A model generated the notes under the pieces. The model was not told the origin of the DNA. It made no database searches and saw nothing but the letters and a program-made list of their open reading frames with translations. A DNA stretch of 64,000 bases, taken from positions 62,001 to 126,000 of the forward strand of contig NZ_LDQA01000025.1 in NCBI RefSeq assembly GCF_001475935.1, written 5' to 3'. This document shows positions 1 to 64,000 of the stretch, one piece after another (position 1 is the first letter of the stretch; each line of letters begins with the position of its first letter). This DNA is from Aureimonas ureilytica. Its GTDB lineage: Bacteria > Pseudomonadota > Alphaproteobacteria > Rhizobiales > Rhizobiaceae. A program made the position numbers and the translations under genes.

Positions 1-529
1 AGCCGACCACGAGCACTTCGCAATGGGCGAAGATCTGCGCGTAGCGATCGGGGTCGGGCAGGGTCGGGGAATGGCCGAGACCGGCCGCGCGGCGGATGAT
101 CGGCTCGTAAAGCTTCTCCCAGGCCGAGCGCGGCCACATGAAGGTCTTGTAGTAGAAGCCGGCCGAGAAGAACTTGCCGAGAATGTCGTTCGCCGCGCCG
201 ACGTCGAAATTCAGCGACGGCCAACGGTTCTGGCTCAGCGCGTTCAAGCCGGAATAAAGCTCCACTTGCGTCGCGCGCAGGTTGGGCGCGACCCGCGCCG
301 CGTCACGGCGGATATCGACCAGCGCGTTCGGCTCTTCCGAGCCCGCCGTGACGATGCCGCGCGGGCGATGATATTTGAACGAGCGGCCGACGAGATGGAC
401 GCCGTTGGCAAGCAGCGCCGAGGCCAGCGTGTCGCCCTGATAGCCGCGATAGCTCTGCCCGTCGAAGGTGAAGCCGAGCGAGGCCGTGCGGTCGATCCGG
501 CCGCCGGAGGAGGTGCGAAAACGGTTCAT
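1..529 (-). CDS. soxA: Sarcosine oxidase alpha subunit, N-terminal part (cut by window edge)
   Basis: Reading the complement from the ATG at 529 gives about 176 residues before the window ends. They begin MNRFRTSSGGRIDRT and include YRGYQGDTLASALLANGV and GRSFKYHRPRGI, the typical start of the large (about 1000-residue) alpha subunit of heterotetrameric sarcosine oxidase. The end shown (FAHCEVLVVG) is entering the FAD/NAD-binding Rossmann fold. The enzyme demethylates sarcosine to glycine with tetrahydrofolate as one-carbon acceptor. The start overlaps the soxD stop by four bases (ATGA), so translation is probably coupled. soxG would be expected next, outside the window. Confidence 0.93.
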   Translation of the reverse strand, partial: MNRFRTSSGGRIDRTASLGFTFDGQSYRGYQGDTLASALLANGVHLVGRSFKYHRPRGIVTAGSEEPNALVDIRRDAARVAPNLRATQVELYSGLNALSQNRWPSLNFDVGAANDILGKFFSAGFYYKTFMWPRSAWEKLYEPIIRRAAGLGHSPTLPDPDRYAQIFAHCEVLVVG

Positions 530-867
530 CGAGCAACCTCCCCGGACCATGTGCCGACATTGTCTCCGCTGAGCGCCGGGCGATGCTCTTCGACGCCGTC
601 CGGTCGGGGCTCGCCGATCTTGTAGGTCGTCACGAAGAAGTCGGTTCTCGTATCGCGCACGGCGTTGAAGAAGCGCGCGCAGCCATGGATATGGCGCCAG
701 CGCTCGGCATGAAGCCCGCGCGGGTTGGAGCGTGTGTAGAGGAAGGCGCCCCAATCGTCCGCACCCACGTCCGACGGCGTTTCCGCGCGCATCACATGCG
801 CTTCGCCAGCGTAGCGGAATTCGAGTTCGGGGCGGGGGCCGCAATAGGGGCAGGTGATCAGAAGCAT
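526..867 (-). CDS. soxD: Sarcosine oxidase delta subunit
   Basis: A 113-residue protein starting MLLITCPYCGPR. The small delta subunit of heterotetrameric sarcosine oxidase binds zinc through N-terminal cysteines, here the CPYC pair at residues 6-9 plus histidines further on. Length and the fragments RAETPSDVGADDWG and YTRSNPRGLHAERW fit the family. It lies 31 bases after soxB and overlaps soxA by four bases, giving the order soxB-soxD-soxA on the minus strand. Function rests on family similarity and operon context. Confidence 0.93.
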   Translation of the reverse strand: MLLITCPYCGPRPELEFRYAGEAHVMRAETPSDVGADDWGAFLYTRSNPRGLHAERWRHIHGCARFFNAVRDTRTDFFVTTYKIGEPRPDGVEEHRPALSGDNVGTWSGEVAR

Positions 868-898
868 TGGTCGGCCTCGCGGGGGAGCAAAGGGCGGG

Positions 899-2155
899 TC
901 AGTGCGCGACGGCGGCGGCCGCCGCCTCGTCGATCAGGACGCCGTCGCGGAAGCGCTCGATCGTGAAAGGCGCGTTGATCGGATGCGGCTCGTCGCGGGC
1001 GATCGTGTGGGCGAAGAGATTGCCGGAGCCCGGCGTCGCCTTGAACCCGCCCGTGCCCCAGCCGCAATTGACGTAGAGACCTGGGACCGTCGTCTTGGCG
1101 AGAATGGGCGAACGGTCGGGCGTGACATCCACGATGCCGCCCCAAGAGCGCAGCATCCGCACCCGGCGAAAATCGGGAAAGAGATCGCAGATCGCATCCA
1201 GCGTGTGATTGGCGATATGGAGCCCGCCGCGCTGCGTATAGGACGTGTAGGCGTCCGTTCCCGCGCCGATCACCAGCTCGCCCTTGTCGGACTGCGAGAT
1301 ATAGGCGTGGATCGTGTTGGACATGACGACGCAGGGCACGACGGGCTTCAACGGCTCCGAGACAAGAGCCTGCAGCGGGTAGCTTTCGAGCGGCATCCGC
1401 AGACCGGCCATGTCCATGACGACCGAGGTATTGCCAGCGGCCACGACGCCGATCTTGCCGGCCTCGATCGCGCCGCGCGTCGTCTCGACGCCCGTCACCG
1501 CGCCGCTGGCCCCGCGCCGGATGGCCGTCACCTCGCAGTTCTGGATGATGTCGACACCCAGCGCCGAGGCCGCGCGGGCATAGCCCCAGGCGACGGCATC
1601 GTGCCGCGCCGTGCCGCCGCGCCGCTGCAGCGCGCCGCCGAGCACCGGATAGCGCATGGTCGAGGCGTCGATATTGAGCGGCGGGCAGTAATCCTTGCAC
1701 TCCTGCGCGCTCAGCCATTCGTTGTCCACACCCGCCAGACGGTTGGCATGGACGTGGCGTTTGAAGACCTGAATGTCGTGAATGTTATGGGCGAGCATGA
1801 GCACGCCGCGCGGGCTGAACATGACGTTGTAGTTCAGATCCTGCGACAGGCCTTCCCAAAGCTTCACGGCATGGTCGTAGAGCGCCGCCGACTCTTCGAA
1901 CAGGTAGTTCGAGCGGATGATCGTCGTGTTTCGGCCCGTATTGCCGCCGCCGATCCAGCCCTTTTCCAGAATCGCCACATTGCGGATGCCGTGCTCCTTG
2001 GCGAGGTAATAGGCCGTCGCCAAGCCATGGCCGCCACCGCCCACGATCACCACGTCGTAGCGGCTCTTGGGCGACGCGTCGCGCCATTGCGCTTGCCAGC
2101 CCTTGTTGGAGCCGAGCGCCTTGGCGATGATGGAAAAGCCGGAAAACTTCTGCAT
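899..2155 (-). CDS. soxB: Sarcosine oxidase beta subunit
   Basis: 418 residues from the ATG at 2155, matching the usual SoxB length; the open frame runs further upstream, but only this start gives the family N-terminus MQKFSGFSIIAKA. The FAD-binding dinucleotide fold is visible as DVVIVGGGGHG (about residues 34-44). The GGTARHDAVAWG segment holds His185, in the region where characterised beta subunits carry covalent FMN (family knowledge). It is the first gene of the soxB-soxD-soxA operon and takes part in sarcosine and glycine-betaine catabolism. It diverges from the antiporter gene at 2425. Confidence 0.95.
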   Translation of the reverse strand: MQKFSGFSIIAKALGSNKGWQAQWRDASPKSRYDVVIVGGGGHGLATAYYLAKEHGIRNVAILEKGWIGGGNTGRNTTIIRSNYLFEESAALYDHAVKLWEGLSQDLNYNVMFSPRGVLMLAHNIHDIQVFKRHVHANRLAGVDNEWLSAQECKDYCPPLNIDASTMRYPVLGGALQRRGGTARHDAVAWGYARAASALGVDIIQNCEVTAIRRGASGAVTGVETTRGAIEAGKIGVVAAGNTSVVMDMAGLRMPLESYPLQALVSEPLKPVVPCVVMSNTIHAYISQSDKGELVIGAGTDAYTSYTQRGGLHIANHTLDAICDLFPDFRRVRMLRSWGGIVDVTPDRSPILAKTTVPGLYVNCGWGTGGFKATPGSGNLFAHTIARDEPHPINAPFTIERFRDGVLIDEAAAAAVAH

Positions 2156-2174
2156 GGATCGATCCGATCTGCGG

Positions 2175-2269
2175 TGTCGGACATCACACTCGCACCCGCG
2201 AAACCGCCGCCGCGATGACGGATGCGGCGTCGGCTTTGTACGAATCCGACATGTGTCTTGTCTGCGACA
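2175..2269. promoter_or_regulatory. Candidate operator half-sites in the soxB/antiporter divergent region
   Basis: The 269-base gap 2156-2424 between the divergent soxB and antiporter genes holds TGTCGGA at 2175-2181, its exact reverse complement TCCGACA at 2245-2251 and a near copy TGCGACA at 2263-2269. Their position just upstream of soxB suggests a regulator-binding region. The regulator is unknown, and chance similarity in such short words is possible. Nothing else was recognised in the gap. Confidence 0.3.
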
Positions 2270-2424
2270 TCGGGCTCCGGGCAAGGTGCCGACAGGGTGA
2301 GCGGTGGCACCCGAAAAACCCTTCGTTCGAAGCGTCTTTTCTGCTGCATCGGCCGGCCCCATCGCCTAACACCGAAGGGTTGCCGCGACACTGGAGTCGT
2401 TTCAAACGCCGGGAGCCGTCGACC

Positions 2425-4275
2425 ATGCTGCACGACATGCCGCTGATCGAAACCATCGTCGCGGGTCTGGGCCTTGCCTTTCTCCTGGGCACGCTGGCGC
2501 ATCGGCTCGGCGCGTCCCCGATCGTCGGTTATCTCCTGGCCGGTGTCGCGGCCGGCCCCTTCACGCCCGGCTTCGTGGCGGATCAAGGCCTGGCGGGCGA
2601 GTTGTCTGAGCTGGGCGTCATTCTTCTGATGTTCGGTGTCGGTCTGCATTTCTCGCTGGGCGATCTCCTGTCCGTGCGGGCCATCGCGCTGCCGGGCGCC
2701 ATCGCGCAGATCGCGGCGGCGACGCTCTTCGGCATGGCGCTGTCCTGGCTTCTGGGCTGGGGGCTGGGGGCGGGTCTCGTCTTCGGCCTCGCCCTTTCGG
2801 TCGCCTCCACGGTCGTGCTCTTGCGGGCCATGCAGGAGCGACGGTTGATCGAGACCGCGCGCGGGCGCATCGCCGTTGGCTGGCTGATCGTGGAAGACCT
2901 CGCAATGGTTCTGGCGCTGGTGCTGCTGCCGGCCTTCGCGGGGCCGCTGGGGGGTGACCCGTCCGCCGTGCATGGCGCGAGTTCCGATCTGGGCTTCGGC
3001 GTTCCCGGCATCATTCTCGTGACGGTCTTCAAGCTCTGCATCTTCGTGGTCTTGATGCTGGTGGTCGGCCGGCGGGTCATCCCTTGGCTCCTGCAACTCA
3101 CCGCTGCCTCCGGCTCGCGCGAGCTGTTTCGCCTGGCTGTGCTCGCCATCGCGCTCGGCGTCGCCTTCGGCGCGGCCTCGCTCTTCGGCGTTTCGTTGGC
3201 GCTCGGCGCCTTCTTCGCCGGCATGATCATGAGCGAATCGGAGCTCAGCCATCGCGCGGCCGAAGATTCGCTTCCCCTGCGGGACGCCTTCGCCGTCCTG
3301 TTCTTCGTCTCGGTCGGCATGTTGTTCGATCCGGCCTCGCTGATCTCCGATCCGCTGCCGGTTCTGGCGACGCTGCTGATCATCGTCGTCGGCAAGTCGC
3401 TCGTCGCCTTCGCTCTCGTGCGGCTGTTCGGTCATCCGACCTCGACGGCGCTCACCATTTCCGTCTCGCTGGCGCAGATCGGCGAGTTCTCCTTCATCCT
3501 CGCCACGCTGGGCCTGAACCTGAAAATTCTGCCGCCCGAGGCGAAGAACCTGATTCTCGGCGGCGCGATCCTGTCGATCGTCCTCAATCCGTTTCTTTTT
3601 GCCTGGGTCGATCGCTGGCGGCAGGCGGAGGGCCGCTCGGCTCTCGAGGGCGGCGGTGACGAGGGGAAGGATACGACTTCGGGTGAGACGAGTGAGAGGC
3701 AGACGCATATTCCGAGCGGCAGTGTCGCCATCGAGGACGGCGCGCTGAGCCGCACGGAGCTAAGCGACCATCTTGTGCTCGTCGGCTATGGGCGTGTCGG
3801 CTCCAAGATCGCGCGTCGGCTGGCTGACGCCGGTCGGGCCTTCCTGGTGATCGAGGACGCCGATAAGCGCGTCGCGCGGGTGCGCGCGGCCGGGTTCGAA
3901 ACGGTTGTGGGGAACGCCGTGAAGCCCGAAGTGCTGGACGCCGCGCATATCGGCGGCGCGCGGGACCTCGTACTCGCCTTTCCCAACAGTTTCGAGGCCG
4001 TCGCCATGATCGCGGCAGCCCGCACCGCCAATCCCGACATTCGCATCACCGCCCGCGTTCATTCCGGCGAACAGCGCGAACGCCTGATCGATGCGGGGGC
4101 CGATACGGTGGTCAATGGCGACGAGGTGACGGCGCAGGCGATCGCCGATCATGTCCTCTCCTTCGGGCCGGATGCGCCGGGCGCAAAAGGGCCGATCTTT
4201 GCCGATGACCACGGGCCGCTGCCGGAACCGTCCGATGGTGATGAGTTGACAGAGCCAGCCGAACGCTTACCCTGA
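2425..4275 (+). CDS. Kef/YbaL-type CPA2 cation:proton antiporter with RCK domain
   Basis: 616 residues from the ATG at 2425; an upstream in-frame extension of 70 residues looks non-coding. The first about 390 residues are a chain of hydrophobic segments typical of CPA2 antiporters, including GASPIVGYLLAGVAAGPF and LGVILLMFGVGLHFS near the start. A linker rich in charged residues follows, then an RCK/TrkA-N domain from about residue 447 with the nucleotide-binding motif GYGRVG. This layout matches YbaL/KefB-like potassium or sodium/proton antiporters in the inner membrane. Ion specificity cannot be read from the sequence. It stands alone and ends only a few bases before the TPP riboswitch. Confidence 0.88.
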   Translation: MLHDMPLIETIVAGLGLAFLLGTLAHRLGASPIVGYLLAGVAAGPFTPGFVADQGLAGELSELGVILLMFGVGLHFSLGDLLSVRAIALPGAIAQIAAATLFGMALSWLLGWGLGAGLVFGLALSVASTVVLLRAMQERRLIETARGRIAVGWLIVEDLAMVLALVLLPAFAGPLGGDPSAVHGASSDLGFGVPGIILVTVFKLCIFVVLMLVVGRRVIPWLLQLTAASGSRELFRLAVLAIALGVAFGAASLFGVSLALGAFFAGMIMSESELSHRAAEDSLPLRDAFAVLFFVSVGMLFDPASLISDPLPVLATLLIIVVGKSLVAFALVRLFGHPTSTALTISVSLAQIGEFSFILATLGLNLKILPPEAKNLILGGAILSIVLNPFLFAWVDRWRQAEGRSALEGGGDEGKDTTSGETSERQTHIPSGSVAIEDGALSRTELSDHLVLVGYGRVGSKIARRLADAGRAFLVIEDADKRVARVRAAGFETVVGNAVKPEVLDAAHIGGARDLVLAFPNSFEAVAMIAAARTANPDIRITARVHSGEQRERLIDAGADTVVNGDEVTAQAIADHVLSFGPDAPGAKGPIFADDHGPLPEPSDGDELTEPAERLP

Positions 4276-4278
4276 GAA

Positions 4279-4376
4279 GCATCCAGGGGGAGTTCCAGCA
4301 GCGGAACTGAGAGGCCGGAGCACGATCCGGCGACCCCACGAACCTGATCCAGTTCGCACTGGCGTAGGGATGGAGC
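4279..4376 (+). promoter_or_regulatory. TPP riboswitch (THI element)
   Basis: The two most conserved parts of the thiamin pyrophosphate aptamer are present: CTGAGA at 4307-4312, which binds the pyrimidine ring, and the downstream block from GAACCTGATC at 4340 through GGCGTAGGGAT at 4361-4371, which binds the pyrophosphate. The arm AGTTCC (4291-4296) can pair with GGAACT (4303-4308). It sits 166 bases upstream of thiO and should lower expression of thiOSGE when thiamin pyrophosphate is plentiful. Exact ends are approximate. Confidence 0.95.
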
Positions 4377-4404
4377 GTTTGCGCCTCCGACAGGGATGCA
4401 CCGC

Positions 4405-4477
4405 TCGGCCAAGAGGCCGACGCCGCGCGTGGACCTGTTGGAGCGAGCGTTCCGCTCCCGTCCTGCGAGCGGCTCGC
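4405..4477 (+). promoter_or_regulatory. Hairpins in the thiO leader, possible expression platform
   Basis: Between the aptamer and thiO lie three short perfect hairpins: TCGGCC/GGCCGA at 4405-4420 with a four-base loop, GGAGCG/CGCTCC at 4440-4458, and GCGAG/CTCGC at 4465-4477. None is followed by a T run, so they do not look like simple intrinsic terminators. They could form alternative structures with the aptamer or mask the ribosome site. This is inferred from position only. Confidence 0.4.
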
Positions 4478-4542
4478 GCTTTGGCGGAGACGATGATGGC
4501 CTCGACGCAACGCTCTTTCGTTTTGGACGCTCGTTCGCGCGC

Positions 4543-5505
4543 ATGGTGATCCATGTCCTGGGGGCCGGTGTCGCCGGGCTGACGACAGCCGTTCGGCTGG
4601 CCGAAGAGGGGCGCGCCGTCGTCGTGCACGAGGCCGCAACGGAACTCGGCCAGCGCGCGGCCTCGTGGCTCGCGGGGGGAATGCTCGCGCCCTATTGCGA
4701 GGCGGCGACGGCGGACCCCGCCATCATCGAGCCGGGTCTGCGCGGCATCGACTTCTGGGCGGACCGGGTGCCGGTCGAGCGGCGGGGAACGCTTGTTCTG
4801 GCCGCGCCGCGCGATGCGGCCGATCTTCGCCAGTTCGCCGCCCGCACAGAAGCTCACCGCCTGCTGGATGCGGACGGCATTGCCGCGTTCGAGCCCGATC
4901 TCGCCGGGCGGTTTCGCCAGGGATTGTTCTTCGAAGACGAAGCGCATCTCGATCCGCGCCAAGCCATGGCCACGCTCGTTCGGCGCATTCAGGATCTCGG
5001 CGGTACGTTGCTGTGGGGCTCGCAAGCCGAACCTGCCGCGTTGTCGAGCGAGACCGTCGTCGACTGCCGAGGTCTCAAGGCTCACGCGCCGGGTCTTCGC
5101 GGCGTGCGCGGGGAGATGGTGCTGGTGCGCAGCCGCGACGTCAGTCTGGCCCGGCCGGTTCGCCTTCTGCATCCGCGCTGGCCGATCTATATCGTGCCGC
5201 GCGAGGACGGTGTTTTCATGATCGGCGCGACCATGATCGAAAGCGAGCGCGATGGGCCGATCACCCTCCGCTCGGCGGTGGAGCTTTTGACGGCCGCCTT
5301 TGCCTTGCATCCGGGGTTTGCCGAAGCCGAGATCCTGGAGACGGGCGCTGCCTGCCGCCCGGCTTTTTCCGACAATCTGCCGCGCGTGACGCAAAGCGGA
5401 CGCCATGTCTGCTTCACCGGGCTCTATCGCCATGGGTTTCTCCTGGCGCCCGAGCTGTCGGGCCAAGCGGCCCGCGCCGTACTATCCCTCATGGAGGCCG
5501 CATGA
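4543..5505 (+). CDS. thiO: Glycine oxidase ThiO
   Basis: 320 residues starting MVIHVLGAGVAGL, with the FAD dinucleotide motif GAGVAG at residues 7-12. ThiO oxidises glycine to iminoglycine, which feeds thiazole formation by ThiG. The open frame extends upstream to 4396, but that part lies in the riboswitch leader and lacks family features, so the ATG at 4543 is preferred. The C-terminal segment TGLYRHGFLLAPELSG is typical of the family. It is the first gene of thiO-thiS-thiG-thiE; its stop overlaps the thiS start by four bases. thiC, often the first gene of this cluster in rhizobia, is absent here. Confidence 0.92.
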   Translation: MVIHVLGAGVAGLTTAVRLAEEGRAVVVHEAATELGQRAASWLAGGMLAPYCEAATADPAIIEPGLRGIDFWADRVPVERRGTLVLAAPRDAADLRQFAARTEAHRLLDADGIAAFEPDLAGRFRQGLFFEDEAHLDPRQAMATLVRRIQDLGGTLLWGSQAEPAALSSETVVDCRGLKAHAPGLRGVRGEMVLVRSRDVSLARPVRLLHPRWPIYIVPREDGVFMIGATMIESERDGPITLRSAVELLTAAFALHPGFAEAEILETGAACRPAFSDNLPRVTQSGRHVCFTGLYRHGFLLAPELSGQAARAVLSLMEAA

Positions 5506-5699
5506 TCCTGCATTTGAACGGTGACCCGTGCGAGGTCGAGGCGGGCTCGCTCGATGCGCTGCTTCGGGAACTCGGAGTGGAGCCCGAAGCGGTGGCGACC
5601 GCGCTGAACGGCGAATTCGTGCCACGCGGCGAGCGGGCGGACACCCCGCTCACGGCGGGCGACAGGATCGAACTTCTCAGCCCGATGCAGGGAGGGTGA
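5502..5699 (+). CDS. thiS: Sulfur carrier protein ThiS
   Basis: A 65-residue ubiquitin-like protein starting [15 protein letters not shown] and ending in GG. The C-terminal Gly-Gly is the site that is adenylated and then converted to a thiocarboxylate, the sulfur donor for ThiG. Size and position between thiO and thiG confirm the call. The start codon overlaps the thiO stop as ATGA, and thiG follows after four bases. Confidence 0.94.
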
Positions 5700-5703
5700 C
5701 GCG

Positions 5704-6474
5704 ATGCGCATCTACGATCGGACCTTTTCATCCCGCATGATGTTGGGCACGGCGCTTTATCCCTCGCCGGCGATCATGCAGGCGGCCATCCGCGCGGCCG
5801 AGCCGGCGCTGGTCACCGTGTCGCTTCGCCGCGAGCAGAATCTCAGCGCGCCGCGTGGGCCCGGCTTCTGGGACGAGCTGCGCGCGCTCGGCGTCGCCTT
5901 TCTGCCGAACACGGCCGGCTGCCACACGGTCAAGGAAGCGGTGACAACGGCGCGGATGGGCCGCGAGCTTCTGGGCACCGACCTCGTCAAGCTCGAGGTG
6001 ATCGGCCATGCCGACACGCTGCAGCCCGATGTCTTCGGTCTGGTAGAGGCCGCGCGCGTCCTGTCGGGCGAAGGCTTCCGCGTCCTGCCCTACACGACCG
6101 AAGATCTGGTCGTTGCCGAACGGCTGGTCGAGGCGGGCTGCGAGGTGCTGATGCCTTGGGCCTCGCCGATCGGCTCGGGTCTCGGGCTCAACAATCGCTA
6201 TGGGCTGCGCTCGCTGCGCGCGCAGTTCCCCGACGTGACGCTGATCGTCGATGCAGGGCTCGGCCGGCCGAGCCATGCGGCCGAGGCTCTGGAACTCGGC
6301 TATGACGGGGTTCTGCTCAACACCGCCGTTGCCACATCGGGCGATCCGGTCGCGATGGCACGCGCCTTCCGTCTGGCTGTGGAAGCGGGGAGGCTCAGCT
6401 TCGAAGCGGGCGCGATGGAGCCGCGTGACATGGCCGCGCCCTCGACACCCATTTTCGGAAAGGCGGTTCTATGA
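5704..6474 (+). CDS. thiG: Thiazole synthase ThiG
   Basis: 256 residues, the normal length. The Schiff-base lysine is Lys96 in [10 protein letters not shown], the same position as in the Bacillus enzyme by my count. The phosphate-binding end of the barrel is visible as [12 protein letters not shown] and [14 protein letters not shown]. ThiG joins deoxyxylulose 5-phosphate, iminoglycine and ThiS thiocarboxylate into the thiazole phosphate; the deoxyxylulose phosphate would come from the Dxs encoded at 45965-47881. The stop overlaps the thiE start by four bases. Confidence 0.96.
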
Positions 6475-7085
6475 GCGCCTCTCGGCTCGTGCTCGACCCG
6501 TTCTACCCCGTGATGCCGGATGCCGCCTGGATCGAGCGGATCGTGCCGCTCGGGGTCAAGCTAGTGCAACTTCGCGCCAAGGATATGCCCGACGCCCGCC
6601 TGCGCGGGGAGATTCGCCGCTCGCTGGCGGTCTGCAAGGCCCATGGATGCCAGCTCGTCGTGAACGATCACTGGAGGCTGGCGGCCGAGGAGGGCGCGGA
6701 TTTCGTGCATTTGGGCCAAGAGGATTTGGCGGAGGCCGATCTAGCCGCGATCCGTGCGGCCGGACTCAAGCTCGGTCTGTCGACGCATGACGAGGCCGAA
6801 CTCGAAACCGCCCTGTCGGCCCGGCCGGACTATGTGGCGCTGGGTCCGGTCTGGCCGACCATTCTCAAACAGATGCCCTGGGCGCCGCAGACGCCGGAAC
6901 GTCTGCTGACCTGGCGCAAGCGCATCGGCGATCTTCCCTTGGTGGCTATCGGTGGTCTCCGGCCCGAGCGTGCCGAAGCGGTGTTCCAGAATGGCGCGGA
7001 CAGCGCCGCTGTCGTGACCGACATCACCCTGCACGCCGAACTGGAAACCCGTGTCCGGGAATGGTTGGCCATCACGCGCAGATGA
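6471..7085 (+). CDS. thiE: Thiamine phosphate synthase ThiE
   Basis: 204 residues forming a small TIM barrel. Family landmarks are [10 protein letters not shown] near residue 25, [22 protein letters not shown] in the middle (substrate-binding region) and ALGPVWPT followed by IGGLRPE near the end. ThiE couples hydroxymethylpyrimidine diphosphate to the thiazole phosphate to give thiamin phosphate. It is the last gene of the riboswitch-controlled operon and is translationally coupled to thiG through ATGA. Confidence 0.92.
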
Positions 7086-7092
7086 CATGTCG

Positions 7093-7180
7093 ATGCAACC
7101 TGAATGCAGCTAATTAGCCAGCGGTTTGCACTTTTTAGTTGATCTTTCATGCAACCTAAAGCATGTTTCCTGCATAGGTT
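7093..7180. promoter_or_regulatory. Repeats upstream of the GntR gene, candidate autoregulatory operators
   Basis: ATGCAACCT occurs twice in direct orientation at 7093-7101 and 7149-7157. The second copy begins an inverted repeat, AACCT at 7153-7157 and AGGTT at 7176-7180, with GCATG and TGCAT inside. The region is AT-rich compared with the surrounding genes and lies just before the GntR gene, as expected for its own promoter and operators. No experiment or known motif supports the assignment. Confidence 0.45.
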
Positions 7181-7198
7181 ATCTATCAGGGGACGTAG

Positions 7199-7915
7199 AT
7201 GTCGGTCGCGAAATCGTTCAACACCCGGCCGCTCTATCAGCAGGTGGCGGACGAGTTCGTCGCGCGCATCGTGTCCCGCACCTGGGCGCCCGGCCAACTC
7301 ATCGAGAACGAAGCGGAGATCGCGCGATCGCTCGGCATCAGCTTGGGGACGGTGCGCAAAGCCTTCGACATCCTGACCGAAAACAAACTGCTGGAACGCC
7401 ATCAAGGGCGCGGCACGGTCGTGGTGGATTACGAGGCGGAGAAGACTCGCAGCCGCTTTTCCAACATTCTCGATCGCTCGGGCAATCGCGTCTCGGGCGA
7501 TGTCACCGTCTCGGGGCATGATCTGGCCGTCCCGCTGGCGCCGATCGCGGAGCGCTTGGGTCTATCGGAGCGTGTGCCGGTCCTGACCTTCGAGCGGCGC
7601 CGGACCTATGCCGGGCGCTTGTTTCTGATCGAGACGGTTTATCTCCGCGTCGCCGCTGCCACGGCAACGATGAGCCCGGCCGAAATGGTGCAGCTGTCGA
7701 AAAGCCGCTGGATGGGGCACGACATCGCGACCTACAAGGTGGAAAAGGTTGCCAGCGCGACGGCGGAGGACGAGGACCGAGCCGCGTTCGGTCTGAGCGG
7801 TGAGGCAGCGATCCTGACGCTGGACCGCGTGATCTACTCCTACCAGAACAAGGCGCTGGAACTGCGCATCGGCCGCTGCCATCTGGGCGCCGATCTCCTG
7901 TATTGCTCCGACTGA
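7199..7915 (+). CDS. GntR-family transcriptional regulator with UTRA-type effector domain
   Basis: 238 residues. The N-terminal winged helix-turn-helix covers about residues 10-75 (RPLYQQVADEFVARI, NEAEIARSLGISLGTVRKAF, LLERHQGRGTVV), the classic GntR signature. The rest resembles the UTRA ligand-binding fold of HutC-type regulators (VLTFERRR, then the C-terminal LELRIGRCHLGADLLY). The ligand is unknown. It is transcribed alone, between thiE and the convergent hydrolase gene, and has repeats in its own promoter region that suggest autoregulation. Nothing links it firmly to thiamin genes beyond position. Confidence 0.88.
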   Translation: MSVAKSFNTRPLYQQVADEFVARIVSRTWAPGQLIENEAEIARSLGISLGTVRKAFDILTENKLLERHQGRGTVVVDYEAEKTRSRFSNILDRSGNRVSGDVTVSGHDLAVPLAPIAERLGLSERVPVLTFERRRTYAGRLFLIETVYLRVAAATATMSPAEMVQLSKSRWMGHDIATYKVEKVASATAEDEDRAAFGLSGEAAILTLDRVIYSYQNKALELRIGRCHLGADLLYCSD

Positions 7916-7944
7916 CGTGACGTGCCCAAGAGCAGGGCAGGCGG

Positions 7945-8907
7945 TCAGGCGCCTTTCTGACGTCGCTGCCCGCTCGGCAAGAGGCAGCGATCGATAAAGG
8001 CGCGCAACTGCTCGACCGCTTCGCTGCGCATCGGCTCGATCTCCAGAAGCACCTCGTGCCGTGCGCCCGGCACGACATGGCAATGCACATCGAGACTGCC
8101 GGCTTGCTCCAGGCGAGCGGCGAGGGATCGGACCGCAGCGCCTTTCGCGGTGGCCGGGTCTTCGCTGCCGCCCAGACAATGGATCGGCAGGCGATGCGGC
8201 AGATCGCCGAGCGGAGTCACACTGGCTCCTGCGCTCTGCCAGTTCAGAATGTCTTCCACCATGGAAATGGTGGGCGTCCATCCGCAAAGCGGGTCCGCGA
8301 TGTAGCGATCCACTTCGCTTTCGTCATGGGTCAGCCAATCGAAGGGCGTGCGTCTCGGCTGAACCGAACGGCTCCAAACGTCGAACGTGGCGCGCGCAAA
8401 GAGTGCGCTCGCGACATCCGAACCTTTCAGCGCCTTTTCCGCCTTGAACGCTACGGTACCGAGCCGCTCCGACCAACCGCGCTCGAAGCTGGCGTTCCAG
8501 AGAGCCAGCCCCGCCAGACCTTCGCCGAAGGTGCGCGCATGGTTGAGCGCGATATAGGCGCCCATCGAATGACCGAGCACCACGACCGGCTTTCCCGGAC
8601 AGTCGGCTTCGGCCTGATGACGCACGGCCTGCACGTCGCGCAGGACCTTCGCCGCGCCATTGCGCCCTCCGAAGCGGCGGAGCGGCGCGTCGAGAGCGGT
8701 GGTCGATCCGTGTCCGCGATGGTCATGGGCATAGACGGCGATACCGAGATCCGCCAGTTCGTGCCCGAGCCTGACGTAGCGTCCCGAGTGCTCGGCGAGC
8801 CCATGCAGGATGAGAAGCACGGCTCGCGCCTCGCCCTCGGGAAGGAAACGATGAAGACGCAAGGCCGCGCCGGTCGGACTGTCGAGAAGGGTAGAACTGG
8901 CGAGCAC
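7945..8907 (-). CDS. Alpha/beta hydrolase, monoacylglycerol lipase or lysophospholipase type
   Basis: 320 residues of the serine aminopeptidase S33 / PldB family. The oxyanion region is LLILHGLAEHSGRY (about residues 31-44) followed by YAHDHRGHGST, and the nucleophile elbow is GHSMG near residue 115. A histidine near GARHEVLLE in the C-terminal part fits the catalytic triad. Members hydrolyse monoacylglycerols or lysophospholipids; the substrate here is not known. No signal peptide is seen, so it is likely cytoplasmic. It converges with the GntR gene and diverges from the RNase T2 gene. Confidence 0.85.
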   Translation of the reverse strand: MLASSTLLDSPTGAALRLHRFLPEGEARAVLLILHGLAEHSGRYVRLGHELADLGIAVYAHDHRGHGSTTALDAPLRRFGGRNGAAKVLRDVQAVRHQAEADCPGKPVVVLGHSMGAYIALNHARTFGEGLAGLALWNASFERGWSERLGTVAFKAEKALKGSDVASALFARATFDVWSRSVQPRRTPFDWLTHDESEVDRYIADPLCGWTPTISMVEDILNWQSAGASVTPLGDLPHRLPIHCLGGSEDPATAKGAAVRSLAARLEQAGSLDVHCHVVPGARHEVLLEIEPMRSEAVEQLRAFIDRCLLPSGQRRQKGA

Positions 8908-9001
8908 GGGATAAAAGCCGATATGCAGACGGAAAACTGACGCAGACTTGGCGTAAGCGCGGAAAAACGCAATCCGCTGGTCTCAAACTCGGGGATGGAT
9001 C

Positions 9002-9988
9002 ATGGTTCGACGCTTGGGCTTCCTGCTGATGGGAGCCGGCCTCCTGTTCTCGGTCTCGTCCGCCAAGGCGCAGGTCCCCATGAGTGGGGAATTCGTGGCG
9101 GAGGCGAGCTGCTTCGCGACACCCTCCATCCGCTCGGACAACAATCCCGGTCGCATCGTGACCGAGCCCGGACGGCACTATGACCTCATCGGGCGAAACG
9201 CGATGCCGGGCAGTCATTACCTGATCCGCGTACCGGGGGCGGACCCTGAGCGGCGCTGGGTGCCTTACGGATGCGGGCGCGTGACGGATGGGAACTCGTC
9301 GGCTGATCGCGGCGCTTCGCCGCCACCGGCTGGAGGCAAGGCAGATTCCTTCGTTCTGGCCGCAAGCTGGCATCCCGCCTTCTGTGAAACGCGGCCGAAG
9401 CGCACCGACTGTCGCTCGGGCGGGGTAGCCGGTCATGGTTTATCGCTTCATGGACTATGGCCGCAGCCGCGCGGACGCGAATATTGCGGCGTGTCCGCTG
9501 CCGTTCGGGCCGCCGACGAATCCGGGCGCTGGCGCGATCTGCCACCGGTCGAGATCAGCGCGGCGACCCGGGAGGCGCTGGCGCGTGTCATGCCCGGCAC
9601 GGTTTCTCAGCTCGACCGGCACGAGTATTGGACCCACGGCACTTGTTACGATGGCGATGCGGAGGCGTATTTCGTGCAGTCCATTCGACTGATCGATGAA
9701 CTCAATGCCTCGCCCGTTCGCGATCTCTTCGCCAACGCGATCGGACGCGAATTGAGCGCGGCCGAGATTCGGGCGGCCTTCGACAAGGCGTTCGGTGCGG
9801 GGGCGGGGGCTCGCGTCCTCTTGGACTGCGAAAGCGACGCGGCGGGGCGCCGGCTGGTCGGAGAGTTGCGGATTTCGCTGCGCGGCGCACCGGGGCAGGG
9901 CGCGAGTCTGGGCGAACTCATCCGGGCCGGCGATGCCACCGCGCCCGGTTGCCGCGCGGGACGCGTGGACGCGCCCGGTTTCGGCTGA
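9002..9988 (+). CDS. Exported ribonuclease T2 family protein with N-terminal extra domain
   Basis: 328 residues with a signal peptide (MVRRLGFLLMGAGLLF, cleavage probably near AKA-Q at 23-24). Both RNase T2 active-site blocks are present: CAS-I as SLHGLWPQ at residues 148-155 with His150, and CAS-II as HEYWTHGTC at 207-215 with His207, Glu208 and His212. The enzyme should cleave single-stranded RNA in the periplasm or outside. The first about 95 mature residues, with paired cysteines (SCF and YGCG), are not part of the nuclease fold and are followed by a proline/glycine linker. It ends three bases from the convergent Dabb gene. Confidence 0.92.
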   Translation: MVRRLGFLLMGAGLLFSVSSAKAQVPMSGEFVAEASCFATPSIRSDNNPGRIVTEPGRHYDLIGRNAMPGSHYLIRVPGADPERRWVPYGCGRVTDGNSSADRGASPPPAGGKADSFVLAASWHPAFCETRPKRTDCRSGGVAGHGLSLHGLWPQPRGREYCGVSAAVRAADESGRWRDLPPVEISAATREALARVMPGTVSQLDRHEYWTHGTCYDGDAEAYFVQSIRLIDELNASPVRDLFANAIGRELSAAEIRAAFDKAFGAGAGARVLLDCESDAAGRRLVGELRISLRGAPGQGASLGELIRAGDATAPGCRAGRVDAPGFG

Positions 9989-9991
9989 GCG

Positions 9992-10288
9992 TCACGCCCG
10001 GTCGGGCACTTCGTAATCGGCCGAATAACGGATCTCGCGTAGGGGACGGACGCTCCGCGTGGAGGCGTCGTAGATCGGGTCGGCCTTGTAGGCCGCGAGC
10101 GCTTCACGATCCTTGAACTCGGCATAGACGACCAGATCGACATCATTGCCCATCGGGTCGACGCGGGCGTTCTCGACGACCTCGAAATGCTCGTGATGCC
10201 GGATGGCACCGAGGGTTTCGAGCCCGGCTTTGATGCGAGGCAGGTCGGTCTTGTCCTTTGCACTGAAGAAGACGATGTGCCGGATCAT
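9992..10288 (-). CDS. Dabb-family (stress-responsive alpha/beta barrel) protein
   Basis: 98 residues starting MIRHIVFFSAKDKT. The pattern of an early His-hydrophobic strand, a central helix and VDLVVYAEFKDREALAAYKADPIY is typical of Dabb domains, small dimeric ferredoxin-like barrels. Members are mostly of unknown function; some are stress induced. The longer open frame upstream overlaps ettA on the other strand and is not believed. It is divergent from ettA with about 186 bases between the starts. Confidence 0.85.
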   Translation of the reverse strand: MIRHIVFFSAKDKTDLPRIKAGLETLGAIRHHEHFEVVENARVDPMGNDVDLVVYAEFKDREALAAYKADPIYDASTRSVRPLREIRYSADYEVPDRA

Positions 10289-10474
10289 GTCGGCTCCGCT
10301 TTCGAGAAATCGATCCCGCGCTGCATCCGCTCTTCGATGCGGTGCGTCAAGCGGGGAGTGGGGCGCAACCCGGCCCGACGCATTTTCCTTGCCGCCTTTG
10401 TTGCTCATCGGGACGCCATGGCTTACCTGTGCGCCAACTCTTGCCCAAGTCATTTCTACGGGGACGCGCGCTCG

Positions 10475-12124
<1,650 letters not shown>

Positions 12125-12134
12125 GCAGCTGAAT

Positions 12135-12168
12135 GGGGGAAAGCCACTTTCCAAATCGGACTTCCCCC
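12135..12168 (+). terminator. Possible terminator after ettA
   Basis: GGGGGAA at 12135-12141 can pair with TTCCCCC at 12162-12168, leaving a 20-base loop, with only two T bases after it. It starts ten bases after the ettA stop, the right place for a terminator, but the loop is large and the T tract is missing. Confidence 0.35.
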
Positions 12169-12226
12169 TTACGTCTGACAAATTGGCCTTGCCAGGGAGC
12201 AGGCGTAGGGGGAAAGGAGAGAGGAA

Positions 12227-13714
12227 TTGGATCGCATCGGCTTTCAACAATTCTTCCAAGCTCTTCCCAGCCCGCATATGCTGCTCGACCGTGACTTGAA
12301 CTTCGTCGCGGTCAATCGCGCCTACGAACTGGCGACCGAGCAGACCAGCTCAAGTCTGGTCGGCCGCTACCTGTTCGAAGCCTTTCCCAACGATGGGGAC
12401 GCGGGCCGGCGCCTCCGGGAATCGCTCGATCGCGTTCTGGCATCGGGGGAGCCCGACACACTGGCCTATATCGAGTACGACATTCCGGTGCCCGCTTCGA
12501 AAGGCGGGGGGATGACGAAGCGATATTGGACGGCCATCCATGCTCCGCTGACCGACGACAGCGGTCAGGTCGCCTACATTCTCCAAAATACGGTGGACAT
12601 TACCGAACTCGTGCAGTTGCGCGAGGCGGCGTCAGCGCCCAGCTCGCTGTTTTCTGGCGGCGTCGCTCTCGTCCAGCGCGCGAGAGAGGCGGAGAAAGTC
12701 ATTCGCGACGGCGTGGGGCCGACACAACAGTTCCGCTCGCTGTTCGAGGACGCGCCGGGAATGGTGGCCCTGCTCTATGGGCCGGACCATGTGATCACCT
12801 ATGCCAATGCGGCCTTGAAGCGTTTTTTCGGGCAGCGCGAGCTTCTGGGGCTTCCGGTTCGGAAGGCGTTTCCCGAATTGGAATGTGAGGAGCCGAGCGG
12901 GTTACTCGGCCGGCTGGACAAGACCTACCAAACGGGCGAGTCAGCGGTCGGGTTCGCGACGAGTATTCGACTGCGCGATCCAGGGTCGGATCGGCTCCGA
13001 GAGTATTTCGTCGATCTGTCGCACCATCCCGTGGCTTCGCCGACCGGTCAGGTGTCGGGCATCTTCATTCAAGGGTATGACAGAACCGATGCTGTACGCG
13101 GACAGCGTCACCAGAAGTTCTTGCTGGATGAACTGAATCATCGCGTCAAAAACACACTATCCACGGTGCAGTCTCTGGCCCGGCGAAGCTTCCGCGCGAC
13201 GATCGACCGCGAGGATGCACGCCGTGTGTTCGAAGGGCGAATTCTGGCGCTTTCGAACGCCCATAATCTCCTGAGCCAGCATCATTGGGAGGCGGCCGAT
13301 CTTGCCGCCATCGCTCGGCTGGAATTCGCGGCCCTGCCGCCCGAGCGAATTACCACAAAGGGCGGCCGTTTCGATCTCAGTCCGAAGGCCGCCATCGCCC
13401 TGGCGATGGTGTTCCATGAGCTGGCATCGAATGCCTTGAAATATGGATCTTTGGCGAAGAATGACGGCCGCGTCTGCGTGCGTTGGGAGACACGCGGTGA
13501 GACGCTGGAGTTGGTCTGGCGGGAAACCGGTCCGGATCTTCCTGAAACGCAGGATGAGTTGAAGCCCGGTTTTGGGATGCGCATGTTGGAGCGCATCGTG
13601 ACGGGCGAGCTCGAAGGGCGACTGGAACTCGGCCTCGGACCGTCCAGCCTGACCTGGACGCTCGCCATCCCCCTGTCCGAACTCGAAGTGGCAAAGGCCC
13701 TCTTGGATGACTGA
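12227..13714 (+). CDS. HWE-type sensor histidine kinase with two PAS domains
   Basis: 495 residues without membrane segments. Two PAS domains lie at about 10-130 and 165-290 (LPSPHMLLDRDLNFVAVNRAY; FEDAPGMVALLYGPDHVI). The phospho-acceptor is His305 in DELNHRVKNTLSTV. The ATP-binding domain has His397 and Asn402 in FHELASNALKYG and the W-x-E motif at Trp431-Glu433, the three hallmarks of the HWE family common in Rhizobiales. The start is TTG at 12227, supported by a purine-rich GGAAAGGAGAGAGG just upstream. The response regulator gene overlaps its end by eight bases, so they form a pair. The signal, perhaps light or redox through PAS cofactors, is unknown. Confidence 0.92.
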   Translation: MDRIGFQQFFQALPSPHMLLDRDLNFVAVNRAYELATEQTSSSLVGRYLFEAFPNDGDAGRRLRESLDRVLASGEPDTLAYIEYDIPVPASKGGGMTKRYWTAIHAPLTDDSGQVAYILQNTVDITELVQLREAASAPSSLFSGGVALVQRAREAEKVIRDGVGPTQQFRSLFEDAPGMVALLYGPDHVITYANAALKRFFGQRELLGLPVRKAFPELECEEPSGLLGRLDKTYQTGESAVGFATSIRLRDPGSDRLREYFVDLSHHPVASPTGQVSGIFIQGYDRTDAVRGQRHQKFLLDELNHRVKNTLSTVQSLARRSFRATIDREDARRVFEGRILALSNAHNLLSQHHWEAADLAAIARLEFAALPPERITTKGGRFDLSPKAAIALAMVFHELASNALKYGSLAKNDGRVCVRWETRGETLELVWRETGPDLPETQDELKPGFGMRMLERIVTGELEGRLELGLGPSSLTWTLAIPLSELEVAKALLDD

Positions 13715-14090
13715 ACCAAAGGGGCTCGAAGGGCTTCGCATCTTCGCGGTGGAGGACGAATCCCTCGTCGCCATGCAGCTCGAGGACATTCTGGACGAGC
13801 TGGGCTGCGTCGTGGCGGGGCTTGCGATGCGTGTCGATCGCGCGCAGGCCATGCTGGATGCAGAGCCCGGCATCGACGCCGCCATCCTCGACATGAACAT
13901 CGCCGGCGTGAAGGTCTATCCTGTGGCCGAGCGCTTGCGTGAGCGCAACGTGCCGATTGTCTTCGCGACGGGTTACGGGCTGGAGGGGATCGAAATGGAG
14001 TGGCGCGTTTTTCCCGTCCTGCAGAAGCCCTACACCGCCGAGCAGATCGCGCGCGCTCTGCTGCAAGCTATTCCCTTGACGAACAAGTGA
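13707..14090 (+). CDS. Single-domain response regulator
   Basis: 127 residues consisting of only a receiver domain. The acidic pocket is VEDES (residues 15-19), the phospho-acceptor is Asp62 in AILDMNIAG, and the conserved lysine is in VLQKPYTAEQ. No output domain follows, as for CheY-like regulators often paired with HWE kinases. It overlaps the kinase gene by eight bases, so the two are almost certainly co-translated partners. It may act by protein contact or as a phosphate sink. Confidence 0.92.
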   Translation: MTEPKGLEGLRIFAVEDESLVAMQLEDILDELGCVVAGLAMRVDRAQAMLDAEPGIDAAILDMNIAGVKVYPVAERLRERNVPIVFATGYGLEGIEMEWRVFPVLQKPYTAEQIARALLQAIPLTNK

Positions 14091-14094
14091 TCTG

Positions 14095-14127
14095 AAGACC
14101 GCCGCAGGCTCGTGTTTCCGGCGTCTT
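14095..14127 (+). terminator. Hairpin after the response regulator gene
   Basis: AAGAC (14095-14099) and GCCG (14101-14104) pair with CGGC (14119-14122) and GTCTT (14123-14127), with one bulged C. It begins four bases after the stop codon. There is no T run, so termination by this element alone is doubtful. Confidence 0.35.
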
Positions 14128-14216
14128 GCTGACAGCTTTGCCATGTCCAAGCGGAACGGCCGTGCTATCTCAACGGCCAGTTCATCGCTTCGGCCAAGCT
14201 AGGATCGCATTCGCCT

Positions 14217-14867
14217 ATGGATCAGTTCGTTCAGGGTCTCATGCAGGATTTCGGCGTGGTCGGAATCGCGTTCCTGATGTTTCTGGAAAACATCTTCCCA
14301 CCTATCCCCTCCGAAATCATCATGCCTCTGGCTGGCTATCAGGCAGCCACGGGTGAGCATTCGATCTGGGCCGTTATCATTGCCGGGACGATCGGGTCAC
14401 TCCTCGGCATCTTGCCCTGGTATTATCTTGGCCTTGTGGTCGGCGAACAGCGTATCGTGCGGCTGGCGGATCGGTTCGGCCGCTGGATCACGATGACCGC
14501 CGAGGACGTGGAGGCGGCGGACCGCTGGTTCCGTCGCTACGGAATCTGGGCCGTGCTGTTTGGCCGCCTCGTGCCGACGGTGCGAACGCTCATCTCCATT
14601 CCGGCCGGCCTCGCGCGGATGCCGCTCCTCACCTTTCTGGCCTTCTCGGCGATCGGCACGCTGGCCTGGACGGCGGGTTTGGCCTTTGCCGGATACCTTC
14701 TGGCGCAGCAATACGATCTGGTGGACCAATATATCGGCCCGGTCTCGAACTTCGTCATCCTTGCCGTGGTCGCGATCTATCTGTACCGCGTCATCACCTT
14801 CAAGCCGAGCCGGCGCACGCAGCCGATCGACCTGAAGTCCGATGAGCATCCGCATCGACAGGGCTGA
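14217..14867 (+). CDS. DedA-family membrane protein
   Basis: 216 residues starting MDQFVQGLMQDFG. The DedA signature is present: FLENIFPPIPSEIIMPLAGY near residues 22-41, the glycine-rich turn GTIGSLLGILPWYYLG, and GRLVPTVRTLISIPAG near 120, with several membrane segments. DedA proteins are inner-membrane proteins linked to lipid carrier flipping and membrane homeostasis; the PxxxRTxxxxPAG pattern is the most conserved element. The MOSC gene follows after eight bases, so they may be co-transcribed. A second DedA gene lies at 43249-43911. Confidence 0.9.
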   Translation: MDQFVQGLMQDFGVVGIAFLMFLENIFPPIPSEIIMPLAGYQAATGEHSIWAVIIAGTIGSLLGILPWYYLGLVVGEQRIVRLADRFGRWITMTAEDVEAADRWFRRYGIWAVLFGRLVPTVRTLISIPAGLARMPLLTFLAFSAIGTLAWTAGLAFAGYLLAQQYDLVDQYIGPVSNFVILAVVAIYLYRVITFKPSRRTQPIDLKSDEHPHRQG

Positions 14868-14875
14868 CATCACTC

Positions 14876-15463
14876 ATGCGCAAGCCGGCCATCAAACTGA
14901 AGGGCACCGTCGCGGGCCTTTACCGGACCGAAGGCAAAGGCTTCGTGACATCTTCGGTCGATGGGCTGGACCTCGGCTTCGATGGGATTGCAGCCGATGC
15001 GCATGGCGGGCCGACCCGAAAAACGGGTGGCCGCGAGCCCTGGTATCCGCGTGGCACCGAAATTCGCAACGAGCGTCAGCTTTCGATCCTGAGCCTGAAT
15101 GAACTCGCCGAGATCGCCGAGACCTTGGCGATCCCCGAGCTGCGGCCGGAATGGATCGGCGGCAATCTCACGCTGGAGGGCCTTCCGCGTCTCAGCGAAC
15201 TGCCGCCGCGCACCCTCCTGTTTTTCGAGAATGGCGTCACGATCAAGATCGACGGCGACAACGGGCCTTGCCGTCTGTCGGGGCGATCCATCGCGCAGCA
15301 TTATCCCGAGCGAACCGACATCGAATTCGGCTTCGTGAAGGCGGCCCAGCACAAGCGAGGCCTTGTGGCCTGGGTGGAGAAGCCTGGCAGCATCAGCCTG
15401 GGCGAGGCATTCGAGGCGCGTTTGCCGGAACAATGGATCTACGATCCGAACGAGCCGCGATGA
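14876..15463 (+). CDS. MOSC domain-containing protein
   Basis: 195 residues. The segment from about residue 30 to 175 follows the MOSC pattern (HGGPTRK..., IRNERQLSILSLNELAEIAE, GGNLTLEGLPRLSELPPRTLLFFENGV, then GPCRLSGRSI containing the conserved cysteine). MOSC domains occur in molybdenum cofactor sulfurases and in stand-alone proteins such as YiiM that handle N-hydroxylated compounds with Moco. The exact substrate is unknown. It follows DedA closely and converges with DUF2293, with six bases between stops. Confidence 0.85.
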   Translation: MRKPAIKLKGTVAGLYRTEGKGFVTSSVDGLDLGFDGIAADAHGGPTRKTGGREPWYPRGTEIRNERQLSILSLNELAEIAETLAIPELRPEWIGGNLTLEGLPRLSELPPRTLLFFENGVTIKIDGDNGPCRLSGRSIAQHYPERTDIEFGFVKAAQHKRGLVAWVEKPGSISLGEAFEARLPEQWIYDPNEPR

Positions 15464-15469
15464 CGCCTT

Positions 15470-15877
15470 TCAATCCGCGTCCGGTCTCGGGCGCGCTTTG
15501 GGCGGCAGCGGAGGGGATGCGTCCTCGCTCGCATCTTCCTGCGGCTCACCGTCCTTATCGTCCCAACCTTCATCCTCGTCCGCTTCGGACACGAGGTGGC
15601 GTGTTGCGCCCCATCGATCGAGCACCTCGTTAATCGCCTCGACCACGAAGAACCGCGCCTCGTCCTTCTCGTAGCCCTCGTCGCGAAGCTCGTCATAATC
15701 GGTGTGCTGATGCCGGATATGGGCCAGCGTCGCCAGCCAGACAGCGCTGGCCGGCGACAGGCTCTTCATGTGGCGCGACCCCGCCGCCGTGCGGATGGCC
15801 TCCGCGTCGAGATAGGGGACGCGAGGGATCAGAAGCGTCAGGTTTCGCGCGATGGACTTCTGGCGTTCCGTGGCCAT
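15470..15877 (-). CDS. DUF2293-type conserved protein
   Basis: 135 residues starting MATERQKSIARNLTL. A conserved core (RVPYLDAEAIRTAA, LSPASAVWLATLAHIRH, HTDYDELRDEGYEKDEARFFVV) is recognisable as the DUF2293 family of alphaproteobacteria. The last 40 residues are acidic and proline rich and probably disordered. No function is known. The start ATG shares bases with the stop of the upstream trmO gene (TGATG), so it is co-translated with trmO. A TTG one codon earlier is an alternative start. Confidence 0.75.
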   Translation of the reverse strand: MATERQKSIARNLTLLIPRVPYLDAEAIRTAAGSRHMKSLSPASAVWLATLAHIRHQHTDYDELRDEGYEKDEARFFVVEAINEVLDRWGATRHLVSEADEDEGWDDKDGEPQEDASEDASPPLPPKARPRPDAD

Positions 15878-16368
15878 CAATCCTCGCTCGGACGATCGAC
15901 GGTATCGAAATAGGGTTTGATGTCGAGAAGGGGCGTCCCGTCCAGAACATCGATCGCGTCGATCACCAGCTGCCCCGACGCCGGATCGACGTCCAGAAGA
16001 CGCACGAGATGTAGGCCGATCGGGTTGGGGCGGACGGGGGACCGCAGAGCGAATGTGCCAGATGCGGTCTCGGCAGAGCGAGGCTTCTGCACGGCCAGAT
16101 CACGCCGCGATTGATGCAGCCATGTCAGGAGATGGATGTGGCGTCCCGCTTCCAGGTTTTGCAGCGCGGCGCGGAACGGTGCGTCGATTTCGACCCTCGC
16201 CTTCTGGTTGGTTTCGCGGGCGACCCGCATGTTCTTGGGGCAGTCGGTTCGATCGGTCCAAGGGGAGCGGATGCGGCCGATAAAGGCCAGCCGCGCATCA
16301 TCCGCCGTCGAGGCGTCGAAGGGCAGGGTCGTTTCGCCCGGCCGAATGGAGGTTTTCTCAAGAGTCAT
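15877..16368 (-). CDS. trmO: TsaA/TrmO-like tRNA-methyltransferase
   Basis: 163 residues. The TsaA-like (YaeB/TrmO) fold shows FIGRIRSPWTDRTDCPKN at about 29-46, then ATP/SAM-pocket type segments HIHLLTWLHQSRRD and TFALRSPVRPNPIGLHLVRLL. TrmO makes N6-methyl-t6A at position 37 of certain tRNAs using SAM. The upstream extension of the frame to 16626 runs into the ArsR gene region and lacks similarity, so the ATG at 16368 is chosen. It is divergent from the ArsR-methyltransferase gene and is coupled to DUF2293. Confidence 0.82.
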   Translation of the reverse strand: MTLEKTSIRPGETTLPFDASTADDARLAFIGRIRSPWTDRTDCPKNMRVARETNQKARVEIDAPFRAALQNLEAGRHIHLLTWLHQSRRDLAVQKPRSAETASGTFALRSPVRPNPIGLHLVRLLDVDPASGQLVIDAIDVLDGTPLLDIKPYFDTVDRPSED

Positions 16369-16436
16369 AGGCGAAAGAGTATCGGGCTCGTGAAGCCCGT
16401 GCAAACGCGATGGAACCCACTTGCATCTTTCGCCTG

Positions 16437-16464
16437 CAACACATAAACATATCTTTATGTGTTG
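16437..16464. promoter_or_regulatory. Perfect palindrome, candidate ArsR-family operator
   Basis: CAACACATAAA at 16437-16447 and TTTATGTGTTG at 16454-16464 are exact reverse complements, 11 bases each, separated by CATATC. The site ends 20 bases before the ATG of the ArsR-methyltransferase gene and six bases before its AAGGAGG ribosome site, where a bound repressor would block transcription. It is strongly AT-rich in a GC-rich neighbourhood. Binding by the adjacent regulator is inferred. Confidence 0.7.
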
Positions 16465-16483
16465 GCGCGAAGGAGGCGCGTTC

Positions 16484-17485
16484 ATGGCGGCGTCTTTCGA
16501 TGCGACGGTGGAAATTCTGAAGGCTCTCGGAGAACCGACGCGCCTGCGCCTCGTCATGCTCTTGTCGAGCCACGATCTGACCGTTTCCGATCTCACTTCC
16601 ATTCTCGGCCAATCGCAGCCGCGCATTTCGCGTCATTTGAAGCTCCTGGTCGAGTCGGGCGTCGTGCATCGCTATCAGGAGGGGGCCTGGGCCTATTTCC
16701 GGCGTAGCGACGATGCGCTGATCGCGACCCTGGTGGACGCGCTTCTGTCCGGCGTCGTGGACGAAGACGGGCGCTTGGCGGGCGACCGCGAGAAGCTCGA
16801 ACATGTTCGCCTTGAGCGAGCGGAGCGCGCGGCCCATTATTTCAGCCGCAACGCCGAACAATGGGACCGGATTCGCTCGCTTCACGTGCCGGATGTCGAA
16901 GTCGAAAGCGCGCTTCTGGATGTGCTTGGCGACGAGAACATCGAGTCCGTCCTCGACATAGGCACGGGCACGGGCCGGCTTCTGGAGCTCCTGTCGCCGC
17001 GCTGCGAGCGCTCGCTGGGGATCGACGCGTCTCGCGAAATGCTGTCGATCGCCCGCGCCAAGCTCGACGCGGCGGGTCTCAGCCGCGCCAGCGTGCGGCA
17101 GGGCGATGCCTATCGTCTCCCGGTGCCGCGCGGCAGTTTCGAACTCGCGACGCTCCATCAGGTCCTTCATTATCTCGACGATCCTGCCGCTGCCATTCGC
17201 GAGGCGGCAGCGGCGCTGGCACCGGGCGGGCGTCTTGCCATTGTCGATTTCGCGCCGCACGGGCTGGAAACACTGCGCACGGAACATGCGCATCTGCGGC
17301 TCGGCTTCAGCATTGAGACACTCAGCGCCTATGCCCAAGCCGCCGGCCTTCGCGTCGAGACCATTCGCGCGCTTCCGCCGAAAGGCGAGAGGACTGACGC
17401 GCTCACCGTTCTCGTTCTCCTGGCCCGACGGCCGCACGCCGCCATCCCGCTCGATCCGGCCGCGCGCCCGGTCGAGGCAGCCTGA
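16484..17485 (+). CDS. ArsR-family regulator fused to a SAM-dependent methyltransferase domain
   Basis: 333 residues from the ATG at 16484, preceded by AAGGAGG. Residues about 8-80 are an ArsR winged helix (ILKALGEPTRLRLVMLL, then SQPRISRHLKLLVESGVV). The helix that carries metal-binding cysteines in ArsR/SmtB is here without cysteines, so metal sensing is unlikely. From about 155 comes a class I methyltransferase domain with motif I VLDIGTGTGRLLELL and the later HQVLHYLDDP. In alphaproteobacteria such fusions sit beside metF, as here (10-base gap). By analogy with SAM/SAH-responsive ArsR proteins it may sense SAM or S-adenosylhomocysteine and control methionine genes. Enzymatic activity is unproven. 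Confidence 0.88.
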   Translation: MAASFDATVEILKALGEPTRLRLVMLLSSHDLTVSDLTSILGQSQPRISRHLKLLVESGVVHRYQEGAWAYFRRSDDALIATLVDALLSGVVDEDGRLAGDREKLEHVRLERAERAAHYFSRNAEQWDRIRSLHVPDVEVESALLDVLGDENIESVLDIGTGTGRLLELLSPRCERSLGIDASREMLSIARAKLDAAGLSRASVRQGDAYRLPVPRGSFELATLHQVLHYLDDPAAAIREAAAALAPGGRLAIVDFAPHGLETLRTEHAHLRLGFSIETLSAYAQAAGLRVETIRALPPKGERTDALTVLVLLARRPHAAIPLDPAARPVEAA

Positions 17486-17495
17486 AGGAATGTCC

Positions 17496-18413
17496 ATGAT
17501 CCAGCGTCGTTCGCAGCGCTCGCCCTTCCGCGTGTCGTTCGAGTTCTTTCCGCCCAAGACACCGAAGATGGAAGAAGGGCTCTGGGACTCGATCCAGCGC
17601 TTGGCTCCGCTCTCGCCCGATTTCGTGTCCGTGACCTACGGTGCCGGGGGTTCGACGCGCGAGCGCACGCATCACACCGTCAAGCGCATCCTGAGCGAAA
17701 CGCCGCTGAAGCCGGCGGCACATTTGACCTGCGTCGATGCGAGCCGCGACGAAGTGGATGCCGTCGTGCGTCAATATCGCGAAACCGGCGTGCGCCATTT
17801 CGTGGCCCTTCGCGGGGACGGTCAGGCGGGTGCGGGTGGTGCCTACGAGGCGCATCCGAACGGCTATCGCAATGCGGTCGATCTGACTGCCGGTATCAAG
17901 GCGATCGATCCCGAGATCGAGATTTCCGTTTCGGCCTATCCCGAGAAGCATCCCGAAAGCCCGGACTTCGCAACCGACATCGACCTCCTGAAGCGCAAGG
18001 TCGATAATGGTGCGACGCGCGCCATCACGCAGTTCTTCTTCGATAATGATGTGTTCGAACGCTATGTCGAGCGCGTTCGGCGGGCCGGCATTTATGTGCC
18101 GATCGTTCCCGGCATCGTTCCGATCCACGACTTCACCAAGATTTCGCGCTTCTCGGCCGCAACGGGCGCCTCCATTCCGCTCTGGCTGGCCGAGCGTTTC
18201 GAAGGCCTGGAGAACGATCCGCAGACGCATAGCCATGTGGCGGCGGCGGTCTGCGCCGAGCAGGTGCTCGATCTCGTCGAACGCGGGATCGGCGATTTCC
18301 ATTTCTATACGATGAACCGGGCCGATCTCGTCTATTCGATCTGCCATATTCTCGGCTTGCGTCCGTCGGCCGGCGGCGATGACAGGACGGATCGTATCGA
18401 GCAAGCTGCGTAA
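17496..18413 (+). CDS. metF: 5,10-methylenetetrahydrofolate reductase
   Basis: 305 residues. Family landmarks are FRVSFEFFPPKT near the start, SVTYGAGGSTRERT, ISVSAYPEKHPES, and KVDNGATRAITQFFFDND. The FAD enzyme reduces methylene-THF to methyl-THF, the methyl donor for methionine synthesis. ATG codons occur at 17490 and 17496; the AAGGA at 17485-17489 is spaced correctly only for 17496. It forms an operon with the ArsR-methyltransferase gene and is followed by a strong terminator. Regulation through the palindrome at 16437 is likely. Confidence 0.94.
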   Translation: MIQRRSQRSPFRVSFEFFPPKTPKMEEGLWDSIQRLAPLSPDFVSVTYGAGGSTRERTHHTVKRILSETPLKPAAHLTCVDASRDEVDAVVRQYRETGVRHFVALRGDGQAGAGGAYEAHPNGYRNAVDLTAGIKAIDPEIEISVSAYPEKHPESPDFATDIDLLKRKVDNGATRAITQFFFDNDVFERYVERVRRAGIYVPIVPGIVPIHDFTKISRFSAATGASIPLWLAERFEGLENDPQTHSHVAAAVCAEQVLDLVERGIGDFHFYTMNRADLVYSICHILGLRPSAGGDDRTDRIEQAA

Positions 18414-18416
18414 CGA

Positions 18417-18448
18417 GAAAGGGCCGGATGAACCGGCCCTTTCTGTTT
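18417..18448 (+). terminator. Rho-independent terminator after metF
   Basis: GAAAGGGCCGG (18417-18427) and CCGGCCCTTTC (18433-18443) form a perfect 11-base-pair stem with loop ATGAA, followed by TGTTT. It starts three bases after the metF stop codon. It is the clearest stem-loop terminator in this half of the window. Confidence 0.9.
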
Positions 18449-18497
18449 CATTCGCACCCTGACGCTGCGATACGGCTTACGCGTAAACCGTCCGGCG

Positions 18498-18584
18498 TCA
18501 GGAAATGAAACCGACGACCATGGCACCGACAAAGGCGAAAGCCGCCGTCGCCATGATCAGATTCAGAGAGCGTACCCGTTCCAT
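18498..18584 (-). CDS. 28-residue single-pass membrane peptide
   Basis: On the complement, an ATG at 18584 is preceded by GGAGGAGA with good spacing and opens a 28-codon frame ending TGA at 18498. The peptide starts MERVRSLNLIMATA: a short basic N-terminus (two arginines) followed by about 20 hydrophobic residues ending VVGFIS, which would form one membrane helix with the N-terminus in the cytoplasm. It is not part of any larger frame. The strong ribosome site and G/C-rich third codon positions argue that it is real. Function is unknown; the roughly 190 bases upstream (18585-18773) are AT-richer and probably hold its promoter. Confidence 0.65.
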   Translation of the reverse strand: MERVRSLNLIMATAAFAFVGAMVVGFIS

Positions 18585-18773
18585 CACGATCTCCTCCTCA
18601 CAGGATGTTACCAGTCTTCATGATCTGTTTAACATCGTAAAGAGGGATTCGTTTCCCAAGGCTCGTCCGAAAATATGCGGCTCGGTGAAGCCGATGAGTT
18701 TCAACGGCTTGAGCTGTCGTCGTCATGCTGAAAAAAGTGTGAAACGCTGTCATCGAGGGATCGGAGCAACGTT

Positions 18774-20036
18774 CTACAGGTCCTGAAGCTGCCGCTCCAA
18801 GAGAGCGGCACCGGCAAGCGCCCGCGCATCCTGCCCGAACCGGGCGATGATCGTGACGCCGAGAGGAAGGCCTTCCCGTGATCTGCCAGCCGGCACGTTG
18901 ACGCAAGGCACGCCAGCGACGGTCCAAAGCCGGTTGAAGGCGGGATCGCCCATCCCGTCCTGCCGCAGGGGAGCGGGGCCGGGAGCGGAGGGGGCGAGGA
19001 TGATGTCGCAGGCCTCGAACAGGCGCGTGACCTCTCGCCGTCCCGCGCGAGCTGCGCGGCGGGCGCTGTCATAGTCCGCTGGGGCGATCGCCGCGCCGGC
19101 CGTAAGAACGCTGAGGAGTCCCGCGTTGAGCTGTTCGGCATGGTACCGCCGTTCATGAAGCAGGGAGACCGCGCCTTCGAAAAGCTGGATGCGCTCCTGC
19201 GCGTCTCTCGCGGCGGCCAGAGCGTCGGTTTCGTCAATGTCCAGGATATCGCATCCCGCGCGCTCCAGCCTGCGCGCGGCGTGGGCCATGGCATCGATCA
19301 TGCCCGGATGCAGAAGATGGTCGATCCGCGAGCGGTAGAGGCCGACGCGAAAGGGCGGCGTGTCGTCCGCAATCCGCATCGGGCGGCCCGACAGGATGTC
19401 GCCCAGCAGCGCGGCGCTCGGCACATCGGCGGCGAAGAGTCCGGCCGTGTCCAGCGACCAGGCGAACGGTTTCATGCCAACGGTCGGCAGAAGGCGAAAG
19501 CTCGGCTTGAAGCCCACCGTGCCGCAGAAGGCGGCCGGACGAATGATCGAGCCCGCCGTTTGCGAGCCTATAGCCGCCGGCAGGAGACCGGCCCCCACGG
19601 CGGCGGCCGAGCCGGCCGACGATGCGCCGGGGGTGTGCGCGGCACCATGCGGGTTCAGCGTCGGCACATCGCTGGCATGGGCGAATTCGGTCGTCACCGT
19701 CTTGCCGATGATGGCTGCCCCCAGCGCACGGGCCTGCGCGACGAGCGCTGCGTCCGCGCGCGGTCGGTGGCGGGCATAGAGTGGGGAGCCGTAGTCGGTC
19801 TCCAGATCGAACGTGTCGAACAGGTCCTTCACGCCGAGCGCCACGCCCGCCAGCGGTCCATCGCGCATCGAGGCGGAAAGGGACGCGCGGTCTGCGACTC
19901 GGGCAAAACTTCGAAGCTCCGGGTCGAGGGCCGTGATGCGCTCGAGAGCCCGATCGGTCTCGCGCATCGGGCTGGACCGGCCGGACGCAACCCGTTCGAT
20001 GAGAGCGGTCAGGGACTGGGGAGCAAAGCCGGCCAT
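18774..20036 (-). CDS. Amidase (amidase signature family)
   Basis: 420 residues. The amidase signature Ser-cisSer-Lys triad is visible: Lys in LAGVALGVKDLFD (near 70), the cis-Ser loop in HTPGASSAGSAAAVGAG (near 140) and the nucleophile Ser in GSQTAGSIIRPAAFCG. These enzymes hydrolyse amides; substrate ranges widely, and neither GatA nor a specific amidase is indicated, because gatB/gatC are not nearby. The C-terminal half (FNRLWTVAGVPCVNVPAG, LPLGVTIIARFG) is typical. Divergent from the decarboxylase gene. Confidence 0.88.
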   Translation of the reverse strand: MAGFAPQSLTALIERVASGRSSPMRETDRALERITALDPELRSFARVADRASLSASMRDGPLAGVALGVKDLFDTFDLETDYGSPLYARHRPRADAALVAQARALGAAIIGKTVTTEFAHASDVPTLNPHGAAHTPGASSAGSAAAVGAGLLPAAIGSQTAGSIIRPAAFCGTVGFKPSFRLLPTVGMKPFAWSLDTAGLFAADVPSAALLGDILSGRPMRIADDTPPFRVGLYRSRIDHLLHPGMIDAMAHAARRLERAGCDILDIDETDALAAARDAQERIQLFEGAVSLLHERRYHAEQLNAGLLSVLTAGAAIAPADYDSARRAARAGRREVTRLFEACDIILAPSAPGPAPLRQDGMGDPAFNRLWTVAGVPCVNVPAGRSREGLPLGVTIIARFGQDARALAGAALLERQLQDL

Positions 20037-20177
20037 GCGTTCGTCCTGTATCGACTGTGCGCTCTTGTGGCAGATGGTTCACAAGCCTGCCATGCGTTTC
20101 GGTGCAGATAGCAAGATGGCTTTTGCTGGATTCGCCGCGCCCTATCTGTCGCAGCGGTTCGGCCTGAAAGGAGTGCC

Positions 20178-21401
20178 TTGTTGCAGAAGTTCGAAACGGC
20201 CCGCGATGCGGCCCTCTCGCTCCGCCCGGACGTTCCGGTCTACTGCTTCCGTCCCGATGTGCTGCGCGCCGACGCGCGCGCCTTCATGGACGCGTTTCCG
20301 GGCGAGACCGCCTATGCAGTGAAGACCAATGGCGAGCCCATGGTTTTGGAAACGTTGGCACAGGCTGGGGTGAAGGTGTTCGACGTCGCCTCGCCCGGCG
20401 AGTTCGCCGCGGTGCGCGCCGTCGCGCCGAATGCCGAGATGCTGTACATGCATCCGATCAAGGCCCAGTCCGACATTCGACTCGCGCTCGAAACCTACGG
20501 TATCAGAACGCTTTCGCTTGATCACGAGGACGAGGTCGCCAAGATCTTGCGCATCGTGCGGGCTATGGATCTCGATCCCGCAACGCTCACTATTTTCGTG
20601 CGGCTCCAGACCAAGGGCCATGCGATGTACGAACTTTCGAAGAAGTTCGGCGCAGCGCCCGCCCATGCGGTTGAGCTTCTTCAGCGCTGCCATCGCATCG
20701 GCTTCAAGGTCGGCCTCTGCTTCCATGTGGGCTCGCAGATCGAAGACCCGGACACTTACGAGCGCGCGCTCGCCTCCGCCGACTGGGTGCGCAATCGCGC
20801 AGACGTGCCGCTGGCCGGGCTCGATGTCGGCGGCGGCTTCCCGGCGGAATACGGCCATGATCCGCGCCGCAAGAAGCCGGACATTCCGGGCATGGACGAA
20901 ATCATGTCGCGCCTTCGCGCGGATATTTCCGAATGGGGCTTTGCCGACATGCCGCTCGTCGCCGAGCCCGGCCGCGTCGTGGTCGCCCGCGCCTTTTCGC
21001 TGATCGTGCGCGTGCTTCTGCGCAAGGGGCGACGTCTTTATATCAATGACGGGATCTGGGCGTCGTTGTCGGATTCCTGGACCGGCAAGATCACGCTGCC
21101 GGCCCGCTTCATTCCCGACCCCGCGCGGGTCGCGCGCAAGGGCGATCCGAAGGTGATCAGCGCGTTTCGCGTCTGCGGGGCGACCTGCGATTCCGTCGAC
21201 ATTCTATCCCGGCCCTTCTGGCTGCCGGAAACGGTCGATACGGGCGACTGGATCGAGATCGGCCATATCGGGGCCTATTCCCTCTCGCTGCGCACGCGCT
21301 TCAACGGGTTCTATCCCGACACGTTCGTGGAAGTGGCCCGGCCCTTCGAGGAGGGCGGGGCCGTCGAGGGCTTTGCGAGCCTCGAAACCATGGCGGACTG
21401 A
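20178..21401 (+). CDS. Type III PLP-dependent decarboxylase (ornithine/lysine/diaminopimelate type)
   Basis: 407 residues of the alanine-racemase-fold decarboxylase family. The PLP lysine is Lys49 in TAYAVKTNGEP; other landmarks are LCFHVGSQIEDP, GLDVGGGFPAEYG, VAEPGRVVV, and the active-site CDSVDIL and GAYSLSLRTRFNGF near the C-terminus. These fit ornithine or lysine decarboxylases more than LysA, but the substrate cannot be fixed by eye. The start is a TTG at 20178 (or the next codon, also TTG) after GAAAGGAG. It would supply polyamines or be part of amino acid breakdown. Confidence 0.85.
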   Translation: MLQKFETARDAALSLRPDVPVYCFRPDVLRADARAFMDAFPGETAYAVKTNGEPMVLETLAQAGVKVFDVASPGEFAAVRAVAPNAEMLYMHPIKAQSDIRLALETYGIRTLSLDHEDEVAKILRIVRAMDLDPATLTIFVRLQTKGHAMYELSKKFGAAPAHAVELLQRCHRIGFKVGLCFHVGSQIEDPDTYERALASADWVRNRADVPLAGLDVGGGFPAEYGHDPRRKKPDIPGMDEIMSRLRADISEWGFADMPLVAEPGRVVVARAFSLIVRVLLRKGRRLYINDGIWASLSDSWTGKITLPARFIPDPARVARKGDPKVISAFRVCGATCDSVDILSRPFWLPETVDTGDWIEIGHIGAYSLSLRTRFNGFYPDTFVEVARPFEEGGAVEGFASLETMAD

Positions 21402-21408
21402 ACGTCCG

Positions 21409-21834
21409 TCAATGGCGCTGCGGCGTGACGTCCTTCATGATGTCGCGCCGCGCGAGGTCGAAATGATCCAGAATGATCTGGATGTTTCGCTTGTGCGCCT
21501 TGAAGTAGACGTCGAACATGTCGCCGGCGAGCGGCACCGCACCGACCGCCGCGTCCAGTCCAAGATTGGCCACCATGCGCGCGAGCTTGCGCTTGGGCAG
21601 GCCGAGGCGGCGCGCCTCGTTGACGATGAAGAGGCCGATCAGCGCGCCGCCCGCGTCGCCGATGCCCGGCACCAGGCCGATCAGCGCATCCGCGCCGAAC
21701 CGGATATTGGTGCCGGGAACTCTGAGTGCCGTGTCCATCAAGCGCGCGAGGCCGTTCAGCCGCGCCAGGCGACGGGTCAGGTCCAGCTCTCCCGCTGCGG
21801 TTTCGAAGCCAGACGCATAAGCGGTGGCGATCAT
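21409..21834 (-). CDS. DUF4112 membrane-associated protein
   Basis: 141 residues from the ATG at 21834. The core LARLNGLARLMDTALRVPG, FGADALIGLVPGIGDAGGALI and GAVPLAGDMFDVYFKAHKRN is the DUF4112 pattern, with two moderately hydrophobic stretches that may lie in the membrane. Function is unknown. It converges with the decarboxylase gene with seven bases between and is divergent from the metallopeptidase gene. Confidence 0.85.
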   Translation of the reverse strand: MIATAYASGFETAAGELDLTRRLARLNGLARLMDTALRVPGTNIRFGADALIGLVPGIGDAGGALIGLFIVNEARRLGLPKRKLARMVANLGLDAAVGAVPLAGDMFDVYFKAHKRNIQIILDHFDLARRDIMKDVTPQRH

Positions 21835-21996
21835 CGTCTTTGTTCTCCAAGGGCGCGCGAAGGGCGCCAATCAAACAAGAGATGGTAGGTCGCCGCCCGG
21901 GTTGCGAGGGGTTCGATTTGTAAGCCATTCCCGATCCGTAAGGGCCGCCTATCTCACTCGTCACGAAAACGCGAAGGGCGAACGGGGAGAGCGACC

Positions 21997-22887
21997 ATGG
22001 AATGGCGAGGCCGACGCGAAAGCAGCAATATCGAGGACCAGCGTGGCAGCGGCGGTGGCTTTGGCGGTGGGGGCGGCGGAATGCGCATTCCGATCCGTGC
22101 CGGGGGCGGTGGCATCGGTCTGCTGATCATACTTGGTATCCTCTGGATTGGCTTCGGCATCAATCCGATGTCGGTGATCGGCATGGACGACGGAACATCC
22201 TCCAGCCAGACGCAGACCGCGCAGCGCGGACCTGGCGTCGATGGCACGGCCGACGAGACCGACAACTTCATCGCCGTGGTGCTCGGCGATACCGAGGATG
22301 TCTGGAACCGCCGCTTTCAGGACATGGGCCGTCAGTACCGCGACCCGACATTGGTGTTGTTCACCGATCGCGTCTCGTCTGCCTGCGGCAATGCCAGTTC
22401 CGCGTCCGGCCCCTTCTACTGCCCGAACGACCAGAAGCTTTATCTCGACACGAGCTTCTTCCGTCAGCTCGATCGCGATCTCGGCGCGTCCGGCGACTTT
22501 GCGCAGGCCTATGTGATCGCGCACGAGGTCGGCCATCACGTCCAGAACATGACCGGTATCCTTCAGCGCACGACCGAGATGCGCCAGCGCATGTCGGAGG
22601 CCGAAAGCAACGCCGTCTCCGTCCGCGTCGAGCTTCAGGCCGATTGCTATGCCGGCATCTGGGCACATGACACGCAGCAGGCCGGCTATCTCGAAAAGGG
22701 CGATCTCGAGGAAGCACTGAACGCCGCCAGCCGGATCGGCGACGACACGTTGCAGCGCCGCTCACAGGGCACGGTCGTTCCCGATAGCTTCACCCACGGC
22801 ACCTCGGCCCAGCGCGTCGAATGGTTCCGCCGGGGCGCGACCTCGGGCGACATGAACCAGTGCGACACGTTCAACGGGCGGATTTGA
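21997..22887 (+). CDS. Neutral zinc metallopeptidase (YpfJ family)
   Basis: 296 residues. After a glycine-rich N-terminus there is one membrane segment (GGIGLLIILGILWIGFG, about 38-54), so the peptidase domain is probably periplasmic. The zinc motif is His176-Glu-x-x-His180 in AHEVGHHVQNM, and the downstream glutamate ligand lies in VELQADCYAGIWA. Paired cysteines (SACGNAS and FYCPND) fit an exported protein. This is the family of E. coli YpfJ, whose substrate is unknown. The glyS gene follows after 83 bases. Confidence 0.9.
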   Translation: MEWRGRRESSNIEDQRGSGGGFGGGGGGMRIPIRAGGGGIGLLIILGILWIGFGINPMSVIGMDDGTSSSQTQTAQRGPGVDGTADETDNFIAVVLGDTEDVWNRRFQDMGRQYRDPTLVLFTDRVSSACGNASSASGPFYCPNDQKLYLDTSFFRQLDRDLGASGDFAQAYVIAHEVGHHVQNMTGILQRTTEMRQRMSEAESNAVSVRVELQADCYAGIWAHDTQQAGYLEKGDLEEALNAASRIGDDTLQRRSQGTVVPDSFTHGTSAQRVEWFRRGATSGDMNQCDTFNGRI

Positions 22888-22970
22888 CCGCTCGAAACGG
22901 CTATCGGCTTGCAATCGGAAGATCGGCATGGTGAGACGCGGCCAAACGCGATCCAGCCACGAAGCGAACC

Positions 22971-25100
22971 ATGCCCGATCTTCTTCTTGAACTCCGCTCC
23001 GAGGAAATCCCCGCACGCATGCAGCGCAAGGCGGCGGGCGATCTTCGCAAGGCGGTGACGGATGCTCTGGTGGAAGCGGGCCTCACCTACGAGGGCGCGC
23101 GCGAATACTGGACGCCACGCCGCCTGACGCTCGACATTCGCGGCCTCGACGCGCGCTCCAAGGACGTGCACGAAGAGCGCAAGGGGCCGCGCACCGACGC
23201 CAACGAGAAGGCGATCGAGGGCTTCCTGCGCTCCGCCGGCCTCACATCGATCGATCAGGCTCACAAGCATTCGGATGGCAAGAAGGGCGAATTCTTCGCC
23301 GCCCATATCGTAAAGCCCGGCCGCGCGGCAGAAGAGATCATCGCCGAGATCATGCCGGCGATCATCCGCGAATTCCCCTGGCCGAAATCCATGCGCTGGG
23401 GCGCGGCCTCGCGCGAGCCGGGCTCGCTGCGCTGGGTCCGCCCGCTCCAGTCGATCCTCTGCGTCTTCGGGCCCGAGGTCGGCGAGACCGTCGTGGTGGA
23501 TTTCGAAGTGTCCGGCATCCGTTCGGGCGACCGTACGGTCGGCCATCGCTTCCATGCGCCCGCTGAGATCAAGGTTCGCCGCTTCGAGGACTACGCCCAG
23601 AATCTCGAGCGCGCCAAGGTCGTGCTCGACGCCGAGCGCCGGAAGGACATCATCCGCACCGACGCGCAGAACCTCGCCTTCGCGCAGGGGCTGGAACTGG
23701 TCGAGGACGAGGGTCTTCTCGAAGAGGTGTCCGGCCTCGTGGAATGGCCGGTCGTGCTGATGGGCGAGTTCGAGGAGGCCTTTCTCGCCATCCCGCCCGA
23801 AATGATCCAGCTGACGATCCGCACCAACCAGAAATGCTTCGTCACGCGGCGTCGGGGCCAAGCGGGTCTGGCGAACCGTTTCCTGCTCGTTTCCAACATT
23901 GAGGCGGTGGACGGCGGCACCGAGATCGCGCGCGGCAATGGCAAGGTCGTGCGCGCGCGCCTGTCGGACGCGCTCTATTTCTGGCACACGGACCAGGGCG
24001 CGCTTCCCGATCTGGCTTCGCTCGAAGCGTCCGCCGGCCGTTTCGGGCTGAACTTGGCCAAGCCGCTGGATCAGCGCATGGCCAAGCTCGACGCGCTCGG
24101 CGTGACCTTCCATGCCAAGCTCGGCACGCAGGGGCAGCGTGTTGCGCGGATCGCGGACCTTGCGGCCGTCATCGCACCGCTGGTCGGCGCGGATGCAACG
24201 CTCGCGCGCCGCGCGGCGGTTCTGGCCAAGGCGGATCTCACGACCGAAGCGGTCGGCGAGTTCCCCGAGCTTCAGGGCCTGATGGGCCGCAAATATGCGC
24301 GGCTTCAGAACGAGCATACGTCGGTTCAGGCCGCCGTCGAGGATCATTACAAGCCGCAGGGGCCTGGGGATCGCGTTCCCAAGGACGCCATCGCCATCGC
24401 CGTCGCGCTGGCCGACAAGCTTGATACGCTGGTCGGATTCTGGGCCATCGACGAAAAGCCGACCGGCTCGAAGGACCCTTATGCGCTGCGCCGTGCCGCG
24501 CTCGGCGTGATCCGCATCATTCTGGAAAACGAACTGCGGCCCCGTCTGGGGACGCTGATCACGTCCGGCGATCTTCTGTCCTTCTTCCATGACCGGTTGA
24601 AGGTCCAGCTTCGCGATTCCGGCGCGCGGCATGATCTGGTGGACGCCGTGCTCGCGGGCGGAACCGACGGCGCGGTGAAGGACGATCTCCTCGACATCTC
24701 GCGCCGCGTCGCCGAGCTCGGCCGCCTTCTGGAAACCGAAGATGGCCGCAACCTTCTGGCGGCCTATCGCCGGGCCGCCAATATCTTGGCCGCCGAAGAG
24801 AAGAAGGGAACGCGCGTCGCCGAAGCGGTCGATCCCGCGCTTCTGACGGAGGACGAGGAGCGGGCGCTGGTGGGCGCTGTGGACCGCGCGGAAGGTGAAC
24901 TCGACACTGCGCTCTCGACCGAGAATTACGCGCAGGCGGCCGCTGCCTTGGCGCGTCTGCGCGGCCCCGCCGACGCCTTCTTCGAGAAGGTTCTCGTGAA
25001 TGCAGAAGATGAAGCCGTGCGGGCTAACCGCTTGGCTTTGCTCGCTCGCATTCGCGCGGCGACGCAGCGCGTCGCGGACTTCTCCAAGATCGCGGGCTGA
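22971..25100 (+). CDS. glyS: Glycine--tRNA ligase beta subunit
   Basis: 709 residues starting [17 protein letters not shown], the usual beginning of GlyRS beta. It includes the [11 protein letters not shown] region, the HD-like domain and the C-terminal anticodon-binding part. In the alpha2-beta2 enzyme the alpha subunit (glyQ) holds the active site and beta binds tRNA. glyQ is not in this window, although it is often nearby in related bacteria. The next gene starts two bases after the stop. Confidence 0.97.
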
Positions 25101-25102
25101 TC

Positions 25103-26188
25103 TTGGCGGTCTGGAGCGATAGCCGCCGGATCGGCGAGATCCAGTGGCTTCGGGCGATCGCCGCCATCATGGTGGTGATTGCCCATATCAAGATCGCGAT
25201 AGACCTACGCTTCTACGGGCTGAGCTTCGCCGAGTTTCCGCTCAGCCCGTTTCCCTTCGTGGCTGGCGTCGACATCTTCTTCGTCATCTCCGGCTTCGTC
25301 ATGGCCCATTCCTCGCGCGGCCTGCATGGCAAGGTGGGCGCCTGGAAGAGCTTTCTCCTGCGCCGCTTGGCGCGCGTCGTGCCGCTCTACTGGCTGATGA
25401 CGGCGCTGGTGATCGTGCTCCTGGACGTCATGCACGTGCCCGTTTGGGCCGATACGACGCTTACCCAGATCGTCGCGTCGTTCTTGTTCTTCCCCGCCGC
25501 CAATCCTGACGGGGTTCCGCTGCCCGTCCTCGATATCGGCTGGAGCCTCAATTACGAGATGCTCTTCTACGCCGTTTTCGCGCTTTTCGTGGGTCTCAGG
25601 CAGCGCTGGGCCTTGGGCGGCGTGTTTCTGGTTCTGGCGCTGGGCGTGGCGGCCGGGCGTTGGTTTCCGCCCGCCAGCCTCGCGCTGCGCTTCTGGAGCG
25701 ACCCGATCGTTCTGGAGTTTCTGCTCGGCATCATTGTCTATCTCCTCGTGTCGCGAGGATTTCGAATGCCGGACCCGGCTCGCTGGCTGGTGGGTCTTTG
25801 TGGCCTCGGCCTGTTCCTCGCCTATCCGCAAATCGACTTCACCTGGCGCTTCCTCCAATGGGGATGCCCGGCCGCGTTGATGGTTCTGGCCGCCGTGTCG
25901 GGCCGCCGCGAAACGCGCTCGAGTATCGCCGAATGGGCGGGGAACGTGTCCTATGCGGTTTATCTCTCGCATTTCTTTGTGATCCGCGCGCTTCTCTTCG
26001 CGCTGGAGCGTGGCGGCATTCGCCATTCCGGCGCGTGGCTCGTCGGGTTTCCGCTGGGCGTTGTCCTTGGAACGCTCGCCGCCTCCACTGTCCTTCATTA
26101 CGCGTTCGAGCGTCCGGTGCTGCGCTGGATCAGGCGCCATGCCGACCGCGACCTTCTGACCGGCGTCGGCGCTCCGACCGGGCCTTGA
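25103..26188 (+). CDS. Acyltransferase 3 family membrane protein (OafA/YrhL type)
   Basis: 361 residues with about ten hydrophobic segments. The family start is seen in IQWLRAIAAIMVVIAHIKIAI, followed by FVAGVDIFFVISGFVMAHSS and the RRLARVVPLYWLMT loop; the histidine in the first segment and the RR motif are characteristic. Such proteins O-acylate exopolysaccharide, lipopolysaccharide or other envelope glycans in the inner membrane. The start is TTG at 25103, two bases after glyS, without a clear ribosome site, so re-initiation after glyS is likely. No polysaccharide genes are adjacent. Confidence 0.87.
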   Translation: MAVWSDSRRIGEIQWLRAIAAIMVVIAHIKIAIDLRFYGLSFAEFPLSPFPFVAGVDIFFVISGFVMAHSSRGLHGKVGAWKSFLLRRLARVVPLYWLMTALVIVLLDVMHVPVWADTTLTQIVASFLFFPAANPDGVPLPVLDIGWSLNYEMLFYAVFALFVGLRQRWALGGVFLVLALGVAAGRWFPPASLALRFWSDPIVLEFLLGIIVYLLVSRGFRMPDPARWLVGLCGLGLFLAYPQIDFTWRFLQWGCPAALMVLAAVSGRRETRSSIAEWAGNVSYAVYLSHFFVIRALLFALERGGIRHSGAWLVGFPLGVVLGTLAASTVLHYAFERPVLRWIRRHADRDLLTGVGAPTGP

Positions 26189-26639
26189 TCGCTGAATTTT
26201 CCTGTGGCGTCAGGCTGGGGCAAGGCGGGAATCGTTTTCTAAAGACTGGCGAGCGAACTGTTCGTCGAAGAGACGACCGCCGGATCGCAGCGATGATCGC
26301 TTCGACGGCGTCAAGGATCCTTTGCGGTTGCCTGTTCGGAACCGCGGTCGATCCCTGACGAGGAAGCGATTGGGTCTTGAGCCGAACGCTTTTTCAGGTG
26401 GTCGCTAAGTCATGAGAAAGCCTAGTTTTCTCATTTTATGACGAACGCTCATGATGAGTGATCTCCATCGCCTTCGGCCCGCCCGATTGGTTGTGGAAAA
26501 CGGTTCCGGTTGGCGAAGGGGACGCGCCCCTTCAGGACTTGAGGGACAAGCGACGCATTCTCGGCGTCGTTTCGCGCACATTGTATCGCCCAATGCCGGC
26601 CTGCGGGCCTGCTGGGTGACGACGAGGGGACGAACCCGA
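26189..26639. other. 451-base gap with hairpins, no supported gene
   Basis: No frame here has a ribosome site or a recognisable product. The stretch holds a hairpin ATGAGAAA (26412-26419) / TTTCTCAT (26427-26434) with a short loop, followed by TTTA, and a second hairpin GAAGGGG (26515-26521) / CCCCTTC (26527-26533). The first could end transcription from the acyltransferase gene or serve as an operator; the rest probably contains the promoter of the lysozyme gene. AT content is raised around 26390-26450. Confidence 0.5.
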
Positions 26640-28115
26640 ATGCCTGACCTGAGCGCCGCTCACGCGGCTGCCCTGCGCTTGGTGACTGCAATTGCTTTCG
26701 GCGCGATTTTTTTGGGTGCGATGCCTGCCAGCGCCGACTGGAACAAACCATGGAAAGATAGCGAGCGCGCGCTCGTGATCGATGCCTACGAGTTCAATCC
26801 CATCAACTGGAAGCAGATGACCAGCGACAAGCGCATCGCGGGTTTCATCAGCAAGGCCTCCGATGGTCTGCCGCCGGAATGGTCCTGCGCCAAGCTGTCG
26901 GGCGATCTGCTCAATCTCTGCAAGAACCGCTGGTGGAAATATTCCGTCACGCAGGAACTCTACATGACCCGCCGCGAGATGGCGAAGACGCTGGGTCTGA
27001 AGTGGGGAGCCTATCATCTCGGGCGTCCCGGCAATCCGCGCGAGCAGGCCGATCATTTCGTGGATTTCGCCCAGCCCGAGCCCGATGATTTGATCGCGCT
27101 CGACATTGAGGACAACACGTCGGACTGGATGTCGCTGGCCGACGCCGAAATCTTCGCGCAGCAGATCAAGATCAGGCTAGGCCGCTATCCCGTGCTTTAT
27201 ACGAACGGCAACACCGCCGATTACGTCGCCCGCAACAAGGCGCAATATCCGCTTCTGTCGCGACTGCCCCTCTGGTACGCGCGCTATCGCGACGACATCA
27301 CGGGCGTGTTCCCGAACGGGAACTGGGACAATTACGCGCTCTGGCAGTTTTCTTCGATGCACAATTGCGGCTCGCGGTCCTGTCCGTATCGCGTGGCGGG
27401 CGCCAAGAATGACATCGACGTCAACGTTTCGCCGCTCACCGTCGCCGAACTCCAGAAGGCTTGGCCCTTCGACGGATTGGTTGGACAGGACCCTGCGCCG
27501 AGCGAGGACCCGGGTGCTTTGATCGCCTCAGTCTCGCAGGGCACGAAGCAGGCTGTAGCCACCGACGATGAGACGGAACTGGCGGCCAAGACCGACAACG
27601 CCGCCGTGCCGGGCACCTTTGCCGCCGCCTTCGGTCCGAGTGGGCGGGCGACGATCGATCCGCTGGCGCTACTGACCGAGACCGCGCGTCAGGAACATGC
27701 GGGTAAATCGGCTTCTCCGGTGCTTTCGGCTTTGACCGACAGTCGCAAAGTCAATCCACCCATCCCGGGCGATCGGCCAGCTGCAACCGAGATCGTTTCG
27801 ACTCAGCCGGGCAATATCGCCGATGCGGTGACGCAGCTGCGCGAGGAAATGCAGGCCGTCCGGGACATTCTTCAGGATACGGCGGAGCCGTCTCCCGCGC
27901 CGGAGCGGCGGTCGGACTTGCCTGATCATTTGAAGTCCCATCTGGCGACCCTTCTGGAGAAGGCCGCCGTGACGGTGAAACGGGTTCCCATGATCGGGCC
28001 GCAGCGGCCCGACAAACGCGCGGAGCTTAAGGACGGCCGCGACAGCTGGACGTCGCTGGCGTCTCTGACGCTCGCCGATCGCCGCGTCGTCAAGGCCTTC
28101 GATACGACGCGCTGA
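26640..28115 (+). CDS. Exported GH25 family lysozyme with long C-terminal extension
   Basis: 491 residues from the ATG at 26640. A signal peptide is evident (hydrophobic LRLVTAIAFGAIFLGAMPASA). Residues about 35-265 form a glycoside hydrolase 25 domain: VIDAYEFNPINW, GFISKASDG, WGAYHLGRPGNPREQADHFVD, LIALDIEDNTSDWMS with the catalytic acidic pair, and the C-terminal WDNYALWQFSS. GH25 enzymes cut the glycan of peptidoglycan. The last about 220 residues are rich in Ala, Pro, Asp and Thr, lack a known fold and may anchor or regulate. It sits alone, without phage genes, which suggests a wall-remodelling role rather than a prophage lysin. Confidence 0.87.
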   Translation: MPDLSAAHAAALRLVTAIAFGAIFLGAMPASADWNKPWKDSERALVIDAYEFNPINWKQMTSDKRIAGFISKASDGLPPEWSCAKLSGDLLNLCKNRWWKYSVTQELYMTRREMAKTLGLKWGAYHLGRPGNPREQADHFVDFAQPEPDDLIALDIEDNTSDWMSLADAEIFAQQIKIRLGRYPVLYTNGNTADYVARNKAQYPLLSRLPLWYARYRDDITGVFPNGNWDNYALWQFSSMHNCGSRSCPYRVAGAKNDIDVNVSPLTVAELQKAWPFDGLVGQDPAPSEDPGALIASVSQGTKQAVATDDETELAAKTDNAAVPGTFAAAFGPSGRATIDPLALLTETARQEHAGKSASPVLSALTDSRKVNPPIPGDRPAATEIVSTQPGNIADAVTQLREEMQAVRDILQDTAEPSPAPERRSDLPDHLKSHLATLLEKAAVTVKRVPMIGPQRPDKRAELKDGRDSWTSLASLTLADRRVVKAFDTTR

Positions 28116-28161
28116 CGAGTTTTCGCGCTTCGCGCCTGCAGTCCTTGTTTGTCACTCCCGC

Positions 28162-28199
28162 AACCGCCTTGCATCCGGCAGAGGCGGTTTTAATTTTTC
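28162..28199 (+). terminator. Rho-independent terminator after the lysozyme gene
   Basis: AACCGCCT (28162-28169) pairs perfectly with AGGCGGTT (28182-28189), with inner TGC/GCA pairing, followed by the T-rich tail TTAATTTTT. It lies 47 bases after the stop codon. Confidence 0.88.
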
Positions 28200-28316
28200 T
28201 CACAGATGGGTTCAAAGGGGGCGGGCGGGCCTGCGATGGCGCCGCTTGCACCGCCCTGTTACCATTCCCGGCGAGTTTCCTTGGCACGGGACGCGCGACG
28301 TCATAGGTGTTGGGCC

Positions 28317-29285
28317 ATGCGACAGACCAGACGGATCGATCTGAGGGACGACGGCGCGGGAGCGGCCGTTCTGATGTGCCTCCGCGAAGGCGGCCTTGCG
28401 GCGGTGCCGACCGAAACGGTCTATGGTCTGGCGGCGGACGCTGCCAATGGTGTGGCGGTTGCCTCGATCTTCGAGGCGAAGGGCCGGCCCCGCTTCAATC
28501 CCTTGATCTGCCATGTGTTCGATCTGGCCATGGCCGAGACCTATGCCGAGTTCGATCCGATCTCGCGACGGCTCGCTGCGCGGTTCTGGCCGGGGCCTCT
28601 GACTCTCGTTCTTCCGGTGCGTCCCGAGTCCGGTTTGCATCCTCTGGTGATGGGTGGGCTCGACACGGTGGCTCTTCGCGCGCCGCAAGGCCCGCTGCGC
28701 ATGGTCATCGATTCGCTCGGTCGCCCGATCGCAGCTCCCAGCGCCAACCGATCCGGCCGCGTCAGCCCGACCAGCGCCGAGCATGTCCTGAAGACGCTCG
28801 ACGGCCGAATCGATCTCGTCGCCGATGGCGGCGCCTGCGAACAAGGGCTCGAATCCACGATCATCCGCGTGATGGACGATCACATCCTGCTCCTGCGGCC
28901 GGGAACGCTGACGGCCGCGCGCATCGAGGAGGAGGCGGGTCTGCCTGTTCGCCGACGTGAGGAAGGCGACGCCATTTCCGCGCCGGGTCAGCTCCTGTCG
29001 CATTACGCGCCAAGTGGACGCGTGCGGTTGGGCGCAAGCGCGCCGGAGCCGGGCGAATATTGGATCGGCTTCGGCCCCGATAGCCCGGACGATCTGACGC
29101 GGGCAGGGGGCGTCTTCAACCTGAGCGAGACGGGCGACTTGAAGGAGGCTGCGAGCCGTCTGTTCGCCGCGCTTTCCGCCTTCGACGCACCCGATATCGA
29201 GGCCATCGCTGTCGCCCCGATCCCTGACGACGGGCTGGGCGAGGCGATCAACGACCGACTCCGCAGGGCCGCCGCCGAGCGCTGA
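28317..29285 (+). CDS. Threonylcarbamoyl-AMP synthase (Sua5/YwlC type)
   Basis: 322 residues from the ATG at 28317, longer than TsaC and typical of Sua5. The YrdC domain shows GGLAAVPTETVYGLAADA, KGRPRFNPLICHV, FWPGPLTLVLPV, VALRAPQGPLRMVI and IAAPSANRSGRVSPT. A linker with QLLSHYAPSGRVRL leads to the C-terminal Sua5 domain. The enzyme makes threonylcarbamoyl-AMP from threonine, bicarbonate and ATP for t6A37 in tRNA. TrmO at 15877-16368 acts on the same nucleotide later. The FAD oxidase gene follows after 39 bases. Confidence 0.92.
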   Translation: MRQTRRIDLRDDGAGAAVLMCLREGGLAAVPTETVYGLAADAANGVAVASIFEAKGRPRFNPLICHVFDLAMAETYAEFDPISRRLAARFWPGPLTLVLPVRPESGLHPLVMGGLDTVALRAPQGPLRMVIDSLGRPIAAPSANRSGRVSPTSAEHVLKTLDGRIDLVADGGACEQGLESTIIRVMDDHILLLRPGTLTAARIEEEAGLPVRRREEGDAISAPGQLLSHYAPSGRVRLGASAPEPGEYWIGFGPDSPDDLTRAGGVFNLSETGDLKEAASRLFAALSAFDAPDIEAIAVAPIPDDGLGEAINDRLRRAAAER

Positions 29286-29324
29286 CCTATCGACGTTAAC
29301 CTTGATCGAGGCTAGCGTCTGATC

Positions 29325-30755
29325 ATGGACACGATCGATTCTTCGCCCCTTTCCGACACGCTTCTCAGCGAGTTCGCCGCCCTGCTTCCGGCCGGGCGCG
29401 CCCTGACAGAGGCCAGCGACATCGCGCCCTTCGTGCATGAAGAACGCGACAAGTTCAAAGGCCGGACGCGGCTGGTCCTTCGCCCGTCCACGGTGGAGGA
29501 AGTCTCAGCCATCCTGCGCCTGGCCTCACAGACGCGCACGCCCGTCGTGCCGCAGGGTGGCAATACCGGATTGGTCGGCGGGCAAGTGCCGCGTTCCGAC
29601 GCCGAGATCGTTCTGTCGCTGTCTCGGATGGACCGTATCAGAGAGATCGATCCGTTGGGCCGGACGATGACGGTGGATGCCGGGGTCGTCCTGAAGCGGG
29701 CGCAGGAAGCAGCCGATGATGCGGGCTTCCTTTTCCCATTGTCCCTCGGGTCCGAAGGCTCGTGCCAGATCGGCGGCAATCTGGCGTCGAATGCGGGGGG
29801 AACCGCTGTTTTGGCCTATGGGAACACGCGCGATCTCTGCCTCGGCGTCGAGGCCGTGCTCCCTTCGGGCGACATCTTCCACGGGCTGCGGCGTCTCAAG
29901 AAGGACAATCGCGGCTACGATCTGCGCCATCTCCTGATCGGGTCGGAAGGCACGCTCGGGATCATCACCGGCGCGGTGCTTAAGCTCTTTCCCAAGCCCG
30001 CCGGCCGCGAGGTCGCCTATGTCGGTCTCGCCAGCCCGCAACAGGCGCTGAACCTTCTGGCAAGGGCCGAGTCGCTGGCTGGAGGGCGTCTCACGGCCTT
30101 CGAGCTCATGCCGCGAATCGGATTGGAATTCACCGTCCGGCATACGCAGGGCGCGCGCGATCCCATGGCTGAGCCCCATGCCTGGTATGTACTAATCGAG
30201 ATTTCCTCGCCGCAATCGGGGGAGGACGCGCGCGCGGTGCTGGAGTCCATCCTGGAGGTCGCCTTCGAATCGGGCGAGATCGAAGACGCCGCCATTGCAC
30301 AGTCCCTCGCCGAGGCTGCGTCCTTCTGGCGCATGCGCGAAGAAATGAGCTGGGCGCAGAAGCCGGAGGGCGGGTCGATCAAGCACGACGTGTCCGTGCC
30401 CGTCGCTCTGGTGCCCGAATTTCTGGATCGTGCAAACGCGCTGGTGCTGGAGGCCATACCGGGCGCGCGCATCGTGTCGTTCGGCCATCTGGGCGACGGC
30501 AATATCCACTACAACATCTCTCAGCCCGTAGGCGCCGATAAGGAAGTCTTCCTGGCTCGCTGGACCGAGATCAACACGTTGGTGCACGGCGTCGTGGCCG
30601 AACTCGGCGGCAGTTTCTCGGCTGAGCACGGCATCGGCCAGCTCAAGCGCGAGGAACTCGCGCGCACCAAGGACGCGGTCGAACTGGGGCTGATGCGCGG
30701 TATCAAAGGGCTTTTCGATCCTTTCGGGATTATGAACCCGGGCAAGCTCCTTTAA
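29325..30755 (+). CDS. FAD-binding oxidoreductase (GlcD / D-2-hydroxyacid dehydrogenase type)
   Basis: 476 residues of the PCMH-type FAD family. FAD-binding landmarks are VVPQGGNTGLVGGQVP (about 74-89), SLGSEGSCQIGGNLASNAGG and LLIGSEGTLGIIT. The C-terminal substrate domain has GHLGDGNIHYN and SAEHGIGQLKREEL, with histidines that bind metal and substrate in D-2-hydroxyglutarate and D-lactate dehydrogenases. The size and motifs fit that group better than glycolate oxidase GlcD, which would have GlcE/GlcF partners; none are nearby. The exact substrate is open. Confidence 0.85.
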   Translation: MDTIDSSPLSDTLLSEFAALLPAGRALTEASDIAPFVHEERDKFKGRTRLVLRPSTVEEVSAILRLASQTRTPVVPQGGNTGLVGGQVPRSDAEIVLSLSRMDRIREIDPLGRTMTVDAGVVLKRAQEAADDAGFLFPLSLGSEGSCQIGGNLASNAGGTAVLAYGNTRDLCLGVEAVLPSGDIFHGLRRLKKDNRGYDLRHLLIGSEGTLGIITGAVLKLFPKPAGREVAYVGLASPQQALNLLARAESLAGGRLTAFELMPRIGLEFTVRHTQGARDPMAEPHAWYVLIEISSPQSGEDARAVLESILEVAFESGEIEDAAIAQSLAEAASFWRMREEMSWAQKPEGGSIKHDVSVPVALVPEFLDRANALVLEAIPGARIVSFGHLGDGNIHYNISQPVGADKEVFLARWTEINTLVHGVVAELGGSFSAEHGIGQLKREELARTKDAVELGLMRGIKGLFDPFGIMNPGKLL

Positions 30756-30936
30756 AGTTTTATTTGAAGTTACGGTTTGAAAACCTTGGCGAAGGTCAGG
30801 AACACTTAACCGCATTTGTTAGGTGAGGCGAAACAAGCGTCGGATAGTCTCCAAGCATCGAAAGCCGGGATACATCGGCTAATCAGGAAGTATCTCTCAA
30901 TAGGGAGCTTCCGGCAGAGAGACGGAAGGCGCGATC

Positions 30937-31512
30937 ATGAGCCTGGTTACCAATCCGACGTCGTTGAAGCCCGAGTGGGCCCGTATGCCGATCCGCGTGG
31001 ATCCCGCGCATGCCGACCGCAAGCAAGTTTTCGAAGTGCAGGACGGGGAGGAGACCGTCACCTACCGCGTGGATCATCGGGGCGCAGTGGTCCATCGCCG
31101 GCTGGAGATGTCGGGTATTCCGGTCGCCATCGCTCTGGCGCCGCGCTCCTTCAAGGGTATCGCCGCCCGCGCGATGGAAGACAGCAATGGCGAAGTGACC
31201 GTTACCCTCGAGATGCACCATGAGAATCCGAAGCTGTCGGTTCCGCTTCTGGTGGCCTGCGATCTGTTCGACGTGGCCGCCGACTGGCGCAGCTGGTCGG
31301 AGCTGTTCGATCTGCCCATGCTGATGGTCGAGTCGGATGGCCGTGTGACGGCTCTCGAGGAAACCTTCGGCAAGCTGCGCACGAGCGAACCCGCCTCGCG
31401 TCGCCGCTCCAGCCATCGCGGACGCCGCCCGCGCTTCTTGGCACGTCGCAAGCCCGGCGGCCTCGGGATGCGCATGATGTTGGAAGGCGAAGAGATCATC
31501 GCCCGCAACTAA
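30937..31512 (+). CDS. DUF6101-like conserved alphaproteobacterial protein
   Basis: 191 residues starting MSLVTNPTSLKPEWARMP, with GGAAGG as a ribosome site. Residues about 20-130 are a compact mixed domain (VTYRVDHRGAVVHRRLEMSGIPVAIALAP, VTVTLEMHHENPKLSVPLLV), recalling the DUF6101 family of Rhizobiales. The C-terminal 45 residues are rich in arginine (RRRSSHRGRRPRF) and may bind nucleic acid or acidic partners. Function is unknown. The gene stands alone; its 181-base upstream gap is AT-richer and likely holds its promoter. It converges with ubiA, five bases apart. Confidence 0.65.
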   Translation: MSLVTNPTSLKPEWARMPIRVDPAHADRKQVFEVQDGEETVTYRVDHRGAVVHRRLEMSGIPVAIALAPRSFKGIAARAMEDSNGEVTVTLEMHHENPKLSVPLLVACDLFDVAADWRSWSELFDLPMLMVESDGRVTALEETFGKLRTSEPASRRRSSHRGRRPRFLARRKPGGLGMRMMLEGEEIIARN

Positions 31513-31517
31513 AGGCG

Positions 31518-32519
31518 TCAGACGGGTTTGGGGAAGGACAGGACCCAGAGGCTGGAAAAGACCAGCCCGAGGAAGATGATCCACCCGAACAGTCCGTTTG
31601 ATTTGAACAAGCGCAGGCACTGATCGACATCGTCGATATCGAGGCGCTGTATCTGCCAAGCCATGTGGACCGCGCCCATCGCCAGTGCGGCATAGGCTGG
31701 CCAAGCCGGCCCGGACGCGTCTGTTCCCGTCGCGATGAAGGCGAGCGTAAAGCAGAGGATCGTTCCGCCGTAGAGAAGGGTGAGGGCTCGTTTGGTGTGG
31801 TGCCCGAACAGCCGCGCGGTGGAGCGTACGCCGACCAGCGCATCGTCCTCGCGGTCTTGGTGCGCGTAGATCGTGTCGTAGCCGATCGTCCAGAAGACCG
31901 AGCCCACATAAAGGAGAATCGGCGCCAGCCCGAGCGTGCCCCAGAAGGCGGCCCAGCCCATCAGCGCGCCCCATGAAAAGCACAGCCCGAGGCCGAGCTG
32001 CGGCCAGTCCGTGACCCGCTTCAGGAACGGGTAGGTCGCGACGATCAGAAGCGAGGCGATGCCTAAGCCGATCGCGAACGTGTTGAACTGGATCAGCACC
32101 AGCAAACCGATCAAGGCCTGCGCGACCAAGAAAAGCTTGGCTTGGCGGCTCGTGACGCGCCCCGAAGGGAGCGGGCGGGAGCGAGTCCGCGCGACTTTCA
32201 TGTCGATGTCGCGATCCACCAGATCATTATAGGTGCAGCCCGCGCCGCGCATGGCGATCGCCCCGATCAGGAACAGCGCGAGATGGCGCAGGTCCGGCAG
32301 GCCCGTATGAACGGCCGAAGGCGCGGCCCATTGCGGTGCCAGCGCCGCCGACCAGAGGCAGGGCCACAGTAGCAATTGCCAGCCGATCGGTCGGTCCCAG
32401 CGCGCCAGCTGCGCATAGGGCCAGAGCGCGCGGGGAAGGACGCGGTAGACGAAATTGTCGGACGGTGCGTCCGAAACGCGGTCTGCCGAACCGTTGGGTG
32501 ATGCGTCGGGTCTTTGCAT
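31518..32519 (-). CDS. ubiA: 4-hydroxybenzoate octaprenyltransferase
   Basis: 333 residues with eight or nine membrane segments. The first aspartate-rich motif is NDLVDRDID in GAGCTYNDLVDRDIDMKVARTR, and the second lies in YDTIYAHQDREDD; both bind the Mg-prenyl diphosphate. LARWDRPIGWQLLLWPCLW at the start is characteristic of UbiA proper. It joins the polyprenyl tail to 4-hydroxybenzoate in ubiquinone biosynthesis at the inner membrane. It diverges from purD. Confidence 0.93.
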   Translation of the reverse strand: MQRPDASPNGSADRVSDAPSDNFVYRVLPRALWPYAQLARWDRPIGWQLLLWPCLWSAALAPQWAAPSAVHTGLPDLRHLALFLIGAIAMRGAGCTYNDLVDRDIDMKVARTRSRPLPSGRVTSRQAKLFLVAQALIGLLVLIQFNTFAIGLGIASLLIVATYPFLKRVTDWPQLGLGLCFSWGALMGWAAFWGTLGLAPILLYVGSVFWTIGYDTIYAHQDREDDALVGVRSTARLFGHHTKRALTLLYGGTILCFTLAFIATGTDASGPAWPAYAALAMGAVHMAWQIQRLDIDDVDQCLRLFKSNGLFGWIIFLGLVFSSLWVLSFPKPV

Positions 32520-32664
32520 AGAGCGGAGAAGCCCCGCAGCGCGCCCGTCGTCAAGCCCTTTGGGCCTGCGTCTCAGGCTTGACCCTGCCTATCCCGGCCC
32601 CGTAATCGAGCCCTCGAGAACGCGGCCTCGGCCGCCGGCACGATAGGGCCCTGCGGAGGCGAGA

Positions 32665-33930
32665 ATGACCATGGATGTTCTTCTGATCGGTTCGGGTGGT
32701 CGCGAGCACGCGTTGGCCTGGAAACTGGCCCGCTCGCCGGATCTCGGCAAGCTCTTCGCCGCGCCCGGCAATCCGGGGATCGCCGCTGTCGCCGAATGCG
32801 TCGCGCTCGACCCCGCCGATCATGATGCCGTGATCGCTTTCTGCCGCGAGAAAGGCATCGGCTTCGTGGTCGTCGGCCCCGAAGTGCCTCTCGTCGCCGG
32901 CCTTGCCGATGCCCTGACTGATGCCTCGATCCCGGTCTTCGGCCCGAGCGCGGCCGCCGCGCGTCTGGAAGGGTCGAAGGGCTTCACCAAGGATCTCTGC
33001 ACACTCCAGAACATCCCGACCGCGCGCTATCAGCGTTTCACCGAGTCGGATGCCGCGAAGGATTATATCCAGCGCGAGGGCGCTCCGATCGTCGTGAAGG
33101 CGGACGGACTCGCGGCCGGCAAGGGCGTGACGGTGGCGGCGACGATCGAAGAGGCTTTGGCGGCGATCGACGATTGCTTCGCCAGCGCTCTGGCCGGCGC
33201 GGGGATCGAGGTCGTGGTCGAGGAGTGCATGGAAGGGCCGGAAGCTTCGCTCTTCTGCCTCTGCGATGGTGAGCGGGCGATTCTGTTTGGAACCGCCGAA
33301 GACCACAAGCGCGCTTATGACGGCGACAAGGGACCGAACACCGGCGGCATGGGCGCTTATTCGCCCTCCTATCTCATGACGCCCGAAATGACCGAACGCG
33401 CCATGGCCGAGATCGTGCGCCCGACGCTGGCGGGAATGCGCGCGCATGGCGCGCCCTTCCGGGGCGTTCTCTATGCCGGGCTGATGCTGACGAAGGACGG
33501 TCCGAAGCTCATCGAATACAATGTGCGCTTCGGCGACCCGGAGTGTCAGGTCTTGATGATGCGCTTGGAAAGCGACCTCCTGCCGGTTCTCTTCGCGGCG
33601 GCGACGGGCTCGCTCGACGGTGTGTCGCTCGACTGGTCGAACGAGCCGGCCGTGACGGTGGTTCTAGCCTCCAAGGGCTATCCCGGCGCTTACGAGAAGA
33701 ACACACCGATCCGTTCGCTCCCCGATGTCGGCGAAGGGGAAATGATCTTCCATGCGGGAACCAGCCTGATCCATGGCGAGTTGGTCGCCAATGGCGGCCG
33801 CGTCCTCAACGTGACGGCGCGCGCGGCGAATGTGGCTCAGGCCGTCGAAAAGGCCTACGCTCTGGTGGATCGTGTCGAGTGGAGCGAAGGCTTCTGCCGC
33901 CGCGACATCGCGCACCGTGCGCGCCACTGA
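32665..33930 (+). CDS. purD: Phosphoribosylamine--glycine ligase
   Basis: 421 residues. Landmarks are [25 protein letters not shown], the ATP-grasp region ([49 protein letters not shown]) and [14 protein letters not shown] with metal ligands. It makes glycinamide ribonucleotide in purine synthesis. The ATG at 32665 is chosen because GGAGG lies five bases before it; the second ATG at 32671 is spaced less well. It stands alone, divergent from ubiA. Confidence 0.96.
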
Positions 33931-33978
33931 CAAAGGCTTGATTGCCCATCTCGCGATGGACGCTTGGTGATCGTCTGT

Positions 33979-33994
33979 TTGACGATTACGTAAG
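33979..33994. promoter_or_regulatory. Candidate operator upstream of fadE, shared with 40691-40706
   Basis: TTGACGATTACGTAAG lies 46 bases upstream of the fadE start. A near-identical word, TTGACGTTTACGTTCG, occurs in front of the second acyl-CoA dehydrogenase operon. The pattern recalls the palindromic motif reported for LiuR-type MerR regulators of acyl-CoA metabolism in proteobacteria, from memory. No such regulator gene is in the window. Confidence 0.55.
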
Positions 33995-34040
33995 ATGCAG
34001 CCATGGTGAGGCGGAGTGCTTCAGGCGAGGGAGGAAGCTT

Positions 34041-36314
34041 ATGTCGTTCCGCAAGGACCGTTTGACCCGGCCGATTTTCCGTTGGGCCAAGACGGCCCTG
34101 CCGGCCATTTCCGAGACCGAGGAAAAGGCGATCGGCGCTGGCACCGTCTGGTGGGACGGCGAGCTTTTCAGCGGCGCGCCGGAATGGGACAAGCTCCTGG
34201 CCATGGCGCCCGCGCGTCTGTCGGACGAAGAGCAGGCCTTCATGGACGGGCCGGTGGTGGAGCTCTGCTCCATGCTGGACGATTGGCAGATTACCTGGAA
34301 GGATCGTGATCTTTCGCCGGAGGTCTGGGATTTTCTCAAATCCCGCAAGTTCTTCGGCATGGTCATCCCCAAGCAATATGGCGGCTTGGGCTTCTCCAAC
34401 ACGGCGCATTCGGAAGTGGTGCGCAAAGTGTCCTCCGCCAGCGTGGCGGCGGGCGTCACGGTCATGGTTCCCAATTCGCTCGGACCCGGCGAGTTGATGC
34501 TCCATTTCGGCACGCAGGCGCAGCGCGACCACTGGCTGCCGCGTCTGGCCGACGGACGCGAGATTCCGTGCTTCGGCCTGACCTCGGCGGATGCGGGTTC
34601 GGACGCGGCCGCGATGAAGGATCACGGCATCGTCACCTATGGCGAGCATGAGGGCCAGCGGGTGCTCGGCATCAAGCTGAACTTCGACAAGCGCTATATC
34701 ACGCTGGCCCCGATCGCGACCGTGATGGGCCTTGCCTTCAAACTCTTCGATCCCGAGAATCATCTGGGCCGTGGCGAGAACCTCGGCATCACGGTCGCGC
34801 TGCTGCCGACCTCGACGCCCGGCGTGCGCCATGGCGACCGGCACATTCCCCAGTTCACCTTCTTCCAGAACGGACCGATTTCCGGCCGTGACGTCTTCGT
34901 TCCGCTCGACTGGGTTCTGGGCGGACCGGAGCGGATCGGCGAGGGCTGGACCATGCTGATGACGGCGCTCGCCGCCGGTCGCAGCATTTCGCTTCCCTCG
35001 CAGGCGGCCGCCGCCGCCGCGATGACCGCGCGTCTGACCGGCGCCTATGCCCGCGTTCGCTCGCAGTTCAACCTGCCGATCGGCCTGTTCGAGGGCATTC
35101 AGGAGCCCTTGGCGGAACTCGCCGCCAATGCCTACCAGATCGACGCGGCGCGCCGGCTGACGGTCGCGGCGCTCGACGAAGGACATCGCCCCTCCGTCAT
35201 TTCGGCGATCATGAAATACAATGCCACCGAACTGATGCGCCGCTCGGTCGAGAAGGCGATGGATGTCCATGGCGGCAAGGGCATTATCGACGGCCCTTCC
35301 AACATGCTGGGTGGACAGCACAAGTCCGTTCCGATCGGCATCACGGTGGAAGGCGCGAACATTCTCACGCGCAATCTGATGATCTTCGGGCAGGGCGCCA
35401 TTCGCGCCCATCCTTTCATGCTGTCGGAGATGCGCGCGCTTTCCAATCCCGATCGGGAAAAAGGGCTGGAGGAGTTCGACCGAGCCTTCTGGGGCCATGT
35501 GGGGCACTCACTGGCCAATGCCGCGCGCACGGCGCTGTTCGGCTGGACCGGGGGGCTCGCCGCGCCCGCGCCGCGCGGCTCGGCCTTCCTCAGCCATTGG
35601 CGGCAGCTATCGCGCTACAGCGCGGCCTTCTCGATGCTGGCCGACTTCGCTCTGTTGACGCTCGGCGGCGCGCTCAAGCGGCGCGAGATGATCTCGGCGC
35701 GGCTCGGCGATATCCTGTCGGAGCTTTATCTGCTCGGCGCGACGCTCAAACGCTTCGAAACGGATGGCCGCCCGGAAGCCGATCGTCCGATCGTCGAATA
35801 TCTCATGCAGCGCGGCTACAACCGCATGGGGCTCGCCTTTAGCGGCGTCTTCGTCAACCTGCCGAGCCGCTGGGCGGCGGTGGCGGCGAGGCTCCTGTCC
35901 TTCCCGCTGGGCGTGCCACTACGCCCGCCGGCCGACGAGCTGGTGCGTGAAGTCGCCGACATTCTCATGCGGCCGTCGTCGCAGCGCGATCGGATTTGCC
36001 CCGATCTGTATCTGGGCGAAGGGCAGCCCGATCATCCCGTTTCCGTCCTGGAGCGGGCGTTCCGACTGGTGATCGAGGCCGCACCGATCGACAAGCGCCT
36101 GCGCGAGGCCAAGATCCGCGACGGAGCGGCCGCGCGCGAAGCCGGGCTCTTGTCGGACGAGGAATGGGCGCTGTTCCAGGAGCGGGACGAGGCCGTCGCG
36201 CGCGTCGTCGCGGTGGATGCTTTTACGATGGAAGACGTTTCGCCCATCGCGAGCCAGCACCGCAAGCCGCCCGAGGCGCAAGCCGACAAGTTGCGCGCGG
36301 AGGCCGCCGAATGA
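34041..36314 (+). CDS. fadE: Acyl-CoA dehydrogenase, FadE type
   Basis: 757 residues from the ATG at 34041, preceded by GAGGGAGGAA; the frame continues upstream through the candidate operator, which is not likely coding. It matches the long FadE group (E. coli 814): a dehydrogenase core with FGMVIPKQYGGLGFS, FGLTSADAGSDAAAMKDHG and AMDVHGGKGIIDGPSNMLGG, followed by a C-terminal domain of about 270 residues specific to FadE. It oxidises fatty acyl-CoA to enoyl-CoA, probably at the membrane. First gene of fadE-thiolase-fadJ; its stop overlaps the thiolase start by four bases. Confidence 0.93.
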   Translation: MSFRKDRLTRPIFRWAKTALPAISETEEKAIGAGTVWWDGELFSGAPEWDKLLAMAPARLSDEEQAFMDGPVVELCSMLDDWQITWKDRDLSPEVWDFLKSRKFFGMVIPKQYGGLGFSNTAHSEVVRKVSSASVAAGVTVMVPNSLGPGELMLHFGTQAQRDHWLPRLADGREIPCFGLTSADAGSDAAAMKDHGIVTYGEHEGQRVLGIKLNFDKRYITLAPIATVMGLAFKLFDPENHLGRGENLGITVALLPTSTPGVRHGDRHIPQFTFFQNGPISGRDVFVPLDWVLGGPERIGEGWTMLMTALAAGRSISLPSQAAAAAAMTARLTGAYARVRSQFNLPIGLFEGIQEPLAELAANAYQIDAARRLTVAALDEGHRPSVISAIMKYNATELMRRSVEKAMDVHGGKGIIDGPSNMLGGQHKSVPIGITVEGANILTRNLMIFGQGAIRAHPFMLSEMRALSNPDREKGLEEFDRAFWGHVGHSLANAARTALFGWTGGLAAPAPRGSAFLSHWRQLSRYSAAFSMLADFALLTLGGALKRREMISARLGDILSELYLLGATLKRFETDGRPEADRPIVEYLMQRGYNRMGLAFSGVFVNLPSRWAAVAARLLSFPLGVPLRPPADELVREVADILMRPSSQRDRICPDLYLGEGQPDHPVSVLERAFRLVIEAAPIDKRLREAKIRDGAAAREAGLLSDEEWALFQERDEAVARVVAVDAFTMEDVSPIASQHRKPPEAQADKLRAEAAE

Positions 36315-37594
36315 CGCGAGCGGTTTATCTCGTCGATGGCGCGCGCACGCCGTTCATCAAGGCGCGCGGCAAGCCGGGACCTTTCACGCCGGTCGATCTG
36401 GCTGTCCAATGCGGACGGCCTCTCCTGATGCGGCAGCGGTTCGACCCGGCTCTGATCGATCTCGTGGTGCTCGGCTGCGTCAATGTCGTCGCGGAGGAAA
36501 TGAACCCGGCGCGGGTCGCGGCGCTGCGTCTCGGTCTTCCCGAAGCGGTGCCGGCCTATACGGTTCAGATCAATTGCGGCTCGGGCATGTTGTCGATCGA
36601 CGAGGCGTTCCGCGCGATCGAATCGGGGCGCTCGCAGATCGCGCTGGCCGGTGGCGCGGAAGCCCTCAGCCATTCGCCGCTCGTGCTCCGGCGCGGCGCA
36701 GTGGATTGGTTCGCACGTTTGAACGCCGCGCGTTCGACGGGTGCGAAGCTTCAGGTGCTGGGCGGCCTCCGTCCGGATTTCCTGAAGCCCGTCATCGGGC
36801 TGGAGCGTGGGCTGACCGATCCGATCACGTCTCTCAATATGGGCCAGACGGCCGAAAACGTCGGTCATCTCTTCGGTGTGACCCGGCGCGAGGCGGATGA
36901 ATACGCCGCTGAAAGCCACCGTCGCTTGGCGCGGGCGCAGAGCGAGGGGTTGCTGAAGGACGAACTCGTTCCGGCTTTTGCGAAGGATGGCCGCGTCTAC
37001 GACCATGACGATGGTGTGCGTGTGGATTCCACCGCCAAAGCGCTGGGAAATCTCAAGCCGGTCTTCGAGCGGCCCTATGGCAAGGTCACGGCCGGCAACA
37101 GCTCGCAGATCACGGACGGCGCGAGCTGGACGCTTCTCGCCTCGGAAGAGGCGGTTCGCGAGCATGGGTTGACACCTCTCGCGCGCATCGTGGACGCGCA
37201 CTGGTCCGGGCTCGATCCCTCGATCATGGGGCTTGGTCCGGCCGTCTCCATGGCGGCGCTTCTCAAGAAGCGGGGCCTGACCTTGGGCGAGATCGATCTC
37301 TTCGAGATCAACGAAGCCTTTGCGGCGCAGGTTCTGGGCTGTCTTCGCGCCTTCGAGGACGGCGAGGTCAGCCGGACGGCGCTGGGCTTCGATGGGCCTT
37401 TCGGCGCGATCGCGCGCGACAAGCTCAATATCGACGGCGGGGCCATCGCGCTTGGGCATCCCGTCGGCACGAGCGGCAATCGAATCACGCTGCATCTGGC
37501 GCGCGCCATGCGCCGGCGCGGCGCAAAGCTTGGGCTGGCCTCGCAATGCGTGGGCGGCGGCCTGGGCGGCGCCATGCTGCTCGAAGCGGCCTGA
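36311..37594 (+). CDS. fadI: Acetyl-CoA C-acyltransferase (beta-oxidation thiolase)
   Basis: 427 residues starting MTRAVYLVDGARTPF. The acylated cysteine is in QINCGSGMLSIDEA (about residue 95); the other catalytic residues are in NEAFAAQ, GGAIALGHPVGTSG and the late cysteine of SQCVGGGLGGAML. The length is closer to FadI than to FadA or acetoacetyl-CoA thiolases (about 390). It cleaves 3-ketoacyl-CoA to acetyl-CoA and a shorter acyl-CoA, working with the FadJ-like protein encoded next. Coupled to fadE through ATGA. FadI versus FadA naming is uncertain. Confidence 0.9.
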   Translation: MTRAVYLVDGARTPFIKARGKPGPFTPVDLAVQCGRPLLMRQRFDPALIDLVVLGCVNVVAEEMNPARVAALRLGLPEAVPAYTVQINCGSGMLSIDEAFRAIESGRSQIALAGGAEALSHSPLVLRRGAVDWFARLNAARSTGAKLQVLGGLRPDFLKPVIGLERGLTDPITSLNMGQTAENVGHLFGVTRREADEYAAESHRRLARAQSEGLLKDELVPAFAKDGRVYDHDDGVRVDSTAKALGNLKPVFERPYGKVTAGNSSQITDGASWTLLASEEAVREHGLTPLARIVDAHWSGLDPSIMGLGPAVSMAALLKKRGLTLGEIDLFEINEAFAAQVLGCLRAFEDGEVSRTALGFDGPFGAIARDKLNIDGGAIALGHPVGTSGNRITLHLARAMRRRGAKLGLASQCVGGGLGGAMLLEAA

Positions 37595-37631
37595 CCGGCC
37601 AAGACCCGCACCTGACCGGAGGGAGCCGATC

Positions 37632-39728
37632 ATGGATCTGATGCTGACCGCACTGAAAGACCGCGAACTGGAACTCTCAGTCGCGCGGAACGCCGAGCCT
37701 GATGGCAATTGGCGCATGGCACGCGACGATGAGAATATCGTCTGGCTGGTGCTCGACAAGCCGGGCAAGTCCGTCAACACGATTGACCGGAGCGTTCTCG
37801 AAGAACTCGACGTCCATCTGGCGGCGCTGGAGGCGGATCGCCCGCGCGGGCTGGTTCTGCGCTCTGCCAAGCCAGCGGGCTTTGCGGCGGGGGCCGACAT
37901 CAACGGTTTCGTCGGCGCGTCTCAAGCCGATGTTCGCACCATGCTGGAGGAGGGGCACCGTGTCCTCGACCGGCTGGCGGCCTTGCCTTGCGTGAGCGTC
38001 GCAGTTCTGCATGGTCATTGTCTCGGCGGCGGGCTCGAACTCGCGCTGGCCTGCCGAATGCGCATTGCCGTTCCGGACACGTCGCTCGGCTTTCCCGAGA
38101 TCATGCTAGGCCTGCATCCCGGGCTCGGCGGGACGTTCCGCTCGATCCAACTGGCCGATCCGCTGGCAGCCATGAGCCTCATGCTGACGGGAAAGTCCAT
38201 TCCGGCGCGCAAGGCTAAGTCGATCGGCCTCGTGGATGCCGTCGTGGAAGAGCGCCATATCGCGAACGCGGCCCATGCCGCAATCTTCGGCGATCTCGTG
38301 CGCCCTGATACGCGGTTTCGCTCCAAGGCCTTCGCGCTCAAGCCAGCGCGCAGTTTCGCCGCCCGGCAGATGCGTGCCAAGGCGCGGGAGAAGGCGAGCC
38401 CCGAGACCTATCCCGCGCCGTTCCAGCTGATCGACCTCTGGGAGCGCCATGGCGGTCAGCCGGAACGGATGCGCGACGCCGAGCTTGAAAGCTTTGCAGC
38501 CCTTGTCGAGAGCCCGACGGCGCGGAGCCTCGTGCGCGTGTTTTTCCTGCGCGAGGCCATGCGCGTGCTTCGCTCGGGCAAGAGCGACATCCAGCGTGTT
38601 CATGTAATCGGCGCCGGTGCCATGGGCGGCGATATCGCCGCTTGGGCCGCGAAGGAAGGCTTCCTCGTCTCCCTTCAGGACATAGCGCTGGAGCCCATCG
38701 GCCGCGCCATGAAGGCGGCGTCGAAAATGCTGGAAGCTGTGCTCAAGGACCCGTTGAAGGTTCGCGATGCGCTGGATCGTCTGATGCCGGATCCTGACGG
38801 GGCCGGGCTCGCTTCCGCCGATCTCGTGATCGAGGCGGCGCCTGAGAAGCTGGATCTGAAGCGGCGCATTCTGCAGGACGCCGAAAACAGGATGAAACCG
38901 GGCGCGATTCTCGCCAGCAACACCTCCGCCCTGCCGCTGCCCGATCTCGCCTCGGCTTTGGTCGATTCCTCGCGCTTTGTCGGTATTCACTTCTTCAATC
39001 CGGTGTCGCGGATGCAATTGGTGGAAATCGTCCGCCATGATGCCGCGTCGGACGAGACTTTGCGGCGCGCGATCAATTTCGTTGTCGAGCTGTCGCGTCT
39101 CCCCGCGCCGGTTCAGCCGACCGCCGGCTTCCTCGTGAACCGCGCGCTGACGCCCTATATGGCCGAGGCGCTCAAGCTCGTGGACGAGGGTGTTCCGAAG
39201 GAACGGATCGACGCGGCCGCTGAAGCCTTCGGGATGCCGATGGGACCGGTGGAACTCGCCGATCAGGTCGGCCTCGACATCGCCGTCGAAGTCGCCGAGA
39301 CGCTGCGCGAGCGCATCGCCATGCCGCTGCCCGAAACTCCGACTTGGATCAAGGACATGGTTCAGGACGGTCGTCTCGGCCGCAAGAGCGGGCGCGGGCT
39401 TTATGAGTATGACGAGACCGGCAGACCGAAGAAGATCGCGCTCGAAGCGCTACCGGACGGATCGAAGACCGATGCCGATCTCACCGACCGCCTGATCCTG
39501 CCGATGCTGAACACGCTGGTCGCGTGCCTGCGGGAGGGCGTGGTGGATAGCGAGGAGATCGCTGATGGTGCCATGGTGTTCGGAACGGGTTTCGCGCCCT
39601 TCCGAGGCGGTCCGCTGCGCTATGCTCGCCAGCGTGGCGTCAACGAAATCGTCGCCCGGCTTCGTGACCTTGAGGCGCGGCATGGCGAGCGCTTCCGGCC
39701 CGACATAGGCTGGGAGGACTTGCGCTAG
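37632..39728 (+). CDS. fadJ: Fatty oxidation complex alpha subunit (enoyl-CoA hydratase / 3-hydroxyacyl-CoA dehydrogenase)
   Basis: 698 residues from the ATG at 37632, preceded by GGAGGGAG. The N-terminal crotonase domain (about 30-210) has the oxyanion segments AAGADINGF and GHCLGGGLELALACR with acidic residues in LGFPEIMLGLHPGLGG. The NAD-binding dehydrogenase domain starts near 325 with VHVIGAGAMGGDIAAW and continues with GIHFFNPVSRMQLVEIV. Together they hydrate enoyl-CoA and oxidise 3-hydroxyacyl-CoA. It closes the operon and is followed by a hairpin terminator. Confidence 0.93.
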   Translation: MDLMLTALKDRELELSVARNAEPDGNWRMARDDENIVWLVLDKPGKSVNTIDRSVLEELDVHLAALEADRPRGLVLRSAKPAGFAAGADINGFVGASQADVRTMLEEGHRVLDRLAALPCVSVAVLHGHCLGGGLELALACRMRIAVPDTSLGFPEIMLGLHPGLGGTFRSIQLADPLAAMSLMLTGKSIPARKAKSIGLVDAVVEERHIANAAHAAIFGDLVRPDTRFRSKAFALKPARSFAARQMRAKAREKASPETYPAPFQLIDLWERHGGQPERMRDAELESFAALVESPTARSLVRVFFLREAMRVLRSGKSDIQRVHVIGAGAMGGDIAAWAAKEGFLVSLQDIALEPIGRAMKAASKMLEAVLKDPLKVRDALDRLMPDPDGAGLASADLVIEAAPEKLDLKRRILQDAENRMKPGAILASNTSALPLPDLASALVDSSRFVGIHFFNPVSRMQLVEIVRHDAASDETLRRAINFVVELSRLPAPVQPTAGFLVNRALTPYMAEALKLVDEGVPKERIDAAAEAFGMPMGPVELADQVGLDIAVEVAETLRERIAMPLPETPTWIKDMVQDGRLGRKSGRGLYEYDETGRPKKIALEALPDGSKTDADLTDRLILPMLNTLVACLREGVVDSEEIADGAMVFGTGFAPFRGGPLRYARQRGVNEIVARLRDLEARHGERFRPDIGWEDLR

Positions 39729-39730
39729 CA

Positions 39731-39774
39731 ATCCAGGCGCCGCCCCAGCCTATCGAGCCGGGGCGGTGCCGGAT
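39731..39774. terminator. Bidirectional hairpin terminator between fadJ and the FAH-family gene
   Basis: GGCGCCGCCCC (39736-39746) pairs with GGGGCGGTGCC (39760-39770) with a single G-T wobble, and ATCC (39731-39734) can add pairs with GGAT (39771-39774) past one bulged A. CTTTAT follows on the plus strand. It sits between two convergent stop codons, so it probably serves both. Confidence 0.8.
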
Positions 39775-39779
39775 CTTTA

Positions 39780-40622
39780 TCAGCCCTGAATACAGACGTA
39801 ATCCTGATGACCCAGGCCGTCGCAGCCCAACACCATACGATCGCCCGGCGCGAGAAAGCGGGGCGGGTCGTGCGACAGGCCGACGCCGGCGGACGTTCCC
39901 GTCATGATGACGTCGCCAGGCTCCAGACGCAGAAAGCGCGAGATATAGGAGATCAGGTAGGGCACCTTGAAGATCATCCGGTTGGTCTCGCCCTCCTGCA
40001 TCCGTTCGCCGTTCACGTCCAACCAGAGATGGAGGTCGTGATATTCGGGCAATTCGTCGGGCGTGACGAGCCACGGGCCGATCGGCGCGAACGTATCGTG
40101 CGACTTGCCCTTGAACCATTGGCCGCCGCGCTGGAGCTGGAAGTTGCGCTCGGTCAGGTCGTTGGAAAGGGTGAAACCGGCCACATGCTGCATCGCCGCT
40201 TCGACGCTGACATATTTCGCCGTGCGGCCGATCACGACGGCCAGTTCCACGCCCCAGTCGGTGCGGGTGGAAAGGCGCGGAATCTCGATGGGGTCGTTCG
40301 GGCCGCTGACGGCTGTCGCCGCCTTCATGAAGAGCGTCGGCTCGGGATTGACCTTGAAGCCCGCGAGCCGGGCGCTTTCGTGATAATTCGGCCCGACGCC
40401 GATGATCTTGCGAACTTCGCTCACGGGCGGGCCGAGCCGGACATCGGCCGGCGCTTCCGGCAACGCGGTCAAATCCGTTGCGGCCAGCTTTTCCAGATGC
40501 GCGGGGTCGATGAAACTGTCCCGCCAATCCTCCACGAGCGTGGAGAGATCACGGATGCGACCCTCGCCATCCAAAGCCCCTGGCTTCTCGACACCTCTCG
40601 CGCCGAACCGGACCAGCCGCAT
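39780..40622 (-). CDS. Fumarylacetoacetate hydrolase family protein
   Basis: 280 residues from the ATG at 40622, which has AGGAG seven bases upstream; a GTG three codons earlier is an alternative. The FAH fold shows VRKIIGVGPNYHESARLAGF, PTLFMKAATAVSGPNDPIEIP, DWGVELAVVIGRTAKYV with the metal-binding acidic residues, and DVIMTGTSAGVGLSHDPPRFL. Family members hydrolyse C-C bonds in diketo acids from sugar or aromatic catabolism; the substrate here is unknown. It is divergent from the acyl-CoA dehydrogenase operon and may share its operator. Confidence 0.87.
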   Translation of the reverse strand: MRLVRFGARGVEKPGALDGEGRIRDLSTLVEDWRDSFIDPAHLEKLAATDLTALPEAPADVRLGPPVSEVRKIIGVGPNYHESARLAGFKVNPEPTLFMKAATAVSGPNDPIEIPRLSTRTDWGVELAVVIGRTAKYVSVEAAMQHVAGFTLSNDLTERNFQLQRGGQWFKGKSHDTFAPIGPWLVTPDELPEYHDLHLWLDVNGERMQEGETNRMIFKVPYLISYISRFLRLEPGDVIMTGTSAGVGLSHDPPRFLAPGDRMVLGCDGLGHQDYVCIQG

Positions 40623-40690
40623 TCGCTCCACTCCTACGCTGCCACGCAGCGGGAAATGGAACAGACATTTGGTTCTTCCAACCTTTTGTT

Positions 40691-40706
40691 TTGACGTTTA
40701 CGTTCG
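40691..40706. promoter_or_regulatory. Candidate operator upstream of the second acyl-CoA dehydrogenase operon
   Basis: TTGACGTTTACGTTCG matches the word at 33979-33994 at 13 of 16 positions. It lies 56 bases upstream of the acyl-CoA dehydrogenase start and 68 bases upstream of the divergent FAH-family start, so one regulator could serve both directions. Confidence 0.55.
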
Positions 40707-40762
40707 AGTTGAAAAAGGAGCTGGATAGCCAGCGTCCTGACTGCCGCGCTCGGGAGGAGCCT

Positions 40763-42565
40763 ATGACCTATCAGCCGCCGATCGAGGAGATCGAGTTCAC
40801 GCTTCGCCATGTGGTCGGCTTGGATCGCGACATGGCCGAAGGCAGGGCCGGCGACCTGTCGGACGACCTGCTGACGGCCATCCTTGCGGAAGCAGGGCGA
40901 TTTGCGAGCGATGAAATCGCGCCGCTCGCCGCAGGGGGAGACAAGGAGGGCGCGCGATTCTCGGACGGCCGAGTCACCATGCCGAAGGGCTGGACTGCCC
41001 TCTACAAGGCTTGGCGGGAGGCCGGTTGGAACGGCTTGGCCGCGCCCGCCGAGCATGGCGGGCAGAACCTGCCCGTTTCACTCTCCGTCGCCATCGCGGA
41101 ATTGTGGAACGGCGCGTCCATGGCCTTCGGCATCGGCCCGACGCTGACGATGGGCGCGGTCGAGGCGCTGGAAGCGCATGGCTCGGACCATCTGAAAACC
41201 CTGTATCTGCCCAAACTCGTGTCCGGCGAATGGATGGGCACGATGAACCTCACCGAGCCGCAGGCGGGCTCCGACCTTTCCACGCTGCGCACGCGGGCCG
41301 AGCGGCAAGGGGACGGCACTTACCGCATCTTCGGCCAGAAGATCTACATCACCTATGGCGAGCACGATCTGACGGACAATATCGTCCATCTGGTGCTGGC
41401 GCGCCTGCCGGACGCCCCGGAGGGTGTGAAGGGCATTTCGCTGTTCCTGGTGCCCAAGTTCCTGCCCGACGAAGCCGGAAACCCCGGGCCGAGGAACGAC
41501 GCCTTCTGCCATGCGATCGAGCACAAGCTCGGCATCCATGCCTCGCCGACCTGCACGATGATCTTCGGCGATGGGCGCGGCGAAAGCGGAGAGGCCGGCG
41601 CGGTCGGCTGGCTGGTGGGCGAGGAGAACAAGGGCCTTGCGTGCATGTTCACGATGATGAACTCGGCGCGTCTCATGGTCGGCATCCAAGGCCTCGGCGT
41701 GGCGGAAGCCGCCTATGGCAAGGCGCTGGCCTATGCTCGCGAACGGCGGCAGGGACGGGCCAATCTTCTGGCCAAGGACCGGGCCGAGCCGGCCTCGCGC
41801 GAGATGGTGCCGATTATCGAGCATCCCGATGTCGCGCGGATGCTTCTGCGCATGAAGGCACTCGTCACCTCTGCTCGCGCCATTGCCTATTGCTGCGGCC
41901 ACGCGATCGATCGTGAACGGCATGCGCAAACCGAAGAAGAGGCGCGCTTCTGGCGTGAGCGCGCCAATCTGCTGACGCCGCTCGCCAAGTCGTTCCCGAC
42001 GGATGTCGGCGTGGATGTCGCGTCGCTCGGCGTCCAGATCCATGGCGGCATGGGTTACGTGGAAGAGACGGGCGCTGCGCGCCTGCTCCGTGATGCACGC
42101 ATCGCGCCGATCTACGAGGGCACCAACGGCATCCAGGCCATTGATTTGGTGACTCGCAAGCTGCCGCAGTCCGGCTCGCAATCGGTTCGCGCCTATCTCG
42201 CCGAACTGCGCGAAGTGGCGGAGCGCGCGAGCGAACGCAACGAAGCTGGCTTTGGCGCCCTCGCGGAGCGATTACATGAGGCGCTGGGCGATCTGACGGA
42301 GACGACCGACCAGCTTCTCCAGTGGCTGAACGAAGGGCGAATGGGCGATGCCCTGGCTGTCGCGACGCCCTACCAGCGCCTCTTCGCCCTGACGGCGGGC
42401 AACGTCTATCTCGCCAAAGCCGCCCTTGCGGATGAGGCCGGCAGCGCTCGGCTCGCTTTGGCCGTCTTCATGGCCGACAGTCTTTTGACCGAGACCAGCG
42501 GTTTGAAGCGTGAGATCCTGCAAGGCGGCGAAAACCTTTCGGCAGCGCGGGAGGCGCTCCAGTGA
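40763..42565 (+). CDS. Acyl-CoA dehydrogenase with C-terminal extension
   Basis: 600 residues from the ATG at 40763, with GGGAGGAG as the ribosome site. The core shows GTMNLTEPQAGSDLSTLRTRA, FGQKIYITYGEHDL, and QIHGGMGYVEETGAARLLRDARIAPIYEGTNGIQ with the loop usually following the FAD-binding region. About 120 C-terminal residues extend beyond a standard 380-400-residue dehydrogenase, as in AcdB/DmdC-like enzymes. The acyl chain it prefers is unknown. It is coupled by GTGA to the enoyl-CoA hydratase gene. Confidence 0.9.
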   Translation: MTYQPPIEEIEFTLRHVVGLDRDMAEGRAGDLSDDLLTAILAEAGRFASDEIAPLAAGGDKEGARFSDGRVTMPKGWTALYKAWREAGWNGLAAPAEHGGQNLPVSLSVAIAELWNGASMAFGIGPTLTMGAVEALEAHGSDHLKTLYLPKLVSGEWMGTMNLTEPQAGSDLSTLRTRAERQGDGTYRIFGQKIYITYGEHDLTDNIVHLVLARLPDAPEGVKGISLFLVPKFLPDEAGNPGPRNDAFCHAIEHKLGIHASPTCTMIFGDGRGESGEAGAVGWLVGEENKGLACMFTMMNSARLMVGIQGLGVAEAAYGKALAYARERRQGRANLLAKDRAEPASREMVPIIEHPDVARMLLRMKALVTSARAIAYCCGHAIDRERHAQTEEEARFWRERANLLTPLAKSFPTDVGVDVASLGVQIHGGMGYVEETGAARLLRDARIAPIYEGTNGIQAIDLVTRKLPQSGSQSVRAYLAELREVAERASERNEAGFGALAERLHEALGDLTETTDQLLQWLNEGRMGDALAVATPYQRLFALTAGNVYLAKAALADEAGSARLALAVFMADSLLTETSGLKREILQGGENLSAAREALQ

Positions 42566-43302
42566 GCCATATCGATCGCGCCGTTGCGGAGGGTGTTCTC
42601 ACCCTCCGTATGAACCGCCCGGAAAAGAAAAATGCGCTGAACCGCGCCATGTATCAGGTCTTGGCGGAGGGCGTGGAAGCCGCGCAAGCCGACCACGCCG
42701 TGCGCTGCGTTCTCCTTCTGGGCAGTGAGGGTTGTTTTTCGTCGGGCAATGATCTCACCGACTTCGCCGATTTCGATGAGGCAGCGGGGCTCTCGGAGGT
42801 TCAGCGCTTTCTCCGGGCGCTGGTGCGCCTAGAGAAACCACTGATCGCCGGGGTCGATGGGTTGGCGGTGGGTATAGGAACCACCGTGCTCTTCCACTGC
42901 GATCTCGCCTATGCCACGCCGCGTTCGAGCTTCCGCACGCCCTTCCTCGATCTCGGCCTCGTGCCGGAAGCCGGCTCCAGCCTTCTGGCGCCCCGAACCA
43001 TGGGATATCAGCGCGCCTTTTCCCTACTCGTGATGGGCGATTCGCTTTCGGCGGAAGCCGCAGTCGAGGCGGGACTGATCCTGGCTGTCAGCGATCATGC
43101 CGAAGAGGAGGCGAGGCAGGCCGCCGTGAGGCTGGCCGCCAAACCGCCCGAAGCGCTGAGGCTCGCGCGTCGGCTCATGCGCGGCGACACGGCGCCTCTG
43201 GCCGAGCGGGTGGACGCCGAATCCGCCACCTTCGCCGAACGGCTCACCTCAGCCGAGGCTCGGGCCGCCTTTGCCGCCTTCTTCGGACGAAGAGTCCGTT
43301 GA
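42562..43302 (+). CDS. Enoyl-CoA hydratase/isomerase family protein
   Basis: 246 residues of the crotonase family starting from GTG at 42562. Typical elements are LTLRMNRPEKKNALN, SSGNDLTDFADF (oxyanion hole; A-G-x-D replaced by S-G-N-D) and GVDGLAVGIGTTVLFHCDLAYATPRSSF. FLDLGLVPEAGSS carries the single acidic residue in the usual place. It could be a 2-enoyl-CoA hydratase or a delta3-delta2 isomerase (PECI-like). Its last 54 bases overlap the end of the convergent DedA gene. Confidence 0.88.
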   Translation: MSHIDRAVAEGVLTLRMNRPEKKNALNRAMYQVLAEGVEAAQADHAVRCVLLLGSEGCFSSGNDLTDFADFDEAAGLSEVQRFLRALVRLEKPLIAGVDGLAVGIGTTVLFHCDLAYATPRSSFRTPFLDLGLVPEAGSSLLAPRTMGYQRAFSLLVMGDSLSAEAAVEAGLILAVSDHAEEEARQAAVRLAAKPPEALRLARRLMRGDTAPLAERVDAESATFAERLTSAEARAAFAAFFGRRVR

Positions 43303-43911
43303 ATCAGCGGCTTGCGCCAAAGATTTCGCGCTCTTGCGAAACTTGAGGATGGTCGTGGCCGTGAACAGAAGAAACACGGCCGCGATCGCCGCGTAGGCCC
43401 AGGGGCTGCCATGCAGATAGGTGTCGATCCGGTCACCCAGGATATACGAGCCGAACCCATAGGCGCCGGACCACAGCGCCGCGCCCAGTGCATTGAAGAG
43501 CAGAAACTCCCACCAGGGAAAGCGAAGCGTTCCCGACACGAAGCCTGCGAGTTGGCGCAGAATGAGGATGAAGCGCGCGATCAGCACGATCGGCGGGCCG
43601 ACCTTCTGGAACCGCGCCTCGACCATCTGGAACTTTTGGGGCGTGATGCCGAAACGCGATCCATAGCGGGCGACAAAGCGCCGGCCAAAACGATGGCCGA
43701 TATAATAGCCGAGATTGTCGCCCATCGTGCCGCCGAACCAGGCGGCCCCGACAACGCCCCAGATATTCAACTCGCCATGCCCGGCCATGATCCCGGCCGC
43801 GATCAGGATGCTTTCGCCGGGAAATGGCAGCCCTGTCGATTCCAGAAAGATGGAAATGAAGACAGCCACATAGCCGTAAGTCTGAAGAAGATTGTTGAGC
43901 GTTTCCAGCAT
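43249..43911 (-). CDS. DedA-family membrane protein (second copy)
   Basis: 220 residues with five to six hydrophobic segments. The signature lies in FISIFLESTGLPFPGESILIAAG (about 18-40) and FILILRQLAGFVSGTLRFPWW (about 113-133). It differs clearly from the DedA at 14217, so they are old paralogues. Members act in envelope homeostasis and polyprenyl-phosphate or phospholipid recycling. The C-terminal about 18 residues (SSEEGGKGG) are encoded in DNA that also codes the end of the enoyl-CoA hydratase. Confidence 0.9.
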   Translation of the reverse strand: MLETLNNLLQTYGYVAVFISIFLESTGLPFPGESILIAAGIMAGHGELNIWGVVGAAWFGGTMGDNLGYYIGHRFGRRFVARYGSRFGITPQKFQMVEARFQKVGPPIVLIARFILILRQLAGFVSGTLRFPWWEFLLFNALGAALWSGAYGFGSYILGDRIDTYLHGSPWAYAAIAAVFLLFTATTILKFRKSAKSLAQAADSTDSSSEEGGKGGPSLG

Positions 43912-43945
43912 GGAGCGCTAAGCCTTTTGGAGGCGAAATGGAAGC

Positions 43946-45172
43946 TCAGCGTTCGAACAGCGCCACGGCTTCGACATGGTGAGACCAGAGAAACTGGTCG
44001 ATCGGCGTAACGGACTGGAGCTTGTACCCGCCCTCCACCAGAATCGCCGCATCGCGGGCCAGACTGGCCGAGTTGCAGGACACGGCTGCGACGCGCTTCA
44101 CAGTGGATTTGGCGAGTTCGCGGCATTGCGCCTCGGCCCCCGCGCGGGGCGGATCGAAGAGCACACCGTCGAAGCGGTTCAGTTCCTTTGTGGTCATTGG
44201 GCGACGAAACAGATCGCGACGCTCCGTCGTCACCGGCTTCAAACCGGGAATGCCGCGTCTGGCGTGGTCGAGCGCGGCGAGGGCCGGGCTGTCGAACTCC
44301 ACACCATGGACCGGGTGACGCCGCGCCAGCCGCAGTGTGAACGTGCCGATGCCGCAGAAAAGATCGGCCACCTGATTGGCCTTGCCGAAATGCGGAAGCG
44401 CGATCTCGGCCATCGCACCTTCGGCGCTCGCCACGGCCTGAAGAAAGGCACCGGGCGGAAGCGGAACACCGATTCCATCCACGTCGATGCGCGGCGCCTG
44501 CGGCTCGACGATGGTTTCCCCGTCGATCGCCAAGCGCGCGACGCCCGGCGCGAGCGCAAGGCTCAGAATCCTTTGACGGAGCTTGTCGTCCAGACGCGCC
44601 GCGTCCGACACCGCAATGTCCAGCCCGGCCGCCGTATGGGTCACCACCATGCGAAGCTCACGCTTGCGGTCGATCATCGCGACGGCGAGCTTCTCGAAAA
44701 AGTCGAGCCGGCTTGCGATCTCGGGCACGGTCACGAGGCAGGTCGAAATGGGCGCGATGCGATGGCTCAGCGCTTCATGAAAGCCGAACAGAACCCGGCT
44801 ATCGACGCGAAGCGCCGAAAACACGGCGCGCCGGCGCGAATGCGGCGCGCAGGGCACCAGATCGGCGACCTGAGGCTCTAGACCGACGCGCCGGAAGGCC
44901 TCGACCACCGTCTCGCGCTTGAAGGCGCGGTAGGCCGCCTCGCTCATATGCTGAAGCTCGCAGCCGCCGCAGCGGCCGAAATGCCGGCAGGGCGCTTCCA
45001 CCCGCTCGGGCGACGCGGTCTCGACCTGCAGGAGCCGACCGCGCTCGCCCTGCCGCTCGATCTCCACAATCTCGCCCGGCAGCGTGAAGGGTACGAAAAC
45101 GGCCGCGCCGCCGACATGGGCGATGCCATCGCCCTTCTGTCCAAGCGTTTCGATGGTCAGCCGTTCGGTCAT
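43946..45172 (-). CDS. TrmA/RlmD-family RNA (uracil-5) methyltransferase
   Basis: 408 residues from the ATG at 45172. A TRAM-like N-terminal domain (about 1-55) is followed by an iron-sulfur cysteine cluster, CRHFGRCGGCELQH (about 62-75). The SAM domain has VADLFCGIGTFTL and the catalytic part LFDPPRAGAEAQ, with the nucleophilic cysteine in AVSCNSASLARD. Such enzymes make 5-methyluridine in 23S rRNA; which position is not certain. It shares ATGA with tlyA, so two RNA methyltransferases are coupled at the end of the operon. Confidence 0.9.
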   Translation of the reverse strand: MTERLTIETLGQKGDGIAHVGGAAVFVPFTLPGEIVEIERQGERGRLLQVETASPERVEAPCRHFGRCGGCELQHMSEAAYRAFKRETVVEAFRRVGLEPQVADLVPCAPHSRRRAVFSALRVDSRVLFGFHEALSHRIAPISTCLVTVPEIASRLDFFEKLAVAMIDRKRELRMVVTHTAAGLDIAVSDAARLDDKLRQRILSLALAPGVARLAIDGETIVEPQAPRIDVDGIGVPLPPGAFLQAVASAEGAMAEIALPHFGKANQVADLFCGIGTFTLRLARRHPVHGVEFDSPALAALDHARRGIPGLKPVTTERRDLFRRPMTTKELNRFDGVLFDPPRAGAEAQCRELAKSTVKRVAAVSCNSASLARDAAILVEGGYKLQSVTPIDQFLWSHHVEAVALFER

Positions 45173-45927
45173 GCCTTGTGTCCTATCACGAGATATTCGC
45201 GGTTCCCGTCGCCCCCTTCGATGGGTGAGGCGATGGGCGGCTCGGCAATCCAGCCCTGTTCCTGCGCCAGCCACAGCGCCATATCCCTGGCGATCCGCTC
45301 GCCCAGCGCGCTGTCGCGCAGGAGGCCATTCTTGCCGATCGCGTCCCGCCCCGCCTCGAATTGCGGTTTGACGAGAAAGACGCCATCCGCGCCGGAGCGC
45401 GCCAGACGCAGCGCGGGCGGCAGCGCGAGCGTCATCGAAATGAACGAGACATCGCAGACCACGAGATCCACAGCGCGCCCTTGCAGATGTTCCGCTGCCA
45501 GTTCCCGCGCGTTCAACCCTTCGAGAAGCGTGACACGAGGATCGTTCCGAAGGCTCGGATGAAGCTGATCGTGTCCGACGTCCACGGCGACCACATGAGC
45601 CGCGCCGCGCTCCAACAGAACCTGCGTGAAGCCGCCTGTGGACGCGCCGACATCGAGCGCGGTTCGACCTCGCACATCGATGTCGAACCGATCGAGCCCG
45701 GCAACGAGCTTCAGGGCCGCCCGCGAAACGTATCGCGCCGCCGGGTCATCGAGCGCCAGTTCAGCATCCGCGCGCACCAGCTGGCCGGGCTTGGAAACAG
45801 CAGTTCCATCGACGCGCACATGCCCGCGCAGGATCGCGTCGCGCGCTCGCGCGCGGCTCTGCGCCAGGCCGCGTTCGGCGACCAGCTGGTCGAGCCGCAC
45901 GCGCGCACCGGAGGCGATCTCAGCCAT
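45169..45927 (-). CDS. tlyA: TlyA-family rRNA 2'-O-methyltransferase / hemolysin-like
   Basis: 252 residues. An S4 RNA-binding domain at the start (VRLDQLVAERGLAQSRARAR, ILRGHVRVDG) is followed by an FtsJ-type SAM domain (ALDVGASTGGFTQVLLERGA, VDLVVCDVSFISMTLALP, VFLVKPQFEAGRD). Family members methylate cytidines in 16S and 23S rRNA; the hemolysin label in databases is historical. An upstream in-frame stretch to 46023 is not like the family. It lies 37 bases after dxs and is coupled to the RNA methyltransferase gene. Confidence 0.92.
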   Translation of the reverse strand: MAEIASGARVRLDQLVAERGLAQSRARARDAILRGHVRVDGTAVSKPGQLVRADAELALDDPAARYVSRAALKLVAGLDRFDIDVRGRTALDVGASTGGFTQVLLERGAAHVVAVDVGHDQLHPSLRNDPRVTLLEGLNARELAAEHLQGRAVDLVVCDVSFISMTLALPPALRLARSGADGVFLVKPQFEAGRDAIGKNGLLRDSALGERIARDMALWLAQEQGWIAEPPIASPIEGGDGNREYLVIGHKA

Positions 45928-45964
45928 CAGATGCCAGCGGGCAGGGCGAGCGATGCGAGGCGCA

Positions 45965-47881
45965 TCACGCCTGCAACACGCGCCGCGCGCCGGTTCCCAG
46001 CGCCCGGAAGACCGCATCCACAATACCGGCGCGGTCGAGACCGGAGGCCTTCACCATCGCCTCGGGAGAGGCATGATCGACGAAGAGGTCTGGCATGGTC
46101 AGTGGGCGAACCTTGAGCCCATGATCCAGGAGGCCGTTGCGTGCCAGATGCTCCAGAACCTGCGCGGCGAAACCGCCGGACGCGCCTTCCTCCAGAAGAA
46201 TCAGAACCTCATGATGGCGCGCGAGCTGCGCGATCAACTCTCCGTCGAGCGGCTTGGCGAAACGCGCGTCGGCCACCGTGGTGGAAAGGCCGAAGCCTTC
46301 GAGATCCTCGGCGGCCGCCAGAGCCTCCGTCAGGCGCGAGCCGAATGACAGGATCGCGACTTTCGTGCCCTCTTTCAGGATACGGCCCTTGCCGAGCGCC
46401 AGCACGGAACCGCGCTCGGGAAGATCGACGCCCGTGCCGTTGCCGCGCGGATAGCGGAAGGAGATCGGCCCTTCCTCATAGGCGACGGCCGTGCGGACCA
46501 TATGGCGCAATTCCGCCTCATCGGAGGCCGCCATGACCACCATGCCGGGAAGCGGGCAGAGGAAACCCGTGTCGAAGGAGCCCGCATGGGTCGGCCCATC
46601 CGCGCCCACGAAGCCGGCGCGGTCGATGGCGAAGCGAACCGGCAGGTGCTGGATCGCGACATCATGCACGATCTGGTCATAGGCGCGCTGCAGGAAGGTC
46701 GAATAAACCGCGACGAAGGGCTTGTAGCCTTCGGTCGCCAGACCGGCCGCGAAGGTCACCGCATGTTGTTCGGCGATACCGACATCGAAAGTGCGTTTTG
46801 GAAAGGCCTGCCCGAACAGGTCGAGCCCGGTCCCATCCGGCATGGCCGCATGAATCGCGACGATCTTATCGTCCGCGTGCGCTTCCTGAACGAGACTCTC
46901 GGCGAAAATCTTGGTGTAGGTCGGCGCGTTGGCCTTGGGCTTGGACTGAGCACCGGTCACGACGTCGAACTTTGACACGCCATGATATTTGTCGGCGCTG
47001 GCCTCGGCGGGCGGATAACCCTTGCCCTTCTTGGTCACGACATGGATGAGCACCGGCCCGTTGTTCGTATCACGCACATTGCGCAGGACCGGCAGAAGGT
47101 GGTCGAGATCGTGCCCGTCGATCGGGCCGACATAGAAGAAGCCGAGCTCTTCGAAGAGCGTTCCGCCCGTCAGCAGGCCGCGCGTGTATTCCTCGGTGCG
47201 GCGCGCGCCCTCGCGCATGAATTCGGGCAGGTGGCGCGTCATCGCCTTGGCCCGCTCGCGCAGCGAGCGATAGGCCTTGCCGGACACAAGCCGTGCCAGA
47301 TAGGCGCTCATGGCGCCTGTCGGCGGGGCGATGGACATGTCGTTGTCGTTGAGGATGACGACGAGACGCGCGTCCAGCGCGCCGGCATTGTTCATCGCCT
47401 CGTAGGCCATGCCGGCGCTCATCGCGCCGTCCCCGATCACCGCGATCACATTGTTGCGCCGCCCGTCCATCTCACTGGCGACGGCCATGCCGAGGCCGGC
47501 CGAAATCGACGTCGAGGAATGGCCCGCGCCGAACGGGTCGTATTCGCTTTCCGTGCGCTTGGCGAAACCCGACAGGCCGCCTTCCTGGCGCACCGTGCGC
47601 ATGGCCTCGCGCCGGCCGGTCAGGATCTTGTGGGGATAGGCCTGATGGCCGACATCCCAGATCAACCGATCGCGCGGGGTGTCGAACACGGCATGGATCG
47701 CCACCGTCAGTTCCACGACGCCGAGGCCCGCGCCCAGATGCCCGCCCGTGCGCGAGACGGCGTCGATCAGATCGGCGCGCAGCTCGTCGGCCACCTGGCG
47801 CAGGTCCGTTGAGGGCAGGCGGCGCAGGTCTTCGGGGGATGCGATCTGGTCGAGAAGCGGCGTCGAAAGGGTGCTGGACAA
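45965..47881 (-). CDS. dxs: 1-deoxy-D-xylulose-5-phosphate synthase
   Basis: 638 residues from a TTG at 47881, which has AGGAG nearby and gives the family start [17 protein letters not shown]. An ATG 15 codons upstream at 47926 is an alternative but lacks a ribosome site. Thiamin diphosphate binding is seen in [18 protein letters not shown] with the ND motif; the transketolase-like parts include [17 protein letters not shown] and [18 protein letters not shown]. Dxs condenses pyruvate and glyceraldehyde 3-phosphate, feeding isoprenoids (with IspH at 63680) and the thiazole of thiamin. It lies between xseB and tlyA on the minus strand. Confidence 0.95.
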
Positions 47882-48002
47882 AGCGGCGGTCTCCTGCGGA
47901 ACGGGTGCCTCGCATGGACCGAACATGCAACGGCTGACAATCGGGCGGTTAGAGCCATTTCAACTAGGGTTGTCCAGCCGCCGATTCCAGCGGGCGCGGC
48001 GA

Positions 48003-48272
48003 TCAGGCCGGGTCGAGCGGCTCGGTGCCCGTCGCCTTGCCCGCGCGCGACAGCTTGATCTTTTCCACCTTGTCTTCGGCGGCGGATAGAAGCCGGTCGC
48101 AATGGCTCTTGAGCTTCTCGCCGCGCTCATAGATGCGGATCGACATTTCCAAGGGGACGTCGCCGCGCTCCAGGTCCGAGACGATGCGCTCCAGCGCCGC
48201 CAGGGCTTCCTCGAAGCTCATGCGCTTGATGTCGGAATCGTCGGCCGGAATCTGATGGGCGGTATCGGACAT
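48003..48272 (-). CDS. xseB: Exodeoxyribonuclease VII small subunit
   Basis: 89 residues with the family core [28 protein letters not shown]..., a helical hairpin that binds XseA. The sequence [25 protein letters not shown] is typical. The large subunit gene xseA is not in the window. It sits between the HDAC-like gene and dxs, as commonly seen (xseB upstream of dxs or ispA). A GTG three codons upstream is an alternative start. Confidence 0.92.
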
Positions 48273-48299
48273 GAAGATCACTTTCGTTGCGATGCCGGA

Positions 48300-49226
48300 T
48301 CAGCCGACCATCAAACGCTTCACATGGGCCGCGGCGGATTGCGACAAGCCCTGGAGGTCGTATCCCCCCTCCAGAACGCTGACGAGCCGGTGCTGGCTGA
48401 AGCGGCCGGCGATGTCCAGAAGCTGTCCCGTCGCCCAGTCGAAATCCGCTTCGATGAGATTGAGACCGCCCAGCGGATCGCGGTGATGGGCGTCGAAGCC
48501 CGCCGAGACGATTACGAGATCTGGGCGAAAATTCTCGAGAGCCGGAAGCACGGCGTCGCGGAACGCCGTACGGAATTCGTCCGTGCCGTCATCCTCGCGC
48601 AGCGGGACGTTGACGATATTGCCCGCGCCCACCTCGTCCTTCGCGCCGCTGCCGGGGTAAAGCGGCATCTGATGCGTCGAGACGTAGAGAACGGAAGGAT
48701 CCGCCCAGAAGATATCCTGCGTGCCGTTGCCGTGGTGAACGTCCCAATCGACAATCGCCACCCGCTCCACACCATGCACGGCCTGCGCATGGCGCGCCGC
48801 GACGGCGGCCTGGTTGAACAGGCAGAAGCCCATCGCCGTTTCGCGCTCGGCATGGTGCCCTGGAGGGCGCGCGGCGACGAAGACGTTGCGCGCCGCGCCT
48901 GACATCACATCGTCCACGCCCGCACAGGCCGCGCCCACGCCGTGCAGCGCGGCGGTAAAGCTGCGAGGACTCACCACCGTGTCGCCGTCGATCCGGGCGA
49001 GACCCTCTTCGGGAATCGTGCGCGCGATCCGCTGCACATAGTCGAAGCTGTGGCAGCGATAGATCGCCTCCAGCGAGCCCTCCGATGCCATGGCGCGATC
49101 GAGATTTTGAAAGGCTTCCGCCTCGAACGCGGCCTCCACAGCCGCGATTCGCTCCGGCCGCTCGGGATGGCCCGGCGGCGTCAGATGTTCCCGAAAGACC
49201 GGGTGATGATACAGGCGCGTCAGCAT
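48300..49226 (-). CDS. Histone deacetylase-like amidohydrolase
   Basis: 308 residues from the ATG at 49226, preceded by GGGAGG. The arginase/deacetylase fold shows HPERPERIAAVEAAF, RPPGHHAERETAMGFCLFN with the paired histidines, VDWDVHHGNGTQDIF and SAGFDAHHRDPLGG with the zinc ligands, and VSVLEGGYD. Bacterial members remove acetyl groups from small molecules or lysines (acetoin-utilisation AcuC, polyamine amidohydrolases). The substrate is unknown. It lies in tight order aroC, this gene, xseB. Confidence 0.9.
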   Translation of the reverse strand: MLTRLYHHPVFREHLTPPGHPERPERIAAVEAAFEAEAFQNLDRAMASEGSLEAIYRCHSFDYVQRIARTIPEEGLARIDGDTVVSPRSFTAALHGVGAACAGVDDVMSGAARNVFVAARPPGHHAERETAMGFCLFNQAAVAARHAQAVHGVERVAIVDWDVHHGNGTQDIFWADPSVLYVSTHQMPLYPGSGAKDEVGAGNIVNVPLREDDGTDEFRTAFRDAVLPALENFRPDLVIVSAGFDAHHRDPLGGLNLIEADFDWATGQLLDIAGRFSQHRLVSVLEGGYDLQGLSQSAAAHVKRLMVG

Positions 49227-49252
49227 GGCAGCCTCCCGGCGATTGCGTCGCG

Positions 49253-50347
49253 TCAGATGCGGCCGGTCTGGCCGCGATGGCGCAGATAATGATCGGCGAT
49301 GGCGCAGGCCACCATGGCCTCGCCGATGGGCACCGCGCGAATGCCGACGCACGGGTCATGCCGGCCTTTGGTCATCACGTCGACCTCATGCCCATCGGCA
49401 TCGATCGAGCGGCGCGGCGTCAGGATAGAGGAGGTGGGTTTCACCGCGAAGCGCGCCACCACCGCTTGTCCGGTGCTGATGCCGCCGAGAATGCCGCCGG
49501 CATGGTTGGACAGGAAGACGGGCCGGCCGTCATTGCCCATCCGAATTTCGTCGGCATTCTCTTCGCCCGAGAGCGTAGCCGAGGCGAAACCATCGCCGAT
49601 CTCGACGCCTTTTACGGCATTGATCGACATGAGATTGGCTGCGATGTCGGCGTCCAGCTTGCCATAGAGTGGCGCCCCGAGCCCGGCCGGAACGCCTTCC
49701 GCCACCACTTCGACGACGGCCCCGATGGATGAGCCGCTTTTGCGCGTCGCATCGAGCAGTTCCGCCCAACGCTCGGCGATTTGCGCGTCCGGGCAGAAGA
49801 AGGGGTTGCGGCGTGTCTCGTCCCAGTCGAACCGGGACCGATCGATGGCGATGCTGCCGATCTGCACCAGCGCGCCGCGCACTGACAGGCCGGGGACGAT
49901 CTGCCGGGCGATAGCGCCGGCCGCCACGCGCATCGCGGTTTCGCGCGCGGACGAACGCCCGCCACCTCGATAATCGCGAATGCCGTATTTGATGTCATAG
50001 GCGATATCGGCATGGCCCGGCCGGTAGCGACGGGCGATGTCGCCGTAATCCTTGGAGCGCTGATCGACGTTCTGAATTTCCAGCGCGATCGGCGTGCCGG
50101 TGGCGATCAGTTCGCCCTCCGCCTCGCCCGGCATGGTACCGGAGAGAATGCGGACCTGATCGGGTTCCTGGCGCTGCGTCGTGTAGCGCGATTGGCCGGG
50201 GCGGCGCTCGTCCAGAAAATGCTGGATCATCGCTTCGGACAGTTTCGTGCCCGGCGGCGTTCCATCCACGACGCAGCCGATCGCCGGCCCATGACTCTCG
50301 CCCCAGGTCGTGACGCGGAACAGGTGGCCGAAGCTGTTGTGAGACAT
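49253..50347 (-). CDS. aroC: Chorismate synthase
   Basis: 364 residues starting [20 protein letters not shown]. The FMN/EPSP-binding motifs are visible: [55 protein letters not shown] and [14 protein letters not shown]. It makes chorismate, the end of the shikimate pathway. It starts the minus-strand run aroC, HDAC-like, xseB, dxs, tlyA. Its 5' gap (50348-50524) faces the DUF1344 gene on the other strand. Confidence 0.97.
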
Positions 50348-50524
50348 GAATGACGCGGGTCCGATGGAAAGACGGTTGGCTCGTTTACGACCTGCTAACC
50401 GGCGGCGTCAAATCGCGGATCGATGATTGGCGGCGCGGTCTGGAATAAACCATAATCGAGATGGAATTTTTCCAGACTATGGCCGCGAATCGTCCTCCAA
50501 ACGCCGCCCGAAAGAGATTGCTTG

Positions 50525-50749
50525 ATGACCCGACGAATCGTCGCCTTGTTCGCCTGCTCCGCTCTCTCCGTCTCGATGAACATCTCAGCGCAGGCGGAAG
50601 AAACCGGAGGCGTGGTGGAGAAGGTCGATCACGAGCGTCCGGCTCTGAAGCTGAGCGATGGAAGCAGCTATCTTCTATCGCACGACATCCAGGTCGAGGC
50701 GATCACACCGGGCATGATGGTCCACATCATTCACGAACCGCTTATCTGA
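50525..50749 (+). CDS. DUF1344 periplasmic protein
   Basis: 74 residues from the ATG at 50525 (a TTG directly precedes it). A signal peptide (RIVALFACSALSVSMNISAQA) precedes a small mature domain of about 50 residues (EKVDHERPALKLSDGSSYLL, IQVEAITPGMMVHI). This matches DUF1344, a small SH3-like domain of Rhizobiales envelope proteins of unknown function. It is transcribed alone between aroC and the histidine phosphatase gene. Confidence 0.82.
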   Translation: MTRRIVALFACSALSVSMNISAQAEETGGVVEKVDHERPALKLSDGSSYLLSHDIQVEAITPGMMVHIIHEPLI

Positions 50750-50897
50750 GGGCAGGGACGCCCCGCAGACTATCTCCGGTGATTTCGGATTCGCTGGAAA
50801 TGCTTCGGCATATTGATGTCGCCGCATCGCTCGACCACGGCGCGCGCCAGCGTCTCTCGAAATCTCTCGGCGGCACATAGAGTTGGCTGACGGCCTA

Positions 50898-51485
50898 TCA
50901 GACCCAGGCGACTTCACCATTCTCGAAACGCAGGATACGATCCTGCGGAATGTCCATCTCCGCCGCGTCCCCTCGCGAAACTCCCGCGAAGCGCTGAAGG
51001 AAGGCGCGCGTCACGCCGCCATGGGCCGTCACGATGCTCGGGCCGCGCAGGTTCTCAAAAACCGGCGCGACGCGATCCGCCAGGCTTTCATAGGTTTCCG
51101 CGCCATCGCCCGGCGGCTGGAAGTTCCACTTGTCTTCGTGCCGTTTCGCCAGCCGTTCCGGGTCGCTTTGCCCGAGCTCGCGCAGCGTATAGCCCTGCCA
51201 GTCGCCGAAATGAATTTCGCTCAGCCGCTCGTCCTGCGAGAAGGCCTCCGCGTCCAAACCCATCTCATTCCGGATGATCCGCATCGTGTCCGCCGCGCGC
51301 TGCATCGGGCTTGAGATGAACTCGAAACCCGATGCGGACGCGCCCAGAACGTTTCGCAGATACCGGCCGTTGCGGCGCGCTTGCCCGCGTCCGTAACTGT
51401 TGAGGGGGATGTCGCTCTGTCCCTGAAGGCGACGCTCGGCGTTCCAGTCCGTCTGACCGTGACGGCAGAGATAAAGAAGCGGCAT
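50898..51485 (-). CDS. Histidine phosphatase family protein (phosphoglycerate mutase-like)
   Basis: 195 residues starting MPLLYLCRHGQTDWNAERR. The phosphohistidine motif is RHG in the first strand, with QGQSDIPL after it, and the second catalytic histidine is in VTAHGGVTRAF. The acid in the middle (LSEIHFGDWQG) is typical of cofactor-independent small phosphatases of this group. Substrate unknown. A GTG two codons earlier (51491) could also start it. It follows fabI after about 22 bases and is probably co-transcribed. Confidence 0.88.
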   Translation of the reverse strand: MPLLYLCRHGQTDWNAERRLQGQSDIPLNSYGRGQARRNGRYLRNVLGASASGFEFISSPMQRAADTMRIIRNEMGLDAEAFSQDERLSEIHFGDWQGYTLRELGQSDPERLAKRHEDKWNFQPPGDGAETYESLADRVAPVFENLRGPSIVTAHGGVTRAFLQRFAGVSRGDAAEMDIPQDRILRFENGEVAWV

Positions 51486-51506
51486 GCTCACGAATGATAC
51501 TCGCTA

Positions 51507-52325
51507 TCAGTCCTTGATGACCGAAATGTCGGGAGCGTCAACCGCCTTCATTCCAACGACGTGGTAGCCGGAATCGGCGTGGTGCACTTCGCCCGTCACC
51601 GAGCGCGACAGGTCGGACAGAAGGTACAGACCGACATCGCCGACTTCCTCGATCGTCACGGTGCGGCGCAGCGGAGCGTTATATTCGTTCCACTTGAGGA
51701 TATAGCGGAAATCGCCGATCCCGGAGGCCGCCAGAGTCTTGATCGGCCCGGCGGAGATCGCGTTGACGCGGATGTTCTTCGGGCCGAGATCGACCGCCAG
51801 ATATTTGACGCTCGCCTCCAGCGCGGCCTTGGCGACACCCATGACGTTGTAGTTCGGCATGACCTTTTCCGCGCCGTAATAGGTCAGCGTGAGCATCGAT
51901 CCGCCCGAGGTCATCAGCTTCTCGGCGCGCTGGGCGACGGCCGTGAAGGAATAGACCGAGATCAACATCGTCTTGGAGAAATTGGCCTCGCTCGTGTCGA
52001 CATAGCGACCCGTCAGCTCGTCCTTGTCGGAAAAGCCGATGGCGTGAACCAGGAAATCGATCTTTCCCCACTTCTCTTCGAGCGCCTGGAAACAGGCGTC
52101 GATCGTGGCGGCATCGCCCACGTCGCAATGGCCGCAGACGAAGGCGTTCAACTCGGCCGCCAGAGGCTCGACTCGCTTGCGCAGTGCATCGCCCTGATAG
52201 GTGAAGGCCAGTTCCGCGCCTTGGTCCGCCAGTGCCTTGGCGATGCCGTAGGCGATGGAGCGATTGTTCGCCACACCCATGATGAGGCCGCGCTTGCCCT
52301 TCATCAGGCCGACCGATTCAACCAT
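51507..52325 (-). CDS. fabI: Enoyl-[acyl-carrier-protein] reductase FabI
   Basis: 272 residues from the ATG at 52325, which follows GAGGAG. It is a short-chain dehydrogenase fold with GLIMGVANNRSIAYGIAKAL (NADH binding), FLVHAIGFSDKDEL and the FabI-specific Tyr-x6-Lys catalytic arrangement in YYGAEKVMPNYNVMGVAKAALE. It reduces enoyl-ACP in the last step of each fatty acid elongation cycle. It lies after the DnaJ-like gene (124-base gap) and before the phosphatase gene. Confidence 0.94.
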   Translation of the reverse strand: MVESVGLMKGKRGLIMGVANNRSIAYGIAKALADQGAELAFTYQGDALRKRVEPLAAELNAFVCGHCDVGDAATIDACFQALEEKWGKIDFLVHAIGFSDKDELTGRYVDTSEANFSKTMLISVYSFTAVAQRAEKLMTSGGSMLTLTYYGAEKVMPNYNVMGVAKAALEASVKYLAVDLGPKNIRVNAISAGPIKTLAASGIGDFRYILKWNEYNAPLRRTVTIEEVGDVGLYLLSDLSRSVTGEVHHADSGYHVVGMKAVDAPDISVIKD

Positions 52326-52449
52326 GGTGCAGCTCCTCAACTCGATTCCAAATCATCATATTGGCTTTGCGCTATGGCATAGCAGGTCGAGACCAGCAAG
52401 CTTGACGGATCATCGCCTGCCGGCCCACAAGTTTTATTCCGTTCTGTTA

Positions 52450-53397
52450 TCAGACGTTGGCGTCACGCCGTTTCTGCATCAGCGCGATCAACTCGGCATC
52501 CGGCGACTCGGGCAGCGCTACCACGAGCGAAACGAGGATGTCGCCGCGCCCGCCATCCTTGCGCGTCAGCCCCTTGCCCTTGAGCCGCAAGGTCTTTCCG
52601 GAATTCGTCCAAGGCTGGATCTTCGTCGCGATTCGCCCGTCCAGCGTTTCGATCGTGATGCGCCCGCCCAGGACCGCGTCCTCCAAGGCAACCTCGTGGT
52701 CGCAGAGCAGGTCGCGTCCATCGACGCTGAAGCGGGCATGATCGACGAACTGGATGGTCACGAGCGCGTCGCCGGGCTGACCGCCGCTGATGGCGGGGGG
52801 TTGGCCCTGTCCGCGCAGACGGATGACCTGACCATCCTCCACGCCCTCCGGCAGCCGGATGGCAAGTCGCTTGCCCGTCGGGAAGACGGCTTCGACCTTC
52901 TCGTCGGACACCACCTCTTCGAGGCGGACCTTCAGCGTGGCGTTGATGTCCTCGCCCTTGGCCGAGCCATTGCGTGCTGCCGTGAAGCCCGCGCCGCCGC
53001 GCGCTCCGCGCTTGGCGCCCCCGAAGGCCTGATCGAAGAAGTCCGAGAAGAGACCTTCGCCGAGATCGGCTGATCCGCCTCGGAAGTCGAATCCGCCGCC
53101 CGTGCCGCGCGTCTGCCCGAACGGGTTCCCGCCCGCGCCACCGCCGCCGAAACCTCCAAACCCTTGAAACTTTGGCTTTCCTTCGGCGTCGATCTCGCCA
53201 TTGTCGAACTTCTGACGCTTTTCCTTATCGCCCAGAATCTCGTAGGCTTGGTTGGCCTCGTTGAAGCGTGCGGCGGCCGAGGGATCGTCGGTATTGGCGT
53301 CCGGGTGATACTTCTTGGCGAGTTTGCGAAAAGCGGACTTGATCTCGCCTTCCGTGGCGGTCTTGGCGACGCCGAGAACGGTATAGGGGTCGCGCAT
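52450..53397 (-). CDS. DnaJ C-terminal domain-containing co-chaperone (CbpA-like)
   Basis: 315 residues from the ATG at 53397. The J domain (about 1-65) has the HPD motif in KLAKKYHPDANTDD. A glycine/phenylalanine-rich linker (about 80-130) follows, then DnaJ C-terminal beta domains (INATLKVRLEEVVSDEKVEAVFP onward). There is no cysteine-rich zinc finger, so it is closer to CbpA than to DnaJ. It should stimulate DnaK ATPase. dnaK is not in the window. Upstream frame to 53529 is rejected as not family-like. Confidence 0.9.
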   Translation of the reverse strand: MRDPYTVLGVAKTATEGEIKSAFRKLAKKYHPDANTDDPSAAARFNEANQAYEILGDKEKRQKFDNGEIDAEGKPKFQGFGGFGGGGAGGNPFGQTRGTGGGFDFRGGSADLGEGLFSDFFDQAFGGAKRGARGGAGFTAARNGSAKGEDINATLKVRLEEVVSDEKVEAVFPTGKRLAIRLPEGVEDGQVIRLRGQGQPPAISGGQPGDALVTIQFVDHARFSVDGRDLLCDHEVALEDAVLGGRITIETLDGRIATKIQPWTNSGKTLRLKGKGLTRKDGGRGDILVSLVVALPESPDAELIALMQKRRDANV

Positions 53398-53567
53398 GGA
53401 GTGTCGGCATCCTGTCTGACATGGGCGCGCCGAGCCTATCCGGCGCGGCGCAACCGGCTTGCGATTGGCTTTGACAGGTATATGGCGAGAGTCTGAAAAG
53501 AAATGAAGTCCTCTGGCGGCAGCGCGCACAGCCTATCGGCCAGCCTGCCAGAGACTTTCAGCTTCGA

Positions 53568-53990
53568 TCATGCGCCTTCGTTGAAACGGGTCAGCGTCCA
53601 TTCGCCGCTGCCGCGCGTGCAGGCTTCGCCCTTGTAGACGGCCACGCCATCGAATCTTTGACGCGAGGTCTTGAAGCTGCGGCAGATCTGGTCGCCCGCG
53701 CGCGTTTCCTGAATGCCGGTGATCGTTCCGCTCGCGCCCGTATCCGTGTTGCTCCAGGCCAGCGGCTCGGACTCCGACCGCTCCAGATTGGCCGACGACA
53801 CCGCATTGCGCACCGTGCGCCCGTCCGAATCCGTTTCGGGAGAGGGGGGAGCCATAGGCTTGACGGAACTGGTCTGGATCGAGTGGTCCACCTTGGCCGC
53901 ATCTTCCAGCGCCGCGCCGCTGATCACGGTGCAGCCGGACAGGACTGTCGCCAGACAAGTCGCCACTAGGGCCTTTCGAATCCCGTGCAT
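53568..53990 (-). CDS. Outer-membrane-type lipoprotein, RT0821/Lpp0805 family
   Basis: 140 residues from the ATG at 53990. The lipobox LSGC places the acylated cysteine at residue 20 after a short hydrophobic signal. The mature C-terminal half ([32 protein letters not shown]) matches the RT0821/Lpp0805 surface protein family, with paired cysteines, preceded by a Pro/Ser-rich stretch. Function is unknown. It diverges from pdxH by 73 bases. Confidence 0.82.
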
Positions 53991-54063
53991 GTCGCCGTTA
54001 AACCTTTGCCGTCGGCCCCGTTCGGTTCTACGAAATCGGAGGCACGAACCGGAAGATGCAGGA

Positions 54064-54684
54064 ATGATGCTCAAAACGGCCTTAACGTTTGGTGAAACCG
54101 AGTTGCCCGCCGATCCATTCGCGGCGTTCCACATCTGGCTTGGCGAAGCGGAGCGCTCCGAGTTGAACGACCCCAACGCCATGGCGCTCGCGACAGTCGA
54201 TGCGGATGGGTTGCCGGATGTCAGAACGGTTCTCCTCAAGGGGGTCGACCCCGGCGGTTTCGTCTTCTACACGAATTTCGAGAGTCGGAAAGGGCAGGAG
54301 CTGCTCGGTCAGCCCAAGGCCGCCCTCTGCTTCCATTGGAAAAGCCTGCGTCGGCAGGTCCGCGTGCGCGGTACGGTCGAAATCGTCAGCGACGAGGAAG
54401 CCGACGCCTATTATCGCACCCGTGCGCGCATCAGCCGTCTCGGCGCCTGGGCCTCGCAACAGTCTCGCCCGCTGGCGTCGCGCGCGGAGCTGGAGCAACG
54501 TGTCACCGAGTTCGACGCACGCTTTCCCGGTGAGGACATTCCGCGCCCGTCTCACTGGTCGGGTTTTCGCGTCGTCCCGGTGCAGATCGAGTTCTGGCAG
54601 GACGGCGCCTTCCGCCTTCACGACAGCTATCGCTTCGTTAAGGACGAATCCGGACAATGGGTCGCCACCCGGCTCAACCCTTGA
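54064..54684 (+). CDS. pdxH: Pyridoxamine/pyridoxine 5'-phosphate oxidase
   Basis: 206 residues. The FMN fold shows [58 protein letters not shown] and the C-terminal [19 protein letters not shown] ending near RLNP. It oxidises pyridoxine or pyridoxamine phosphate to PLP, for example for the PLP decarboxylase at 20178. Two adjacent ATG codons (54064 and 54067) are possible starts. It converges with tldD across a hairpin. Confidence 0.94.
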
Positions 54685-54704
54685 TCGCCTCGAGAAGGGG
54701 AGGG

Positions 54705-54723
54705 CGGAGGCTCTAAGCCTCCG
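54705..54723. terminator. Hairpin between pdxH and tldD
   Basis: CGGAGGCT (54705-54712) and AGCCTCCG (54716-54723) form a perfect eight-base-pair stem with a three-base loop. The loop is the tldD stop codon read on the minus strand. No T run follows on either strand, so it may slow rather than end transcription. Confidence 0.55.
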
Positions 54724-56128
54724 TCCCGCCGACCGTGATCTGGTCCATTCTCAGGTGCGGCTGCCCGACGCCGACCGGCACCCACTGGCCAGCCTTGCCG
54801 CAATTGCCGATGCCGGCATCCAGCTCCAGATCGTTGCCGACCATCGAAACGCGGTGCATCGCGTCCGGACCGTTGCCGATCAACATGACGCCCTTGAGCG
54901 CCTCGCCAACCTTCCCGTCGCGCACGCGGTACGCTTCGGTGCAGTTGAAGACGAACTTGCCCGAGGTGATGTCGACCTGTCCGCCGTTGAAGGACACGGC
55001 GTAGATTCCGTCCTTCACCGACGCGATGATCTCGTCCGGCGTATGCGCGCCCGCCAGCATCATCGTGTTGGTCATGCGCGGCATGGGCGCATGGGAATAG
55101 GACTGACGACGACCATTGCCGGTCGCCTCCATGCCCATCAGCCGGGCATTCTGCCGGTCCTGCATATAGTTGACGAGACGGCCGTCCTCGATCAGCACCG
55201 TGCGGTTGGTCGGCGTTCCCTCGTCGTCGATCGACAGCGAGCCGCGTCGCTCCGCGATCGTCCCATCGTCCACGACGGTGACGCCCTTGGCCGCGACCTG
55301 TTGTCCGAGAAGGCCCGAAAAGGCCGAGGTTTTCTTGCGGTTGAAGTCGCCTTCGAGGCCATGCCCCACCGCCTCGTGCAGCATGACACCCGGCCAGCCG
55401 GATCCGAGCACAATGTCGAACGTGCCGGCTGGGGCCGCCACGGCGTCGAGATTGACCTTGGCGCCGCGTAGCGCTTCGTCGGCCAGCTTTTCCCAGCTCT
55501 CGTTCAGCATGAAGCCGCCGAACCCGACGCGCCCGCCGGCTCCCGACGAGCCGGTTTCCTGCCGGTTGCCGCGCCCCGCGACGACCGAGACGTTCAGCCG
55601 CACCAGCGGACGAACGTCCTGGAGCCATTGTCCGTCGGCGCGCAGGATTTCAACCACCTGCCATTGCGTGGCTAGCGACACGCTGACCTGACGTACCTCC
55701 CCGTCTTTCGAGCGAAGATAGCTGTCGATGTCCTGCAGCAGCCTCACCTTGGCTTCGAAGCTCGGCTGGGGGATGGGGTTCTCGTCACCATAGAGCTTGC
55801 GGTTCGTTCCGCGCGGCCCCTCCGCCGCGACGCCGCTATATCCGGCGCGAATGGCCGTGACGGTGGATGCGGCGCGGCGGAGCGCCGCATCCGAAAGATC
55901 GCCGGCATGAGCGAAGCCGATGGCCTCGCCAGCGACGCAGCGAAGGCCGAAACCTTGGTCGGTGGAAAAGTCGCCGGCCTTCAATCGACCATTGTCGAAG
56001 ACGAGCGATTCCTGCTCGCGATATTCCAGAAAGAGTTCGCCGTCGTCCGATCCCTTCAGCGTGTCCGAAACAAGCGCTTCGAGCTGCGGGCGGGACATGT
56101 CGAAGCGGTCGGCAAGGGAGAGGGGCAT
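54713..56128 (-). CDS. tldD: Metalloprotease TldD
   Basis: 471 residues from the ATG at 56128. The TldD metal motif is in MLHEAVGHGLEGDFN (HExxxH), with later conserved segments GRLVNYMQDRQNARLMG, RMTNTMMLAGAHTPDEII and GKFVFNCTEAYRV. TldD and TldE form a heterodimer that degrades unfolded small proteins and processes microcins; tldE is not in the window. It lies 90 bases after ialB on the same strand, a possible operon. Confidence 0.92.
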   Translation of the reverse strand: MPLSLADRFDMSRPQLEALVSDTLKGSDDGELFLEYREQESLVFDNGRLKAGDFSTDQGFGLRCVAGEAIGFAHAGDLSDAALRRAASTVTAIRAGYSGVAAEGPRGTNRKLYGDENPIPQPSFEAKVRLLQDIDSYLRSKDGEVRQVSVSLATQWQVVEILRADGQWLQDVRPLVRLNVSVVAGRGNRQETGSSGAGGRVGFGGFMLNESWEKLADEALRGAKVNLDAVAAPAGTFDIVLGSGWPGVMLHEAVGHGLEGDFNRKKTSAFSGLLGQQVAAKGVTVVDDGTIAERRGSLSIDDEGTPTNRTVLIEDGRLVNYMQDRQNARLMGMEATGNGRRQSYSHAPMPRMTNTMMLAGAHTPDEIIASVKDGIYAVSFNGGQVDITSGKFVFNCTEAYRVRDGKVGEALKGVMLIGNGPDAMHRVSMVGNDLELDAGIGNCGKAGQWVPVGVGQPHLRMDQITVGGTEA

Positions 56129-56218
56129 GAAAGGCTCCGGAGAACTATCGTGCCCCTGAGATAGGCGGCCCAAGCGCCCGTGTCATCCATTGACGGTCTG
56201 GGGACGGCGCGAGGCTGG

Positions 56219-56716
56219 TCAGGGCAGGGCGGCGAAGCCGTCCGCAAAGCCCGCGAGATCGACCGGAATGCCGATGCCCTCTTCGGGTGTCTGAAACACG
56301 ATGAAGGTCGCGGACTTGCCGCTCGACAGCGTCTGGCGAAGCGTCTCGTCCAGAATCACTTCCGCGTAGCATCCATCCTCGAAGCAGCGAACGAATTGCG
56401 CGCGGCCGATATCCTTGCCATCCACGTACAGGCCGAGCCCATTAGGAAGGAGAATGCCGAGCGGGGCCAGCACCCGGAGAATCTGCGCCTTGCCGTCTGC
56501 GGTCTTCAACGCGAGAACCGACAGGCCGACTTCGGGCCGGTCTTCGGCGACGACATTCTGCAGCAGGGCGCATTGCTCGCCCGCCGCGCCCGCAGGTTGA
56601 TCGCACACCACGGCCCAGGCACCATGCTGCGATTTGACGGTTCCCGTCTGGGCCTGTGCCGCCAGCGGCAGCATGATGAGACAAGCGGCGGCGGCCGAGG
56701 CGAGGAGGGTCTTCAT
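56219..56716 (-). CDS. IalB-family (invasion-associated locus B) periplasmic protein
   Basis: 165 residues with a signal peptide (LLASAAAACLIMLPLAAQAQ). The mature part has GAWAVVCDQPAGAAGEQCALLQ, ILLPNGLGLYVDG and FVRCFEDGCYAEVILDETL, the paired-cysteine pattern of IalB proteins. In Bartonella IalB aids entry into red blood cells, but paralogues are widespread in non-pathogenic Rhizobiales, so no virulence role is implied. It is upstream of tldD and divergent from ctaC. Confidence 0.87.
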   Translation of the reverse strand: MKTLLASAAAACLIMLPLAAQAQTGTVKSQHGAWAVVCDQPAGAAGEQCALLQNVVAEDRPEVGLSVLALKTADGKAQILRVLAPLGILLPNGLGLYVDGKDIGRAQFVRCFEDGCYAEVILDETLRQTLSSGKSATFIVFQTPEEGIGIPVDLAGFADGFAALP

Positions 56717-57026
56717 GAGGTTATCCCGATGTGACGCCGGTCGGAATCGGCGCCTTGAACGAAATCAAAGGTTAAAGCATCTCGACCGGCCCCGTCGAGA
56801 CGCACTGCCGCATGTGCGAGGGAAGGGAGGCATTGCGGTCACAGCCCCGCTTATGTCGCAATCGGGCGTGGCGCGCTCGTGTTGCGAAGGAGGCGGTTTC
56901 GTGGTTGAACCGAGCCTCAGCTGCACATTAGCGGCATTCGAAATCTCGGGAGGCTCGCCGGGAGATTCGAGCGTCGATGATTCGTTCGGCAGATCGGGTT
57001 CATTTGCTTCCACGAGGGGGAGATTC
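56717..57026. other. Divergent region between ialB and ctaC
   Basis: This 310-base gap contains no supported gene; an open frame continuous with ctaC lacks family similarity. It holds a perfect hairpin TCTCGAC (56780-56786) / GTCGAGA (56794-56800) with a seven-base loop. The promoters of ialB and of the cta operon must lie here, but no clear sigma-70 boxes could be fixed. Confidence 0.5.
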
Positions 57027-57971
57027 GTGAAGAGAACAGCCCTTGCCGCCCTTGCTCTGGCCGGCTCGCCCCTTGCGGCGTTCGCACAGGATGCCGTGGT
57101 GCATCCCGGCCAGCCTCATCCTTGGCAGATGGGGCTTCAGGAAGCCCTGTCGCCTATCGAGGCGCAGATCCATTGGTTCAGCACCTATACGCTCTGGTTC
57201 ATCGTTCCGATCGTGATCTTCGTGGCGGGTCTGCTCGCCTGGGTCGGCTTTCGCTACACCGAAGAGCGCAATCCCAAGCCGTCCCGCACGAGCCACAACA
57301 CGACGATCGAGATCATCTGGACGATCGCTCCGGTCCTGATCCTCTTGTGCCTCGCCATTCCCTCGTTCCAGCTTCTCACGGCGCAATACAACCCGCCGCG
57401 CGAGCCGGAGCTGACGGTGAAGGCGACCGGCTATCAGTGGTATTGGGGCTACGAGTATCAGCCGGCGCAGGCCAACGCCGCCGCTGCATCGCCGGCTGCC
57501 GGCACGGCGGCCAATCCGGCGAACCCGGCGTCGCAGCCCGTTTCCTTCCTGTCCTATCCGCTCGGCGAGGACGCGCGGGACGCCTCGGGCAAAACCGACA
57601 AGGCGACCTATCCTCGCCTCCTCGCAGTCGACAACGAGATGGTCATCCCGGTCAACACCGTGGTTCGTCTCTTATCGACGGGCGGAGACGTGATTCATTC
57701 CTTCGCGATGCCGTCTCTCGGCGTGAAGGTCGATGCGGTTCCGGGCCGTCTGAACGAATATTGGTTCGAGGCCAATCGCGAAGGCATCTTCTATGGCCAG
57801 TGCTCCGAGCTTTGCGGCGCCAGCCACTACAACATGCCGATCGGCGTGCGCGTGGTCAGCCGCGAGCAGTTCGATCGCTGGCTCGCCGCCGCTGCCGACA
57901 ATGTCCAAAACGCCAACGCCCAGCTCTCGGCCGAGATCGCCCATCAGGCGCCGGTCGTGGCCGCTCGCTGA
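57027..57971 (+). CDS. ctaC: Cytochrome c oxidase subunit II
   Basis: 314 residues from the GTG at 57027, which has GAGGGGGAG at 57014-57022; it gives a signal peptide (KRTALAALALAGSPLAAFA). Two membrane segments follow (about 55-75 and 95-115), then a periplasmic cupredoxin domain. The CuA site is intact: GDVIHSF with histidine, and YGQCSELCGASHYNMP with the cysteine pair, glutamate, histidine and methionine. An insert of about 45 residues rich in Ala and Pro (near 155-175) separates strands of the domain. It accepts electrons from cytochrome c. Confidence 0.95.
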   Translation: MKRTALAALALAGSPLAAFAQDAVVHPGQPHPWQMGLQEALSPIEAQIHWFSTYTLWFIVPIVIFVAGLLAWVGFRYTEERNPKPSRTSHNTTIEIIWTIAPVLILLCLAIPSFQLLTAQYNPPREPELTVKATGYQWYWGYEYQPAQANAAAASPAAGTAANPANPASQPVSFLSYPLGEDARDASGKTDKATYPRLLAVDNEMVIPVNTVVRLLSTGGDVIHSFAMPSLGVKVDAVPGRLNEYWFEANREGIFYGQCSELCGASHYNMPIGVRVVSREQFDRWLAAAADNVQNANAQLSAEIAHQAPVVAAR

Positions 57972-59600
<1,629 letters not shown>

Positions 59601-59617
59601 ACCCGGTCAAATCCTGT

Positions 59618-59694
59618 GATCCCGGCGTCCAAGCCGGGATCGCTCACCGTCGGGTTCGCGATAGGCGACAGATGGCAGTCTCGATGGGACTGCC
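59618..59694. repeat. Two hairpins between ctaD and ctaB
   Basis: GATCCCGGC (59618-59626) / GCCGGGATC (59633-59641) makes a perfect nine-base-pair hairpin with loop GTCCAA, and GGCAGTC (59674-59680) / GACTGCC (59688-59694) makes a second with a seven-base loop. The first resembles short palindromic repeats scattered in many alphaproteobacterial genomes. They may reduce readthrough or stabilise the ctaCD mRNA, giving less of the assembly proteins downstream. Confidence 0.6.
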
Positions 59695-59715
59695 GGTCAA
59701 GGATAAGGACGTCCT

Positions 59716-60648
59716 ATGAGTGCGATCGACGCGACGGATCTGCGGGCCGCTCGTCCAGGCATCAGTCTCGCCGAGCCGGGTGACTTTCTGGCTCTGCTCA
59801 AGCCGCGCGTCATGTCGCTCGTGATCCTGACGGCGGTGACGGGATATCTCGCCGCGCCCGGCCATATGCATCCGGTTCTCGGTTTCGTGTCACTCCTGGC
59901 GATTGCCTTGGGAGCGGGCGGCTCCGGTGCGCTGAACATGTGGTATGACGCGGATATCGACCGCGTGATGAAGCGTACGGCCGGACGCCCTGTTCCGTCA
60001 GGCCGCGTGTCCGCAGGCGGAGCGTTGGCCTTCGGACTGTCGCTGTCGATCTTGTCCGTGATCCTTCTCGGCCTCGCATCCAACTGGTTTGCAGCTGCTT
60101 TCCTGGCCTTTACGATCGCTTTCTACGCCGTTTTCTACACGATGGGTCTGAAGCGTCGCACGGCGCAGAATATTGTGATCGGCGGCGCGGCTGGCGCGTT
60201 CCCTCCTATGGTCGCCTGGGCGGCGGTGACCGGTGGCGTCTCGCTGGAAAGCTTCGTCCTCTTCCTGATCATCTTTCTTTGGACGCCCCCGCATTTCTGG
60301 GCTCTGGCCCTCTTCAAGATGCAGGATTACGGCGCGGCTGGTATTCCGATGCTGCCCAATGTGGCGGGTGAGCGTTCGACGCGTCGTCACATCTTCGCTT
60401 ACACGCTGCTTCTCGTGCCTGTCGGTGTTCTCCCTTACGTGCTCGGTTTCGGCGGCCCGGTCTATGGCGTGGTGTCGCTCGCGCTGGGGCTCGACTTCAT
60501 CCGCCGGGCTTTCCTCGTGCTGCGGATGCCCGATCGCGATCCTGCGATGGTCCCGGCCAAGAAGCTGTTCGGCTTCTCGATCGTGTATCTCTTCGCGCTC
60601 TTCTCCATCCTTCTGATCGAGCGCGTCGTCGCTTTGTGGATGGTCTGA
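59716..60648 (+). CDS. ctaB: Protohaem IX farnesyltransferase (haem O synthase)
   Basis: 310 residues with nine membrane segments. Prenyltransferase motifs are [24 protein letters not shown] (about 75-98) and the second loop [18 protein letters not shown]. CtaB adds a farnesyl group to haem B to make haem O, precursor of haem A for CtaD. It sits between ctaD and the small CtaF-like gene, in the usual order of alphaproteobacterial cta clusters. Confidence 0.95.
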
Positions 60649-60676
60649 TTTCGTGAACGAAGGGGAGGAGGATCGC

Positions 60677-60805
60677 GTGCGTTTGACCCAGCAGGAACAT
60701 AAGGCCCAGCGTAAACGATCGGTGGCGATCGCGCTGACGCTGACGGCCCTCGTCGTGATTTTCTATGTGGTGACGCTGGTCAAGATGGTGGGTGGTCATG
60801 GCTGA
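60677..60805 (+). CDS. Small CtaF/CoxF-like membrane protein
   Basis: A 42-residue frame begins at GTG 60677, five bases after the strong ribosome site GGGGAGGAGG. The peptide has a basic head (MRLTQQEHKAQRKRS) and one membrane helix (VAIALTLTALVVIFYVVTLV). Its stop overlaps the ctaG start by eight bases. Position between ctaB and ctaG and the topology match the small CtaF/CoxF proteins of Rhizobiales oxidase clusters, of unclear role in oxidase assembly. A GTG at 60653 would add eight residues. Confidence 0.85.
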   Translation: MRLTQQEHKAQRKRSVAIALTLTALVVIFYVVTLVKMVGGHG

Positions 60806-61406
60806 GCCCGCTCGCCCTCGCGAAGCGTCGGCTCGCCGATTTCGGATCACCGCGTTCAGTTGCGCCGCATTCGTCTGCGGCATGATCGGCGCCGCCTACG
60901 CATCCGTCCCGCTCTACAGTCTGTTCTGCAAAGTCACGGGCTATGGCGGCACGACGCAGCGCAGCGAAATGGCATCCGCCACGGTGCTGAACGAGACGGT
61001 TCGCGTTCGATTTGACAGTAACGCGATTCCCAGCGTGCCATGGACCTTTCAGCCGAACGAGCGTGAAGTGGTGGTGCGTCTGGGCGAAACGCGCCAGATG
61101 TCGTACCGCGTTCGCAACCGCTCCGACCGGGAAGTGACGGCGCGCGCCACGTTCAACGTGACGCCGCTGCTGGCGGGCGGCTACTTCAACAAGATCCAGT
61201 GTTTCTGTTTCACGGATCAGACGCTGAAGCCGGGGGAAGAAGTGGACATGCCGGTCGTGTTCTTCGTCGATCCCGACATTCTGAAGGACGCGGATGTCGG
61301 AACCTTGCCGACGATTACGCTGTCCTACACGTTCTTCCCGGTAGAACCGAAGAAGACACCCGTCGCCGATGCGGCGACGGACAATCAGGCAAGCGGGCGT
61401 TTGTAA
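60798..61406 (+). CDS. ctaG: Cytochrome c oxidase assembly protein CtaG (Cox11)
   Basis: 202 residues from the ATG at 60798. One N-terminal membrane segment (FSCAAFVCGMIGAAYASVPLYSLFC) anchors a periplasmic beta domain. The copper-binding pair lies in IQCFCFTDQTLKPGE, preceded by TARATFNVTPLLAGGYFNK. CtaG delivers copper to the CuB site of subunit I. It overlaps the small gene before it and precedes ctaE by 69 bases. Confidence 0.95.
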   Translation: MAEPARPREASARRFRITAFSCAAFVCGMIGAAYASVPLYSLFCKVTGYGGTTQRSEMASATVLNETVRVRFDSNAIPSVPWTFQPNEREVVVRLGETRQMSYRVRNRSDREVTARATFNVTPLLAGGYFNKIQCFCFTDQTLKPGEEVDMPVVFFVDPDILKDADVGTLPTITLSYTFFPVEPKKTPVADAATDNQASGRL

Positions 61407-61431
61407 CGCGCTCGAATTGAGTTGGAACGGG

Positions 61432-61449
61432 GCCGTTGGCTACAACGGC
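61432..61449 (+). promoter_or_regulatory. Hairpin in the ctaG-ctaE gap
   Basis: GCCGTTG (61432-61438) pairs perfectly with CAACGGC (61443-61449) around the loop GCTA. It lies 26 bases after the ctaG stop and 26 bases before the ctaE start. A short G run follows instead of Ts, so it may act on mRNA stability rather than end transcription. Confidence 0.4.
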
Positions 61450-61475
61450 TTGGGGCGGTAGCGAGGGGGAGAGCG

Positions 61476-62354
61476 ATGGCCAGCACGACACACAAGCATC
61501 ACGACTATCATATGGTCGATCCGAGCCCGTGGCCGGCCTTGGCGTCTCTCGGCGCGTTCTTCCTCTTGTTCGGTGCCGTGGCGCTGTTCCGTTTCCACGG
61601 TGACAAGACGTTCATCGTCTTCGGCGCCAATCTGGCGACGCCTTGGATTTTCTACATCGGCCTCGCGATCGTGCTCTACACGATGTACGCTTGGTGGTCG
61701 GATACGATCCGCGAAAGCCACCAGGGCGCGCATACGCCCGTCGTCTCGATGCATCTGCGCTACGGCATGATCATGTTCATCGCCTCCGAGGTGATGTTCT
61801 TCGTGGCGTGGTTCTGGGCCTTCTTCGATGCCAGCCTGTTTCCCGGTGAAGCCATTCAGGCCGCCCGCGTCCAGGCGCTCGGCGGCGTCTGGCCTCCCAA
61901 GGGGATCGAAGTTCTCGATCCGCTGCATCTGCCGCTGTTCAACACGGTGACCCTGCTTCTGTCCGGCACGACCGTGACATGGGCGCACCATGCGATGTTG
62001 GAGGATGATCGCAAGTCGCTGATCACGGGTCTCGCCCTGACGGTGGCCCTGGGTACCATCTTCTCCTTCGTTCAGTATATCGAATATGCCAATGCGCCTT
62101 TCGCGTTCAAAGGCTCGATCTACGGCGCGACCTTCTTCATGGCGACGGGCTTCCATGGTTTCCACGTCTTCGTCGGCGTGATCTTCCTGGCCGTCTGCCT
62201 GATCCGCGCCATTCGCGGGCATTTCACGCCGCACAAGCATTTCGGCTTCGAAGCGGCTGCTTGGTACTGGCACTTCGTGGACGTGGTCTGGCTTTTCCTC
62301 TTCTTCGCCATCTATGTCTGGGGTGGCTGGGGCGGACAGATCCACGGCGCTTGA
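61476..62354 (+). CDS. ctaE: Cytochrome c oxidase subunit III
   Basis: 292 residues from the ATG at 61476 (GAGGGGGA before it). Seven membrane segments are present, with WPALASLGAFFLLFGAV, LRYGMIMFIASEVMFFVAWFWAFFDASL (conserved glutamate) and the C-terminal AAWYWHFVDVVWLFLF. It completes the three-subunit core of the aa3 oxidase. It is followed by an intrinsic terminator, so the oxidase transcript probably ends here. Confidence 0.96.
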   Translation: MASTTHKHHDYHMVDPSPWPALASLGAFFLLFGAVALFRFHGDKTFIVFGANLATPWIFYIGLAIVLYTMYAWWSDTIRESHQGAHTPVVSMHLRYGMIMFIASEVMFFVAWFWAFFDASLFPGEAIQAARVQALGGVWPPKGIEVLDPLHLPLFNTVTLLLSGTTVTWAHHAMLEDDRKSLITGLALTVALGTIFSFVQYIEYANAPFAFKGSIYGATFFMATGFHGFHVFVGVIFLAVCLIRAIRGHFTPHKHFGFEAAAWYWHFVDVVWLFLFFAIYVWGGWGGQIHGA

Positions 62355-62385
62355 TCACAACGCCCTCGCTCGATCTCGTGGAAGG

Positions 62386-62408
62386 AGGCGGCTTGGCCGC
62401 CTTTTTTC
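62386..62408 (+). terminator. Rho-independent terminator after ctaE
   Basis: AGGCGGC (62386-62392) and GCCGCCT (62396-62402) form a perfect seven-base-pair stem with loop TTG, directly followed by TTTTT. It lies 32 bases after the ctaE stop and separates the oxidase genes from DUF983, SURF1 and ispH. Confidence 0.92.
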
Positions 62409-62453
62409 GTCGCAGGGTTCAAGCCAGGGAAACGCTTGAGGAGAGAAACGCTG

Positions 62454-62846
62454 ATGGACGATTCTCGCCAATCCTATCCCGGCGTCGATCCGGCCCATGC
62501 CGCCATGTTCGGTCACTGCCCGCGCTGTGGGAAGGGCAAGCTCTTTGCGGGCTATCTCCGGCTCGAGCCGGTTTGCTCACGATGCGGACTGGACTTGGCC
62601 AGCCTGGACTCGGCCGATGGACCCGCCTTCTTCGTGATGTCGATCGTCAGTTTCGTTGTGGTCGGTCTCGCCCTCTATACGGAGGTCGCCTACAGTCCGC
62701 CCATCTATGTCCATCTCCTTCTCTGGGTTCCGCTCGCGTTTCTCCTATCGGCCCCGCTCATGCGTCTCGCAAAAGGCTTGATGGTCGGCCTGCAGTTTCG
62801 ATCCAGCGCCGCAGAAGGTCGCCTGCATCCGCATGACGATGCCTGA
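62454..62846 (+). CDS. DUF983 zinc-ribbon membrane protein
   Basis: 130 residues from the ATG at 62454, with AGGAGA nearby; a TTG at 62436 is an alternative. Two CxxC pairs near the N-terminus (HCPRCGKG and VCSRCGLDL) form a zinc ribbon, followed by two membrane segments (FFVMSIVSFVVVGLALY and VHLLLWVPLAFLLSAPL). DUF983 genes are regular members of alphaproteobacterial oxidase clusters; a role in oxidase assembly is likely but unproven. The SURF1 gene overlaps its end by 14 bases. Confidence 0.85.
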   Translation: MDDSRQSYPGVDPAHAAMFGHCPRCGKGKLFAGYLRLEPVCSRCGLDLASLDSADGPAFFVMSIVSFVVVGLALYTEVAYSPPIYVHLLLWVPLAFLLSAPLMRLAKGLMVGLQFRSSAAEGRLHPHDDA

Positions 62847-63624
62847 CGCCGCCCAAAACATGAACGAGAGCCAGCCTCGCCTCAGTCGCGGACGCATCAT
62901 CTCGATCCTCGTTCTGGGCTCTGCGGCCTTTGCCGTCCTGTTGCTGCTCGGTTCCTGGCAGTTGGAGCGTATGGCCTGGAAGGAAGGGCTTCTCAGCGCC
63001 ATTGCGCAGCGCATCCAGAAGCCAGCCCAGACGATCGATGACATCCGGGACGCTCGAGATCGTGGCGAGGCGATCGATTATGATCCCGTCGCGTTGCGTG
63101 GGCGGTTCGATCATTCCGGTGAGCGTTATTTCCTCGCGACGCGCAATGGCGAAGCGGGATGGCATGTCTATACGCCGCTCCAGATCGAAGGCTCGGATCG
63201 CTGGATTTTCGTGAACCGAGGCTTCGTGCCCTATGCCATGAAAGATCCCGCAAGCCGCATGGCGGGAAACCCTGTGGGGACGATGGATTTAACGGGGCTT
63301 GCTCGCGAAGCGCCAATCGAGAAACCCGGCTCCTTTCTTCCCGACAACGATCCTTCGCAGAACGTCTTCTTCTGGCGCAGCGTATCGGACATGGCCAAAG
63401 GGCTGTCGCTGCCAGCAGACAAGGTTCTACCCTTCTTCGTGGACGCAGGGCCGGGCGCGGCGGAAGGCGGCTATCCGATCGGCGGCGTGACCGTGGTCGA
63501 CCTCCCCAACAACCATCTGCAATATGCGATCACGTGGTTCAGCCTCGCCGCCGCGCTGTTCGTCATGCTCGCGCTGTTCGTGCGCCATCTCCTGCGTGGC
63601 CGTCCTCGCGCGCCGATGGGTTGA
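62833..63624 (+). CDS. SURF1-family oxidase assembly protein
   Basis: 263 residues with two membrane segments, near residues 22-40 ([21 protein letters not shown]) and near 235-255 ([16 protein letters not shown]), flanking a periplasmic domain. Conserved elements are [47 protein letters not shown] and [18 protein letters not shown]1 helps insert haem A into subunit I. A second ATG at 62839 could be the start. It overlaps DUF983 and precedes ispH by 55 bases. Confidence 0.92.
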
Positions 63625-63679
63625 CAGAGGGGGGCTCCATCCCCTCATTCCCAAGCGAAACCGCTGCCCGGAGATTGCC

Positions 63680-64000
63680 TTGTCCGCGATCCAGACCAAG
63701 CCGCCCCTGACCCTGCGCCTTTGCGAACCGCGAGGTTTCTGCGCGGGCGTCGATCGCGCGATTCAGATCGTCGTTCTCGCGCTGAAGCGCTACGGCGCGC
63801 CGGTCTATGTCCGGCACGAGATCGTTCACAATAAATACGTGGTGGATGGGCTGCGCCAGATGGGGGCGGTCTTCGTCCGGGAACTCGATGCCATTCCCGA
63901 TGACGGGCAGCCCGTCGTCTTCTCCGCCCATGGGGTTCCCAAGACCGTGCCGGCCGAGGCCGAGCGCCGCGAGATGCTCTATCTCGATGCGACATGCCCG
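63680..64000 (+). CDS. ispH: 4-hydroxy-3-methylbut-2-enyl diphosphate reductase, N-terminal part (cut by window edge)
   Basis: 107 residues are present from a TTG at 63680 with GGAG six bases before it. The first iron-sulfur cysteine lies in [40 protein letters not shown] and YLDATCP (the second cysteine) follow as in IspH. It makes IPP and DMAPP in the last step of the non-mevalonate pathway that begins with the Dxs at 45965. The remaining about 200 residues lie outside the window. Confidence 0.95.

Follow-up and report, generated by a model that had tools for sequence, protein, structure and literature searches.

The sahR-metF operon of Aureimonas ureilytica: a conserved 20-bp operator and an ArsR regulator fused to a methyltransferase domain

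Introduction

Which signal does an ArsR-type regulator follow when it carries an entire methyltransferase domain and stands directly in front of metF, and which genes does it control? The question is raised by a locus of Aureimonas ureilytica lying within 64,000 nt of contig NZ_LDQA01000025.1 (positions 62,001 to 126,000), the whole of which is called the window here and supplies all positions given below. The locus is the sahR-metF operon and its regulator SahR is a known system, already described, well conserved and ordinary. It deserves attention for the combination of a clean operator and a three-operon regulon with a regulator that has a whole methyltransferase fold as its ligand domain. 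Additionally, one family seemingly exists under two names with conflicting functions, an SAH-sensing repressor vs an arsenite methyltransferase. The point worth further work is whether the methyltransferase domain is just a sensor or has an activity too.

Organization of the sahR-metF locus

The features of the locus are collected in Table 1. The sahR protein matches the HTH_5 (ArsR) family with an E-value of 1.2e-13 and the Methyltransf_11 family at residues 157-253 (E-value = 6.7e-23), which confirms the ArsR-methyltransferase fusion proposed in a sequence-only reading of the window. The same reading had placed metF downstream in the same operon with a terminator of its own, and this is borne out by the MTHFR match, a gap of only 4 bp between the two genes and the 12-bp hairpin behind metF. 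The terminator scan gave seven such sites in 3.1 kb vs 2.5 in shuffles, and the hairpin behind metF has the longest stem among them. Other matches to the sahR protein in its own genome are partial and none is a paralogue of the full fusion. Among the best 80 of 570 matches, the nearest named relative is from Aureimonas ureilytica, with 87% identity.

The sole cysteine of the protein, C174, is located in the methyltransferase half, in agreement with the earlier remark that the ArsR part lacks metal-binding cysteines. Metal sensing of the ArsR/SmtB type was rejected because the ArsR domain contains no cysteine at all.

Table 1. Features of the sahR-metF locus (window positions) and the basis of each assignment
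Feature	Position	Strand	Basis
-35-like hexamer TTGCAT	16421..16426	+	CTTGC conserved at the same operator distance in orthologues; putative promoter
SahR operator, 11+6+11 palindrome	16437..16464		Sequence and conservation; conserved 20-bp core 16441-16460
Ribosome-binding site AGGAGG	16471..16476	+	Sequence
sahR, ArsR-family regulator with class I methyltransferase domain, 333 aa	16484..17485	+	Profile matches, alignment, model
ArsR winged helix-turn-helix, residues 18-62	16535..16669	+	HTH_5 match; putative recognition helix (residues 45-58) from model
Methyltransferase fold, residues 153-318	16940..17437	+	Profile, alignment, model; SAM-binding motif DIGTGTG (158-164) and D181
metF, 5,10-methylenetetrahydrofolate reductase, 307 aa	17490..18413	+	MTHFR (E-value = 3.1e-89); TIGR00676 above cut-off
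Intrinsic-terminator-like hairpin, 12-bp stem, T-rich tail	18416..18444	+	Terminator scan

Divergent from sahR lies a trmO-like tRNA methyltransferase gene (15880-16368, minus strand; TrmO_N, E-value = 6.3e-30), whose family name points to use of SAM, and the intergenic region with the operator is common to both genes. A homologue is also found upstream, in opposite orientation, in 49 of 80 relatives. Between trmO and the operator there is also a 10-base perfect inverted repeat (16369-16378 and 16426-16435; AGGCGAAAGA and TCTTTCGCCT). Elsewhere in the window, a TPP riboswitch was detected at 4276-4387 (plus strand, 65.9 bits).

The operator and its conservation

The palindrome reads CAACACATAAA-CATATC-TTTATGTGTTG, with 11-base arms that are fully complementary around CATATC; read without a gap, the same stretch is a 14+14 repeat with 93% complementarity. 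A scan tolerating up to three arm mismatches gave a single occurrence in the window, and 100 shuffles gave none. The gap to AGGAGG is six bases (16465-16470), exactly as the sequence-only reading had described for a perfect 11+11 palindrome before the ribosome site, and the gap to the ATG is 19 bases. Its core is AYATAAASATATSTTTATRT.

Conservation was studied in two sets of loci. The first consisted of 80 named relatives, which are the top 80 among 570 and therefore lean to close ones. The core was found upstream of all of them, with 20/20 matching bases in 74, 19/20 in five and 18/20 in one, and the best matches fall into 18 distinct versions. In these orthologues the conservation of the central ATAT is similar to that of the arms, so the view of the six central bases as a spacer was not upheld, while the outer four bases on each side are weakly conserved. 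The perfect 28-bp palindrome was rejected as the functional unit because its outer bases vary among the 80 relatives. Downstream of sahR, metF is present in 78 of the 80; in one of the two exceptions, no more than 613 bases of the contig remain.

The second set comprised 49 distant loci with 38-56% protein identity and estimated start codons, 29 of them from a class-wide sample (own locus excluded) and 20 picked for low identity. Here the core is matched at 17 or more of 20 positions in 42 loci and at 14-16 in the other seven. The metF gene lies just downstream on the same strand in 45 of the 49; among the four without metF nearby, two (L209 and L212) have ahcY divergent from sahR.

Upstream of the core, CTTGC is enriched at positions -21 to -17 (C 48, T 57, T 56, G 52 and C 50 of 84 non-redundant upstream regions), with little other conservation outside the core in those regions. 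In the window this pentamer occupies 16420-16424. A 17-bp spacer from the -35-like hexamer would place the -10 element at about 16444-16449, within the operator; no promoter at this position appeared in the sigma-70 scan. With the -10 element inside the operator, the geometry would suit a repressor.

The SahR protein family and its structural model

Of 240 genomes sampled in the class, 119 carry the fusion (E-value ≤ 1e-40), all but one of them as a single copy. We aligned 66 members, adding to the window's protein 28 sequences of the first conservation set (80 named relatives) and 37 of the second (49 distant loci), and every one of them matches both the ArsR and the methyltransferase families. 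Invariant in the alignment are Q45, P46, S49 and H51 of the putative recognition helix, as well as D158, G160, G162 and D181 of the SAM site. H259, H270 and G274 vary little or not at all, and conservation is strong around the SAM site.

The structure model has a mean pLDDT of 92.3 and a pTM of 0.86, and a helix formed by residues 97-132 joins both domains. Its C-terminal domain aligns with methyltransferases, several of them solved with SAM or SAH, specifically with 1vl5 (Z 24.3, rmsd 2.1, 179 residues), 3bus (Z 22.5, rmsd 2.3, 187 residues) and 5gm1, which contains SAH (Z 21.8, rmsd 2.6, 182 residues). Concerning the full length, the best Foldseek rows are two-domain O-methyltransferases with a TM-score of about 0.43 and an rmsd of about 20, values indicating that one domain fits at a time. 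No solved ArsR-methyltransferase fusion was recognised among the structure matches listed, and no paper on a SahR structure was found, judging by titles.

The regulon in the own genome and in the family

The half-site pattern AYATAA-N8-TTATRT has three matches in the own genome (5.01 Mb, 183 contigs) and none for the reversed control. The three sites precede sahR-metF, metH and ahcY. The metH gene, which encodes 1254 residues, has its site 45 bp before the ATG; for ahcY, a gene split over two contigs, the distance is 111 bp. Both sites have a divergent centre and match the core at 18/20 (metH) and 16/20 (ahcY) positions. By eye, the CTTGC before metH is not at the same distance as before sahR. 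No operator site was found at metK of the own genome, where the best match is 12/20. Since the same motif stands before metH and ahcY, making three operons in this genome, the sahR-metF unit is not self-contained, contrary to how it had first been described.

Of 41 family genomes, 40 contain the pattern, with 147 matches vs 14 for the reversed control (summed), which is not zero in every genome. We fetched the sites of 12 genomes out of 18 with complete site lists besides the own one; G001, G010, G012, G020, G025 and G026 were left out. In the 12 genomes, 37 of 40 sites adjoin sahR-metF, metH, MetH-like half proteins, ahcY or metK, a proportion that may flatter the pattern because G026, with the highest control count (5), is among those left out. 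By eye, an operator precedes metK in two relatives (L134 and L151). Thus the motif, which had been suggested as worth looking for before metF, metH, ahcY and metK of related genomes, was found before all four. The idea of a retained SAM/SAH-binding fold in an ArsR regulator set to control methionine genes through this palindrome is also supported.

The remaining three of the 40 sites (L131, L143 and L145) have no SAM-cycle gene beside them and, by reading, adjoin a LysR-like regulator, a transposase-like gene and one unclear neighbor; these operator-like sites are probably due to chance. In four relatives, two operators were located 6 to 20 kb apart (L138, L139, L141, L142, L160, L161, L163 and L164), preceding proteins that resemble the N-terminus and the middle of MetH with about 26-33% identity. 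By their sequences, these proteins may represent a split methionine synthase.

Comparison with described regulators of methionine genes

Alphaproteobacterial SahR (Novichkov 2014; Leyn 2014) shares with the present regulator the ArsR domain, a palindromic 20-bp operator before its own gene and sites before metF (as sahR-metF), metH and ahcY. The gene size is also similar, 1023 nt for sahR of E. aridi vs 1002 nt here. The excerpted text of PMC4239095 gives a 20-bp palindrome for SahR and the core targets sahR, ahcY, metH, metH2, metF and metK. On the match in operator length, targets and gene length, the locus was assigned to SahR. The absence of a metK site in the own genome is the sole difference found in the comparison of operator length, targets and size. 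As the core regulon is defined in that excerpt by genes regulated in more than 70% of the genomes with SahR (PMC4239095), metK is not required of every SahR genome.

Expression reports also exist for these genes. When Sinorhizobium meliloti was shifted to acid, metF, metK, bmt and ahcY shared one expression cluster, with metH in another (PMC2651895), and a study on Brucella microti describes ahcY, metH, metF and sahR as induced together (PMC8710502). The excerpt of PMC8877191 does not mention metF. MetJ and the SAM/SAH riboswitches also regulate genes for methionine or the SAM cycle, though of other lineages, and they are an unrelated protein and RNAs, respectively.

Fused relatives outside the class

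Across the phylum, 299 genomes were sampled and 80 of them match the protein at an E-value ≤ 1e-20. Of these, 24 lie outside the class, and we fetched 18 of the 24 matches. Twelve of the 18 loci have metK downstream on the same strand, five of them with ahcY further on, while the other six precede metH genes; the latter proteins are homologous over most of their length, with about 32-35% identity. ATC-N10-GAT occurs at most 150 bases before the chosen start in 17 of the 18 loci, and the eighteenth (L260) has one in its upstream stretch. The control CTA-N10-TAG is found in none of the 18, and ATC-N10-GAT itself appears in 1 to 12 of 200 shuffles per locus. H259, L273-G274-F275, D181, G162 and G164 are majority residues in all three groups (class, metK-linked and metH-linked). 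The position of D158 is occupied by E in the twelve metK-linked proteins, and that of G160 by A in the six metH-linked ones.

The excerpt of PMC4239095 presents ATC-N10-GAT as a consensus common to gamma-proteobacterial SahR and SamR, and states that samR lies with metH1 and metH2 in Xanthomonas. From their neighbors and upstream sites, we infer that the metK-linked and metH-linked relatives correspond to gamma SahR and SamR, respectively. Likeness to SamR of Xanthomonadales (Leyn 2014) would then extend to the fusion itself, since the putative SamR-like relatives are fused and carry ATC-N10-GAT upstream in 6/6 metH-linked loci. The operator of the window, in contrast, has no symmetric ATC-N10-GAT by inspection, its neighbor is metF, and all six SamR-like relatives differ from its protein by the A at the G160 position. 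The sequence-only reading had hinted that the methyltransferase-fused form is special here. Its occurrence in about half of the sampled class genomes, together with fused relatives next to metK or metH outside the class, does not agree with that view and indicates that the fusion is the normal build of the family.

In the loci L251-L256 and L263-L268, also outside the class, versions of ATATCAAAA-TTTTGATAT are found upstream in place of ATATAAAG-CTTTATAT. The recognition helix of the same ten out of twelve reads QSG vs QPR in the class, and the two may represent a changed operator and its counterpart in the protein.

Proposed mechanism and the nature of the signal

We consider it likely that SahR represses sahR-metF, metH and ahcY through the 20-bp operator and that SAH, bound in the methyltransferase domain, releases the repressor. 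SahR would bind the operator over the expected -10 element and shut down the three operons. When SAH builds up, it would occupy the methyltransferase domain in the position that the reaction product takes in a methyltransferase, and the long helix (residues 97-132) would relay the change to the ArsR domain, so that the repressor leaves the DNA. AhcY would then remove SAH, and MetF together with MetH would remethylate homocysteine. Novichkov's 2014 work reportedly showed SAH sensing for a Desulfovibrio SahR.

Both SAM and SAH are bound by this fold in its structural relatives, and SAM sensing has been proposed for the related SamR in the excerpt of PMC4239095. SAM could be what the regulator responds to, serving as its co-repressor in the manner of MetJ, or a single pocket could read the SAM/SAH ratio. 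However, the operators here include ahcY, whose product removes SAH, and not metK. The SamR argument in that excerpt relies on regulons without SAM-cycle genes except metK (PMC4239095), a pattern opposite to the present one, and we regard SAM as an unlikely effector relative to SAH.

A different kind of question is posed by ArsRM of Brevundimonas sp. M20, the first gene of an arsRM-metF-HMT-metH operon (PMC10190100, in excerpt). ArsRM is likewise an ArsR-methyltransferase fusion heading a metF-metH operon, but it is described as an arsenite methyltransferase. The same excerpt reports that it methylates As(III) with 0.87 U/mg by a kit assay, makes E. coli more resistant to arsenite and, in EMSA, binds to its own promoter (PMC10190100). 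We compared the two proteins by the named residues alone. All eight non-cysteine residues named for ArsRM, which derive from a docked homology model, match the window's protein at a constant offset of +2, while the next best offset gives 2/8. ArsRM and SahR thus appear to belong to the same protein family. We found no paper naming both 'ArsRM' and 'SahR'.

These reports, the matching residues and the strong conservation around the SAM site would fit a two-function enzyme that controls the operon with its ArsR domain and transfers methyl groups to a substrate, arsenite for ArsRM, with its methyltransferase domain. Against it, C134, named as part of the As(III) site of ArsRM, is missing from the window's protein and falls on P136. 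None of the 66 aligned members has a cysteine there, and 21 of the 66 have no cysteine at all. All three own-genome operators precede SAM-cycle operons, and in our judgement a methyltransferase kit assay alone is not proof of product identity. Such a double role therefore seems improbable to us, and SahR as an SAH-released repressor is the reading we prefer. A bolder proposal, to which we would give similarly little credit, holds that SahR and 'ArsRM' are one family described twice and that the methyltransferase domain is a slow enzyme. Its turnover or self-methylation would be part of the signal, so that the repressor would read methylation flux (SAM in, SAH retained) beyond the SAH level. 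Settling the conflict between the two names would matter for how roughly half of the class genomes sampled (119/240) are annotated.

Finally, a palindrome so near to a ribosome site could fold in RNA as a leader hairpin or riboswitch, or could be due to chance, but this is extremely improbable: the spacing between it and the estimated start codon ranges from about -5 to 97 bp across the 49 distant loci, the motif also precedes unlinked genes in the own genome and overlaps the expected -10 element, Rfam has no match at the operator region at gathering scores, and, as for chance, the shuffles gave no such palindrome.

A SAM-II (SAM_alpha) riboswitch does occur elsewhere in the own genome (L269, C136:64552-64629, minus strand, 69.7 bits), adjoining a gene that is metZ-like by reading of its open frame. 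With this riboswitch at the metZ-like gene, methionine biosynthesis and recycling seem to be separately controlled.
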